Positions 1 through 41,734 of a stretch of DNA of 41,734 bases are shown one piece after another (position 1 is the first letter of the stretch; every line of letters begins with the position of its first letter). The notes under the pieces are model-generated. The model worked only from the letters and a program-made list of their open reading frames with translations. It was not told the origin of the DNA and made no database searches. This stretch comes from Clostridia bacterium. Lineage in GTDB: Bacteria > Bacillota > Clostridia > Christensenellales > Borkfalkiaceae. Location of the stretch: the NCBI GenBank assembly GCA_017415505.1, contig JAFQGG010000010.1:1-41734 (forward strand), given 5' to 3'. Both the position numbers and the translations under genes were made by a program.

Positions 1-12
1 ATTAAATAACAA

Positions 13-27
13 CCCCCCCCCCCCCCC
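13..27. repeat. poly-C tract (15 C)
   Basis: A run of fifteen consecutive C residues lies in an otherwise AT-rich stretch next to the repeat region. It could be a real phase-variable homopolymer or an assembly or contig-end artefact. No promoter or gene start adjacent to it suggests a switch. Confidence 0.6.
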
Positions 28-77
28 ATTGTCAAGCATTTTAATATATTTTTACAAAATTTTTAGAAAAAGATATA

Positions 78-103
78 GGCGCGTTGCCGTACGGCAACGC
101 GCC
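78..103. terminator. 26-bp perfect palindrome, possible terminator
   Basis: A fully self-complementary 26-bp sequence (arm GGCGCGTTGCCGT). Read on the minus strand it is followed by a T-rich run (tatctttttctaaaaattt), so it could terminate transcripts from the minus-strand operon ending at 555. That would leave the repeats at 131-545 in the operon's 3' untranslated region. It is the only terminator-like structure downstream of that operon. Confidence 0.5.
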
Positions 104-130
104 CGCGTTATATATGGACATGGGAACACC

Positions 131-545
131 CGCGTTAACCTAACGAGAGTCGAACTCGAGCGAAGTAAAACGGAGCAAGACGCAAGCAGTTCAAGGCGCG
201 CGAGGACGAGTTGACCGTTAAGCAAGGCGTTGATAACGCCTTGTAGGGACGAGATAAGCAAACGCATTATCCCGCGTTTGCGATGCCCGAACGCAAAGCA
301 AACCGCGCTTTGCGTGAGAAAACCCGAGGGAGCGTACTAATGCGTACGTGACCGAGGGTTGCCACAGCGCAACGAAGAAATGCGTAGCGGATTCTCCCTG
401 TCTACCGACCAACTTGAATAAACCGAAGTAAAACGGAGCAAGACACAAGCAAGACAAGGAGAACGAGGCTTTTTCGACGGGAGTTTACTAACCGTAAACG
501 AGCGAGAAAAAACGCAGTTCGACGCAGTATTGCGCCGTGGATTCT
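131..545. repeat. degenerate copies of the hairpin repeat family
   Basis: Gene-free stretch of diverged units related to the array at 22094-22517. The 20-mer CGAAGTAAAACGGAGCAAGA is identical at 161-180 and 424-443. Each unit contains a GGGAG-hairpin-GA.CGAG module: arms CGTAC/GTACG at 333-348 and GTTTAC/GTAAAC at 483-499. The arm sequences differ but still pair, which points to a conserved stem. Short open frames across it have no codon bias or ribosome site, and I do not call them genes. Confidence 0.65.
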
Positions 546-554
546 CCGTTTTAC

Positions 555-1118
555 TTATATGCCACCGTGACGAGTAACATAACGATCAATATTTTCGTTT
601 AAGATTTTCAGGGCTTGTTCCGCAGTTGAAACGCCGTAGATTTTATCGTGCGGGATATCGGGGTAGCGGATATCCGCGTCAAGGCGCGTGTTTGCGAGTT
701 TCTCGCTCCAACCGCCCGTGTTTTCAAAGGCGATAATCAGCCGATCCATCGTCCACGCAAAGGCGTATTCGCAAAGCGTGCCCGCTCCGCCGCCTACGCC
801 GATTACCGCGTAGGCGTTCGCAACGATTGCGTTGCGCATGACGTCCAAGCCCGTGGGAATGACGATATCCGCGTATTCGTTCGCCGTTTCGCTATCGAAC
901 GAGGGCACGAGGGCGATCGTATCCCCCTCGCGGTAGTTTTTCGAGGCGCGCGCGCCTTCGAGCGCCGCGCTCATAACGCCCCCGAGTCCGCCCGTTTGCA
1001 CGCGGTAGCCGTTATCCACCAACGCTTTGCCTACCTCGTACGCCATTTGATAGCGCACGCTTCCCTTTTCTATCTGTCTATTGCCAATCACCGCAACGAC
1101 CTTTCTTCTATCCTGCAT
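555..1118 (-). CDS. LOG-like Rossmann protein (TIGR00725/SLOG type)
   Basis: 187-residue cytosolic protein with a Rossmann-like LOG/SLOG fold. The N-terminal VVAVIGNRQI strand, the glycine-rich GGLGGVMSAALEGA segment and the GVGGGAGTLCE motif match the phosphate-binding loops of the lysine-decarboxylase-like (LOG) superfamily, whose members bind or cleave nucleotides. The substrate of this branch is not known. I chose the internal ATG at 1118 because GAGGAGG sits just upstream, whereas the longer frame from 1145 has no ribosome site. It is the last gene of a minus-strand operon, 43 nt after the flavodoxin-fold gene. Fold confident, function unknown. Confidence 0.8.
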   Translation of the reverse strand: MQDRRKVVAVIGNRQIEKGSVRYQMAYEVGKALVDNGYRVQTGGLGGVMSAALEGARASKNYREGDTIALVPSFDSETANEYADIVIPTGLDVMRNAIVANAYAVIGVGGGAGTLCEYAFAWTMDRLIIAFENTGGWSEKLANTRLDADIRYPDIPHDKIYGVSTAEQALKILNENIDRYVTRHGGI

Positions 1119-1161
1119 AGTATACCTCCTCGATAGTATATGCAATTTACGCCAAAACCGT

Positions 1162-1776
1162 TCAACGAATAAAATTCGTCATGATTTTGCGTTCGCGTTC
1201 GGGCGCGATACCCGCCTCTTTGCCAAGCTCGATACATTTAAGAAGCCAAGCCATGTTATTGCCGAGCATACGCATGGTTTGCAAACCCTCTTCGTCCTGT
1301 GCCGCTTCTTCCGCGGTGTTGCCGTGGATTTCGTTCCAATAATTCGAACCGACCACGGGCATATTATTGATCGTGAAATACTTGTTGATCACGTCAAAAG
1401 TCGTCGCCGCGCCCGCTCTGCGACAGCTCACTACCGCCGCCGCGGGCTTATACGCCAAATTCTTTCCACCGCTGTAAAATACTCTATCCATGAACGATAC
1501 GAGTCCGCCCGAAGCCGACGCGTAATACACGGGCGAACCGAACACGAACCCGTCAAATTCCGCCGCTTTTGCAACGAACTCGTTCACGCCGTCGTCCACC
1601 ACGCATTTTTTGATTTTCTTGCAAGCCCAACAGCCCTTGCAACCGCGAATTTCCTGCGGAACTTGGTAAATCTCCGTTTCCACGCCGTTGGCGTTGAGTG
1701 CTTTCGCAACCTCCGCAAGCGCGGTGTAGGTGCAACCCTTTTCGTGTTGACTACCGTTGATAAGTAATACTTTCAT
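1162..1776 (-). CDS. flavodoxin-fold NAD(P)H-dependent FMN reductase
   Basis: 204-residue soluble flavoprotein of the NADPH-dependent FMN reductase / iron-sulfur flavoprotein family. MKVLLINGSQHEKGCTYTAL is the FMN phosphate-binding start (GS.....T). CKGCWACKK with a further Cys in KKCVVDD (C-x2-C-x2-C then Cys) resembles the compact cysteine cluster that holds a 4Fe-4S centre in iron-sulfur flavoproteins. FGSPVYYASASG is the flavin-contacting loop. Likely role is electron transfer or reduction of flavins, quinones or other small acceptors. Start ATG 1776 follows TAGGAG with good spacing; 11 nt separate it from the HNH gene upstream. Family confident, physiological substrate unknown. Confidence 0.85.
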   Translation of the reverse strand: MKVLLINGSQHEKGCTYTALAEVAKALNANGVETEIYQVPQEIRGCKGCWACKKIKKCVVDDGVNEFVAKAAEFDGFVFGSPVYYASASGGLVSFMDRVFYSGGKNLAYKPAAAVVSCRRAGAATTFDVINKYFTINNMPVVGSNYWNEIHGNTAEEAAQDEEGLQTMRMLGNNMAWLLKCIELGKEAGIAPERERKIMTNFIR

Positions 1777-1787
1777 AATGTTTTCTC

Positions 1788-2243
1788 CTATTTTTTTGAC
1801 GATCGGTACAGGTTGTTTTGCAACCATTCCTGCATATCCGTCGTCCATTCTTCGATTTTATTTCTTCGGGCGTGTTCCTCGTTCGCCTCTTGCAACGCCT
1901 CGTGGTACTCCGCCTGCGAACAACCGTTCACCTGCATAAACCACTCCATTGCCTCCGCGCCCCTACCGACGAGGTAGGCGCGCGATATATGCGTAACCTC
2001 GTGACAACGGGAACAAAGCGCGTCCACGCCCACCAATTTTTGCAATTTTTTCTTTTCGTCGTAGTGCCAACGCTCGTGCGCTTCCAGCCTACCCCTCGCC
2101 CCGCAAACGGAGCACTTATACCCCGCGCGGGCGTACGCCGATTTGCGGATTTTATCCCAATCGGCGGGTGCGAGCAGGGAACGCAAATTCCCTCGCCAAC
2201 ACTCGTCGGGCACGATTTCAAAATACAGCTTATACTTCTTCAT
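1788..2243 (-). CDS. HNH-endonuclease-like zinc protein
   Basis: 151-residue protein with two CxxC knuckles (CSVCGARGRLEAHERWHYD and LCSRCHEVTH) around an EAHE...H core, the layout of a zinc-stabilised HNH (beta-beta-alpha-metal) nuclease. The C-terminal third is helical and charged. Its start codon overlaps the mutY stop as ATGA, so the two are probably translationally coupled. That suggests a DNA-related role, but HNH modules are used very widely and the target is unknown. A start five codons upstream (2258) is possible but would lie inside mutY. Confidence 0.7.
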   Translation of the reverse strand: MKKYKLYFEIVPDECWRGNLRSLLAPADWDKIRKSAYARAGYKCSVCGARGRLEAHERWHYDEKKKLQKLVGVDALCSRCHEVTHISRAYLVGRGAEAMEWFMQVNGCSQAEYHEALQEANEEHARRNKIEEWTTDMQEWLQNNLYRSSKK

Positions 2244-3271
2244 AAAATCCCCAAGCATTGCTTAAACGCCGTCGGCAAAGAAATGCTTTCTTCTATTTCG
2301 TCGAGCGTATACGCGTCGAACGGCGCGCTCTCCGCGCGCACCCAAACGCAGGTGATATCCCAACGGATATGCGTGAAAATATGTGTGAAATTTTTCCGCT
2401 TTATCTCGGTATAGCCGTACACGCCCCATTGATCGAGCACGCTCTCCGCGCTTTCGTTATCCTCAATTTCCTGCGAAGGAAACTCGTTCATACCCCTAAG
2501 CACGCCCGCTTCCCTTCTCCGAATACAAAAGCCCTCGTCCGTTTCAATCAAAAAGACGAACACCCGTTCCACCCGTTTTTCTTTCTTTTGCGGTAATACG
2601 GGATACAGCGTTTGCGTGCCGTTTTCCTTCGCCTTGCAAAGGAACGCGAGCGGGCAATTCCCGCAATCGGGGTTTTGCGGTTTGCAAACGAGCGCGCCCA
2701 GCTCGAAAAGGCTTTGCGTAAACGCCGAACACATATCCCCCTCGGGGGGATACGCCCGTGAAAGCGTTTGCTCGATTTCCTTCCTATGCGCCGTATCGGA
2801 AATGGGCGTGCCGTCCTCTAAAACGCGGGAAAGCACTCTAAGCACGTTGCCATCCACCGCCGACTCCCGTTTCCCGAACGCGATCGAGGCGATCGCGCCC
2901 GCCGTATAGCTCCCGATTCCCGCAAGCGTTTGCAAGGTTTTTTTATCGCTCGGAAATTCGCCCCCGTGATAAATAAGGAGTTGGCGCGCCGCCTTTTGCA
3001 TATTGCGCACGCGACTGTAATAGCCCAACCCCTCCCAAAGTTTGAGAAGCTTTTCCTCCTCGCACGAGGCGAGGTCTTCCACCGTGGGAAGCGCGCGCAT
3101 AAAGCGCAGGTAATATTCCTTCACCGCCTCCACGCGCGTTTGTTGGAGCATAATCTCCGAAACCCAAACGCGGTACGGCGTGGGGTTTTCCCGCCACGGC
3201 AGGTCGCGTTTATGTGCTTCGTACCACGCGAGCAGGGGGGCAGGTATGCGTTGAATACGCGTTTCGTCCAT
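2240..3271 (-). CDS. mutY: A/G-specific adenine glycosylase MutY
   Basis: 343 residues, normal length for MutY, the base-excision enzyme that removes adenine mispaired with 8-oxoguanine or guanine. Visible: catalytic Glu39 in VSEIMLQQTRV, helix-hairpin-helix LAGIGSYTAGAIA (about 116-128), catalytic Asp140 in AVDGNVLRVLSR, and the 4Fe-4S cluster C-x6-C-x2-C-x5-C at about 192-208. The C-terminal part (about 225-343) fits the NUDIX-like 8-oxoG recognition domain. The start follows the upstream gene with a TAAtATG junction, and the end overlaps the HNH gene by ATGA. Very secure. Confidence 0.97.
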   Translation of the reverse strand: MDETRIQRIPAPLLAWYEAHKRDLPWRENPTPYRVWVSEIMLQQTRVEAVKEYYLRFMRALPTVEDLASCEEEKLLKLWEGLGYYSRVRNMQKAARQLLIYHGGEFPSDKKTLQTLAGIGSYTAGAIASIAFGKRESAVDGNVLRVLSRVLEDGTPISDTAHRKEIEQTLSRAYPPEGDMCSAFTQSLFELGALVCKPQNPDCGNCPLAFLCKAKENGTQTLYPVLPQKKEKRVERVFVFLIETDEGFCIRRREAGVLRGMNEFPSQEIEDNESAESVLDQWGVYGYTEIKRKNFTHIFTHIRWDITCVWVRAESAPFDAYTLDEIEESISLPTAFKQCLGIL

Positions 3272-3272
3272 A

Positions 3273-4016
3273 TTACGCCCGTCCGTTATGCCCCATGGCG
3301 TTAAGGAGCGTTACCGTTTCCGTAATCTCGGGGGAATCGGGATAATCCATGCGCGTAGGCAAGGACAGCGAAGAATCTTCCCCTACGTAGGTGACGTCCG
3401 CTTTCCCGCTCTCACGCGTGGTGACGAGGCAGTTTCCCACCCCCACGAACGCGCCGGGATAACCGCTGAATATACTCTTCATAAGATCCGCGCCCGTGAT
3501 AATATCCACGAACGGTTGGCGCGCGACGATATCGAAAATCGCGCGGTATTCTTCAAAGTCCGCGTTCTTATTGCAATTGGGCAAATCCTCCAAGCCGTCG
3601 AGCACGAGAATCAAGCGCGGGCAACCGCGTTCGCGGATATGCAGTTCCACGAGCTCGCGGATACATTTCACCCCGCTCTCCAAATCCGATTTCACGCGCA
3701 CGAACGGCACGGTCGCGTCGATCGACTCCAAGCGCAACAACTCGCCGTACTCCATTTTCGGAGATAATACGAGGAAATTTGCCTCGGCGGGGTTGTACAG
3801 GCAGGACAGGGTGATTACGAGCCGTTTGATAAACGCCGTACGGCGCGTTCCCGTCACGCAGGTGTGGCGAACGATATGCTGGCGGTCGCTCTTTTGCGAA
3901 AGCACGAGATTGCCCCCTTCGTCCCGTCCGAGCGGTATGCTCGCGCGGAGCGTTTTCAAGTCCTCTTCGTTATAATATACTCCCGAAAGGGAGGCGATAA
4001 ATTCTTCCGATCTCAT
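3273..4016 (-). CDS. degenerate FtsK/SpoIIIE-like ATPase-fold protein
   Basis: 247-residue protein whose layout follows the FtsK/SpoIIIE motor domain. IPLGRDEGGNLVLSQ corresponds to the IPLGkd.sG.pv start. VTGTRRTAFIKRLVITL occupies the Walker A position but lacks the GKS/T. LILVLDGLEDL is a Walker-B-like strand, and the C-terminal GAFVGVGNCLVTT matches the later FtsK core. The GKS loss and the lack of the gamma winged helix and membrane anchor argue against a DNA pump. It may be a structural or regulatory paralogue. First gene of the mutY operon, with RBS AAAGGAGA and promoter at 4073-4101. Assignment is by motif order only. Confidence 0.6.
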   Translation of the reverse strand: MRSEEFIASLSGVYYNEEDLKTLRASIPLGRDEGGNLVLSQKSDRQHIVRHTCVTGTRRTAFIKRLVITLSCLYNPAEANFLVLSPKMEYGELLRLESIDATVPFVRVKSDLESGVKCIRELVELHIRERGCPRLILVLDGLEDLPNCNKNADFEEYRAIFDIVARQPFVDIITGADLMKSIFSGYPGAFVGVGNCLVTTRESGKADVTYVGEDSSLSLPTRMDYPDSPEITETVTLLNAMGHNGRA

Positions 4017-4034
4017 AGCGTTCTCCTTTTTTGG

Positions 4035-4061
4035 GGCGCGCCGATTTTATCGGCGCGCCGT
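4035..4061 (-). promoter_or_regulatory. GC-rich hairpin in the operon 5' leader
   Basis: GGCGCGCCGAT-AAA-ATCGGCGCGCC lies between the predicted transcription start (about 4066) and the ribosome site of the FtsK-like gene. There is no U-tract after it on the minus strand, so it is not a simple terminator. A 5' stabilising stem or translational control element is possible. Confidence 0.5.
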
Positions 4062-4072
4062 GCCCTTATTTT

Positions 4073-4101
4073 ATTATACTACATTCCCGCGCTTTTGTCA
4101 A
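4073..4101 (-). promoter_or_regulatory. SigA promoter of the FtsK-like/mutY operon
   Basis: TTGACA (4096-4101) and TATAAT (4073-4078) separated by exactly 17 bp, both hexamers fully consensus. It drives the five genes down to 555. Confidence 0.9.
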
Positions 4102-4110
4102 GCAGTACGG

Positions 4111-4150
4111 AAAAAAAGTCGCGGCGAAACCGTTTTTACGGTTTCGCCGC
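4111..4150 (-). terminator. terminator after the HtrA-like gene
   Basis: Stem GCGGCGAAACCGT/ACGGTTTCGCCGC (4121-4150) followed on the minus strand by a T-rich run (gactttttttcc). Intrinsic terminator of the protease gene. Confidence 0.85.
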
Positions 4151-4156
4151 CTTTTC

Positions 4157-5632
4157 TTAATTATAATCGACGAAATGGTTTTCCCCGAAGGTAATCGTCA
4201 CTTGCATTTCGCTCCCCTCGCGCACAATCCCGAAAACGACCACGTCCCCTTTGCGCACGGTGAGTAGCAAGTCGTTGATATGGTAACGGCGCGTCACCTG
4301 CGTGGTCTTGCCGTGCACCGTAACCGAACGGAACAAGTCGCCCACCTTCAAGCATTTATTCTCGTCCGCGTTCGCGTCCGCCGCGCCCCCGCCAAGCACG
4401 CTCGACACGACGAGTTTTTCCATAATGCAAAGTCTGCCGTCGCCGTCGTAATACGCGTACGAGTCGGAAGTGTACACTTCCACGCCCAACCACGCGCGTT
4501 TGACCATGCCGTCGTTATCCCCGATATTCTCCAAGAGATATTTCACTTGCGTAATCGGCAACGCGTAGCCCATGTTATCCGTCGCGTCGGCAACGCTCTT
4601 GGCGTTGACGATGCCGATAAGCTCGCCCTTGGCGTTAAACAAGCCCCCGCCCGAGTTGCCGGGGTTGATCGCCGCGTCCGTACGCATTACGCGGAAGCTC
4701 ACGATGTCCGCATAGCCGTCGCGGTTCTCGTCGCGCTCGTCGAGCGCGGAAATCCCGATATACTCGGAATCCACCGATACGAGTCCGTTCGTCACCGAAA
4801 TGCCCATGCCGTTCGCGTTTCCGATCGCGAACGCCTTTTCCCCGACCGTCACCTTTTCCGAATCGCCGAGCACCGCTTCCGTAACGAGGCTGTCTTTCAA
4901 GTCGGTATTATTCACGCGCAAAATCGCGATATCGTAATCCATCGCACCGCCGATAAAGGTAGCTTTCATGCCCCCGCCCGTCGTATCGCCCATACCGCCC
5001 TCGCCCGCGTCGAGGTAGCCGTTGCCGTTCGTATCGCCCGTGGTGAATCCGTCCAGCGCGCCGTACGGGTACACGTAAATATCCTTGGAAATGCCGTCCG
5101 CCTCGTCCGTGTAAGCGGGCGTGCCGTATACCACGTGGTAGTTCGTAACGATATACGCCGTGCTTTGTTCCTTATCGAGTTGCACGATCACCCCGCTCCC
5201 GCCCGACGCGGAAACCTTGGTGCGCGTGGTTTGGAAGGGGTAGCGCCCCGTGCGCTCCGTCTTGGTAAAGCCCACGTTGATGCTCACGACGGAAGTGATA
5301 TTTTTGGCGATCGTCGCCGTATCGTTATCCTCTTGCAGGGAAAAAGTGATACCCAATTCCTTCATGAAATCGAGGATCGTACCCTCGTACCCCTCTTCCG
5401 AAGCCTTCGCCTGCGCGTACATATCCTCGATCGTAAGGTTTTTCCCGTCCTCGCCCGCGCTACCTTTGAGGGAATCCAACCACGCCCGTTCGTCGCCGAC
5501 GAAGCCGTTTTTTACGGCGATCTCGTACGCGTTGATCACCTCGTCGTCCCCACCGCAAGCGGAAAACCCGAGCGCGGAAACGCCGATAAGCAACGCCGAA
5601 GCGCACGCCGTAATGCTTTTTAACATACTCAT
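4157..5632 (-). CDS. HtrA-like serine protease lipoprotein
   Basis: 491-residue trypsin-like (S1C, DegP/HtrA type) protease with a C-terminal PDZ-like region. The N-terminal signal peptide ends at Cys26 (LGFSAC), so it is probably lipid-anchored outside the membrane. A segment AYEIAVKNGFVGDERAWLDS with a GSAGEDGK collagen-like stretch follows. Triad: His166 (TNYHVV), Asp234 (DYDIAIL), Ser327 (NPGNSGGG). Two insertions look like EF-hand or dockerin calcium loops (about 200-211 and 298-309), unusual for HtrA and possibly calcium-dependent. It should degrade or chaperone misfolded envelope proteins. RBS AAAGGT; own terminator downstream. Confidence 0.9.
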   Translation of the reverse strand: MSMLKSITACASALLIGVSALGFSACGGDDEVINAYEIAVKNGFVGDERAWLDSLKGSAGEDGKNLTIEDMYAQAKASEEGYEGTILDFMKELGITFSLQEDNDTATIAKNITSVVSINVGFTKTERTGRYPFQTTRTKVSASGGSGVIVQLDKEQSTAYIVTNYHVVYGTPAYTDEADGISKDIYVYPYGALDGFTTGDTNGNGYLDAGEGGMGDTTGGGMKATFIGGAMDYDIAILRVNNTDLKDSLVTEAVLGDSEKVTVGEKAFAIGNANGMGISVTNGLVSVDSEYIGISALDERDENRDGYADIVSFRVMRTDAAINPGNSGGGLFNAKGELIGIVNAKSVADATDNMGYALPITQVKYLLENIGDNDGMVKRAWLGVEVYTSDSYAYYDGDGRLCIMEKLVVSSVLGGGAADANADENKCLKVGDLFRSVTVHGKTTQVTRRYHINDLLLTVRKGDVVVFGIVREGSEMQVTITFGENHFVDYN

Positions 5633-5743
5633 AATTTACTACCTTTTTTGATTCTTCGATTTTATTTTCGACCTTTCGTCCTATTATTATACCCGAAAGT
5701 TTTGTTCACCTTTTTAAGAATATTTGAAAATTTCGTGAAACTT

Positions 5744-6328
5744 TTACGGCTGTTCCAATTCGTCCAAGGTGAGCGAGAACGAGGGAATAAAGTGCTCGAA
5801 GAAATAGTCCACTTCGGGCATATTCCTTGAAAGCAGGTCTTCCTCTATGCTCTTTTTCGCCTTCGAAAACTCGCCGTTGCCCGAACGCAGTTCTTCTAAA
5901 CATTTGATATACGCCGAAAGTCTATCCGCCGCCTTTACGAGTTTATACTCCACGCAATCCTCGTCCGCGAGGATATACGGCGCGATCGCGCCCTGCATTT
6001 TTTCGGGGAGCATACCCGCCATTTTCTCGCACGCGCTCTTTTCCAATTCCTTGTACGCGCCGTGGATACTTCTATTATAATATTTGATGGGCGTGGGCAA
6101 ATCCCCCGTCATTACCTCGCTCGTTTCGTGGTAAATCGCGTACAGCACCGTTTTGGCGATATCCGCGTTGCCTTGGAACTCTTCGTTGTGAATCACCGCG
6201 AGCGCGTGCGCAAGCATTGCCACGCTTTGCGAGTGCTCCATAATGTTCTCTTCCCGCACCGAGCGCATGAGTTGCCAACGCTTGATATATTTCATTCTGT
6301 CCATATAGGCGTAAAAATCGTGTCGCAT
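5744..6328 (-). CDS. yfbR: YfbR-type HD-domain 5'-deoxynucleotidase
   Basis: 194-residue metal-dependent HD phosphohydrolase. The EHSQSVA motif near residue 32 and YHETSEVMTGDLPTPIKY (the HD/HE metal pair plus the YfbR-specific DLPTP segment) match 5'-deoxynucleotidase YfbR, which dephosphorylates dNMPs in nucleotide-pool control. A third Asp lies in LVKAADRLSAY. ATG 6328 was chosen because AAGGAG precedes it by nine bases; an in-frame extension to 6385 has no ribosome site. Divergent from thiT. The second metal residue appears as HE rather than HD, as in YfbR relatives. Confidence 0.88.
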   Translation of the reverse strand: MRHDFYAYMDRMKYIKRWQLMRSVREENIMEHSQSVAMLAHALAVIHNEEFQGNADIAKTVLYAIYHETSEVMTGDLPTPIKYYNRSIHGAYKELEKSACEKMAGMLPEKMQGAIAPYILADEDCVEYKLVKAADRLSAYIKCLEELRSGNGEFSKAKKSIEEDLLSRNMPEVDYFFEHFIPSFSLTLDELEQP

Positions 6329-6372
6329 ACTCTTTTTCTCCTTATATTTTTCCCCGTAAAGCAAAAATTCGC

Positions 6373-6401
6373 TTGACAAACGCAAACGGTTGTTGTATAC
6401 T
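6373..6401 (+). promoter_or_regulatory. SigA promoter of the TPP riboswitch-thiT unit
   Basis: TTGACA (6373-6378), 17-bp spacer, TATACT (6396-6401), about 20 bp before the riboswitch. Confidence 0.88.
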
Positions 6402-6423
6402 GTTAATACTATAAATTAAATAT

Positions 6424-6506
6424 CCGTCGTGGGTGCTTATACAAAGTATAGGCTGAGATTATACCATTGGAATCGGCAGGGTAATACCTGAGCGAGAGAT
6501 TGATAC
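6424..6506 (+). promoter_or_regulatory. TPP riboswitch (THI element)
   Basis: Contains the thi-box landmarks in order: GGGTGC, the pyrimidine-binding GGCTGAGA, and the pyrophosphate-binding side ending GGGTAATACC. Outer strands around 6424 and 6506 can pair as P1. It lies between a strong promoter and an intrinsic terminator (6541-6569) upstream of the thiamine transporter, so TPP binding should favour termination and switch thiT off. Confidence 0.93.
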
Positions 6507-6540
6507 CGTTTTCGTTTTCAACGAATATTCGGATTTTTTG

Positions 6541-6569
6541 CGCCCACGTTTTTGCGTGGGCGTTTTTTT
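6541..6569 (+). terminator. riboswitch expression-platform terminator
   Basis: CGCCCACG-TTTTTG-CGTGGGCG followed by seven T. Placed between the TPP aptamer and thiT, as expected for transcriptional control. Confidence 0.88.
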
Positions 6570-6604
6570 GCGTCGAAAAGCGTACGACGGAGAAGGAGTG
6601 TTTT

Positions 6605-7315
6605 ATGTTTCTTTATTCCCTGCTCGAAGTTTCCGAGCAAACGACGAACGTCGTCAAATGGATTTCCGTTGCCGGCGTCGTGCTTCTCCTTGGCGTGATC
6701 GCGCTTATCGGGTTCTTGAAAAACGGGAAACGGTTGGACTCGAAAAAAATCGCTTTTGCGGGGATTTGCGTGTCCATGTCCTTCACCCTCGCAATCCTCA
6801 AAGTAAGCCCCATTCAATACGGCGGTTCGATCACGCTCGCTTCCTTCGTTCCAATCCTTATCTTCGCCTACGTCTACGGACTCGCGGACGGATTGCTCGT
6901 CGGACTTATCCACGGTCTTCTCAATTTCATTGAAGACCCGTATATTCTCACACCTGCTACCTTCCTTTTCGATTACCTGCTCGCTTTTGCAAGCGTGGGC
7001 GTCATGGGATTGTTCGGCAAAATGCAGAGAAAAGAACGGGGCGTATTGCCCGTGGTATTAGGTTGCGTATGCGTGTTCTCGCTCCGTTTCCTCTCCCACC
7101 TGTTCTCGGGTATGATCTTCTTTTCGCAAGACCAAGTGTGGGTGAGTTTCCCCGCTTGGGCGACGGGGAACGCGTTTATTTACTCGTTCATCTATCAATG
7201 TATTTACGTTCCCGCAGACGCGATTTTGGCAACCGCCGTACTTATCGCGCTTTGCAAAACGGGCGTTTTCGATAGACTCGTAAGCTTGATGCGCGCAAAA
7301 AAGAACGGTCAGTAA
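6605..7315 (+). CDS. thiT: thiamine ECF transporter S component ThiT
   Basis: 236-residue integral membrane protein, the substrate-binding S component of an energy-coupling-factor transporter for thiamine. The YGGSITLASFVPILIFAYVYG segment and GLIHGLLNFIEDPYI match the ThiT thiamine pocket. About seven hydrophobic segments are visible, one more than the usual six because of an N-terminal helix (about 18-38) joined by a basic linker. TPP riboswitch control supports the substrate. The energising EcfA/EcfT genes are not in the window. ATG 6605 follows GAAGGAG. The 3' end overlaps the convergent rimM by 7 bp. Confidence 0.92.
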   Translation: MFLYSLLEVSEQTTNVVKWISVAGVVLLLGVIALIGFLKNGKRLDSKKIAFAGICVSMSFTLAILKVSPIQYGGSITLASFVPILIFAYVYGLADGLLVGLIHGLLNFIEDPYILTPATFLFDYLLAFASVGVMGLFGKMQRKERGVLPVVLGCVCVFSLRFLSHLFSGMIFFSQDQVWVSFPAWATGNAFIYSFIYQCIYVPADAILATAVLIALCKTGVFDRLVSLMRAKKNGQ

Positions 7316-7809
7316 ACGGCGATCTCGTCGAAAATTTTCTTATCGACGATAAGTTTACCGCCGTCGAGATCGACTTTTTTCACGACGCCTTTAACGGCAG
7401 GGAAGAGGATTCTTTTCCCTGCTTTTTCTACGGTGTAAATATCCGACGAGAGGTTGGAAATATCCGTCACCGTGCCGAGCACCTCGCCCTCTTCCGTTTC
7501 ACAGGAAAGACCGAGAATATCCACGATATAATACTGCCCCTCTTCCAAGGGAGGCGCGTCGTCGCGTTCGCCCTCTAATTTTTTACCGCGGAAAAGCTCC
7601 GCCGCGTTGCGGTCGGGAATCCCCCGAAGTCCGATATACGCCGCGCCGTCCGTGCCTACGCGGAAGGACAAAATTTTATACGGCGTATCGTCGATATACA
7701 CCGTCTTGAACGCCTTCACGGCCTCGGGAAAATCGGTGAAAGTTTTGATTTTCAGCTCCCCGCGAATCCCTTGCGGTTTGAGTACTTCGCCAATGACAAG
7801 TCTGCCCAT
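7309..7809 (-). CDS. rimM: ribosome maturation factor RimM
   Basis: 166 residues, normal size. The N-terminal domain (GRLVIGEVLKPQGIRGELKI) and the C-terminal PRC barrel (EEGQYYIVDILGLSCETEEG, FPAVKGVVKKVDL) are typical of RimM, which assists maturation of the 30S head by binding S19 and 16S rRNA. Last gene of the ylxM-ffh-rpsP-khpA-rimM operon. A terminator-like hairpin at 7852-7887 separates it from khpA, so its expression may be reduced relative to the genes before it. RBS AGAGAGGAAAG. Confidence 0.95.
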   Translation of the reverse strand: MGRLVIGEVLKPQGIRGELKIKTFTDFPEAVKAFKTVYIDDTPYKILSFRVGTDGAAYIGLRGIPDRNAAELFRGKKLEGERDDAPPLEEGQYYIVDILGLSCETEEGEVLGTVTDISNLSSDIYTVEKAGKRILFPAVKGVVKKVDLDGGKLIVDKKIFDEIAVY

Positions 7810-7851
7810 ACTTTCCTCTCTTTACGGCTCAAAGCCCGTTTTCTCAAATGC

Positions 7852-7887
7852 CAAAAAAGGCTTTCTCGAAAGAAAAGCCTTTTTTTG
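7852..7887 (-). terminator. attenuator or terminator between khpA and rimM
   Basis: AAAGGCTTT...AGAAAGCCTTTTTT reads as a terminator on the minus strand. The opposite strand also ends in a T-run, so it could additionally stop antisense transcription from thiT. Its position inside an operon suggests partial termination. Confidence 0.7.
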
Positions 7888-7904
7888 CATAAAACGCTTT
7901 TGCG

Positions 7905-8174
7905 TTATTCCGCGTCCGCTTCCGTATCCACGGCGTCGCCACCGCGTTCACGGATCTCCACTACGTATTTTTTACTGCTCGCAGGCGTCGCCGCACGCAC
8001 GATCGTGCGCATTGCTTTCGCGATTTTACCCTGCTTACCGATAACCTTGCCCATGTCCGACGAGGATAAAACGACGGTAACTTCGATCACGCGGTCTTTT
8101 TCAACCACTTGATATTCCACGTTTTCCTTATCCTCGGCAAACTGTTCGACGATATACTTGATTAAATCCAACAT
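7905..8174 (-). CDS. khpA: KH-domain RNA-binding protein KhpA (YlqC)
   Basis: 89-residue protein with one KH domain: VVLSSSDMGKVIGKQGKIAKAMRTIVRAA contains the GxxG loop (GKQG). KhpA partners with KhpB/Jag to bind small RNAs and influence division and envelope genes in Bacillota. The position between rpsP and rimM is typical. ATG 8174 has AAGGAG seven bases upstream; the ATG at 8180 is too close to that site. The acidic C-terminal tail is common in the family. Confidence 0.93.
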   Translation of the reverse strand: MLDLIKYIVEQFAEDKENVEYQVVEKDRVIEVTVVLSSSDMGKVIGKQGKIAKAMRTIVRAATPASSKKYVVEIRERGGDAVDTEADAE

Positions 8175-8255
8175 AATCATTCTCCTTGAAAATTTCCGCC
8201 CGTGCGGAAAATCGCCTTTCGCAAAAATGAAACGCGCGAGGTGACGAAGTCGCTA

Positions 8256-8546
8256 TTATTTGGATTTCTTCGTCTTCGTCTTCGCAGGGCTCAATTTCGC
8301 GCTCTTTTCCATAGCGCCCGTCTTCACGAGAAGGTTCTTCACCGTTTCGGTGGGTTGAACGCCCTTCGAAAGCCAATCCTTCGCCTTTTCTACGTCGATA
8401 TCGAGTTCAACGGGATCGCAGGTGGGTCTGTAATGACCAACACAATCAATGTATTCGCCCGTAGCAGCTTTTCTGCTGTCAACGACTACCACACGGTAGA
8501 TAGGGTTCTTCTTGTCGCCCATTCTAAAAAGTCTCATTTTAACCAT
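8256..8546 (-). CDS. rpsP: 30S ribosomal protein S16
   Basis: 96 residues. MVKMRLFRMGDKKNPIYRVV and DSRKAATGEYIDCVGHYRP are S16 signatures; the basic C-terminal tail (KTKTKKSK) is usual. RBS TTGGAGGT precedes ATG 8546. It lies between ffh and khpA, the standard Bacillota arrangement, with a 63-nt AT-rich gap after ffh. Confidence 0.97.
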   Translation of the reverse strand: MVKMRLFRMGDKKNPIYRVVVVDSRKAATGEYIDCVGHYRPTCDPVELDIDVEKAKDWLSKGVQPTETVKNLLVKTGAMEKSAKLSPAKTKTKKSK

Positions 8547-8609
8547 AATTATACCTCCAAAGTATATAAAAATTTTTTTTATTTTTTCGGGTCGCCCCGT
8601 TTTTTGCGT

Positions 8610-9929
8610 TTAGAAGGGAAGTTTTAACCTGCCCTTTCCGCCTTTTAACTGTTTCATTAAGGCTTTCGTTTGTTCAAACTGTTTCAAAAGCACGTTCACG
8701 TCTTGCACGCTCGTGCCCGAGCCCATCGCGATACGGCGCTTTCTCTTGCTATCGATAATCGACGGGTTGTCGCGCTCCTGCTTGGTCATGGAAAGAATAA
8801 TCGCTTTCGTGCGCTCGATTTTCTTCTCGTCGATATCCCCTTCGTTTACCTTCATTTTGCCCATGCCCGGGAGCATGGAGAGCATTGCCGAAGCTCCGCC
8901 CATCTTCTTCATCATGGCGAATTGTTCCAAGTAATCGCTCAAAGTGAAGTTGTTCGCAAGCATTTTTTGTTGCATTTTCTTCGCGTCTTCTTCGGTGATC
9001 GCCTGTTGCGCCTTTTCAATGAGCGAAAGTACGTCGCCCATACCGAGGATTCGCGAAGCCATTCTATCGGGATAGAATGGTTCAAGATCGGTCAATTTTT
9101 CGCCCACACCGATAAACTTGATGGGCTTGCCCGTCACCGCCTTGATGGAAAGGCACGCGCCCCCGCGCGTATCGCCGTCGAGCTTGGTCAAAATTACGCC
9201 CGTAATTTCCAACCTCGCGTTGAAAGTTTCGGCTACGTTCACCGCCTCTTGCCCCGTCATGGCGTCCACCACGAGCAAAGTTTCCGTAACTTCCACTTCT
9301 TTTTTAATGCTTTCCAACTCCTGCATGAGCGTTTCGTCAATCTGCAAACGCCCCGCCGTGTCGAGAATTACGGTGTCGTAGCCCATGGATTTGGCGTACT
9401 CAATCGCCTGTTTCGCCGTTTTGATCGGGCTTTGCGTGCCCTTTTCAAATACTTCTACCTGCGCGTTTTTGCCTACGACCTGTAACTGCGTGATCGCCGC
9501 GGGACGGTAGATATCGCCCGCCACGAGCAAGGGCTTTTTGCCCTGCTTTTTCAAAAGCACGGCAAGCTTTCCGCAAAGGGTGGTTTTGCCCGCGCCTTGC
9601 AAACCGCACATCATAATGACCGTGGGCGGTCGGGAAGCCACTTCCAACTTTGCGTTCTTCGAGCCCATGAGCGCAATCAATTCTTCGTTGACGATTTTAA
9701 TTACCTGTTGCGCGGGATTGAGCGAGGACAAAATCTCTTGCCCCACCGCCTTTTCCGAAACGTCGGCGATAAATTGCTTGGCAACCTTTAAGTTGACGTC
9801 CGCTTCGAGGAGCGCAACGCGCACCTCGCGCATCGCCGTGCGAATTTCAAGCTCGGTAAGCTTGCCCCTTTTCGTGAGTTTGGAAAATATATGATTGAGT
9901 CTTTCCGATAACGAACCGAATAAAGCCAT
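8610..9929 (-). CDS. ffh: signal recognition particle protein Ffh
   Basis: 439-residue SRP54 GTPase. N domain at about 1-90; G domain with P-loop GLQGAGKTTLCGKLA, DTAGRLQ, and TKLDGDTRGG; methionine-rich M domain at about 300-430 with SGTSVQDVNVLLKQF for 4.5S RNA and signal-sequence binding. It targets nascent membrane and secreted proteins with FtsY. The start codon overlaps the ylxM stop (TAATG), so translation is coupled. The 4.5S RNA gene is not in the window. Confidence 0.97.
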   Translation of the reverse strand: MALFGSLSERLNHIFSKLTKRGKLTELEIRTAMREVRVALLEADVNLKVAKQFIADVSEKAVGQEILSSLNPAQQVIKIVNEELIALMGSKNAKLEVASRPPTVIMMCGLQGAGKTTLCGKLAVLLKKQGKKPLLVAGDIYRPAAITQLQVVGKNAQVEVFEKGTQSPIKTAKQAIEYAKSMGYDTVILDTAGRLQIDETLMQELESIKKEVEVTETLLVVDAMTGQEAVNVAETFNARLEITGVILTKLDGDTRGGACLSIKAVTGKPIKFIGVGEKLTDLEPFYPDRMASRILGMGDVLSLIEKAQQAITEEDAKKMQQKMLANNFTLSDYLEQFAMMKKMGGASAMLSMLPGMGKMKVNEGDIDEKKIERTKAIILSMTKQERDNPSIIDSKRKRRIAMGSGTSVQDVNVLLKQFEQTKALMKQLKGGKGRLKLPF

Positions 9930-10354
9930 TATTTCTCCCCACGGAGCGTTTTATAAAGGATTTCGCCGTTTTCGAGCGTTTCCTTTTCCACGCCGTACTC
10001 TTCGTGCACTGCTTGCAAACGGGTTTCCAACGCGCCTAGCGCGCTTTGCATGCTCGGCTGTTCCTCTTTCGTTTGCGCGATCCAACGCACGACTTCCGTC
10101 ATGTACGCGGAATACTCGCCCGAAAGCGCGTCTAAGGCTTTCGCAAAGCCGAGTTGCTTTTCCAAAGCTTCCAACTGTTTTCGGCTCTTATGCAAACAGT
10201 TGAATACGCTTTGACGGGAAACGCCCTTTTCCTCCGCTATTTCGCAAATGGATAAATCGAAATTGAAATATAGGTCGGTAATCTCCCTTTGCGTTTCCGT
10301 AAGCAAAGGCGAATAGAGGTCCCATAAACGAAGAAATTGAATATCGTCTTTCAT
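9929..10354 (-). CDS. ylxM: YlxM-like HTH protein (UPF0122), SRP-associated
   Basis: 141-residue protein with a sigma-70 region 4-like helix-turn-helix: LLTETQREITDLYFNFDLS and ICEIAEEKGVSRQSVFNCLH. YlxM stimulates SRP GTPase in streptococci and is nearly always encoded before ffh, as here. The family is usually about 110 residues; a charged C-terminal extension of about 30 residues is present. First gene of the operon, with AGGAGG RBS and a consensus promoter at 10387-10415. Confidence 0.9.
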   Translation of the reverse strand: MKDDIQFLRLWDLYSPLLTETQREITDLYFNFDLSICEIAEEKGVSRQSVFNCLHKSRKQLEALEKQLGFAKALDALSGEYSAYMTEVVRWIAQTKEEQPSMQSALGALETRLQAVHEEYGVEKETLENGEILYKTLRGEK

Positions 10355-10386
10355 TTTTTTATCCTCCTGTCCCGTTTTGCTTTCCT

Positions 10387-10415
10387 ATTATATCCCATTT
10401 CCCCGCCTCTGTCAA
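10387..10415 (-). promoter_or_regulatory. SigA promoter of the ylxM-ffh operon
   Basis: TTGACA (10410-10415), 17 bp, TATAAT (10387-10392). Both hexamers match consensus. Confidence 0.92.
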
Positions 10416-10444
10416 GCATTTTTACCGTTTTTTTCTCAATTTTT

Positions 10445-10970
10445 TTCACGCATGTAAACCTTTTTTAGTTTACATGCGCGTAAACCAATTTTGGTTTACA
10501 CATTTTCGCGCCAAAAAAATCACTTTTTCAACAAAAACCTTTCAATTTCCCCCTACCTTTATCCGCTCGCGCCCGTCAAATATTTCTTTATATGCTCATT
10601 TCCCGCCAATCTTACCCCTTTCCCTCTCTCTTTTCCCACCCAACCATTCCCCTGCTCGCCCGCCCCACCCAGCGTTTTTCACCCATGTAAACCTTTTTTA
10701 GTTTACATGGGTGTAAACTGTTTTTAGTTTACGCGTTTTCGTGGCAAAACGCTTCCCCCGAACAAGAGTTTGCTTGGCTTATCCGCTTGCCCCTTTGCTC
10801 GCGCGCCTCTCGTCAAGCGTTCTATCCATGTAAACCAATTTTGGTTTACATAGATTCGTACCCCCTTTTCGCATTAAACTCTTTTATTTTACAATCTTTA
10901 CCTCCTACCAAATTCGTCTTTTCTTAATTCTTTACCCCATGTAAACCAATTTTGGTTTACATGGGGTAAA
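10445..10970. repeat. cluster of six GTAAAC palindromes in a gene-free gap
   Basis: About 525 bp without a gene. Six palindromes share GTAAAC arms: 10451-10476, 10478-10501, 10682-10711, 10711-10735, 10828-10851 and 10931-10970. The core in three is GTAAACCAATTTTGGTTTAC; in the others the centre is replaced by T-rich loops. Outer arms vary but stay complementary (CATG..CATG, CCC..GGG, TTTACCCC..GGGGTAAA). The DNA between is polypyrimidine-rich on the plus strand. It lies upstream of the ylxM promoter and beyond the alaS-operon terminator. Confidence 0.85.
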
Positions 10971-10976
10971 CTTAAA

Positions 10977-11004
10977 AGCCCGACGGCGCGCCGTCGGGCT
11001 TTTT
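10977..11004 (-). terminator. terminator of the alaS operon
   Basis: Perfect stem AGCCCGACGGCG/CGCCGTCGGGCT. The minus-strand 3' side reads CTTTTAAGTTT, while the plus side has a TTTTT run, so it could act in both directions. Confidence 0.75.
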
Positions 11005-11006
11005 GA

Positions 11007-11381
11007 TTATTTTTTGATTCCGAAAAATTCGGGGGTATCGGCGTTCCATGCTTGCACGAGCAAGCTCGCGACGAACGCGCGGCGTTCGGAAACGCTCGCT
11101 TTGCGAAGCAAGTGTTTCCACTTGAACGCGCGGTATGCTTTGGGATACAGGCTTTTGAGCGACGGGAAACGGTATTCTCCGTTCACGCTCACCACGATAT
11201 TGATCTCGTCACCGCCCGAAACTTCCCGCCAATCGAAGAAGTCTTTGCCCTTTTTATACCGACAAATATACACGCAGGAGCTATCCCCGCCCTTTTGATA
11301 GAAATATTCGAACGAAAATCCCCCTTCCAAAAAGGGTGCGGTGAGCCGTTTGATCTCCTCCGCCGACTGTACCTCGTTCAT
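11007..11381 (-). CDS. uncharacterised protein coupled to alaS
   Basis: 124-residue soluble protein that I do not recognise. It is rich in aromatic and charged residues (FSFEYFYQKGGDSSCVYICR, KDFFDWREVSGGDEINIVV) and looks alpha/beta without membrane segments. The first ATG overlaps the alaS stop as TAATG, so it is probably translated by re-initiation. It shows no resemblance to the missing AlaRS C-terminal domain. The ribosome site lies within alaS. Being a real gene is likely from the coupling and codon use; function unknown. Confidence 0.75.
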   Translation of the reverse strand: MNEVQSAEEIKRLTAPFLEGGFSFEYFYQKGGDSSCVYICRYKKGKDFFDWREVSGGDEINIVVSVNGEYRFPSLKSLYPKAYRAFKWKHLLRKASVSERRAFVASLLVQAWNADTPEFFGIKK

Positions 11382-13210
11382 TATTCAAGCACCGCTTTGA
11401 TTCGGCGCAAACCCGAACCGCAACTTTGTTCCTTTTGAATCTTGAACTTGCCGAGTTTCCCCGTACTTTCCACGTGCGGTCCACCGCAAATTTCCTTGGA
11501 GAAATCGCCGATCGTATACGTTTTTACCACTTCGCCGTACTTGCTTTCGAACAAGCCCGTGAACCCTTCCGCTTTCGCTTCTTCGAGCGTAATTTCCTTC
11601 ATAACCACGGGAATATCCGCTCGAATTACCTCGTTTACGAGGTCTTCCACCGCCTTAATTTGCTCCGCCGTCATGGGTTGGGGCAAATTAAAGTCAAAGC
11701 GCAATCTCTCCTCGGTGATATTCGAACCCTTTTGTTGCACGTCGGGCGAGCACACCTTTTTGAGCGCGGCGTGGAGCAAGTGCGTCGCGGTGTGGAGCGC
11801 CGTCGTCGCTTCCTTATGGTCGGCAAGACCGCAAGCGAATTTTTGCTCGCTACCCGCTTTACTCTTGCTTTGGTGCTCCTCGAACGCCGCCTTATAGCCG
11901 TCCATGTCCACGTCGAATCCGCGTTCCTTCGCCATTTCCGCCGTAATCTCCACGGGGAAACCGTAAGTGTCGTAGAGGTGGAACGCCTGCTTTCCGCCGA
12001 TACGCGTTTCGGGGATATACGCGGGGTCTTTTTGCGCCATGAACGCGTTCTTACGCTCGATACCGCTCAAACATTTTTCAAATTCCTTCAAGCCCTGTTG
12101 CAAGGTCTTGGTGAACTTCGCCTCTTCCTTATTCAACTCCTCCGCGATCTTCGCGCGGTTGATTTGCAATTCGGGATATACCTCTTTATAGTACTCGATA
12201 AACGCCTCGGAAATCTTGGCAAGGCTACCCTCGGGCAGGTCAATCTTTCTTCCGAAACGCACCGCACGGCGAATAATTCTACGCAAAATATACCCTTGAT
12301 CGGTGTTGGAAGGCACGATACCCTTTTCGTCGCCGAGCATAAAGGTCGCCGTACGCGTATGGTCAAGAAGCACGCGGAACGCCTTCGTCGTTTCCTCGTT
12401 ATCGCCGTAGTTCTTGCCCGTCAGCTCGGAAATCGTTTGAATCGCGCCCTCGAAGATATCCGTTTCGTACACGCTCGATTTGCCGTTGAGCACGCACAGC
12501 GCGCGCTCCAAGCCCATACCCGTGTCCACGTTCTTTTGCGAAAGCTCGACAAAACTTCCGTCCGCTTGCTTGTTAAAGCGCATGAATACGTCGTTCCAAA
12601 TTTCAAGGAACGCACCGCAGTTGCAGTCGGGGTTACAGGTCGGCGAGCACTTGGGTTTGCGGATTACGAACATTTCCGTATCCGTTCCGCAAGGTCCTGT
12701 CAAGCCCGCAGGTCCCCACCAATTATTTTCGCGGGGCATGAAATAGATATTTTCCTTTTTAATCCCCGCCTTTTCCCAAAGCGCGGCGGCTTCGTCGTCG
12801 CGGGGGAGCGTTTCGTCCCCGCCGAACACCGTCACGGCGAGCTTGTCCGAGGGAATCCCCAAATAGTCCTCCCCCGTCAAAAATTCATAGCTCCAAGGAA
12901 TCATTTCCTCCTTGAAATAGTCGCCGAGCGACCAATTCCCGAGCATTTCGAAGAAAGTACAATGCCGTTCGTCGCCCACGTCGTCGATATCGCCCGTACG
13001 CACGCATTTTTGCACGTCGGTGAGCCGTTTACCCGCGGGGTGTTTTTCCCCCAAAAGGTAGGGCACGAGCGGGTGCATACCCGCCGTGGTGAACAGCACG
13101 GTGGGGTCGTTTTCGGGAATCAACGACGCGGAAGGGATTATCTTATGTCCCCGCTTTTCGAAGAAACTCAAATACATTTCTCTTAAACTTTGTCCTGTAT
13201 ACGTTTTCAT
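11381..13210 (-). CDS. alaS: alanyl-tRNA synthetase, short form without C-terminal domains
   Basis: 609 residues versus about 870 in usual AlaRS. The class II catalytic core (TTAGMHPLVPYLLG, HCTFFEMLGNWSLGDYF, GLERALCVL), the tRNA-recognition region and the editing domain (HTATHLLHA and CGGPHVESTG zinc ligands) are present. The protein ends right after the editing domain at CGSGLRRIKAVLE, so DHHA1 and C-Ala are absent. A cysteine-rich insertion KCSPTCNPDCNCG follows the catalytic loop. No frameshifted remnant of the missing part was found downstream. Own SigA promoter at 13243-13271; RBS AAAGGAAAG. Confidence 0.93.
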   Translation of the reverse strand: MKTYTGQSLREMYLSFFEKRGHKIIPSASLIPENDPTVLFTTAGMHPLVPYLLGEKHPAGKRLTDVQKCVRTGDIDDVGDERHCTFFEMLGNWSLGDYFKEEMIPWSYEFLTGEDYLGIPSDKLAVTVFGGDETLPRDDEAAALWEKAGIKKENIYFMPRENNWWGPAGLTGPCGTDTEMFVIRKPKCSPTCNPDCNCGAFLEIWNDVFMRFNKQADGSFVELSQKNVDTGMGLERALCVLNGKSSVYETDIFEGAIQTISELTGKNYGDNEETTKAFRVLLDHTRTATFMLGDEKGIVPSNTDQGYILRRIIRRAVRFGRKIDLPEGSLAKISEAFIEYYKEVYPELQINRAKIAEELNKEEAKFTKTLQQGLKEFEKCLSGIERKNAFMAQKDPAYIPETRIGGKQAFHLYDTYGFPVEITAEMAKERGFDVDMDGYKAAFEEHQSKSKAGSEQKFACGLADHKEATTALHTATHLLHAALKKVCSPDVQQKGSNITEERLRFDFNLPQPMTAEQIKAVEDLVNEVIRADIPVVMKEITLEEAKAEGFTGLFESKYGEVVKTYTIGDFSKEICGGPHVESTGKLGKFKIQKEQSCGSGLRRIKAVLE

Positions 13211-13242
13211 AATTTTCTTTCCTTTACGGTTTTATCTTTTAC

Positions 13243-13271
13243 ATTATATATTTTGCGTGCGCTTTTGTCAA
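13243..13271 (-). promoter_or_regulatory. SigA promoter of alaS
   Basis: TTGACA (13266-13271), 17 bp, TATAAT (13243-13248), between cysS and alaS. Confidence 0.9.
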
Positions 13272-13291
13272 GCGATACGCGCAAGCTTTTC

Positions 13292-14692
13292 TCAATTTTT
13301 CGTGAGTTCGTAACCCGTTTTGCTATCCTTCACGGCGTAACCCATTTCCGCGAGCTTCGCGCGAAGCTCGTCGCTCTTCGCCCAATCGCGCGCAAGGCGG
13401 GCTTGCCATCTTTCCTCCGCCACGGCTTTCACTTCCTCGGGAATCTCGTCGCCCTTTTCGCCCCGTTCCGCCACGAACGCTTTTGCGTCCTTTTGGAAGA
13501 ATCCGAGAAGCGCGTAGGTCTTTTTCACCTGCTCCGCGTACGCTACCGCGCGGTTATCCCCCGCGCTTAAAAACTTCTTGATTTCCTTGAAATACGCGAA
13601 GAGGTTCGACAGCGCGAGCGCGGTGTTAAAATCGTCGTCCATGCACGCGTTGAATTCCTCGTCAATGCGTTTCGCCTCGTACCTGCCCGCCTCGTCCGCC
13701 GTCAAGCCGGAATCCTCCACCGCCGATAAAACGGTGTAAAATTCAAGGATATGTTTCTCCGCACTCGGGAATAAGTCGTCGGTGATATTGATGTCGTTGC
13801 GATAGTTCGTTTGCAACAGCGCGAACTTGATCGCCTCGTCCGAGTATCTTTCAAGTAGGTCGGACAAAAGCAAACTGTTTCCAAGCGATTTGCTCATTTT
13901 TTGTCCGTTGACTTTGATAAGCCCGTTATGCGTCCAATACTTGACGAATTCCTTGCCCGTGAGCGCTTCCGTTTGCGCGATCTCGTTTTCGTGATGCGGG
14001 AAAATGAGGTCGCGCCCACCGCCGTGGATATCGATTTGATCGCCGAACGCGGCGCGGTTCATTGCCGAGCACTCGATATGCCAACCGGGGCGCCCCTTGC
14101 CCCAAGGGGATTCCCAATAAATCTCGCCCGCTTTCGCGCTTTTCCAAAGCGCGAAATCGTACGCGTTTTTCTTCTCGTCGTCGTTATCCACGCGCACGCC
14201 GTCGAGCGCGTCCTCGACGTTGCGGTTGGAAAGTTTCCCGTACGCGGGGAAAGTGGAAACGTCGAAATACACGTCGCCGTTTTTGGTGGGGTACGCGTGA
14301 CCCTTTTCAATGAGCGCGGAAACGAAATCGATAATATTTTGGATATTCTCCGTCGCTTTGAGCCAAATATCGGGATCGTCCACGCAAAACTTCGTCATGA
14401 TTTTATTGATATTTTCAATCATCATTTTGGCGTACTCGTCGGCGGGGATTCCCGTTTCGTGCGATTTGGCGATAATTTTATCGTCTACGTCCGTGTAGTT
14501 GCGGGCGTAGGTAACGCTATACCCCGCCTTTTTGAGGTACTTGCGCATAATATCGTAAATGAGCGCCTGATAGCCGTGCCCGATATGCGCGTCCCCCGAA
14601 ACGGTGATACCGCACGCGTACATTTTCACCTCGTTCCCCGAAAGCGGGGTAAAGTTTTCCTTTCTTTTCGTGAGCGAATTGTAAATTTTCAT
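13292..14692 (-). CDS. cysS: cysteinyl-tRNA synthetase
   Basis: 466 residues, a full class I CysRS. Zinc site from Cys27 (MYACGITVSGD), the Cys in WHIECSAM and HHENE; HIGH motif in DAHIGHGYQAL; KMSKS motif in GQKMSKSLGNS. The C-terminal half holds the helical anticodon-binding region. It lies 15 nt after cysE in one operon under a T-box compatible with tRNA-Cys, so synthesis and charging of cysteine are controlled together. RBS GAGGAGAAACG. Confidence 0.97.
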   Translation of the reverse strand: MKIYNSLTKRKENFTPLSGNEVKMYACGITVSGDAHIGHGYQALIYDIMRKYLKKAGYSVTYARNYTDVDDKIIAKSHETGIPADEYAKMMIENINKIMTKFCVDDPDIWLKATENIQNIIDFVSALIEKGHAYPTKNGDVYFDVSTFPAYGKLSNRNVEDALDGVRVDNDDEKKNAYDFALWKSAKAGEIYWESPWGKGRPGWHIECSAMNRAAFGDQIDIHGGGRDLIFPHHENEIAQTEALTGKEFVKYWTHNGLIKVNGQKMSKSLGNSLLLSDLLERYSDEAIKFALLQTNYRNDINITDDLFPSAEKHILEFYTVLSAVEDSGLTADEAGRYEAKRIDEEFNACMDDDFNTALALSNLFAYFKEIKKFLSAGDNRAVAYAEQVKKTYALLGFFQKDAKAFVAERGEKGDEIPEEVKAVAEERWQARLARDWAKSDELRAKLAEMGYAVKDSKTGYELTKN

Positions 14693-14707
14693 AATCGTTT
14701 CTCCTCG

Positions 14708-15373
14708 TTATTTCTTCTTGCTTCTTTCTTCTTCCGCAAGGATTGCCGCCTGCTTGGCTTCCTCTTCCTTGCGCGCCTGTTCTTCCGCGTCGATCTCCGC
14801 GTTGAGCGCGACGACGGCGATCACGCCCGCGTGCGTCTTATCCTCGTCCTCGGGCTTGCGAATCCGTACGATTCTGCCCGGCACGCCGACGACGGTCGCG
14901 TACGGGGGCACTTCTTTAAGCACCACCGCGCCCGCGCCGATTTTCGCGCCCTTGCCCACGGTGAACCCGCCGAGCACCTTCGCGCCTGCGGAAAGGGTGA
15001 CGTTCTCCATAATGGTGGGGTGGCGTTTGCCGTGCTCCTTGCCCGTACCGCCGAGCGTTACGCCTTGATAAATGACCGTGCCTTTATGCACTTCCGCCGT
15101 TTCCCCGATCACCACGCCCGAGCCGTGGTCGATAAACACGCCCGCGTCGATTTTCGCGGCGGGGTGGATCTCGATCCCCGTCAAAAAGCGGGCGAACTGA
15201 CTAATGCAACGGGCGAGAAGTTTGAGTTTGATTTTATGAAAGAAATAGGCGACTCTATGCCAAGAGAGCGCGTGCACGCCCGAATAGGTGAGCCAAATCT
15301 CAAAGGAATTGCGCGCCGCGGGGTCGTTGAGCTTCGCGGCTTTGATGTCTTCCCGTAAACTTTTGAACCACAT
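14708..15373 (-). CDS. cysE: serine O-acetyltransferase
   Basis: 221 residues. It makes O-acetylserine from serine and acetyl-CoA, the first step of cysteine synthesis. N-terminal helical region, then left-handed beta-helix hexapeptide repeats (IHPAAKIDAGVFIDHGSGVV, IGETAEVHKGTVIYQGVTLG) with catalytic Asp/His (IDHGSG) and the GKRHPTI loop. A charged EEQARKEEEAKQAA tail follows. RBS AAAGGAGG. First gene behind the T-box leader; the partner cysK is not in the window. Confidence 0.96.
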   Translation of the reverse strand: MWFKSLREDIKAAKLNDPAARNSFEIWLTYSGVHALSWHRVAYFFHKIKLKLLARCISQFARFLTGIEIHPAAKIDAGVFIDHGSGVVIGETAEVHKGTVIYQGVTLGGTGKEHGKRHPTIMENVTLSAGAKVLGGFTVGKGAKIGAGAVVLKEVPPYATVVGVPGRIVRIRKPEDEDKTHAGVIAVVALNAEIDAEEQARKEEEAKQAAILAEEERSKKK

Positions 15374-15389
15374 AATAACCTCCTTTTGC

Positions 15390-15620
15390 CGAAAAAACGC
15401 GCCTTTACAGTACGAAAGTACCGTAAAGGCGCGTCACCGCTGTTCCACTTTACTTCGGAAAATAAAAATTTTCCCTCTTTCGCCCGATATCGGGGGCAGC
15501 CGCGGAAATTACTCCGACCTCAAACGCGAAAACGCACTTTCCCCCGTCCTACCGCGTAAAACGCTTACAGCCTACGGCGTTTTTCTCTGGGTGCGGTCAC
15601 GGGCGGGATACTCTTTTTCC
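15390..15620 (-). promoter_or_regulatory. T-box riboswitch (tRNA-Cys type) upstream of cysE-cysS
   Basis: On the minus strand an antiterminator fold is visible: stem GTAAAG/CTTTAC, bulge TGGAACA (T-box TGGN), upper stem GCG-GTGA-CGC. It competes with a terminator at 15392-15433. TGGA pairs with a UCCA tRNA end; tRNA-Cys has the U73 discriminator, which agrees with the cysE-cysS genes downstream. A TGC triplet occurs near the 5' part of the leader but I could not place it firmly in a Stem I specifier loop. The 5' boundary is approximate. Confidence 0.8.
15392..15433 (-). terminator. T-box leader terminator
   Basis: CGCGCCTTTACGGTAC-TTTC-GTACTGTAAAGGCGCG followed by TTTTTT on the minus strand (one G-T pair in the stem). 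Its 5' arm contains the CTTTAC used by the antiterminator. Confidence 0.9.
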
Positions 15621-15636
15621 GCTCGGTATTTATTTA

Positions 15637-15817
15637 GGCTATGTCACAGAAAACGGTGGATTTACGCAAAAATATTTTTTTGCGGATTGACGAGAAAAAT
15701 TCAAGAAAGACAAGCGTTTTGTGAGCGCGCATACTTGGAAAGTATGAAAACGAGCAAAACACGAAGTATTTTACAGAATTTTTCCGTCAAAAATCAACCG
15801 AGGGATGGGACAGAGCC
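15637..15817. mobile_element. 181-bp MITE with 8-bp target-site duplication
   Basis: Imperfect terminal inverted repeats starting GGCTATGTCACA (left) and GGCTCTGTCCCA (right end read inward), 19 of 27 positions identical. It is flanked by a perfect direct repeat TTTATTTA at 15629-15636 and 15818-15825. The inside is a long imperfect hairpin around CATACTT-GGA-AAGTATG (15730-15746). There is no transposase. The 8-bp duplication and GGCT ends resemble ISL3 or IS1595-type elements; the parent family is an inference. It lies directly upstream of the cys T-box leader. Confidence 0.85.
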
Positions 15818-15880
15818 TTTATTTATAACCATTATAACATGCTTTCAAACGAATTGCAAGGATTTTTAATCGGCGTTACT

Positions 15881-16507
15881 TTATTTTATGAATAAATTCG
15901 TAATTTTGTACTCGTCGAGCGCGGCTTTCACCATTTCGGGGTTAAAAATCTTGGCGTGGACGAGATAGGAAATTACGACGTCCTTTTCGATCGCGAAATC
16001 CAATTCGTACCCGCAAACGGCAAGAAAATTCTCCATATCCTCCTCCGTCATGCCCATGGTGAGTACCAACGAAAAGACGAGGTTTTTCGTGGGCAAAAAT
16101 TTCCCGCTCACGATCCCGTCCCAAATCTCCCTGTCAATGGAAAGGCTGGCAAACGCCGAATCCGCCGTTTCGTTGTACTTGGCAAACAGGCTTTTGAGCC
16201 ACTTCACCGTGCCGTACTTGGAATGACGGTTTTTGATCCGCGCGAAAAATCCGTGCGTACGGAACGAAAAGGAAAAGGTCTTGTCCGCAAGCCTACTTTT
16301 GAGCGTTTGCAAAAGCTCCGCTTTCTTTTCCTGCAACGCAAGGCGCATGGTGTTGGCGGGCAGGGTATACGCGTACGTTCTCCCGTCCTCGCGCACTTCC
16401 GAAGTCTGCATTTTCGGCATTTTATAATCGGGCAAAACGCAAAGTTTATCGTAGTTTGCATACTTTTCGCAAAAATACCCGTCAAGATCAGCAATGAAAT
16501 CAAACAT
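15881..16507 (-). CDS. uncharacterised two-part protein with HTH-like C-terminus
   Basis: 208-residue cytosolic protein, not recognised by name. Residues 1-100 are mixed and basic. Residues about 120-208 (REIWDGIVSGKFLPTKNLVF, LTMGMTEEDMENFLAVCGYE, then DVVISYLV) follow the pattern of a helical HTH-like domain common in uncharacterised clostridial proteins: W..w..G..P.k..v..La..l.l...e...LL..aGY....DliI.yf. That similarity is from memory of the pattern only. A TTGCGT-17-TATACT promoter lies just upstream (about 16548-16576). Single-gene unit next to the MITE. Confidence 0.75.
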   Translation of the reverse strand: MFDFIADLDGYFCEKYANYDKLCVLPDYKMPKMQTSEVREDGRTYAYTLPANTMRLALQEKKAELLQTLKSRLADKTFSFSFRTHGFFARIKNRHSKYGTVKWLKSLFAKYNETADSAFASLSIDREIWDGIVSGKFLPTKNLVFSLVLTMGMTEEDMENFLAVCGYELDFAIEKDVVISYLVHAKIFNPEMVKAALDEYKITNLFIK

Positions 16508-16715
16508 ATCCCTTTTCTCCCAAAATACTTAATCGTGTATTATAAAAATAGTATAGCACAAAAAAGCGGGAAACGCAACCGTTTTTGACGCGATTGCAAA
16601 AAGCAATCGCGTGATATTTTCGTGAAATTCACAAAAAGTCAGAGGGAATTTTGCCCGTTTTTTGCAAAGAAAATCGAAAATTGGATAAAAATTTACATTT
16701 TTAGTGCGCATTTAC

Positions 16716-16744
16716 TTGATTTTTTGTTAGTTTTGTGATATATT
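16716..16744 (+). promoter_or_regulatory. probable promoter of the DeoR-family gene
   Basis: TTGATT (16716-16721), 17 bp, TATATT (16739-16744), 34 bp before the start codon. A hairpin CGCGATTGC-AAAAA-GCAATCGCG lies upstream at 16589-16611. Confidence 0.65.
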
Positions 16745-16777
16745 TGATATATAAAAAGGCAGGGAGGTATTTGCCAA

Positions 16778-17536
16778 ATGAAAAGAGATAGAATTTCGGA
16801 AATTGCGGAGCTTATTGACAAGCGGGGTAAAATGACTTTGAAACAGTTGCAAGAGCACTTCCCCGACGTTTCGCAAATGACGATAAGACGGGATCTCTTC
16901 CTGTTGGAGGAAGAGGGCAAAATTATCCGCGTACGCGGAGGGGCTATGTCGGTGAAGGACGTACAAAAAACTTCGGGCGTGCCCTATACCAAAAAGACGA
17001 CCATGCACACGGACGAGAAAATCCAAATCGCGCAAAAAGCAGCGGGACTTATCGACGAGGGCGCGTCCATATTCATTGACGCGGGGTCTACCGCGCTGTA
17101 CCTCGCCAAGGAAATGCCCGATATTAAGTGCAACGTGTTCACCAACGGGCTTGCGGTCGCCACCGAGCTTTCCAAAAAGAAGAACGTGTCCGTCAATCTT
17201 TTGGGCGGTCCGCTCATCAAGGAAAACCTGTCCACCGCGTCCTCGCTTGCGTCCATGTATTTCGCCGACCATAATTTCGAGCTTGCCATTATCTCCGCGA
17301 CGGCGTTCACGCCCGAGAACGGGTTCTCGTGCGGTTCGCAAATGGAAGCGGATCTGTTCAAAATGGTACGCCAAAAGGCGAAGTTCACTTACATGATGCT
17401 CGATAACTCCAAAATCGGCAAAATCAAGCCGTACACCTTTGCTCGGCTGGAAGATATTAGCGTGCTCATTTCCGACGACGCGTTCCCCGAGGGATTGAAA
17501 GAACAGTTCAAGGCAATGAATATCGTCGTGCTGTAA
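16778..17536 (+). CDS. DeoR-family transcriptional regulator
   Basis: 252 residues, the normal DeoR size. N-terminal winged HTH (MTLKQLQEHFPDVSQMTIRR, then LLEEEGKIIRVRGGA, the DeoR signature) and a C-terminal DeoRC sensor domain with a sugar-phosphate-binding layout (FIDAGSTALYLAKEM, TNGLAVATEL, LLGGPL). Such proteins usually repress sugar or nucleoside catabolism. No catabolic gene adjoins it, so its target is unknown. RBS GGGAGG about 12 bases before ATG; own promoter and terminator, so monocistronic. Confidence 0.92.
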   Translation: MKRDRISEIAELIDKRGKMTLKQLQEHFPDVSQMTIRRDLFLLEEEGKIIRVRGGAMSVKDVQKTSGVPYTKKTTMHTDEKIQIAQKAAGLIDEGASIFIDAGSTALYLAKEMPDIKCNVFTNGLAVATELSKKKNVSVNLLGGPLIKENLSTASSLASMYFADHNFELAIISATAFTPENGFSCGSQMEADLFKMVRQKAKFTYMMLDNSKIGKIKPYTFARLEDISVLISDDAFPEGLKEQFKAMNIVVL

Positions 17537-17543
17537 AGCACGA

Positions 17544-17570
17544 AGCGGAAGGGCAAGCCCTTCCGCTTTT
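17544..17570 (+). terminator. terminator of the DeoR-family gene
   Basis: AGCGGAAGGG-CAAG-CCCTTCCGCT followed by TTTATT, right after the stop codon. Confidence 0.88.
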
Positions 17571-17577
17571 ATTATAC

Positions 17578-17614
17578 CGCGCCGACGCTTACTCGTAAGC
17601 GTCGGCGCGGTTTT
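17578..17614. terminator. bidirectional hairpin between convergent genes
   Basis: CCGCGCCGACGCTTA-CTCG-TAAGCGTCGGCGCGG followed by TTTTTATT on the plus strand. It lies between the convergent DeoR and receiver-like genes and could end both. Confidence 0.8.
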
Positions 17615-17617
17615 TAT

Positions 17618-17905
17618 TCATTTCCAATGCCTTCGAATTAGGCGCAACATATTATCCCTGCCCACGGGGTTTGCCGTGTGCAAGGCGATCGGATAAAAGG
17701 TTTGCCGCTCGCACAGCCAATCGAGTAGCTTTATCCCGTCGCCCCCGTCGGGGAAATAATCCCCCAAATCGTGGTCGCAATCAATGATCTCAACGCCTAC
17801 CCCCTCCGCTTCCGCTTGCTCCACGAGGGCAATCGCCTCGTTGACGCTATGCGCCAACACGAATCCCGCGGGCGCGGGACGGATATCGTCCAGCCAAATT
17901 TTCAT
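17618..17905 (-). CDS. cyclic-phosphate processing receiver-like (cREC) protein
   Basis: 95-residue small receiver-fold protein. MKIWLDDIRPAPAGF supplies the acidic pair at the end of strand 1; IIDCDHDLGDY is the strand-3 aspartate region; PIALHTANPVGRDNM is the strand-4/5 region. This matches the cREC family proposed to act with cyclic-phosphate RNA or nucleotide processing. ATG 17905 has GAGGAG upstream; the frame continues to 18028 without a ribosome site. Promoter TTGACA-18-TATAAT at 17957-17986. No end-processing partner gene adjoins it. Confidence 0.8.
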   Translation of the reverse strand: MKIWLDDIRPAPAGFVLAHSVNEAIALVEQAEAEGVGVEIIDCDHDLGDYFPDGGDGIKLLDWLCERQTFYPIALHTANPVGRDNMLRLIRRHWK

Positions 17906-17956
17906 AAGTTTCTCCTCTACGGCGAACCCGCCTTTGCGCTTTTTGATTACGCCATT

Positions 17957-17986
17957 ATTATAACCCATTCTTTTTGGGAATGTCAA
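17957..17986 (-). promoter_or_regulatory. SigA promoter of the cREC gene
   Basis: TTGACA (17981-17986), 18 bp, TATAAT (17957-17962). Confidence 0.85.
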
Positions 17987-18003
17987 GAGCTTTTTAGGGC
18001 GAA

Positions 18004-18037
18004 CGAAAAAAATTACTCCCGCGATCAATCACGGGAG
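18004..18037 (-). terminator. terminator of the candidate ncRNA
   Basis: On the minus strand ACTCCCGTGA-TTGA-TCGCGGGAGT (one G-T pair), followed by TAATTTTTTT. It ends the transcript begun at about 18822. Confidence 0.9.
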
Positions 18038-18822
18038 TTTTCATTTTTCATTGTATTCAATTTTAGTAGAGCGTTTCTTATTCTTTACTATCCGTGTCTT
18101 TTTGAACTCAATTTCACCGTGCGGTCTATCCCGCGTTTTCTTTACGGATATTATGCTTTACGCTCCTCGATAAATTCGTTCATTGGTCTATACCTCCGTG
18201 TTCCCTTCTTTGTTAAAGTACCGCTTAAAGCTTTTTTTCATGGCTTTTTTACCTCCTTTAACTTTATTCTGTTTTCCCGATATTTCTATCGGCTACCCCA
18301 AACGGTTGGAGTATCGTTGGTAGTCATTGCGACTACACCCCCTTTTTCGAACTTTTTCTTTTCTCTCCTTTGTTTTGCTCCCGTTGCCCTTCTTTACGAA
18401 CAACGGCTAACTCAGATCGTCGGAGTGTCCGCGGTAATCATCTCGACTACTTCTCCTTATTTTTATTTCCCCCTTTTTCCGCTCGGCGGTAGCGCGTTCG
18501 AGTGCCCCCTTTGCGATTCGTCAAACGCTTCGGTGTTCTCTGCCTTATCAATTCCTCCTCCGTCACTCAGACCTATCGGACGCCTACCGAAGAACCGTCG
18601 TCCTTCCATTTGCTCCGCCTTCGGATTCGGTGTTATTGATAAACCTCTTCGTCTTGGTAAGGAATCATCGCTTTACATACCCTCCTTTACCGTTTTTCTT
18701 TCGGCGTATCCCTACGCCCCTTTGCCGACTTCCTAATTCGGCGCCTTTATTCGTGCATTGGTGTGCTCCGTATTTTTTATTTGAAAGGTTGAAACATTTT
18801 TTGTTGTTTCTTATCTCTTTGT
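18004..18822 (-). ncRNA. candidate large (~0.8 kb) structured non-coding RNA
   Basis: A promoter-to-terminator unit with no gene of normal size. Two copies of a three-hairpin module are present. Module 1: GTAGTC-GAGAT-GATTAC (18434-18450), ACTC..GAGT (18410-18426), CCGTTG..CAACGG (18381-18406). Module 2: GTAGTC-GCAAT-GACTAC (18320-18336), ACTCCAA-CCGT-TTGGGGT (18295-18312), CCGATA-GAAA-TATCGG (18277-18292). Sequences differ but pairing is kept. More stems: 18724-18742, 18703-18718 (GGCGTA-GGGA-TACGCC), 18479-18489, 18121-18134 within an ATCCGT/ACGGAT closing stem (18090-18149). Size and ornateness recall ROOL, GOLLD or OLE, but I cannot assign a family. Mini-ORFs inside are an alternative reading. 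Confidence 0.7.
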
Positions 18823-18828
18823 ACTTCT

Positions 18829-18856
18829 ATTATAGCAAATTTGAAACATTTGTCAA
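18829..18856 (-). promoter_or_regulatory. SigA promoter of the candidate ncRNA
   Basis: TTGACA (18851-18856), 16 bp, TATAAT (18829-18834). The motif AAATGTTTCAA occurs both between the hexamers and again at about 18787-18799 downstream of the start, which may be a duplicated operator. Confidence 0.88.
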
Positions 18857-18905
18857 GCGTTTTTTCGTACTTTTTCGAAAATTTTTCAAAAAATTTTTTT
18901 TGGAC

Positions 18906-18935
18906 GAAAAAACGGGCGCGCCGTAGCGCGTCCGT
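18906..18935 (-). terminator. terminator of the zinc-ribbon gene
   Basis: ACGGACGCGC-TAC-GGCGCGCCCGT with one mismatch, followed by TTTTTT on the minus strand. Confidence 0.8.
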
Positions 18936-18944
18936 TCGCGTATT

Positions 18945-19469
18945 TTAGAAGTCGTCGTCTTCGTCTTTTTTCTTGCGTTTTCTCTTGGGCGTTTCGTCCT
19001 CGTCGTAGAAATCGTCGTCATCGTCGTCGTCCTCGTCGTCGAGGTTGGCGTCGTAGTCGTCCGCGGAAACGTACTCGAAATCGTCTTCGTCTTCCTCGAA
19101 CTCCTCTTCCTCTTCTTCCTCTTCCTCGTCGTCGAACTCGGAATCGGGAATCCCGAGGTCGAGATCGTCGTCCTCGTCGTCGAGGTAGGTTCTCCAAGAC
19201 GCGTCCTCTTTATCCTCGTCCTCGTCCAAGCCGTCCTCTTCGTACTCGTTCTTCTTCTTACATTCCTCGCACATCTTTTCCCCAAAAACCATGTAGTTCT
19301 CACCGCAAATGGGGCAAAGCTCCGTTTCTTCAATGGCTTCTTCCGCCTCAAAATCGTCCGTGAACGTCTTTTCACCGCTCAGCTCTTTCACGCAAACCTC
19401 GCAATATTCCTGCTCGTCAACGTCGATAAAGTTTAACTCGCATCTGGGGCAAATTACGTATCTCGCCAT
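18945..19469 (-). CDS. double zinc-ribbon protein with a long acidic tail
   Basis: 174 residues. Two four-cysteine zinc knuckles are visible: CPRCELNFIDVDEQEYCEVC and CPICGENYMVFGEKMCEEC. From about residue 75 to the end the protein is almost only Asp and Glu, ending in a basic patch (PKRKRKKK) and DEDDDF. The tail should be disordered and could mimic nucleic acid or bind basic proteins. ATG 19469 has GGGAGGAG directly upstream; an extension to 19508 has none. Own promoter (19526-19554) and terminator. Function unknown. Confidence 0.8.
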   Translation of the reverse strand: MARYVICPRCELNFIDVDEQEYCEVCVKELSGEKTFTDDFEAEEAIEETELCPICGENYMVFGEKMCEECKKKNEYEEDGLDEDEDKEDASWRTYLDDEDDDLDLGIPDSEFDDEEEEEEEEEFEEDEDDFEYVSADDYDANLDDEDDDDDDDFYDEDETPKRKRKKKDEDDDF

Positions 19470-19525
19470 ACACTCCTCCCTCGTTTTTCCGACCGTTCCG
19501 TCGGACACATATTTTATTTTGCTAT

Positions 19526-19554
19526 ATTATATTAAGATTTATCGCTTTTGTAAA
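19526..19554 (-). promoter_or_regulatory. promoter of the zinc-ribbon gene
   Basis: TTTACA (19549-19554), 17 bp, TATAAT (19526-19531). Confidence 0.8.
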
Positions 19555-19611
19555 CTGTTTTTGCCCTATTTTTGACGATTTTTTCAAAATTTTTTTAATT
19601 TTTCATAATTT

Positions 19612-19645
19612 AAGGGCTACCCGCGTTGCAGGTAGCCCTTTTTTC
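19612..19645. terminator. terminator after the large lipoprotein gene
   Basis: AAGGGCTACC-CGCGTTGC-AGGTAGCCCTT. The uninterrupted T-run is on the plus strand; on the minus strand the tail is TAAATTATG, so efficiency for the lipoprotein transcript is uncertain. Confidence 0.65.
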
Positions 19646-19649
19646 GCTA

Positions 19650-21980
19650 TTATTCGCCTTTTTCCTCGTCCGCAGGCGTTTCCGCGGGTGCTTCTACGGG
19701 TGCTTCCGCAGGTTCTTCTACGGGTGCTTCCACGGGCGCTTCCGCAGGTTCTTCTACGGGCGTTTCCGCAGGCGCTTGCGTTGCCGTTTCTTCGTCGTCG
19801 GCGTAAACGTCGATAGATTTGTCGTCGGTGGTGTCGATCTTGCGTTTATAGGCGTTTACGGTGTTCTCCGCTTCCGCTTTCGCCGCTTTCTTCTTCTTGA
19901 TCGAGATCAAGAGAGGAACGAGCACAGCCGCCGCCACGACGATCACGCTACCGCAAACGATGAGTACGATCGCCCAAGTTGCCAAGCCCGCTTCTTCCAC
20001 TTCTTCTTCCGCTTTCAAGAGGGAATCTACCCAAGCCTGCGCAATCGCGTCCGCGTCCGTATCGTTCGTCTTGCCCAACTGCTTGATAAAGCTGTTTTCC
20101 AAGGCAAGTTTGTCTTCCACGGGCGCGTCTTCTTTGAAGAGTGCTACGAAGGTATCGAACGCTTCGCGTTGGCTTTCCTTGTATTCGTCGCGAACCGCTT
20201 CGAACGCCGTCGTTTCACCGGTGCGGAAGTAGTAGTTCATTGCCGATTTCAATTCTTCGTCGCCGGAAGCCTTTTCGGATATATAGTCTTGTACTTTTTC
20301 GTACGCTTCGTTGCTCGCCTTCACCGCGCTTGCCGAGAAGTTCGCCACGTAGATATAGTTATACGCGGTAGAACCGAACGATTGCGCGTTGGAATAGAGC
20401 ACGAGGTCGCCGATCATTTCGGGCTTGTACCAAGCGGAGTTCCAATCGACGAACGCAAGGCTCATGGGTTGATATTCCGCTTTCGCTTCCGCGTTGGAAA
20501 GCAAGGAGTTATAATCCTCTTTCGCGCCGTCGTACTTGATGCGGGTAAGGCTGTTGCCGTTACCGCCCTCGGTCGCAAGGAAGTAGTACAAGTACTTCGT
20601 TTGCGTATCGAGTTTCATAAGCGTGGAGGTGGAAACGCTCTCTTGCAAGGTCACGGTTTCGATCACCGCTTTGGCTTCGTTGTCGTAGCCCGCGCGATAG
20701 AGGGTGTTGTTCGCCACGTAGAAGTAGTAATGCTTCGCGCCCTCTTTCAAGAAGAGTGCGGAGGCGGTGTTCACCGTGTTGGGCGCAACCGTTTCGAGCG
20801 CGGTTGCTTTGTTACCGCTTACTTCGTTCCAATCGCTTGCCGTCACGCTCGCGTCCGCAAGATAGTAAAGCTTCGCGTTTTCGCCGTCGGACTGCGTGGT
20901 CGCAACCGCCGTACGCGTGAAGTAAACGCCACCGTTTCTGTATCCGCTTACCGTGTATTTATAACCGTCCGATTCCGCGGGGGTCGTTTCCGTATCCCAG
21001 TTGAATTGGGTGGTCTTGGGGGTGTTCTTACCGATACCGTCCAAAACGAGCGAACCGAGGTTCACGTACGGATAGGTGGAATAATCTTTGAGATCGTACA
21101 CCGCTTCCTGTTCGTTCTTCTTCGCTTCGTCGTTCTTCTCTTTGAGGAAGTTTTCGTTGAAGTCGTATTCTTTGATCTTCGTTTCGCCCTCGTATACGGT
21201 GTAGCTCGCCTTTTCCGCGTCTACGGTGGCGGTTGCCGCCGCGCTTACGCGGTATAATTGGTTATAATCCGCTTTTTGCGAATTTGCGCTGTCCAAGTCG
21301 AAGGTAACGTCCATCGTGTAGTACACGTAGGGGCTTTCGGCGTTCTCCGCGTCGTAATAGAAGGTGGACGCACCCGAAACGAGTACCGTAGTTTCTTCCG
21401 TTTCCACGTTGTACGATTTGAGCGCGCCGTCCTCTTCGAACAGACAGTACACCACGCCGTCCACTTCCACGAAACGGTATTTCGAAGCGTTGTTGGAAAG
21501 ACGGAAGAAGTAGTCGCTCGGCGCTTCGCTACCGTCCAACTTCGCACGCTTGAAGTCGATATAGCTGTTCTCTACCACACCGTCGAGGTTCTTGTCCGTC
21601 GTCGGGGTCGCGTAATATACGTACTCGCCGTAGATATAAATACCCGCGTCGAAGTTTTGCGCCACGAACAGGGAGGGAACGACCGTCTTCACCGCGTCGC
21701 CCGAAACCTTGCCCGCCGCAAGATCGGCTTTGGAAACGCGCATGAGCGCGCCCTTCACTACTTCGCCGTACGTGTTATCTACGGTGTATTCTTCCGCACC
21801 GTTGATAAAGTATACGAAATCGCCCTTCTCCACGGCAAACCCGCCGTTGGAAGAAACCGCCGCGTCCGCAACGAACCCGTCGAGCTCGTCGCCTTTGTAC
21901 GCGCCGTTACCACAGCCCGCGAACGCGAACGTTCCGCCCAAGACTGCCGTCGCCATCAAGACGCTAAAAAGTTTTTTCAT
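19650..21980 (-). CDS. large anchored surface lipoprotein, function unknown
   Basis: 776 residues from ATG 21980. Signal peptide MKKLFSVLMATAVLGGTFAF ending AGC (lipobox-like). A long extracellular region rich in Tyr, Thr and Val with YxY and VDG..Y repeats suggests beta-propeller-like strands. Then a transmembrane helix (WAIVLIVCGSVIVVAAAVLV), a KKKK stop-transfer and a low-complexity tail of PAE/PVE repeats. Both a lipid anchor and a C-terminal helix are unusual. Start: GAGGAA precedes 21980; an ATG at 21992 with AAGGAG eleven bases upstream is the alternative. Topology confident, role unknown. Confidence 0.8.
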   Translation of the reverse strand: MKKLFSVLMATAVLGGTFAFAGCGNGAYKGDELDGFVADAAVSSNGGFAVEKGDFVYFINGAEEYTVDNTYGEVVKGALMRVSKADLAAGKVSGDAVKTVVPSLFVAQNFDAGIYIYGEYVYYATPTTDKNLDGVVENSYIDFKRAKLDGSEAPSDYFFRLSNNASKYRFVEVDGVVYCLFEEDGALKSYNVETEETTVLVSGASTFYYDAENAESPYVYYTMDVTFDLDSANSQKADYNQLYRVSAAATATVDAEKASYTVYEGETKIKEYDFNENFLKEKNDEAKKNEQEAVYDLKDYSTYPYVNLGSLVLDGIGKNTPKTTQFNWDTETTPAESDGYKYTVSGYRNGGVYFTRTAVATTQSDGENAKLYYLADASVTASDWNEVSGNKATALETVAPNTVNTASALFLKEGAKHYYFYVANNTLYRAGYDNEAKAVIETVTLQESVSTSTLMKLDTQTKYLYYFLATEGGNGNSLTRIKYDGAKEDYNSLLSNAEAKAEYQPMSLAFVDWNSAWYKPEMIGDLVLYSNAQSFGSTAYNYIYVANFSASAVKASNEAYEKVQDYISEKASGDEELKSAMNYYFRTGETTAFEAVRDEYKESQREAFDTFVALFKEDAPVEDKLALENSFIKQLGKTNDTDADAIAQAWVDSLLKAEEEVEEAGLATWAIVLIVCGSVIVVAAAVLVPLLISIKKKKAAKAEAENTVNAYKRKIDTTDDKSIDVYADDEETATQAPAETPVEEPAEAPVEAPVEEPAEAPVEAPAETPADEEKGE

Positions 21981-21998
21981 CTTATTCCTCATGATTTT

Positions 21999-22018
21999 AA
22001 GGACTCCTTAAAAAGTGT
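21999..22018. promoter_or_regulatory. palindrome at the lipoprotein ribosome site
   Basis: TTAAGGA-C/G-TCCTTAA spans the AAGGAG element upstream of the lipoprotein gene. Folded in mRNA it would hide this ribosome site, or it may be an operator. Confidence 0.4.
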
Positions 22019-22093
22019 TGAATTGATACCGCGTAAACGCGTTTTCGTTTATGCATGGGCTTGTAAAACCGAGATTTCCACGAGCATTTGCGT

Positions 22094-22517
22094 ATCGTCA
22101 CGACCCGAGAAAAACGCAGGTTGACGAAGTAATGCGTAGCTTATACGCATCCGTGGAAGGATGTGGAGAAGCAAGCAGTACAAGGAAACCGAGGCTTTTC
22201 GAAAGGGAGTGTACTTATGCGTACACGACCCGAGAAAAACGCAGGTTGACGAAGTAATGCGCCGCTTATACGCATCCGTGGAAGGATGTGGAGAAGCAAG
22301 CTATCCAAGGCGCGCGAGCATTTCCGAAAGACTTGTCCGTACATGACCCAAGGAAAGCGGAGCGCAACGCAGGAGAGCGCCGCTTATACACATCCGTGGA
22401 AGGATGTGGAGAAGCAAGCAGTACAAGGAAACCGAGGCTTTTCGAAAGACTTGTCCGTACATGACCCAAGGAAAGCGGAGCGCAACGCAGGAGAGCGACG
22501 CTTATACACATCCGTGT
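22094..22517. repeat. tandem ~122-bp hairpin repeat array (3.5 copies)
   Basis: Direct repeats starting about 22094, 22214, 22340 and 22460 (last one partial). Shared words include GTGGAAGGATGTGGAGAAGC and CCGAGGCTTTTCGAAAG. Within each unit C(A/G)CATCC-GTGGAA-GGATGTG forms a stem with a G-T or A-T pair depending on copy, and GGGAG-GTGTAC..GTACAC-GACCCGAG matches the hairpin module of the repeats at 131-545. No spacers and units too long for CRISPR. It lies upstream of the lipoprotein gene and may be in its 5' untranslated region. Confidence 0.85.
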
Positions 22518-22641
22518 TATAAACGAATATTTTTACGCATATTCTATTATACCCTAAAACGATAATTAAAGCAATAAAAAACGACGGCGTTTTTCCGTTT
22601 TTTTGAGGGAAATTCCGTTATTTTTTTCAAAAGGAGGTATT

Positions 22642-22866
22642 TTGAGCGTGGAACCTTTCGGTTTATTTTCATTTTTACAGTCTTTGTTGACTAAACCCGA
22701 GCCAAAAGAGGGAACGGAAAATCCACAAAACGATTCCCCTACCGCCCCTGAAACGGGGGGAAGAAAAGATATAGAAACTACTCCGCCACCCGCGGATTCT
22801 TCGCAAAAGGCGATTTTATCGTTTATGCAGGCGCACGACGAGCGCGCCAAGCGGAGTAAGAAATGA
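22642..22866 (+). CDS. small uncharacterised protein (74 aa)
   Basis: Short gene with a strong AAAGGAGG site. Start is TTG at 22642 (four bases from the site) or GTG at 22648 (ten bases); I chose TTG with low certainty. The product starts with a short hydrophobic stretch (FGLFSFLQSLL), has a Pro/Thr/Glu-rich middle and ends FMQAHDERAKRSKK. That ending resembles a small clostridial protein tail, but I cannot name a family. Plus-strand gene alone between minus-strand units. A G/C hairpin follows at 22892-22922. Confidence 0.6.
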   Translation: MSVEPFGLFSFLQSLLTKPEPKEGTENPQNDSPTAPETGGRKDIETTPPPADSSQKAILSFMQAHDERAKRSKK

Positions 22867-22891
22867 GGTGAGGGCGGGAAACGAACGGCAA

Positions 22892-22922
22892 CGCCCCGAC
22901 CGCTTTTTTTGCGGTCGGGGCG
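22892..22922. terminator. GC-rich hairpin between convergent genes
   Basis: CGCCCCGACCGC-TTTTTTT-GCGGTCGGGGCG. The stem is very stable but no T-run follows on either strand. It separates the small plus-strand gene from the converging propeller gene. Confidence 0.55.
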
Positions 22923-22964
22923 GGTTGCATTTTGATTGGTTACGAGTGACAAGGGTTACGCGGA

Positions 22965-24854
22965 TTACAAATTTTCCATTACGAACGAGCCTTTGTCTTC
23001 GCCGAACGCGTACAGCACGCCGTCGATCACGAGCGCGCGCTTTTTCGCGTTATCCCCCCAAAGCGCGACGCACTTTATTTCCGTGATTCCGTAGCCGTCG
23101 ATTTTATACAGGCGGTATTCCCCGCTCCCACCCTTCACGGGCGTATCCCAGCGGTAAATACCGATCCCGAAATAGCCGTTTTCTCGGTCGATATAATAGG
23201 ACTTATATTCCTCGGAAAATTCCGCGTCGAGCGTATGGGTATCCACGATAACAACCCCCTCTTGCGTTTCCTCGTACAGTTCTATTTTCAATCGGCGAAG
23301 TTCGTCGTACCCCACGCCCAACAGCAAGCCGTCGCCCATTTGAATCAAGGACGAGGAGTAGCCGTCGATCGTGCCCGTGTCCGTATAGGTGATCTTATCC
23401 AAATCGGACAAGTCGAACGCGAACACGGGGTCGGTGAGCGTTACCACCACCGCCGTGCAAATATACGCTTTCGCGCCGTCAAAGCGCACGGACTCCACCG
23501 TTTCCCCGTCGGGCGCGAACTTTTCCACGCTCGCGCGGATCTCCCCGCTCGCGATATCCACGCAGTACAAATTCGCGTTGGTTTCCCGTTTCCAGTTTCC
23601 ACGAGAAATGTAATCGCCGTTATCCACCTCTTGATAGGAGGTATGCTCGTAGGTCGTCGCCACGCGCAAAATCCCCTCGTATTCGTCCATGGAGTATTGG
23701 TTTTTCACCGTGCCCTCTACCTCGAACACGCCCTCGTTTTTCAGCGCGCCGTCTTGATAAGACAGGCGCGAAATTTGCGTGACGGGGGTGCGGTAGATAT
23801 AATTTCCGTCCGTTTTGAGCGTGCTTGCTTCCCGCGTATACGAGCGGGTGAAGTACATATTCTCCGCCGAGGCGTACACCGTATCCGACCACGACAGAAA
23901 GGCAACCGAGTCTTGCGTTTCGAGGGTATCCTCCGCCACGGCGCAAACGAAGGTATAGCGCGCGCTCGTCAAAATTTCGGGCGCGTAAATGCCGTCCGCG
24001 TCCACGCTTTGCATACTCCCTAAACGCCCGTATTGGGGCAAAAACGCGCTCTCGTCCGTGAAGTCGGGGTTATTCGCCACGAAGAAATTATTGACGATAT
24101 AGAACACGCCGTCTACGTAGCGCGAGGTGTTATACTCGCCCGAAAAATACGCCCTGCCCGTTTCCGTCACCGCGCTTTCGTCCGCTATGCTAATCCCGAT
24201 AAGCTCGGTGTAGCGCACGCTCCGCGCCCCCGTGTAACAGCCCGTAAGCACGGTGATTTGCTCACCGTCTTGGGAAAGATACATTTCCGCGTCGGCGTAA
24301 AAGACGTACCCCTCTTGCGGTTGAATCTCGTAGCAAAACAGCGTTTCCCCCGCAAGGGAATATCCGCGAAGCTCGTACCCGCCGTTCTCGCCCTCGCCTA
24401 AATAGAAAATTCTATCGTTCGTGCGCTTGATCAAATCCCCTTCGATAACGCCCTGCGTTTGGTTGTCCGTCGTTTCGACATAATCGTTTTTCGAATTGTT
24501 GAAATCGGCTTCGGGCATTGCTCCACCCGCGTAATCTTTTGCCATACCGCAACCGATCAACCCGCCGAAAAAGTCGGAGAGCGGTTCTCTGATATATTTT
24601 TGGTAATTGTTCTTATAGCGGGGCGGGGTATAGGTGAGCGTATCCAGCTTCTCGATCACCGCGTAATACTCGCTCCCCGCGTACACGGTTATATCGTGCG
24701 TGGAAGAATAGGGTGCGAACAGCGCGACGTTGCCCACGGTCACGAGCGCGAAACTCGCGGTGACGACGGCGGTTATAATCGCCCGTTTTCTTGCCTTTTT
24801 CTTCTTTTCGTACGCTTGTCGTATCCCTTCCGTGCGTTCTTTACTCGTCTTCAT
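22965..24854 (-). CDS. membrane-anchored beta-propeller protein
   Basis: 629 residues. A basic N-terminus (about 1-24) precedes one transmembrane helix (AIITAVVTASFALVTVGNVA) and a large extracellular domain of repeated strands (GVIEGDLIKRTNDRIFYLG, GYELRGYSL, YVDGVFYIVNN) typical of the secreted beta-propeller family PF09826. It overlaps the upstream ECF sigma gene by 14 nt and has its own AGGAGG site, so the two are co-translated. It probably senses envelope state and restrains or reports to the sigma factor. No zinc anti-sigma motif is present, so a direct anti-sigma role is inference. Confidence 0.85.
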   Translation of the reverse strand: MKTSKERTEGIRQAYEKKKKARKRAIITAVVTASFALVTVGNVALFAPYSSTHDITVYAGSEYYAVIEKLDTLTYTPPRYKNNYQKYIREPLSDFFGGLIGCGMAKDYAGGAMPEADFNNSKNDYVETTDNQTQGVIEGDLIKRTNDRIFYLGEGENGGYELRGYSLAGETLFCYEIQPQEGYVFYADAEMYLSQDGEQITVLTGCYTGARSVRYTELIGISIADESAVTETGRAYFSGEYNTSRYVDGVFYIVNNFFVANNPDFTDESAFLPQYGRLGSMQSVDADGIYAPEILTSARYTFVCAVAEDTLETQDSVAFLSWSDTVYASAENMYFTRSYTREASTLKTDGNYIYRTPVTQISRLSYQDGALKNEGVFEVEGTVKNQYSMDEYEGILRVATTYEHTSYQEVDNGDYISRGNWKRETNANLYCVDIASGEIRASVEKFAPDGETVESVRFDGAKAYICTAVVVTLTDPVFAFDLSDLDKITYTDTGTIDGYSSSLIQMGDGLLLGVGYDELRRLKIELYEETQEGVVIVDTHTLDAEFSEEYKSYYIDRENGYFGIGIYRWDTPVKGGSGEYRLYKIDGYGITEIKCVALWGDNAKKRALVIDGVLYAFGEDKGSFVMENL

Positions 24855-25386
24855 AAAATCCTCCTAACCGTTCTTTCAAGGCGGTCTTTGCCCGTGCAAG
24901 CAGATTATAGGTCTGTTTTTCCGATTTCCGCAAAATTTTGCTCACCGTTTTGGGTTTTTCCCCGTCGATATACACGAGGTAGAGCACCTCGGCGTACTGC
25001 GGGGGAAGCGTTTGCATACACCGATACAGCGTTTGATTGCGCTCGGAGAGCGCAAGCTCCGCTTCGGCGTCCCCGCCGACGAACATATTTTCAATATCCT
25101 CTATCGGCACGCGTTTTTTGGAAAATCGGAGCGCGTCCATACATTTGTTCCGCACGATTTTATATAAGTACGCGCGGAAATTTTCGCGTTCGGAAAAATG
25201 CCTACGCTTCAACATGAGCGTGGCAAACGCGTCCTGTACGATATCCTCCGCGAGGTAGGAATCGCGTACCAAGCAGTACGCGAACCGAACGAGCGCGTCG
25301 CCGTAGGCGGACACGAGTTCTTCCAACGCGGAGTTATCTCCTTGCAAATATCGGCGGTAGCTACTTGCGCCGTCTATCTTGGACAT
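24841..25386 (-). CDS. ECF-type sigma-70 family factor
   Basis: 181 residues. Region 2 (ALVRFAYCLVRDSYLAEDIV, QDAFATLML, FRAYLYKIVRNKCMDALR) and region 4 (LPPQYAEVLYLVYIDGEKPK, SKILRKSEKQTYNLLARAK) are clear. The linker between them is short, as in ECF factors, which direct RNA polymerase to envelope-stress or similar promoters. ATG 25386 has AAAGGGGTG upstream; a longer frame to 25437 has no ribosome site. Overlaps the propeller gene, its likely sensor partner. Confidence 0.9.
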   Translation of the reverse strand: MSKIDGASSYRRYLQGDNSALEELVSAYGDALVRFAYCLVRDSYLAEDIVQDAFATLMLKRRHFSERENFRAYLYKIVRNKCMDALRFSKKRVPIEDIENMFVGGDAEAELALSERNQTLYRCMQTLPPQYAEVLYLVYIDGEKPKTVSKILRKSEKQTYNLLARAKTALKERLGGFYEDE

Positions 25387-25415
25387 ATCATCACCCCTTT
25401 GCACTAATATAACGC

Positions 25416-25444
25416 AAAAACGGCGATTTTTACTCACCGTTTTT
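25416..25444 (-). terminator. terminator after pbuX
   Basis: AAAAACGG..CCGTTTTT stem with the T-run as part of the 3' arm, between pbuX and the sigma gene. Confidence 0.65.
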
Positions 25445-25461
25445 GAAAATTTTTCCTTTTT

Positions 25462-26904
25462 TTAGTTTTGTTCGCACTCGCAACCGTCCGTTTGGATAGG
25501 TTCGGGCGCGGTTTCCGCTTTGGGTTTGCCCGTTTCCATATCCTTGGGCAGGACGAGGTTGAGCACAATCGCCACGACGAACGCCACCGCCACGCAGTTG
25601 TCCGCAAAAATGGATACGATAATCGGCGGGAACGCGTGGAAGAGTTCTTTCACGAGCGTGAAGCCCACGCCGATACTGAGCGACAGCGAAGCAATCGTGA
25701 TATTGCGTTGCGTGAATCCGCATTTTGCCACCATTTGCAAACCGCTCACCACGATCATACCGAACATCATGAGCGTACAACCGCCGAGCACCGCTTCGGG
25801 CAGGGTTGCGAACACCGCGCCGAATACGGGGAAAATCCCCGACAAAATCATGATAATTGCGCCCGTGGCGATCGTGAAACGGTTGACGACTTTGGTCATG
25901 GATACGAGTCCGACGTTTTGGCTAAACGAGGTGACGGGCAAACAGCCCACGCCACCCGAAATCGCGCTTACAAGCCCGTCGCAAGCGAGCGAACCGGCAA
26001 TTTCCTTGTCCGTCGCCTGCCGTCCAAGCGCCGATTCCGCCAACGCGGAAGTGTCGCCGATCGTTTCGGTCGCCGAAACGAGGAAGATCATGGTTACGGA
26101 TATAATTGCGCCGAGATCGAACTTAGGCGCGACGGTGGGAATGAGCGGGAAGGAAATCACCGCCATATCCGAAAACGCCGAGAAGTCCATAAGATTGAGC
26201 GAGGGCACGGCGAAATGAAGAACGAGCGCGAGGATATATCCCACGACCAAGCCGAACAGCACGGAAAGCTGTTTCCAATGCCCCTTGGCGAAGATATTGA
26301 ACAGGATACAGGAGAGCAAAGTCACACTACCGAGCGTCCAATGTTGCCAATTCCCGAAGGTAGAGCCGTTCAAACCGCTTTGCAAAATACCAAGCTGGGT
26401 CGCACCGCCCCCGAACGAGGTCGCGCCGATAGAGAGCAGGGAAACGCCGATCGCCGTCACCACGCTCGCCGCCACGATCGGCGATATAATCTTGCGCCAA
26501 TACTTGGCGAAGAGTCCGAGCAAGCCCTCTACCAAACCGCCGATAATCACCGCGCCCACGATCGTGGGATAATCCCCGATCGAGCAAAACACGCCGACGA
26601 AAGTGAAGCTTATCCCCATGACGATGGGCAAGCCCGAGCCTACCCGCCACAGCGGGAAGAGTTGTACGAGCGTACCGATCCCCGCGATAATCATGGCGAC
26701 CTGCACGAGGCGCGCCGTATCTACGCCGTTAAGTCCGCACGCGCCCGCCACGACGAAAATCGGTCCGAGGTTGGCGACGAACATGGCGAGGATATGCTGT
26801 AAGCCGTACGGCACGGAACGCCAAAGGGGTACTCTTCCGTTGAGGTTATAGATATTGTCCATGGACGCTTTTTCGCCCTTCCAAAGCTTATCCCACCACT
26901 TCAT
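25462..26904 (-). CDS. pbuX: xanthine permease (NCS2 family)
   Basis: 480 residues with about 12-14 hydrophobic segments. [20 protein letters not shown] and the conserved [17 protein letters not shown] with Glu on TM8, plus [14 protein letters not shown], mark the NCS2 nucleobase/cation symporters; the xpt neighbour points to xanthine. ATG 26904 has AGGAGG upstream and lies inside the xpt 3' end (17-nt overlap). The short tail ends in GCECEQN. Confidence 0.92.
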
Positions 26905-27496
26905 TTTTTTCGTCCTCCTGCGTACGGAATACGATTTCGCCCGTTTCCGCGTCCATGCCGTCCACGATAGCGAGCGATTCGAGGGGATAGCCGAGGTTAC
27001 GGATCGTCTTTCCGCCCACTTGGAAACCCTTTTCAATGGCGATCCCGATTCCCGCCACGCTTCCGCCCGAAGCTTTAACGATAGAGATAAGACCTTGGAG
27101 CGCACAACCGTTGGCGAGGAAATCGTCGATAATGAGCACCTTATCGTCCGCGCTCAAAAATTTCTTGGAAACGACGACTTGGTTTTTCGTTTTGTGGGTA
27201 AACGATTCCACTTCCGCAACGAGCAAATCGGCGTCGAGATTGATACTCTTGGATTTTTTCGCGAACACGACGGGCACGCGGAAAAACCGCGCCGTCGCGC
27301 AAGCGATCGCAATACCCGAAGCTTCTATGGTGAGGATTTTGTTGATCCCTTTGCCTTGAAAACGACGGAAAAATTCCTCGCCCATTTGATCGAGCAATTC
27401 CATATCAAGGCGGTGATTCAAAAACGCGTCCACTTTCAAAACGTTGCCCGCGCGGACCACGCCTTCTTTACAAATTTTTTCTTCTAAAAAGTTCAT
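26888..27496 (-). CDS. xpt: xanthine phosphoribosyltransferase
   Basis: 202 residues. It converts xanthine and PRPP to XMP in purine salvage. [20 protein letters not shown] and [20 protein letters not shown] (PRPP loop) are diagnostic. It is followed by pbuX in an overlapping transport-salvage pair. A purine riboswitch is common in front of this pair, but here only about 37 nt separate the rpsI terminator from the start codon and no aptamer is visible. Transcription may depend on read-through from rplM-rpsI. RBS GAAGGAAG. Confidence 0.95.
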
Positions 27497-27533
27497 ACCG
27501 TTCTTCCTTCGTTGTATATCCGACGACGAGTCT

Positions 27534-27572
27534 GTAAAAAAATTCCCCGAAAACTTTTGGTTTTCGGGGAAA
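27534..27572 (-). terminator. terminator after rpsI
   Basis: TTCCCCGAAAAC-CAAAA-GTTTTCGGGGAA followed by TTTTTTT on the minus strand. Confidence 0.88.
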
Positions 27573-27588
27573 AATCCGCATGGAAAAA

Positions 27589-28002
27589 TTATCTCTTCGA
27601 GAATTGAGGAGCGCGACGAGCTTTCTTCAAGCCGTACTTCTTTCTTTCCTTTGCACGAGGGTCGCGGGTAAGGAAGCCTGCCGCTTTCAACGCGGGACGG
27701 CTATTCTCTTCCGCTTCGAGAAGGGCGCGCGCAACGCCAAGACGGATAGCGCCCGCTTGACCGGTGTAGCCGCCGCCGATTACGTTTACGATCACGTCGT
27801 ATTTACCTTCTACCTGTACCTCAACGAGGGGTTGCTTTACGATATATTGCAAAGTACCCTGAGGGAAATAATCTTCAAAAGCGCGGTCGTTAATCACGAT
27901 CGTACCGTTGCCGCCGGGAATAAGACGAACGCGGGCGATGGCTTTCTTTCTTCTGCCCGTACCCCAGAACTGAATTTTCTTTTTTACGTTAGCTTTTGCC
28001 AT
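27589..28002 (-). CDS. rpsI: 30S ribosomal protein S9
   Basis: 137 residues. [16 protein letters not shown] at the start, [19 protein letters not shown] in the middle and the basic RRAPQFSKR tail that reaches the P site are diagnostic. The gene lies 16 nt after rplM and is co-transcribed with it. Confidence 0.98.
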
Positions 28003-28018
28003 TTTTCATTCCTCTCTT

Positions 28019-28450
28019 TTAGTCCACTTTGAGTTCTTCGGGTTTTTGAGCCGCGTGGTTATGTTCGCCACCCTTGTAAACGCGAAGCTTTTTCAGCATT
28101 ACTCTGCCGAGGCTGTTCTTGGGAAGCATACCCTTTACCGCTTCGTATACGGCAAGGTCGCTCTTTTCCGCCATCAACTTCTTGTAAGGGATTTCCTTCA
28201 ATCCGCCGATGTAACCGGAATGGTATCTATAATATTTGTCTTCGAGTTTCTTACCCGTAAGGACCACTTTGTCCGTGTTGATAACGATCACGAAGTCCCC
28301 CGTGTCAACGTTGGGAGTGTAGGTGGGTTTGTGCTTACCGCGAAGAACGGAAGCGACTTTGGTAGCAAGACGACCGAGGGGCACGCCCGCCGCGTCTACC
28401 ACATACCATTTTCTCTCAACCGTTTCGGCGTGCGCCATATAGGTTTTCAT
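28019..28450 (-). CDS. rplM: 50S ribosomal protein L13
   Basis: 143 residues. [38 protein letters not shown] and [20 protein letters not shown] are L13 signatures. RBS AAAGGAGT. First gene of the rplM-rpsI unit, with an unusually long leader of about 125 nt containing small hairpins (AGCCCGAAGGCTT, GCGCGAAGGCGCG) that may serve in autoregulation. Confidence 0.98.
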
Positions 28451-28577
28451 AATATGTTACTCCTTTGTTTCGTATATATTTTCTTCGTTACAAGTACTCG
28501 CGCCTTCGCGCTTTCAATCCGCTTAAATAACGGGGAAAAGCGGGTAATTTCAAGCCTTCGGGCTAACTTGCCTATTT

Positions 28578-28606
28578 ATTATATTATGAAACGAAAATTC
28601 CGTCAA
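28578..28606 (-). promoter_or_regulatory. SigA promoter of rplM-rpsI
   Basis: TTGACG (28601-28606), 17 bp, TATAAT (28578-28583). Confidence 0.88.
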
Positions 28607-28677
28607 GCTGTTTTGCGTCGAATTTCTCATTTTTTTTATTTTTTTCGAAAAAAATTTTTTTTCGCGCGTTTTTCTTC

Positions 28678-28710
28678 AAAAAACAAGGGACTTTCTTGCA
28701 AAAGTCCCTT
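28678..28710 (-). terminator. terminator of the RyR/AAA operon
   Basis: AAGGGACTTT-TGCAAG-AAAGTCCCTT followed by GTTTTTTG on the minus strand. Confidence 0.88.
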
Positions 28711-28718
28711 CCTTTTTT

Positions 28719-30092
28719 CTATTTTTCCGTGATTACGCAACCGATTCTGCCCAAGAGCCACGGCGCGTCGTCCATGATTTGATAATCGTACTGCACGACG
28801 TCCTTTTCCCGCTCCGCCGTCCTATCCCGTTTGGCAAGCAAATACCGATAAGTGCAAAGCCCGTCGTGCGTGGTGATATTCCCGTGTCGGCGCTCTTTGA
28901 AATTTTTCCCGTTGGTGAACCGTCCGTCCTTTTTCTCGAACACGATTTGATCGAGCGAAGAGGGCACGAACCCGTGCGAGATCATAAACGCGTTCCAACG
29001 CAAGTGCTCGATTCTCGCAAAGTTTCTACGCTTAGAGTCCTTTTCGTCGAGCGTGTAGCGCACCACCTTTTTCCCCGCCGCGTCGCCCTCTAAATATTCG
29101 GGCATATCCAAAACCGCGTAGATTTGCATATATTCATCATTAGAAAGCGCGCGCGCGGGCGCGGGCGCGAGCGTAGCCAACGCGGGTTGCGCCGTCGTAT
29201 CGTAGGCAAAGTCCAGCCCCGTCAAGTGCAGTTTCCCGCGCAGGGCAAGGCACGCGTAGAGGTTGGATTTTTTCAAGAACGGGTCGAGCGATTCCCAATC
29301 AAGCTTTGCGCGCTCCATCGCCTCCGCTTCTTCCGCGTCCGTGGGGTCTTCCCCGTGGGATACGCGATATTCTAAGCTATACACGGCGTTGCGGTAGATT
29401 GCCATGCGCTCGATATCGTAAACGGGGTAAATTTCCTCCTCGTGGAAGGAAAGTACCTCTTCCTCGCCCTCGCCGAACGCCTCGCCGTCCTTTTGGAACG
29501 CGGACGCGTGGGCAAACACCTGCACCGCTCGTTGATTCTTCGCGCGCCAAGCGGTCACTTTGCGCGCGAAACGGATATTCTCTTCCTCGTCGCCGAGCGC
29601 GACGATTACGAGGTTCACGCTCTCTTTTTTCGCGCTTTGACACTCCAACTCGCCGAAAAACGCGTCCGAATCCACTTCCGCTTGCGTGAAATGCTCTTTC
29701 GCAGGGTTAGACGGCATGGGGAGATACTCGCCCGTATCCACCGCCGTTTTCCAGCCCGCGAAGCGGTAATACTCGGAAAGGGAATCTTCCAAACGGGTCA
29801 AATCCCTATCGAAAATACGGTAATTTACGGGCTTTACTTTCAAGTCCCTGCCGTCCGCCGTCATGAATTGACAGGTGGAAACGAGCGCCTTTATCACCGC
29901 TTGATTGACCGCGCCAAAGCCCGCCAAAAACACGTTGATCTCCACGCCCTCGCGCAAAAGCGCGGTGCGCGTATCGATATGCGCCTCCGTCAAAAAGTAA
30001 GTAAGGGGCGCGCCCTCGGCGAGCACCGCCGCCGCTTGCTCGGCGGCGGTGAGGTATTCGACAAGTTTCATTTTGCTTTCGTTTCCTTCCAT
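28719..30092 (-). CDS. NAD-binding Rossmann protein with RyR-like C-terminus
   Basis: 457 residues, soluble. INVFLAGFGAVNQAVIKALV (about 50-70) is a TrkA-N-like Rossmann start, with a second strand LVIVALGDEEENIRFARKV. The C-terminal FARIEHLRWNAFMISHGFVP matches the E-H-x-R-W....G core of prokaryotic ryanodine-receptor (RyR) domains. RyR/TrkA-N proteins are described in predicted nucleotide-signal conflict systems. Last of three genes, 12 nt after the AAA gene. Start 30092 lacks a clear ribosome site; ATG 30071 is an alternative. Role by context only. Confidence 0.7.
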   Translation of the reverse strand: MEGNESKMKLVEYLTAAEQAAAVLAEGAPLTYFLTEAHIDTRTALLREGVEINVFLAGFGAVNQAVIKALVSTCQFMTADGRDLKVKPVNYRIFDRDLTRLEDSLSEYYRFAGWKTAVDTGEYLPMPSNPAKEHFTQAEVDSDAFFGELECQSAKKESVNLVIVALGDEEENIRFARKVTAWRAKNQRAVQVFAHASAFQKDGEAFGEGEEEVLSFHEEEIYPVYDIERMAIYRNAVYSLEYRVSHGEDPTDAEEAEAMERAKLDWESLDPFLKKSNLYACLALRGKLHLTGLDFAYDTTAQPALATLAPAPARALSNDEYMQIYAVLDMPEYLEGDAAGKKVVRYTLDEKDSKRRNFARIEHLRWNAFMISHGFVPSSLDQIVFEKKDGRFTNGKNFKERRHGNITTHDGLCTYRYLLAKRDRTAEREKDVVQYDYQIMDDAPWLLGRIGCVITEK

Positions 30093-30104
30093 AATATATA
30101 AAAG

Positions 30105-32150
30105 TTAATCCTCGTAGAAGCCGAGTCTGGACTTCTTCTTTTCGTTGAACTTAAATTCCTTATCCGCAACCGCTCTGTCGAAGTCGTCCTTGGTAAGGCT
30201 GATTTTTTCCGCCTTTTCCAACTGACAGCGCATCGCCGCCTTTGCCCAAGTACGCTCGTAGAGGTTACGCGCAAAGCGCGCGTTGCTAAATTCCTTGGAG
30301 GAGATTACGGAATCGGGGATTGCGTCGAAGTACGCCTTCGCCGCTTCGAGGAAGCCCTCTTGACATTCGAACTTGCCTTGCGCCATCGATTGGAAAATCC
30401 CGAACAGTTCCTCGCGGGTGAAGTTGGGGAATTCGATCATATACGGCATACGGCTCGCAAGACCCGCGTTGCCGTGCATAAGCGTTTCCATTTCGTCCGT
30501 GTACCCCGCCATGATCACCACGAGGTCGCTACGGTGGTTTTCCATTTCCGCAATTAGCGTGTCGAGCGCTTCTCTGCCGTAATCCTTATCGTCCCCCGCA
30601 CCGCGGAAGAGGGTGTACGCCTCGTCGATAAACAGTACCGAACCGTACGCGTCACGGCACATGCTCGCCGTCTTGGGCGCGGTTTCACCGATATACCGAC
30701 CGCAGAAATCGCGACCCGAGTACTCGTAGAAGTTGCCCACGCGGAGCAAACCGCGCTCTTTGAGCATTTTACCCAAAATACGCGCCACCGTCGTCTTACC
30801 CGTACCGGGATTACCCACGAAACGCATATGTACGCAAGGGGTCTTTACGCCTTGCTCAGCGCGCGCAAGCTCGATTTGAGAAATGATTTCAAGAAGCCGT
30901 TCTTTCATCTTCGCCCCACCGACGAGCTTTTCAAGCTGTTCTTCGCCAAGAAGGTTATCCCCCCAAGCCCCGCAAATCGCTTCCGTATCCGTTTGCGAGA
31001 TTACGGTGTCGTTGGTATTTTCGCGCGCGTTGCGAAGTTGCTTTTTATACAGCAACTCGCGAATGACCTTTTTCACGGTGTTCAGCCCGTAGAACTTACC
31101 GTCCCCCTTCTCCTCGGCAATACGGCGGAAGAAGAATTTCCAAGCGTCCTCCGCGACGGTGAACCCGTACGCGTTTTTGAGCTTCTTTTCCGCCCAAGAA
31201 CGGATCTCGTCCTCGCTAAACGGCGGGAAGCTCACCACCCGCACGAACATCAAGTCGTTGAGGGAATAGCGCAACGCTTCGAGCACTTCCTTTTCCACGA
31301 ACGGCACGCGGAACACGAAAATAAATTCGTCTTGACGGCTTTGCAAAATGGAAAGGAACTGTCTAAACGGGCGGGAGTTGGTCTTGTCCATCCACTCGCT
31401 AATATCGATCGACAAAATGCGCGCGTAATCGGAATTTCCGCGTTTAAGTTCGTTAAAAACTTCCTCGAACGGTTCGAGCGTTTCCCCTTTGGGCGGGTAC
31501 AAACGGCGTTCGAGTACGCAAGAACTGCTCAACGAGCGCAAGCCCGATTGCCCCACTACCGCCGCAAACAAATCGAGTACGGTGGTAAGCCCGTAGCCGT
31601 CGTTGATCGCAAACAAATAGCTTTGCGCCGTGAAAATATCCGTCATTTTGCCCTTGGTGAGTTGGGGCGCGATCTCCACGATTTCTTTCGCGAGCGCCTT
31701 GAACTCCTCCGAGCCGACGAGTTCGTCCACCTTGGCAAGCACGTCGCCCCCCGCCGTTACGCTCGTACGGGGCGCGGTTTTTTCACCGCCTTGGAACACG
31801 CCCAAAAGCTCGTCGATCGGGGAAGATTCCGTCGCGCTTCCCGATTTTTCCACGGGTGTTTCCACGGGCGTTTGTACGGGCGTAGCCGTCGTTTCCGCGC
31901 GACAGCGGAGATATTGACTCGCTTCCTCGGGCGAGTACAAACGGCTAAAAGTGCTCACGACCCAATTCGCCACCGCGCTTGCGTCCGCTTCGGTTACGAG
32001 CGTGAGCGCGTTGTACGATTCGTATTCCACCATGATCGAGTACGCCGCTTCGTTCAAGAGCGTGCGTTTGAGGTTGGGCACGGGCAAGATATCGTCCGTG
32101 CGGTGTTGCAAGACCCATCTTGCGTCCAATTCGATAAAGAGTTTGTTCAT
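30105..32150 (-). CDS. tandem AAA+ ATPase (CbbX/SpoVK-like C-terminal module)
   Basis: 681 residues. N-terminal domain (about 1-90), a Thr/Pro/Val/Glu linker, then two AAA+ modules. The second (about 410-650) is CbbX/SpoVK-like, with Walker A VGNPGTGKTTVARILG, Walker B GSVLFIDEAYTLF, and sensor regions VVIMAGYTDEMETLM and LASRMPYMIEF. The first (about 160-350) keeps a Walker-B-like ARILSIDISEW but has no GKT, so it is probably inactive. Likely remodels a protein partner, perhaps the RyR proteins. Junction with the upstream gene is TAAtATG; RBS GTAGGAAAA. Confidence 0.85.
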   Translation of the reverse strand: MNKLFIELDARWVLQHRTDDILPVPNLKRTLLNEAAYSIMVEYESYNALTLVTEADASAVANWVVSTFSRLYSPEEASQYLRCRAETTATPVQTPVETPVEKSGSATESSPIDELLGVFQGGEKTAPRTSVTAGGDVLAKVDELVGSEEFKALAKEIVEIAPQLTKGKMTDIFTAQSYLFAINDGYGLTTVLDLFAAVVGQSGLRSLSSSCVLERRLYPPKGETLEPFEEVFNELKRGNSDYARILSIDISEWMDKTNSRPFRQFLSILQSRQDEFIFVFRVPFVEKEVLEALRYSLNDLMFVRVVSFPPFSEDEIRSWAEKKLKNAYGFTVAEDAWKFFFRRIAEEKGDGKFYGLNTVKKVIRELLYKKQLRNARENTNDTVISQTDTEAICGAWGDNLLGEEQLEKLVGGAKMKERLLEIISQIELARAEQGVKTPCVHMRFVGNPGTGKTTVARILGKMLKERGLLRVGNFYEYSGRDFCGRYIGETAPKTASMCRDAYGSVLFIDEAYTLFRGAGDDKDYGREALDTLIAEMENHRSDLVVIMAGYTDEMETLMHGNAGLASRMPYMIEFPNFTREELFGIFQSMAQGKFECQEGFLEAAKAYFDAIPDSVISSKEFSNARFARNLYERTWAKAAMRCQLEKAEKISLTKDDFDRAVADKEFKFNEKKKSRLGFYED

Positions 32151-32151
32151 A

Positions 32152-34170
32152 TTATTTTCCTACCTTCTTTTGTTTTTTCTTTCCTGCGGCGATCATTGCG
32201 TCGATACGGCGCACGTCCTCGTCCGCTTTTTCTTCATGTACGAGTTTGGGATGCGTTCGCGCGACGTCGCTACGCTTTTTCGCTCCGACGTATCCCTCCG
32301 CGCGCATATAGGCGACCCAACGCTTACGCTCCGCGTCGGCGATCGCTTCCTCGGTATACGCGCCCTCGCCCGCCACGATTCCAAGCGATTCCCGCAAGGT
32401 CGCGTACATGGCTTCCGCCATGGACGCGCGACGGTAGTATTCGTAATGCTCGTATTTTTCGAGGTTTTTCTTTTCTTTCTCTTTGAGTTCCTTTTCCGCC
32501 GCCTCTTTGTCCGCCGACGATTGCGCCGCTTTGAGTTTGGCAATCCCGTCCGCGCGCACCCAGCTTTGGTGGCAGTTCAAGCCCTCTTCTTCCAAATCGA
32601 GTTGCTCGATAACGGACACGGTGTACCGCTCTTCCAAACCGCCGATCAGGTGGATACCGTAGCTCTCGCCCTGCGGATATTCCCCGCCCGGCAAACCGCG
32701 CAAGCCGTCGCCTTTATTGAGCGTTTGCATTTTCACGCCGTTGTATACGACGGCGTATACGGTGGGCACTTTTCTCGCCCCGTCCGTCTTGATATTCCGC
32801 CGACCGAACCAACGGCGCAAGCGCATGGCGGCGTCCACGTTAAGCTCGTCGTCGCCGAGCGTGACGAACGCCGTCGTCACTTCGCCAAGCTCTTCGAGCT
32901 TACTTTCCAGCGTGCTGTCCGTAACGTCCACCCCGCCCACGATATCGATATCGTAATAGGGCGCGCCTTCCGCGCGGTGGCGGTTGTATTCGAGGAGTTC
33001 GGGTGCGAGCGAGCGCACGCGCGATTCCACTTCCAAGTCCTTATCGAACACGGTCACGTGCAGGCGATAGCCCACCATTTGCCCGCACCAACAAACGGCT
33101 TTCAAAAGCTCCGTTCCGTACGAACCAAGACCCACGATCAACAAATGGATTTCTCTTTCCCCGCCCGCTTCTTTTGCAGGGAGCGCGTCCGAGAAGACGG
33201 TGGAGGTGCGCATGGTGCTCAATACGAGGTTTCTGTTCTCGTTGACGCGCCGTACTTTCATCTTCGAGTTCTCCGTCGCGTCGAGCAACACTTCGCTCAC
33301 CGCGTCGGTGGCAAACACGTAGAATTGCGTGTCGTAATTGTCCAATCTACCCTTGTTTTTCGCGTTCGCACGGCAGTCTTTAATCATGCCGAGCGCCTGT
33401 TTTACGTTCTCGTCCTCGTCCTCGCCGATAAAATAGATTTTACGGCTCTTGTCCTTGCCCTTGCGCAAACCGATATCCGCAATATCCCGCTTCATGCAAA
33501 TCGCGCCGAGGCGGTGCGCGCGGTTGACGAGTTCAAAGTTCTCCTCTTCTTCCTTTTCAAAGACGTCGGCAAACACGACGAGCTTACGCTTGAACGCGCG
33601 CTTTTCTTCTTTCGTCTTTACCTTGCTCTTGTCGAGTATGTTCTCCGCGAGCGAAATGGAACGCTCGTTCAGCTCGGACATTAAGTACACTTCCCCGCGC
33701 GGTGAGAAACGGTATTTCATGACCGCGGACAAGTTCTTGAAGAAAGAGAGCACGACCCCTGCCGTCATAATCGGGGAAAGGAAGAACATGACCGTCGCGG
33801 CCGTCGAATACGCGCCCGCGAGTACGGGATTCAAGTCCGCGCCGTCGAGGAACTCGCTTACGGCGGCGAAATCGCCGTCGCCGAAGAAGGTCGCCGTCGT
33901 GTTGTAAATGGTGACGAACAGCGTTTTGATCTCTCTAAGCACGGGCGGATTGTCCGCAAATTCCGCGTAATAGCAAACGGGATAGTTGAGCACCAAAAGA
34001 CATAAAAACACCCCGCCGAGCAAGAAGTGGAAGGGCTTTAATTCCCCCTTTGCTACGCCCTCTTCCTGCTTGGTGGCGTTCACCTTCGCCCTTATCGCTA
34101 AAAATACGGCGTAAAAGACGATTGCTATAACCAAAGCCAATACGGCTATACAAAAAATCGTTTTCGTCAT
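32152..34170 (-). CDS. membrane protein with two TrkA-N-like domains and RyR-like end
   Basis: 672 residues. Three transmembrane segments (about 4-26, 40-60, 120-145), then Rossmann-like domains: RGEVYLMSELNERSISLAEN with YFIGEDEDENVKQALGMI, and IHLLIVGLGSYGTELLKAVC (GxGxxG). The C-terminal RKRWVAYMRAEGYVG and THPKLVHEE match the RyR RW....GY and HP.LV motifs. It may bind a nucleotide and act at the membrane. First gene of the RyR/AAA operon. ATG 34170 with AGGTGAT upstream; an extension to 34200 has no ribosome site. Operon promoter 34206-34234 sits in a palindrome. Confidence 0.75.
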   Translation of the reverse strand: MTKTIFCIAVLALVIAIVFYAVFLAIRAKVNATKQEEGVAKGELKPFHFLLGGVFLCLLVLNYPVCYYAEFADNPPVLREIKTLFVTIYNTTATFFGDGDFAAVSEFLDGADLNPVLAGAYSTAATVMFFLSPIMTAGVVLSFFKNLSAVMKYRFSPRGEVYLMSELNERSISLAENILDKSKVKTKEEKRAFKRKLVVFADVFEKEEEENFELVNRAHRLGAICMKRDIADIGLRKGKDKSRKIYFIGEDEDENVKQALGMIKDCRANAKNKGRLDNYDTQFYVFATDAVSEVLLDATENSKMKVRRVNENRNLVLSTMRTSTVFSDALPAKEAGGEREIHLLIVGLGSYGTELLKAVCWCGQMVGYRLHVTVFDKDLEVESRVRSLAPELLEYNRHRAEGAPYYDIDIVGGVDVTDSTLESKLEELGEVTTAFVTLGDDELNVDAAMRLRRWFGRRNIKTDGARKVPTVYAVVYNGVKMQTLNKGDGLRGLPGGEYPQGESYGIHLIGGLEERYTVSVIEQLDLEEEGLNCHQSWVRADGIAKLKAAQSSADKEAAEKELKEKEKKNLEKYEHYEYYRRASMAEAMYATLRESLGIVAGEGAYTEEAIADAERKRWVAYMRAEGYVGAKKRSDVARTHPKLVHEEKADEDVRRIDAMIAAGKKKQKKVGK

Positions 34171-34200
34171 GCGTTTATCACCTACGGTAAAACTTTTCAA

Positions 34201-34218
34201 TTTATAGTATACTATAAA
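34201..34218. promoter_or_regulatory. 18-bp palindrome over the operon -10 element
   Basis: TTTATAGTA/TACTATAAA is perfectly symmetrical and contains the TATACT -10 hexamer, a natural place for a repressor. No regulator gene adjoins it. Confidence 0.55.
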
Positions 34219-34234
34219 CGGGCGGAAAAGTCAA
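34206..34234 (-). promoter_or_regulatory. SigA promoter of the RyR/AAA operon
   Basis: TTGACT (34229-34234), 17 bp, TATACT (34206-34211). Confidence 0.85.
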
Positions 34235-34325
34235 GGAGTCAAACAAAAGTATCTTGAAAAAAAGTGTTTTTCTTTCCGCTTTTTGCGTTTACGGATAATT
34301 TTTTGCGTTTTCGCCCCGCTTTCGA

Positions 34326-34354
34326 TTGCTTTTTTTCGAAAAATAGTCTATAAT
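34326..34354 (+). promoter_or_regulatory. promoter of fba
   Basis: TTGCTT (34326-34331), 17 bp, TATAAT (34349-34354). Confidence 0.78.
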
Positions 34355-34392
34355 ATGAGCGTATGAAATAAAATTTTGGAGGATAACTCACT

Positions 34393-35331
34393 ATGCCTTT
34401 GGTAACTACTACCGAAATGTTCAAAAAAGCGTACGAAGGTAAGTACGCGATCGGCGCGTTCAACGTGAACAACATGGAAATGATCCAAGCGATCGTGGAA
34501 GCGGCGAACGAAGAAAAATCTCCCGTAATCTTGCAAGTTTCCGCAGGTGCGAGAAAGTACGCAAACCCCGTATATCTTAAAAAGCTCGTTGAAGCGGCGG
34601 TGGAAACGACGAATATTCCTATCGCTATGCACCTCGACCACGGCGCGGATTTCGAAATTTGTAAAGCTTCTATCGACGGCGGTTTCACTTCCGTTATGAT
34701 CGACGCTTCCTCCCACCCTTGGGAAGAAAATATCGAGATCACGAAAAAGGTCGTGGAATACGCGCACGCACACGGCGTAGTCGTGGAAGCGGAGCTGGGT
34801 AAGCTCGCGGGTATCGAAGACGACGTAAACGTAGACGCGGCGGACGCGCAATTCACCTCCCCCGACGAGGTACAGGATTTCGTAAACGCAACGGGTATCG
34901 ACTCGCTCGCAATCGCGATCGGAACGAGCCACGGCGCGTATAAGTTCAAGCCCGGTCAAGACCCCAAGCTTCGCTTGGATATCTTGGAAGAAATCGGTAG
35001 AAGACTCCCCGGTTTCCCCATCGTTTTGCACGGCGCTTCGTCCGTTCCGCAGGACAAGGTTGCGATCGTAAACCAATACGGCGGACATATGCCCGACGCA
35101 ATCGGTATTCCCGAATCGGAACTTAGAAAAGCGGCGCAAATGGCGGTTTGCAAAATCAATATCGACTCCGACCTTCGCGTAGCGTTCACGGCGGCGATCC
35201 GTAAGCATTACAGCGACTTCCCCGGTCACTTCGACCCCCGTCAATACCTTGGCGACGCACGCGCAATGATGAAAGAAATGGTAAAACACAAGATCGTGAA
35301 CGTGCTCGGCTCGGCAGGCAAAGCGTTCTAA
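34393..35331 (+). CDS. fba: class II fructose-bisphosphate aldolase
   Basis: 312 residues. A zinc enzyme that splits fructose 1,6-bisphosphate into DHAP and glyceraldehyde 3-phosphate. GAFNVNNMEMIQAIVEAA, the metal-binding HLDHGADFEICK, DASSHPWEENIE, EAELGKLAG and the VLHGASSVPQD phosphate loop are class II aldolase signatures. RBS TTGGAGGATA. Monocistronic with its own terminator; neighbouring gapA supplies the next glycolytic enzymes. Strong codon bias suggests high expression. Confidence 0.97.
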   Translation: MPLVTTTEMFKKAYEGKYAIGAFNVNNMEMIQAIVEAANEEKSPVILQVSAGARKYANPVYLKKLVEAAVETTNIPIAMHLDHGADFEICKASIDGGFTSVMIDASSHPWEENIEITKKVVEYAHAHGVVVEAELGKLAGIEDDVNVDAADAQFTSPDEVQDFVNATGIDSLAIAIGTSHGAYKFKPGQDPKLRLDILEEIGRRLPGFPIVLHGASSVPQDKVAIVNQYGGHMPDAIGIPESELRKAAQMAVCKINIDSDLRVAFTAAIRKHYSDFPGHFDPRQYLGDARAMMKEMVKHKIVNVLGSAGKAF

Positions 35332-35342
35332 TTAAAAACGGC

Positions 35343-35375
35343 AACGCGCAACCTTTTCGGTTGCGCGTTTTTCTT
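35343..35375 (+). terminator. terminator of fba
   Basis: AACGCGCAACC-TTTTC-GGTTGCGCGTT followed by TTTC. Confidence 0.88.
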
Positions 35376-36118
35376 TGCCCTACGCAATGAAATTCGGCTG
35401 TGCCGAATGAAATCCGCTTGACGCGGGTGAAACCCCAACGCAATGAAATTTTGCTCCGCAAAATGGCAGGCTAATCCTGCACCTAAAAAACTTAACCATG
35501 GTTAAGGCAGGCTAAGCCTGCACCTAATTTTATCTATCACTCCGTTTCGGGTTACTACACCGCCGTTTTTGACAGCTTTTTGCTCTTACCAACACTCTTT
35601 TCCAAAACTTAACCATGGGCAGGATAATCCTGCACCTAATTTTATCTATCGTTCTTTTTCGGTGTAAATTACCGCCGTTTCGACGGCTTGTTTGCTCTCA
35701 CTAACAAAACTTAACCATGGTTAAGTTTTTGGGCTATGGGTCAAGGGACGAAGTTCCTTGCGCGGTTTGGGCGCGAAGCCCAAGACCCGCTGTCAAGCGC
35801 GCCGCTAGGCGAATCAAGCCCCCAAGTCAAGCAATCGAAGATTGCGCCTACGCGAAGCGTTATCCCGTCAGGGAAAGACGAGATAATGAAATTCGGCTAC
35901 GCCGAGTAAAATCCGCTTAACGCGGGTGAAATTGCTACGCAATGAAATTTTGCTTTGCAAAATGTCGGCACAATCCCAAAACTTAACCATGGTTAAGTTT
36001 TGGAAAGTATAAAATCGCCCCCAAAAACGCAACTCTACTGTGAGTAGAGTCGGGGTTTTAAGACAAAATAAAAACTTAACCATGGTTAAGTTTTTCCCGC
36101 AAAACAACGAGATATCTT
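35376..36118. repeat. left cluster of CCATGG palindromes and modules
   Basis: Gene-free convergent gap filled with repeat modules. CTTAACCATGGTTAAG occurs at 35491-35506, about 35710-35725, 35981-35996 and 36074-36089, mostly extended by AAAA..TTTT arms. Truncated palindromes (CTTAACCATGGGCAGG) occur at about 35608. Other modules: GCAGGCT(T)AGCCTGC, GCAATGAAATTTTGC..GCAAAAT, and a CTCTACTGTGAGTAGAG hairpin. Long parts return in inverted orientation at 38110-38980. Apparent reading frames across it are short and contain the palindromes, so I do not call genes. Confidence 0.85.
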
Positions 36119-36151
36119 GCGCGCCCCGAAAGATAGGCTTTCGGGGCGCGC
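36119..36151 (-). terminator. hairpin after the DUF898-like gene
   Basis: GCGCGCCCCGAAAG-CCTAT-CTTTCGGGGCGCGC right after the stop codon. No T-run, but very stable. Confidence 0.65.
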
Positions 36152-36157
36152 AGGGTG

Positions 36158-36694
36158 TTATTTTTTCCGTGCTTTTTCTTTCGTGGCTTCCCGTGCGCCC
36201 GTGCTTTCGTACGGGTCGTTCGGGTCGAGCGGTTTTTCCTTTTTCTCTACTTTACGGCGTACGTAAACGCAGGGCGGTAACACGGACGGGTCGGTGTAAA
36301 AAGGCGTGGGTTCGGGTTTGATTTCCTCCGCCGTGTCCGGCTCTGCCGCGACCGCGCGGTGCTCTTTCAAACGCGTGTGCTCCACCCGCCATTTCTCCAT
36401 TTTCACGGGCACCCAAAGCCAAAAAATCCCCACCGTGATCACGCCGAGCAAAAACCAAATCACGAGCGAAGAGAACAGCTCCCCGCCCTTACCCGTAAAC
36501 ACGACTTGTTTGCCGTTGAGCTTGGTGTGCTTTGCCTGCCAACGCCAAAAACGGCACATAGCCCAAGCCGTACCGATCGTAAGCGTAAAAAGAATATGTA
36601 TAAAAGTAAGTAGGCTTATGCCCAAATACCCGAGCATACCGCCGTTAAATTCCGAGCGCAAAGCCTGCGCTTTTTCCGTTTGCTGGTTTGCCAT
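36158..36694 (-). CDS. DUF898/YjgN-like membrane protein
   Basis: 178 residues. FNGGMLGYLGISLLTFIHIL, GTAWAMCRFWRWQAKHTKLN and GKQVVFTGKGGEL, then WFLLGVITVGIFWLWVPVKM, match half of the DUF898 (YjgN) pattern (W..hT.inG..l.F.G). Two or three transmembrane helices; the C-terminal 70 residues are charged and probably cytosolic. Function unknown for the family. RBS TTGGAGG; consensus promoter at 36725-36753. Lies between the two inverted repeat clusters. Confidence 0.75.
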   Translation of the reverse strand: MANQQTEKAQALRSEFNGGMLGYLGISLLTFIHILFTLTIGTAWAMCRFWRWQAKHTKLNGKQVVFTGKGGELFSSLVIWFLLGVITVGIFWLWVPVKMEKWRVEHTRLKEHRAVAAEPDTAEEIKPEPTPFYTDPSVLPPCVYVRRKVEKKEKPLDPNDPYESTGAREATKEKARKK

Positions 36695-36724
36695 GGTGCG
36701 CCTCCAAAAAGTTCTTCTATATAT

Positions 36725-36753
36725 ATTATACTATATCCGCGCCCCTTTGTCAA
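36725..36753 (-). promoter_or_regulatory. SigA promoter of the DUF898-like gene
   Basis: TTGACA (36748-36753), 17 bp, TATAAT (36725-36730). Confidence 0.9.
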
Positions 36754-36866
36754 TAGTTCGTTTCGTTTGAAAAGAACGGTTTTTTGAATTTTTTCACATT
36801 TTTAAGCGTATTTTTTACTAATCTCGAAAAATAAAAAATAATTTTTCCAAGTATCGGCAAAAACTA

Positions 36867-36895
36867 TTGACGAATGGAAAAAATTATGGTAGAAT
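36867..36895 (+). promoter_or_regulatory. promoter of gapA
   Basis: TTGACG (36867-36872), 17 bp, TAGAAT (36890-36895). The leader is about 75 nt. Confidence 0.8.
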
Positions 36896-36978
36896 AGTAT
36901 GCGGATAAAAGCGGTATACGCGCTTTTGCATTCGGTTACTAAATAAAAAAATTTTTATATACTCGGAGGAACTCTATT

Positions 36979-37998
36979 ATGGCAAACGTAAAAGTTGCAA
37001 TCAACGGTTTCGGTCGTATCGGTCGTCTTGCGTTCAGACAAATGTTCGGCGCAGAAGGCTACGAAGTAGTCGCTATCAACGACCTCACCAGCCCCTCGAT
37101 GCTCGCGCATCTTCTTAAGTACGATTCCGCGCAAGGTAGATACGCGCTTGCGGATACCGTTTCTGCGGACGACGAAGCCGGCACGATCACCGTAAACGGC
37201 AAAACGATCAAAATCTACGCGGAAAAAGACGCGAACAACTGCCCCTGGGCTGCAAACGACGTAGACGTAGTACTTGAATGTACCGGTTTCTACACCTCGA
37301 AAGCAAAGAGCCAAGCGCACATCAACGCAGGTGCGAAGAAAGTCGTTATCTCTGCTCCCGCAGGCAACGACCTTCCCACGATCGTTTACAGCGTAAACGA
37401 AAAGACGCTCACGAAGAACGACACGATCATCTCCGCGGCGTCCTGTACGACCAACTGCCTTGCGCCCATGGCAAACACCCTTAACAAGCTTTGCAAGATC
37501 AAGAAAGGTTATATGACCACGATCCACGCATACACGGGCGACCAAATGGTTCTCGACGGACCTCATAGAAAGGGCGACCTTCGTCGTGCACGCGCGGCTG
37601 CTGTGAACATCGTTCCCAACTCCACGGGCGCAGCGAAAGCGATCGGCTTGGTTATTCCCGAACTCAACGGCGTGCTTGACGGTTGCGCACAACGCGTTCC
37701 CGTTCCCACCGGTTCGCTTACCCAACTCGTAGCGGTTTGCGAAGGCGAAGTAGACGCGGCTGCCGTAAACGCGGCGATGAAAGCGGCGGCTTCCAAGTCC
37801 TTCGGCTACACGGAAGAAGAAATCGTTTCCTCCGATATCGTTGGTATCACCTACGGCTCGCTCTTCGACGCTACGCAAACGAAGTGCATGCCCATGGGCG
37901 ACGGCACGACGCTTGTAAAGGTCGTTTCCTGGTACGATAACGAAAACTCGTACACCAGCCAAATGGTTAGAACGATTAAATACTTCGCGGAACTTTAA
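36979..37998 (+). CDS. gapA: glyceraldehyde-3-phosphate dehydrogenase
   Basis: 339 residues. It oxidises glyceraldehyde 3-phosphate with NAD to 1,3-bisphosphoglycerate. NAD-binding [16 protein letters not shown], catalytic cysteine in [19 protein letters not shown], and the C-terminal [13 protein letters not shown] are diagnostic. Asp at position 33 (INDLT) suggests NAD preference. RBS GGAGGA; strong codon bias. Monocistronic with promoter and terminator. Confidence 0.98.
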
Positions 37999-38005
37999 TC
38001 GCAAG

Positions 38006-38037
38006 GCTGTCAACCCAACGGTTGACAGCTTTTTTTT
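38006..38037 (+). terminator. terminator of gapA
   Basis: GCTGTCAACC-CAAC-GGTTGACAGC followed by a run of T. Confidence 0.92.
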
Positions 38038-38067
38038 GCTCGCAATTCCGAAAACGGAATTGCGAGC
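38038..38067. repeat. hairpin GCTCGCAATTCCG / CGGAATTGCGAGC
   Basis: Perfect 13-bp arms with an AAAA loop, just after the gapA terminator. Role unknown; a backup terminator without T-run or a repeat module. Confidence 0.55.
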
Positions 38068-38074
38068 ACGAGAA

Positions 38075-38109
38075 AAGGACGGCAAGCACAAAGCTTGACG
38101 CCCTTTTTT
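38075..38109 (+). terminator. second terminator after gapA
   Basis: AAGGACGGCAAGC-ACAAA-GCTTGACGCCCTT followed by TTTT. Two mismatches in the stem. Confidence 0.6.
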
Positions 38110-38979
38110 ATATTCTTTCGGCACAGTCTTTCCCCGACGGAATTAACGCTTCGCGTAAGGCGCAATCTTCGATTGCTTGACTTGGGCTTTCCCTCCGTTC
38201 TTCGAACGGGACTGCCGTCGGCGTAAGGGTTTCACCCCTACACCCCACAAGGAACTTCGTCCCTTGACCCATATCCCAAAAACTTAACCATGGTTAAGTT
38301 TTTTGCAGGCTTAGCCTGCTATTTTGCGGAGCAAAATTTCATTGCGGAGCAATTTCACTTGCCATGGGCGAATTTCACTCGGCGTAGCCGAATTTCATTA
38401 AAACTTAACCATGGTTAAGTTTTTATTTTGCCCTAAAATGCCGACTCTACGCACAGTAGAGTTGCGTTTTGAGGGCGATTTTTATGCTTTCCAAAACTTA
38501 ACCATGGTTAAGTTTTGGGATTAGGTGTAAAATTCGCCTGCTCGTCGTCCTCTGGTGAGGATAACGCTTCGCATGGGCGCAACCTGCGGTTGCTTTTCGT
38601 GGGGCTTAATTCGCCTAACGGCGCGCTTGACAGCGGGTCTTGGGCTTCGCGCCCAAACCGCGCAAGGAACTTCGTCCCTTGACCCATATTCCAAAAACTT
38701 AACCATGGTTAAGTTTTTTAGGTGCAGGCTTAGCCTGCTATTTTGCGGAGCAAAATTTCATTGCGGAGCAATTTCACTTGCCATGGGCGAATTTCACTCG
38801 GCGTAGCCGAATTTCATTCAAAACTTAACCATGGTTAAGTTTTTTAGGTGCAGGATTATCCTGCCCATGGTTAAGTTTTTGGAAAAGAGTGTTGGTGAGA
38901 GCAAACAAGCCGTCAAAAACGGCGGTGTAGTAACCCGACCAAGAATGATAGACAAAACTAGGTGCAGGCTTAGCCTGCC
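38110..38979. repeat. right cluster of CCATGG palindromes, inverted copy
   Basis: Gene-free convergent gap. CTTAACCATGGTTAAG occurs near 38283, 38403, 38495, 38698 and 38823, with a half copy at about 38865. Two ~200-bp units (about 38140-38305 and 38555-38720) repeat each other and correspond, inverted, to 35718-35880. Shared stretches include AAGGAACTTCGTCCCTTGAC and GCAGGCTTAGCCTGC. GTGTTGGTGAGAGCAAACAA near 38888 is the inverted partner of the segment at about 35580-35600. The last module sits directly after the stop codon of the metallopeptidase gene. Confidence 0.85.
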
Positions 38980-39717
38980 TTACCGCCTTCTGCTCCGCCC
39001 GCCGAAGAGCAAGAAAACCCAAAGAAGAAAACGCAAGAAGTACACGAGCGAGGTTACGAGCGACGCCACGTACGTCATTGCCGCGGCGGAAAGCATTTTT
39101 TCTGCAAACGGCAGTTCCGCTTCCGTCAATATCCCCTCGTCCAACAACATACGCTTGGCGCGACGGCTCGCGTTAAATTCTACGGGCAGGGTCACGAACG
39201 CAAACACCGTTGCAAGCCCGTACAACGCAACGCCCGCAAGGGCGAGATAATATCCGAGGTTCTCGTACGCCGTCAGTTGTACGAATAAGTCCAAAATCAA
39301 GCCCAAAAGCACCAACGGCAGAGCAAGCCTGCTCCCGATATTGGTAATCGGCACTAAAATTTGTCGCAATTTATAGGGGAAATACCCCTTCTTTTTTTGT
39401 ATCACGTGCCCGACCTCGTGCGCCGCAACGGCGACCGCCGCCACCGAGTCGTTGCCGTACACGCTTTCGGAGAGATTTACTTCCCCTTTCGTCGGGTGGT
39501 AATGGTCGGTCAAAAATCCTTGCACTTTTCCCACGCGAATATCCCGCACGCCACCCGCGCTAAGCAGCCGCTTCGCCGTATCGCACCCCGTCATACGCGA
39601 AGCGGTGGACATATCGCTCAAACCGCGGAAAGTCCTCGTTACTTTCGCGCTCGCACCGCCCGCAAAAAGGGCGCATAAAAGTATTAATCCCAAAAATAAC
39701 CAATAATACGAATACAT
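38980..39717 (-). CDS. YugP-type neutral zinc metallopeptidase
   Basis: 245-residue membrane protease. VAVAAHEVGHVIQ holds the zincin HExxH-type site (HEVGH), preceded by GFLTDHYHPTKGEVNLSESVY. N-terminal helix (YYWLFLGLILLCALFAGGAS) and three or four C-terminal transmembrane segments follow the PF04298 (YugP) layout. Substrates unknown. RBS GGGAG five bases before ATG. The 3' end lies against a repeat module that could act as terminator. Confidence 0.92.
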   Translation of the reverse strand: MYSYYWLFLGLILLCALFAGGASAKVTRTFRGLSDMSTASRMTGCDTAKRLLSAGGVRDIRVGKVQGFLTDHYHPTKGEVNLSESVYGNDSVAAVAVAAHEVGHVIQKKKGYFPYKLRQILVPITNIGSRLALPLVLLGLILDLFVQLTAYENLGYYLALAGVALYGLATVFAFVTLPVEFNASRRAKRMLLDEGILTEAELPFAEKMLSAAAMTYVASLVTSLVYFLRFLLWVFLLFGGRSRRR

Positions 39718-39774
39718 AACTCCCTCGTTTATACTCCCGAACCGAATTTTGTGCTATCCTTTGTAGTTATAGTA

Positions 39775-41734
39775 TTATCTATCCGCAAGCCTTTGATACG
39801 TTTTCATAAGCTCGGCAACGCACTCGCTCTCCGTCATCTTGATTGAAAATCCGTACGCGCTCATTACCGCTTTATCGTTCGCTTGGTGCGCCTTGCGAAG
39901 CTCGGGTGGCATCGTCACCTCGTCGTACAAGTCCGCAAGCGAGCAATCGGGATACAACGCCCGCGCATCCAATATCCCCTGCGCCGTTTCTTCAATTTTC
40001 GCCTTTTGTTCTTCCGTAACCTCGCACCACGGGAAATTATTGTAAACAATAGTTCCAGAATAGCGATAATCGCTTTTCAGTCTACCGCAAACTGCGCGCA
40101 TCCAAGCATTATGTACATTTGAAGTTAAAATTCCAAAATCAAATAGAGTTGCATTTTTCATAAAAAACAACATATCACCTGGAATAACTTCGCTTTCCAA
40201 GTAATCAATAGGAATATAACGCCGAGATTCGGAGGATACTTTGGGAATCGCGATATATCTTTCGTCGCTTATTCGCATATCTTCAAAAAGCGTAGGCGTA
40301 TTAGCAAGTTCCAAAGTCCTTGCTCGTTTACTTTTTTCACGGAAGGTCTTTACTTCCTCTATGCGCCTCAACAAAAGAGGACACTTTTTTATTTCGGTAG
40401 GATTTGCTCCTACCAACCAAAAACAATAACGGGGTTTTCGTTGAATAAAATCTTTACCCATCATAAAAGGACGCACAAATTTTACACCTTGGGGTTCTGC
40501 CTTGGCATATTCCTCATACTCTTCAATGGTCATCAATAAATTACTGTCGTCATTAGGCGAACTACCGCGGATAATTTCCGTTACACTACAAATAGGTTTC
40601 GTCCTTTTTTCTATAAAAATTGTAGGCGCGTCGATAAGATAAAAGTTTATATTATCGACAAACTGCAATCTATCCGAGGAATAAATCACTTTCGGGCGGG
40701 CATTAGCTCCGACGCTAAAACCGACGATAACGCAGTGTACGTGCGCCTTTGCGTTTGCCTCACTATCCCAACGGAATGTGCGGTGCGCAAAATCGATATG
40801 GATATGGAATCTATCGTAAAGGGGCTTCCAAACTGCGGCTACCTGCTCGCCCTGCGTAATGGAGTTGGTAGACACGAACGCAACTCCAATTTTGGTGTCT
40901 TTTATGAAGCTTGAAGCCTTAAAATACCAACCTGTTACATAATCAAGATTTTTTCCCGCATTATCGCTTACCGCTATCAAATCCTCTTTTTGTTCTTTCG
41001 TTTGATAAGCATACCCCACGAACGGCGGGTTGCCCATGATATAGGAAAGTTCATTTTTAGGCACTATATCTTCCCAATTAAGGCGCAGGGCGTTGCCCTC
41101 GACGATATTCGCATACGATTTAAGGGGAAGGAAGTCGAGCGAGGTATGCGCGATTTCTTCCGTTTCTTTGAGCATTTGGCTTTCGGCTATCCAAAGTGCC
41201 GTTTTTGCCACCGTTACGGCAAAATCGTTGATTTCTATTCCATAAAATTGCCTTATCGACACTTTTATAAGGTCGTAGCCGATTGCGATTTGGTCGCCCA
41301 AAATAATTTTGAGTGCTTCGTTTTCGAGTCTACGCAGGGAAATATACGTTTCCGTCAAGAAATTTCCGCTCCCGCAAGCGGGGTCTAAAAAGTTCAAACT
41401 TTGGAGCTTTTCCCTATACTCTTCCGCGCGACGGATTCTCGTTTTTGCCACCTGCAAAGCCTTAATTTCTTCCAGCTCGCTTTTGAGTTCGTCCAAGAAC
41501 AGCGGGTCGATTACCTTATGGATATTTTCAATCGAGGTATAGTGCATACCGCCCGAACGACGGGTTTCGGGGTTTAAGGTGCTTTCAAATACTGCGCCGA
41601 AAATCGTCGGGCTTATCTCGCTCCAATCGAAGTCCTCGCTTGCCTTTTGCAACAGCAAATTAACGATTTTTTCGGTAAAATTGGGGATTTCTATTTCCCC
41701 CGCGAACAGTCCGCCGTTCACGTACGGAAACGCG
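39775..41734 (-). CDS. MmeI-like (type IIL) DNA methyltransferase/restriction enzyme, partial
   Basis: At least 652 residues; the 5' part is beyond the window, and the frame runs without stop to the last base (AFPYVNGGLFAGEIEIPNF). GGMHYTSIENIHKVIDPLFL, SAM motif I FLDPACGSGNFLTE, and the N6-adenine motif IV MGNPPFVGY are clear, followed by a target-recognition region to the C-terminus. This is the layout of MmeI-type enzymes, which fuse nuclease, methylase and specificity in one chain; the nuclease domain would be off-window. More AT-rich codon use than neighbours in places suggests transfer. Confidence 0.9.
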   Translation of the reverse strand, partial: AFPYVNGGLFAGEIEIPNFTEKIVNLLLQKASEDFDWSEISPTIFGAVFESTLNPETRRSGGMHYTSIENIHKVIDPLFLDELKSELEEIKALQVAKTRIRRAEEYREKLQSLNFLDPACGSGNFLTETYISLRRLENEALKIILGDQIAIGYDLIKVSIRQFYGIEINDFAVTVAKTALWIAESQMLKETEEIAHTSLDFLPLKSYANIVEGNALRLNWEDIVPKNELSYIMGNPPFVGYAYQTKEQKEDLIAVSDNAGKNLDYVTGWYFKASSFIKDTKIGVAFVSTNSITQGEQVAAVWKPLYDRFHIHIDFAHRTFRWDSEANAKAHVHCVIVGFSVGANARPKVIYSSDRLQFVDNINFYLIDAPTIFIEKRTKPICSVTEIIRGSSPNDDSNLLMTIEEYEEYAKAEPQGVKFVRPFMMGKDFIQRKPRYCFWLVGANPTEIKKCPLLLRRIEEVKTFREKSKRARTLELANTPTLFEDMRISDERYIAIPKVSSESRRYIPIDYLESEVIPGDMLFFMKNATLFDFGILTSNVHNAWMRAVCGRLKSDYRYSGTIVYNNFPWCEVTEEQKAKIEETAQGILDARALYPDCSLADLYDEVTMPPELRKAHQANDKAVMSAYGFSIKMTESECVAELMKTYQRLADR

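Follow-up and report, generated by a model that had tools for sequence, protein, structure and literature searches.

What kind of gene fills some 0.8 kb of a clostridial contig that carries a consensus promoter, a terminator and nothing resembling an ordinary coding sequence? The stretch lies on the minus strand of the window, by which we mean the whole 41,734-nt length of DNA analysed here (contig JAFQGG010000010.1), and an earlier note had taken it for a large non-coding RNA, a member or relative of the ROOL, GOLLD or OLE classes or a new one. On reading the sequence, the promoter was found as described, with an extended -10 TG in addition, and an intrinsic terminator was located at the other end (Table 1). 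It also holds that no normal gene lies between them. A 321-aa frame is open on the plus strand (17771-18736), antisense to the RNA and to the next gene; it gave no Pfam match at E<=0.001 and is probably spurious. The minimum free energy of the 822-nt RNA was -215.2, while its shuffled versions averaged -174.9 (z -6.66, from 20 shuffles only).

Two three-hairpin modules noticed earlier were confirmed, with their arms paired as described. Their duplication was not reported by a repeat finder, which at the settings used gave no inverted repeat pairs and, as its only output, a single 19-nt repeat spanning two Shine-Dalgarno (SD) sites. Both modules are copies of a single DTPT-ORF unit, and each contains a micro-ORF that the earlier note overlooked. 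From 5' to 3' the RNA is ordered as P1, ORF1, P2, P3, ORF2 with its SD, an insert in long forms, ORF3 with its SD, P4 to P7, a conserved 3' motif and the terminator. The window's own 3' motif deviates from the usual form; an SSU match, sought with regard to pairing of this motif with 16S rRNA, was absent in six of six genomes.

Table 1. Features of the predicted RNA and its promoter, in window coordinates
Feature	Position	Strand	Sequence or detail	Basis
Promoter	18829..18856	-	TTGACA-16-TATAAT, A-tracts upstream	read from sequence
Promoter elements	TTGACA 18856-18851; TATAAT 18834-18829; TG 18837-18836	-	TG is the extended -10	read from sequence
Predicted RNA	18006..18822	-	starts about 7 nt past the -10, ends at the terminator	read from sequence
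P1 inner hairpin	18791..18810	-	GAAACA/TGTTTC	read; helix in RNAalifold consensus, some both-side pair changes
SD-like site of ORF1	18766..18769	-	GGAG, 4 nt only	under SD filter
ORF1	18747..18758	-	MHE-stop	frame-0 stop test
P2 hairpin	18724..18742	-	GCCGA/TCGGC, +17 from ORF1 AUG	read from sequence
P3 hairpin	18703..18718	-	GGCGTA-GGGA-TACGCC	both-side changes
SD of ORF2	18681..18687	-	AAGGAGG	SD-ORF scan
ORF2	18633..18668	-	MIPYQDEEVYQ-stop	SD-ORF scan
Three-hairpin module 1	18381..18450	-	GTAGTC/GATTAC, ACTC/GAGT, CCGTTG/CAACGG	read from sequence
ORF within module 1	18412..18441	-	MITADTPTI-stop	SD-ORF scan
Three-hairpin module 2	18277..18336	-	GTAGTC/GACTAC, ACTCC/GGGGT, CCGATA-GAAA-TATCGG	read from sequence
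ORF within module 2	18286..18327	-	MTTNDTPTVWGSR-stop; weak SD GGGGGTG	failed SD filter; read from sequence
SD of RYF ORF	18251..18258	-	AAGGAGGT	SD-ORF scan
RYF ORF	18188..18241	-	MKKSFKRYFNKEGNTEV-stop	SD-ORF scan, codon counts
SD of ORF3	18192..18197	-	GGAGGT	SD-ORF scan
ORF3	18151..18183	-	MNEFIEERKA-stop	frame-0 closing test
P4 5' arm, inside ORF3	18160..18165	-	GAGCGT	arm-swap test, start position
P5 around P6 and P7	18089..18150	-	TATCCGT/ACGGATA around GCGG/CCGC and TGAA/TTCA	alignment by eye, no statistics
P4 3' arm	18069..18074	-	ACGCTC	arm-swap test
Conserved 3' motif	18054..18064	-	here AAAATTGAATA, usually ACAACTGAATA	alignment
Intrinsic terminator	18006..18037	-		read from sequence

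The RNA was searched by blastn, as the earlier note had proposed, in 101 genomes, of which 46 matched: the window's own, 44 of the 56 others of its genus, and one of another family (G061) with a 31-nt match that we left uncounted as a homologue. These homologues keep the promoter and the helices, with pairs changed on both sides. Matches fell mostly at both ends of the RNA, the middle being variable or absent, and three of the 12 same-genus genomes missed by blastn (G001, G031, G045) were found to carry the RNA by model search and reading. From start to 3' motif the homologues measure 292-828 nt (median 584). TTGACA and TGNTATAAT (TG-N-TATAAT) occur in 53 of 53 homologues listed, a count that is not independent because the loci were partly found through the promoter region; some loci of the genus labelled g47 have TTGACT in place of TTGACA. 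L055 was dropped from all counts, and L056 and L009 from the promoter and SD-ORF counts.

Beyond the genus, R1, which models the 5' domain, was run on 396 genomes of the order and matched 13, of which one is taken as false (G309, locus L070, which sits in apparent coding sequence). A promoter-plus-leader profile (R2) matched 211 of 251 genomes of the family at E<=0.01, many of these being promoter-only matches, which were not counted as members. Twenty R2 loci were fetched, of which the 18 showing the promoter pattern (all but L116 and L123) were read; they include members in the genera labelled g1, g43, g45, g47 and g4. Three g46 loci have an ORF2 and an ORF3 of the window RNA's kind, and among further R2 promoter loci L127, L129 and L131 are members, the promoters of ordinary genes account for L128, L130 and L132, and L126 is ambiguous. 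A search of 297 genomes of the order gave 19 matches at E<=1e-7, every one in the family, and 398 genomes of the phylum gave no match beyond the window's own. Phages yielded only four weak blastn matches of 33-43 nt (E 0.2-0.8) and no homologue, plasmids no blastn match, and viral contigs no match in an exact-pattern scan; the same kind of scan over genome contigs returned a single contig (G012:C41), the named record being a Clostridia MAG of roe deer cecal origin. We provisionally regard the class as restricted to the family, since the filters used on large sets lose weak matches. Three g47 genomes (G373, G466, G477) have two differing class-like loci each (L107/L108, L106/L122, L109/L124).

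Kinship with ROOL, GOLLD or OLE was not borne out. The locus had no Rfam match at gathering score, and at E<=10 the six weak matches, all far under their gathering scores, included none of the three. The broader proposal, a large structured RNA and possibly a new class, has fared better: promoter, terminator and helices are conserved and Rfam has no gathering-score match, and the RNA appears to represent a previously undescribed, highly structured bacterial class. In 16 homologous loci the sole Rfam match at E<=1 was to a tRNA in L122 (1-50, minus strand), truncated by the end of the stretch and lying beyond the pseudoknot copies. Neither Rfam nor ARAGORN finds a tmRNA at the locus and a 161-bit tmRNA lies on contig C40, while the genome's only RNase P RNA match (RF00010) is on contig C28; the locus is therefore not a divergent copy of either.

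The window RNA resembles OLE, ROOL and GOLLD in being large and highly structured; it differs in having no Rfam match, in a class length that varies nearly threefold and in its serial micro-ORFs, which are not known from those classes. The three are described as large, highly structured bacterial RNAs (PMC12286853). tmRNA likewise joins a structured RNA to a short reading frame, but here the tmRNA is separate. SgrS, RNAIII and SR1 are dual-function sRNAs, in which the RNA also encodes a short peptide. Both features, a structured RNA and a conserved short ORF, are found here at the level of sequence, and ORFs under selection in sRNAs are reported to be common (PMC5521070). The present class differs from such sRNAs in having at least three micro-ORFs, down to two codons, and a set distance from AUG to structure. 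In the lambda bar minigenes the start codon stands nearly directly before the stop, as it does in ORF1. A plant AUG-stop uORF (NIP5;1) is reported to stall ribosomes (PMC11915504). Unlike both, the minigenes of the window RNA are serial and lie in one bacterial RNA without a main ORF. A literature search found, in the parts of the sources available, no bacterial RNA with a structure-tied series of micro-ORFs.

The RNA class and its helices are shown here. In the RNAalifold consensus, eight of the 14 pairs predicted in P1 and P3 are changed on both sides. On an unedited sequence-only alignment of the 3' domain (A1, without L041 and L054) RNAalifold gave no pairs, which was thought due to misaligned arms of P4, and we therefore used an arm-swap test for this helix, which joins codons of ORF3 to the stretch preceding the 3' motif. 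(Alignment A2 was made without L009, L042, L044, L046 and L056; from A5 L030, L041 and L071 were removed beforehand, and 17 of the remaining 50 were not put in.) A helix of at least 6 bp is formed by 42 of 45 cognate pairs of arms. When arms were swapped between genomes the mean longest helix fell from 7.5 to 5.4 bp, and the observed value was reached by none of 2000 permutations in g1 (45 loci), none of 2000 in g45 (25 loci) and three of 2000 in g43 (13 loci), results that are inflated because the rows are related. Ten of the 56 loci of g45 and g43, being without the promoter pattern, were dropped from the frame tests described below, and L143, L152 and L159 are without ORF3; the P4 tests also left out L148, L162, L163, L168 and L173, in which the 3' motif is absent. 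In g47 an H-type pseudoknot occurs in two or three copies in five of six loci examined, 12 in all, and was not found in the sixth (L106). Pairing holds in 96.7% of cells across these copies, and three of ten pairs are changed on both sides; the pair-counting measures were reached by 13 of 500 shuffles and the covariation score by none of 500.

Six micro-ORFs were read in the window RNA, four of which pass the SD filter, and 53 RNAs contain 201 SD-led closed ORFs, where dinucleotide shuffles average 46.1. ORF1 takes the form M-x-(x)-stop, ORF2 usually has 8-19 codons and ORF3 8-14; a few longer ones occur (for instance ORF2 of L051, L053 and L154 and, by eye, ORF3 of L111). The insert of long forms holds further SD-led ORFs, commonly with DTPT, followed by an SD-led RYFNKE ORF.

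The positions of starts and stops are conserved. In 45 of 46 rows frame 0 has a stop within three codons of the ORF1 start, the sole exception being L041, where ORF1 is missing; in the other frames this is so in four and three rows. Frame 0 of ORF3 closes 8-13 codons past its AUG in 45 of 45 rows, closure at 7-13 codons being seen for the other frames in 14 and 11 of the 45. The ORFs were located by motif and the rows are related, two of the 46 ORF1 rows coming from one genome, so that these counts are inflated and are not independent events. In g45 (31 loci, 28 with a readable promoter) frame 0 was closed in 27 of 28 cases for ORF1 (other frames 4 and 3), 25 of 26 for ORF2 (6 and 2) and 26 of 26 for ORF3 (3 and 4); the profile used to collect these loci extends only as far as codon 2 of ORF1, which selects for the AUG and not for the stop. 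In g43, where 18 of 25 loci were readable, the figures are 17 of 17 for ORF3 (3 and 4) and 14 of 17 for ORF2 (5 and 4), and the ORF1 pattern was met in two of 18, one of which is truly ORF2. Three other g43 loci (L115, L158, L169) have by eye MKYK, MTYT and MKDK, each followed by a stop, in a different start context. The second codon is NAC (His, Asn, Asp or Tyr) in 38 of 45 ORF1 and 45 of 45 ORF3 copies among the loci of the genus. NAC codons are those read by queuosine tRNAs; the bias may be an RNA motif or a clue to sensing.

The distance from AUG to structure is likewise regular. Measured from the ORF3 AUG, the best P4 helix begins at +17 to +19 in all 45 rows of g1 (search range +1 to +36), at +17 to +21 in 25 of 25 g45 loci and at +18 to +20 in 11 of 13 g43 loci (both searched from +13). 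For ORF1, 39 of 45 rows of the genus have a stem beginning +17 to +20 from the start codon (searched from +10 to +26); in the window itself the automatic search chose another stem at +15, not P2. In g47, ten of the 12 pseudoknots stand at exactly +16, after NTG-NNN-NNN-stop-NNN. Covarying helices thus start mostly 16-20 nt past an AUG. In toeprinting practice a ribosome that has AUG in its P site shows its leading edge at about +15 to +16, and the distances seen here would be roughly those of an initiating ribosome's leading edge.

This spacing, the stops kept in one frame and the lodging of ORF3 in an arm of P4 suggest that visits by ribosomes are part of how the RNA works. The strong consensus promoter would give rise to a transcript that measures about 290-830 nt from its start to the 3' motif and carries at least three units, each of a start codon (usually SD-led), a micro-ORF and then a structure: ORF1, ORF2, further inserted ORFs in many genomes, and ORF3. 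Because the structure lies mostly 16-20 nt past the AUG at ORF1, ORF3 and the g47 pseudoknots, a ribosome that is initiating would abut it, and by translating on to the stop would unfold it. ORF3 shares sequence with the 5' arm of P4, and the 3' arm of this helix immediately precedes the 3' motif and terminator; P4 would open while ribosomes load and move, and close when they are scarce or stalled. Acting in trans, the RNA could report the status of translation through its 3' domain, or hold ribosomes. Its transcription and translation, like this switch, the action in trans and the target, we infer from sequence. To the general reading, a new family-restricted class of large structured RNA that has the ribosome among its working parts and acts in trans, we would give a chance approaching an even one. 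The narrower form of it, a serial ribosome trap or a sensor in trans of the state of translation, built of repeated AUG-minigene-stop-structure units, is tentative and leans to the unlikely. Were the reading right, bacteria would have a new way to sense or buffer translation, the class would offer a clean way to test minigenes for a role as regulatory parts, and annotation based on ORFs and on non-coding RNAs could both miss this kind of gene.

The main rival is that the RNA is a polycistronic mRNA for functional micropeptides, those of ORF2 and ORF3, whose structure only tunes translation. In the RYFNK block Tyr is retained in 40 of 45 rows, Lys in 42 of 45, Phe in 35 of 45 and Arg in 34 of 44, with the synonymous exchanges TAC/TAT, AAA/AAG, TTT/TTC and AGG/CGG; rows for the exchanges were chosen by peptide pattern and are thus biased, the retention counts being unbiased. 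Peptide conservation through synonymous change is thereby suggested for the RYF codons, and neither for ORF1 nor across genera. ORF2 is often basic and aromatic and peptide themes recur in other genera (RYF..K in the window's genus, YF in ORF2 of g43, MYxF in ORF3), and the peptides may therefore matter. Against this, ORF1 almost always encodes just 2-5 amino acids, the sequence of ORF2 changes from genus to genus, P4 covaries within ORF3, and the compact ORF2, often a single MIPY....RYFNKE frame, has its MIPY/MIPS and RYF parts in separate ORFs in long forms. We consider this rival unlikely.

With start and stop positions conserved and the RYF codons varying largely synonymously, the RNA looks both structured and translated, and the earlier label of a non-coding RNA is half right at best: the structure is there, and a purely non-coding nature seems not to fit. 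The note had also held that clear synonymous bias would mark the stretch as protein-coding. The whole RYFNKE block has no third-position bias (67, 33 and 45 substitutions at positions 1, 2 and 3).

A purely structural RNA, in which the SD-AUG-stop patterns would be motifs resembling ORFs by chance, is distinctly improbable. It would suit the strong helices and the near-invariant CCRATG around the ORF1 and ORF3 starts, but ORF1 stops at codon 3 or 4 using all three of TAA, TAG and TGA with the other frames mostly open, GTG or TTG replaces ATG at starts in a few loci, and the frame test repeats in g45, where for ORF1 the AUG and not the stop was preselected. Highly improbable is an attenuator in cis, by which ORF3 and P4 would govern whether transcription runs past the terminator into the next gene: a helix that overlaps a short ORF directly ahead of a terminator is the classic arrangement, that of the leader peptides trpL and ermCL, and ORF3 shares it, but no same-strand gene cluster lies downstream in more than 4 of 47 loci (mostly 1.5-kb flanks), so that a widely shared downstream gene and an evident cis target are both lacking, and the window's next gene (17618-17905, minus strand) has by reading its own TTGACA/TATAAT-like promoter.

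Returning to the reading in which ribosome visits are a working part, we infer an independent gene acting in trans, because of this scatter of downstream genes and because mreB, within the fetched flank of 34 of 49 loci of the genus, is absent from the window's flank. The gene 3' of the RNA matches a cyclic-phosphate processing receiver domain (cREC_REC), and the gene preceding it (18945-19508, minus strand) has a zinc-ribbon-like part (DZR_2, under cut-off) and a very acidic tail. By eye, the gene before the RNA in L011 and L059 resembles RqcH/NFACT, a ribosome quality-control protein, and in L074 (g45) the RNA seemingly lies between genes for a GerAC-type germination protein and a SpoIIE-type protein. 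Elsewhere in the window the minus strand carries two Gut-1 RNAs (RF01706; 38347-38427 and 38766-38850), spaced by about 420 nt.
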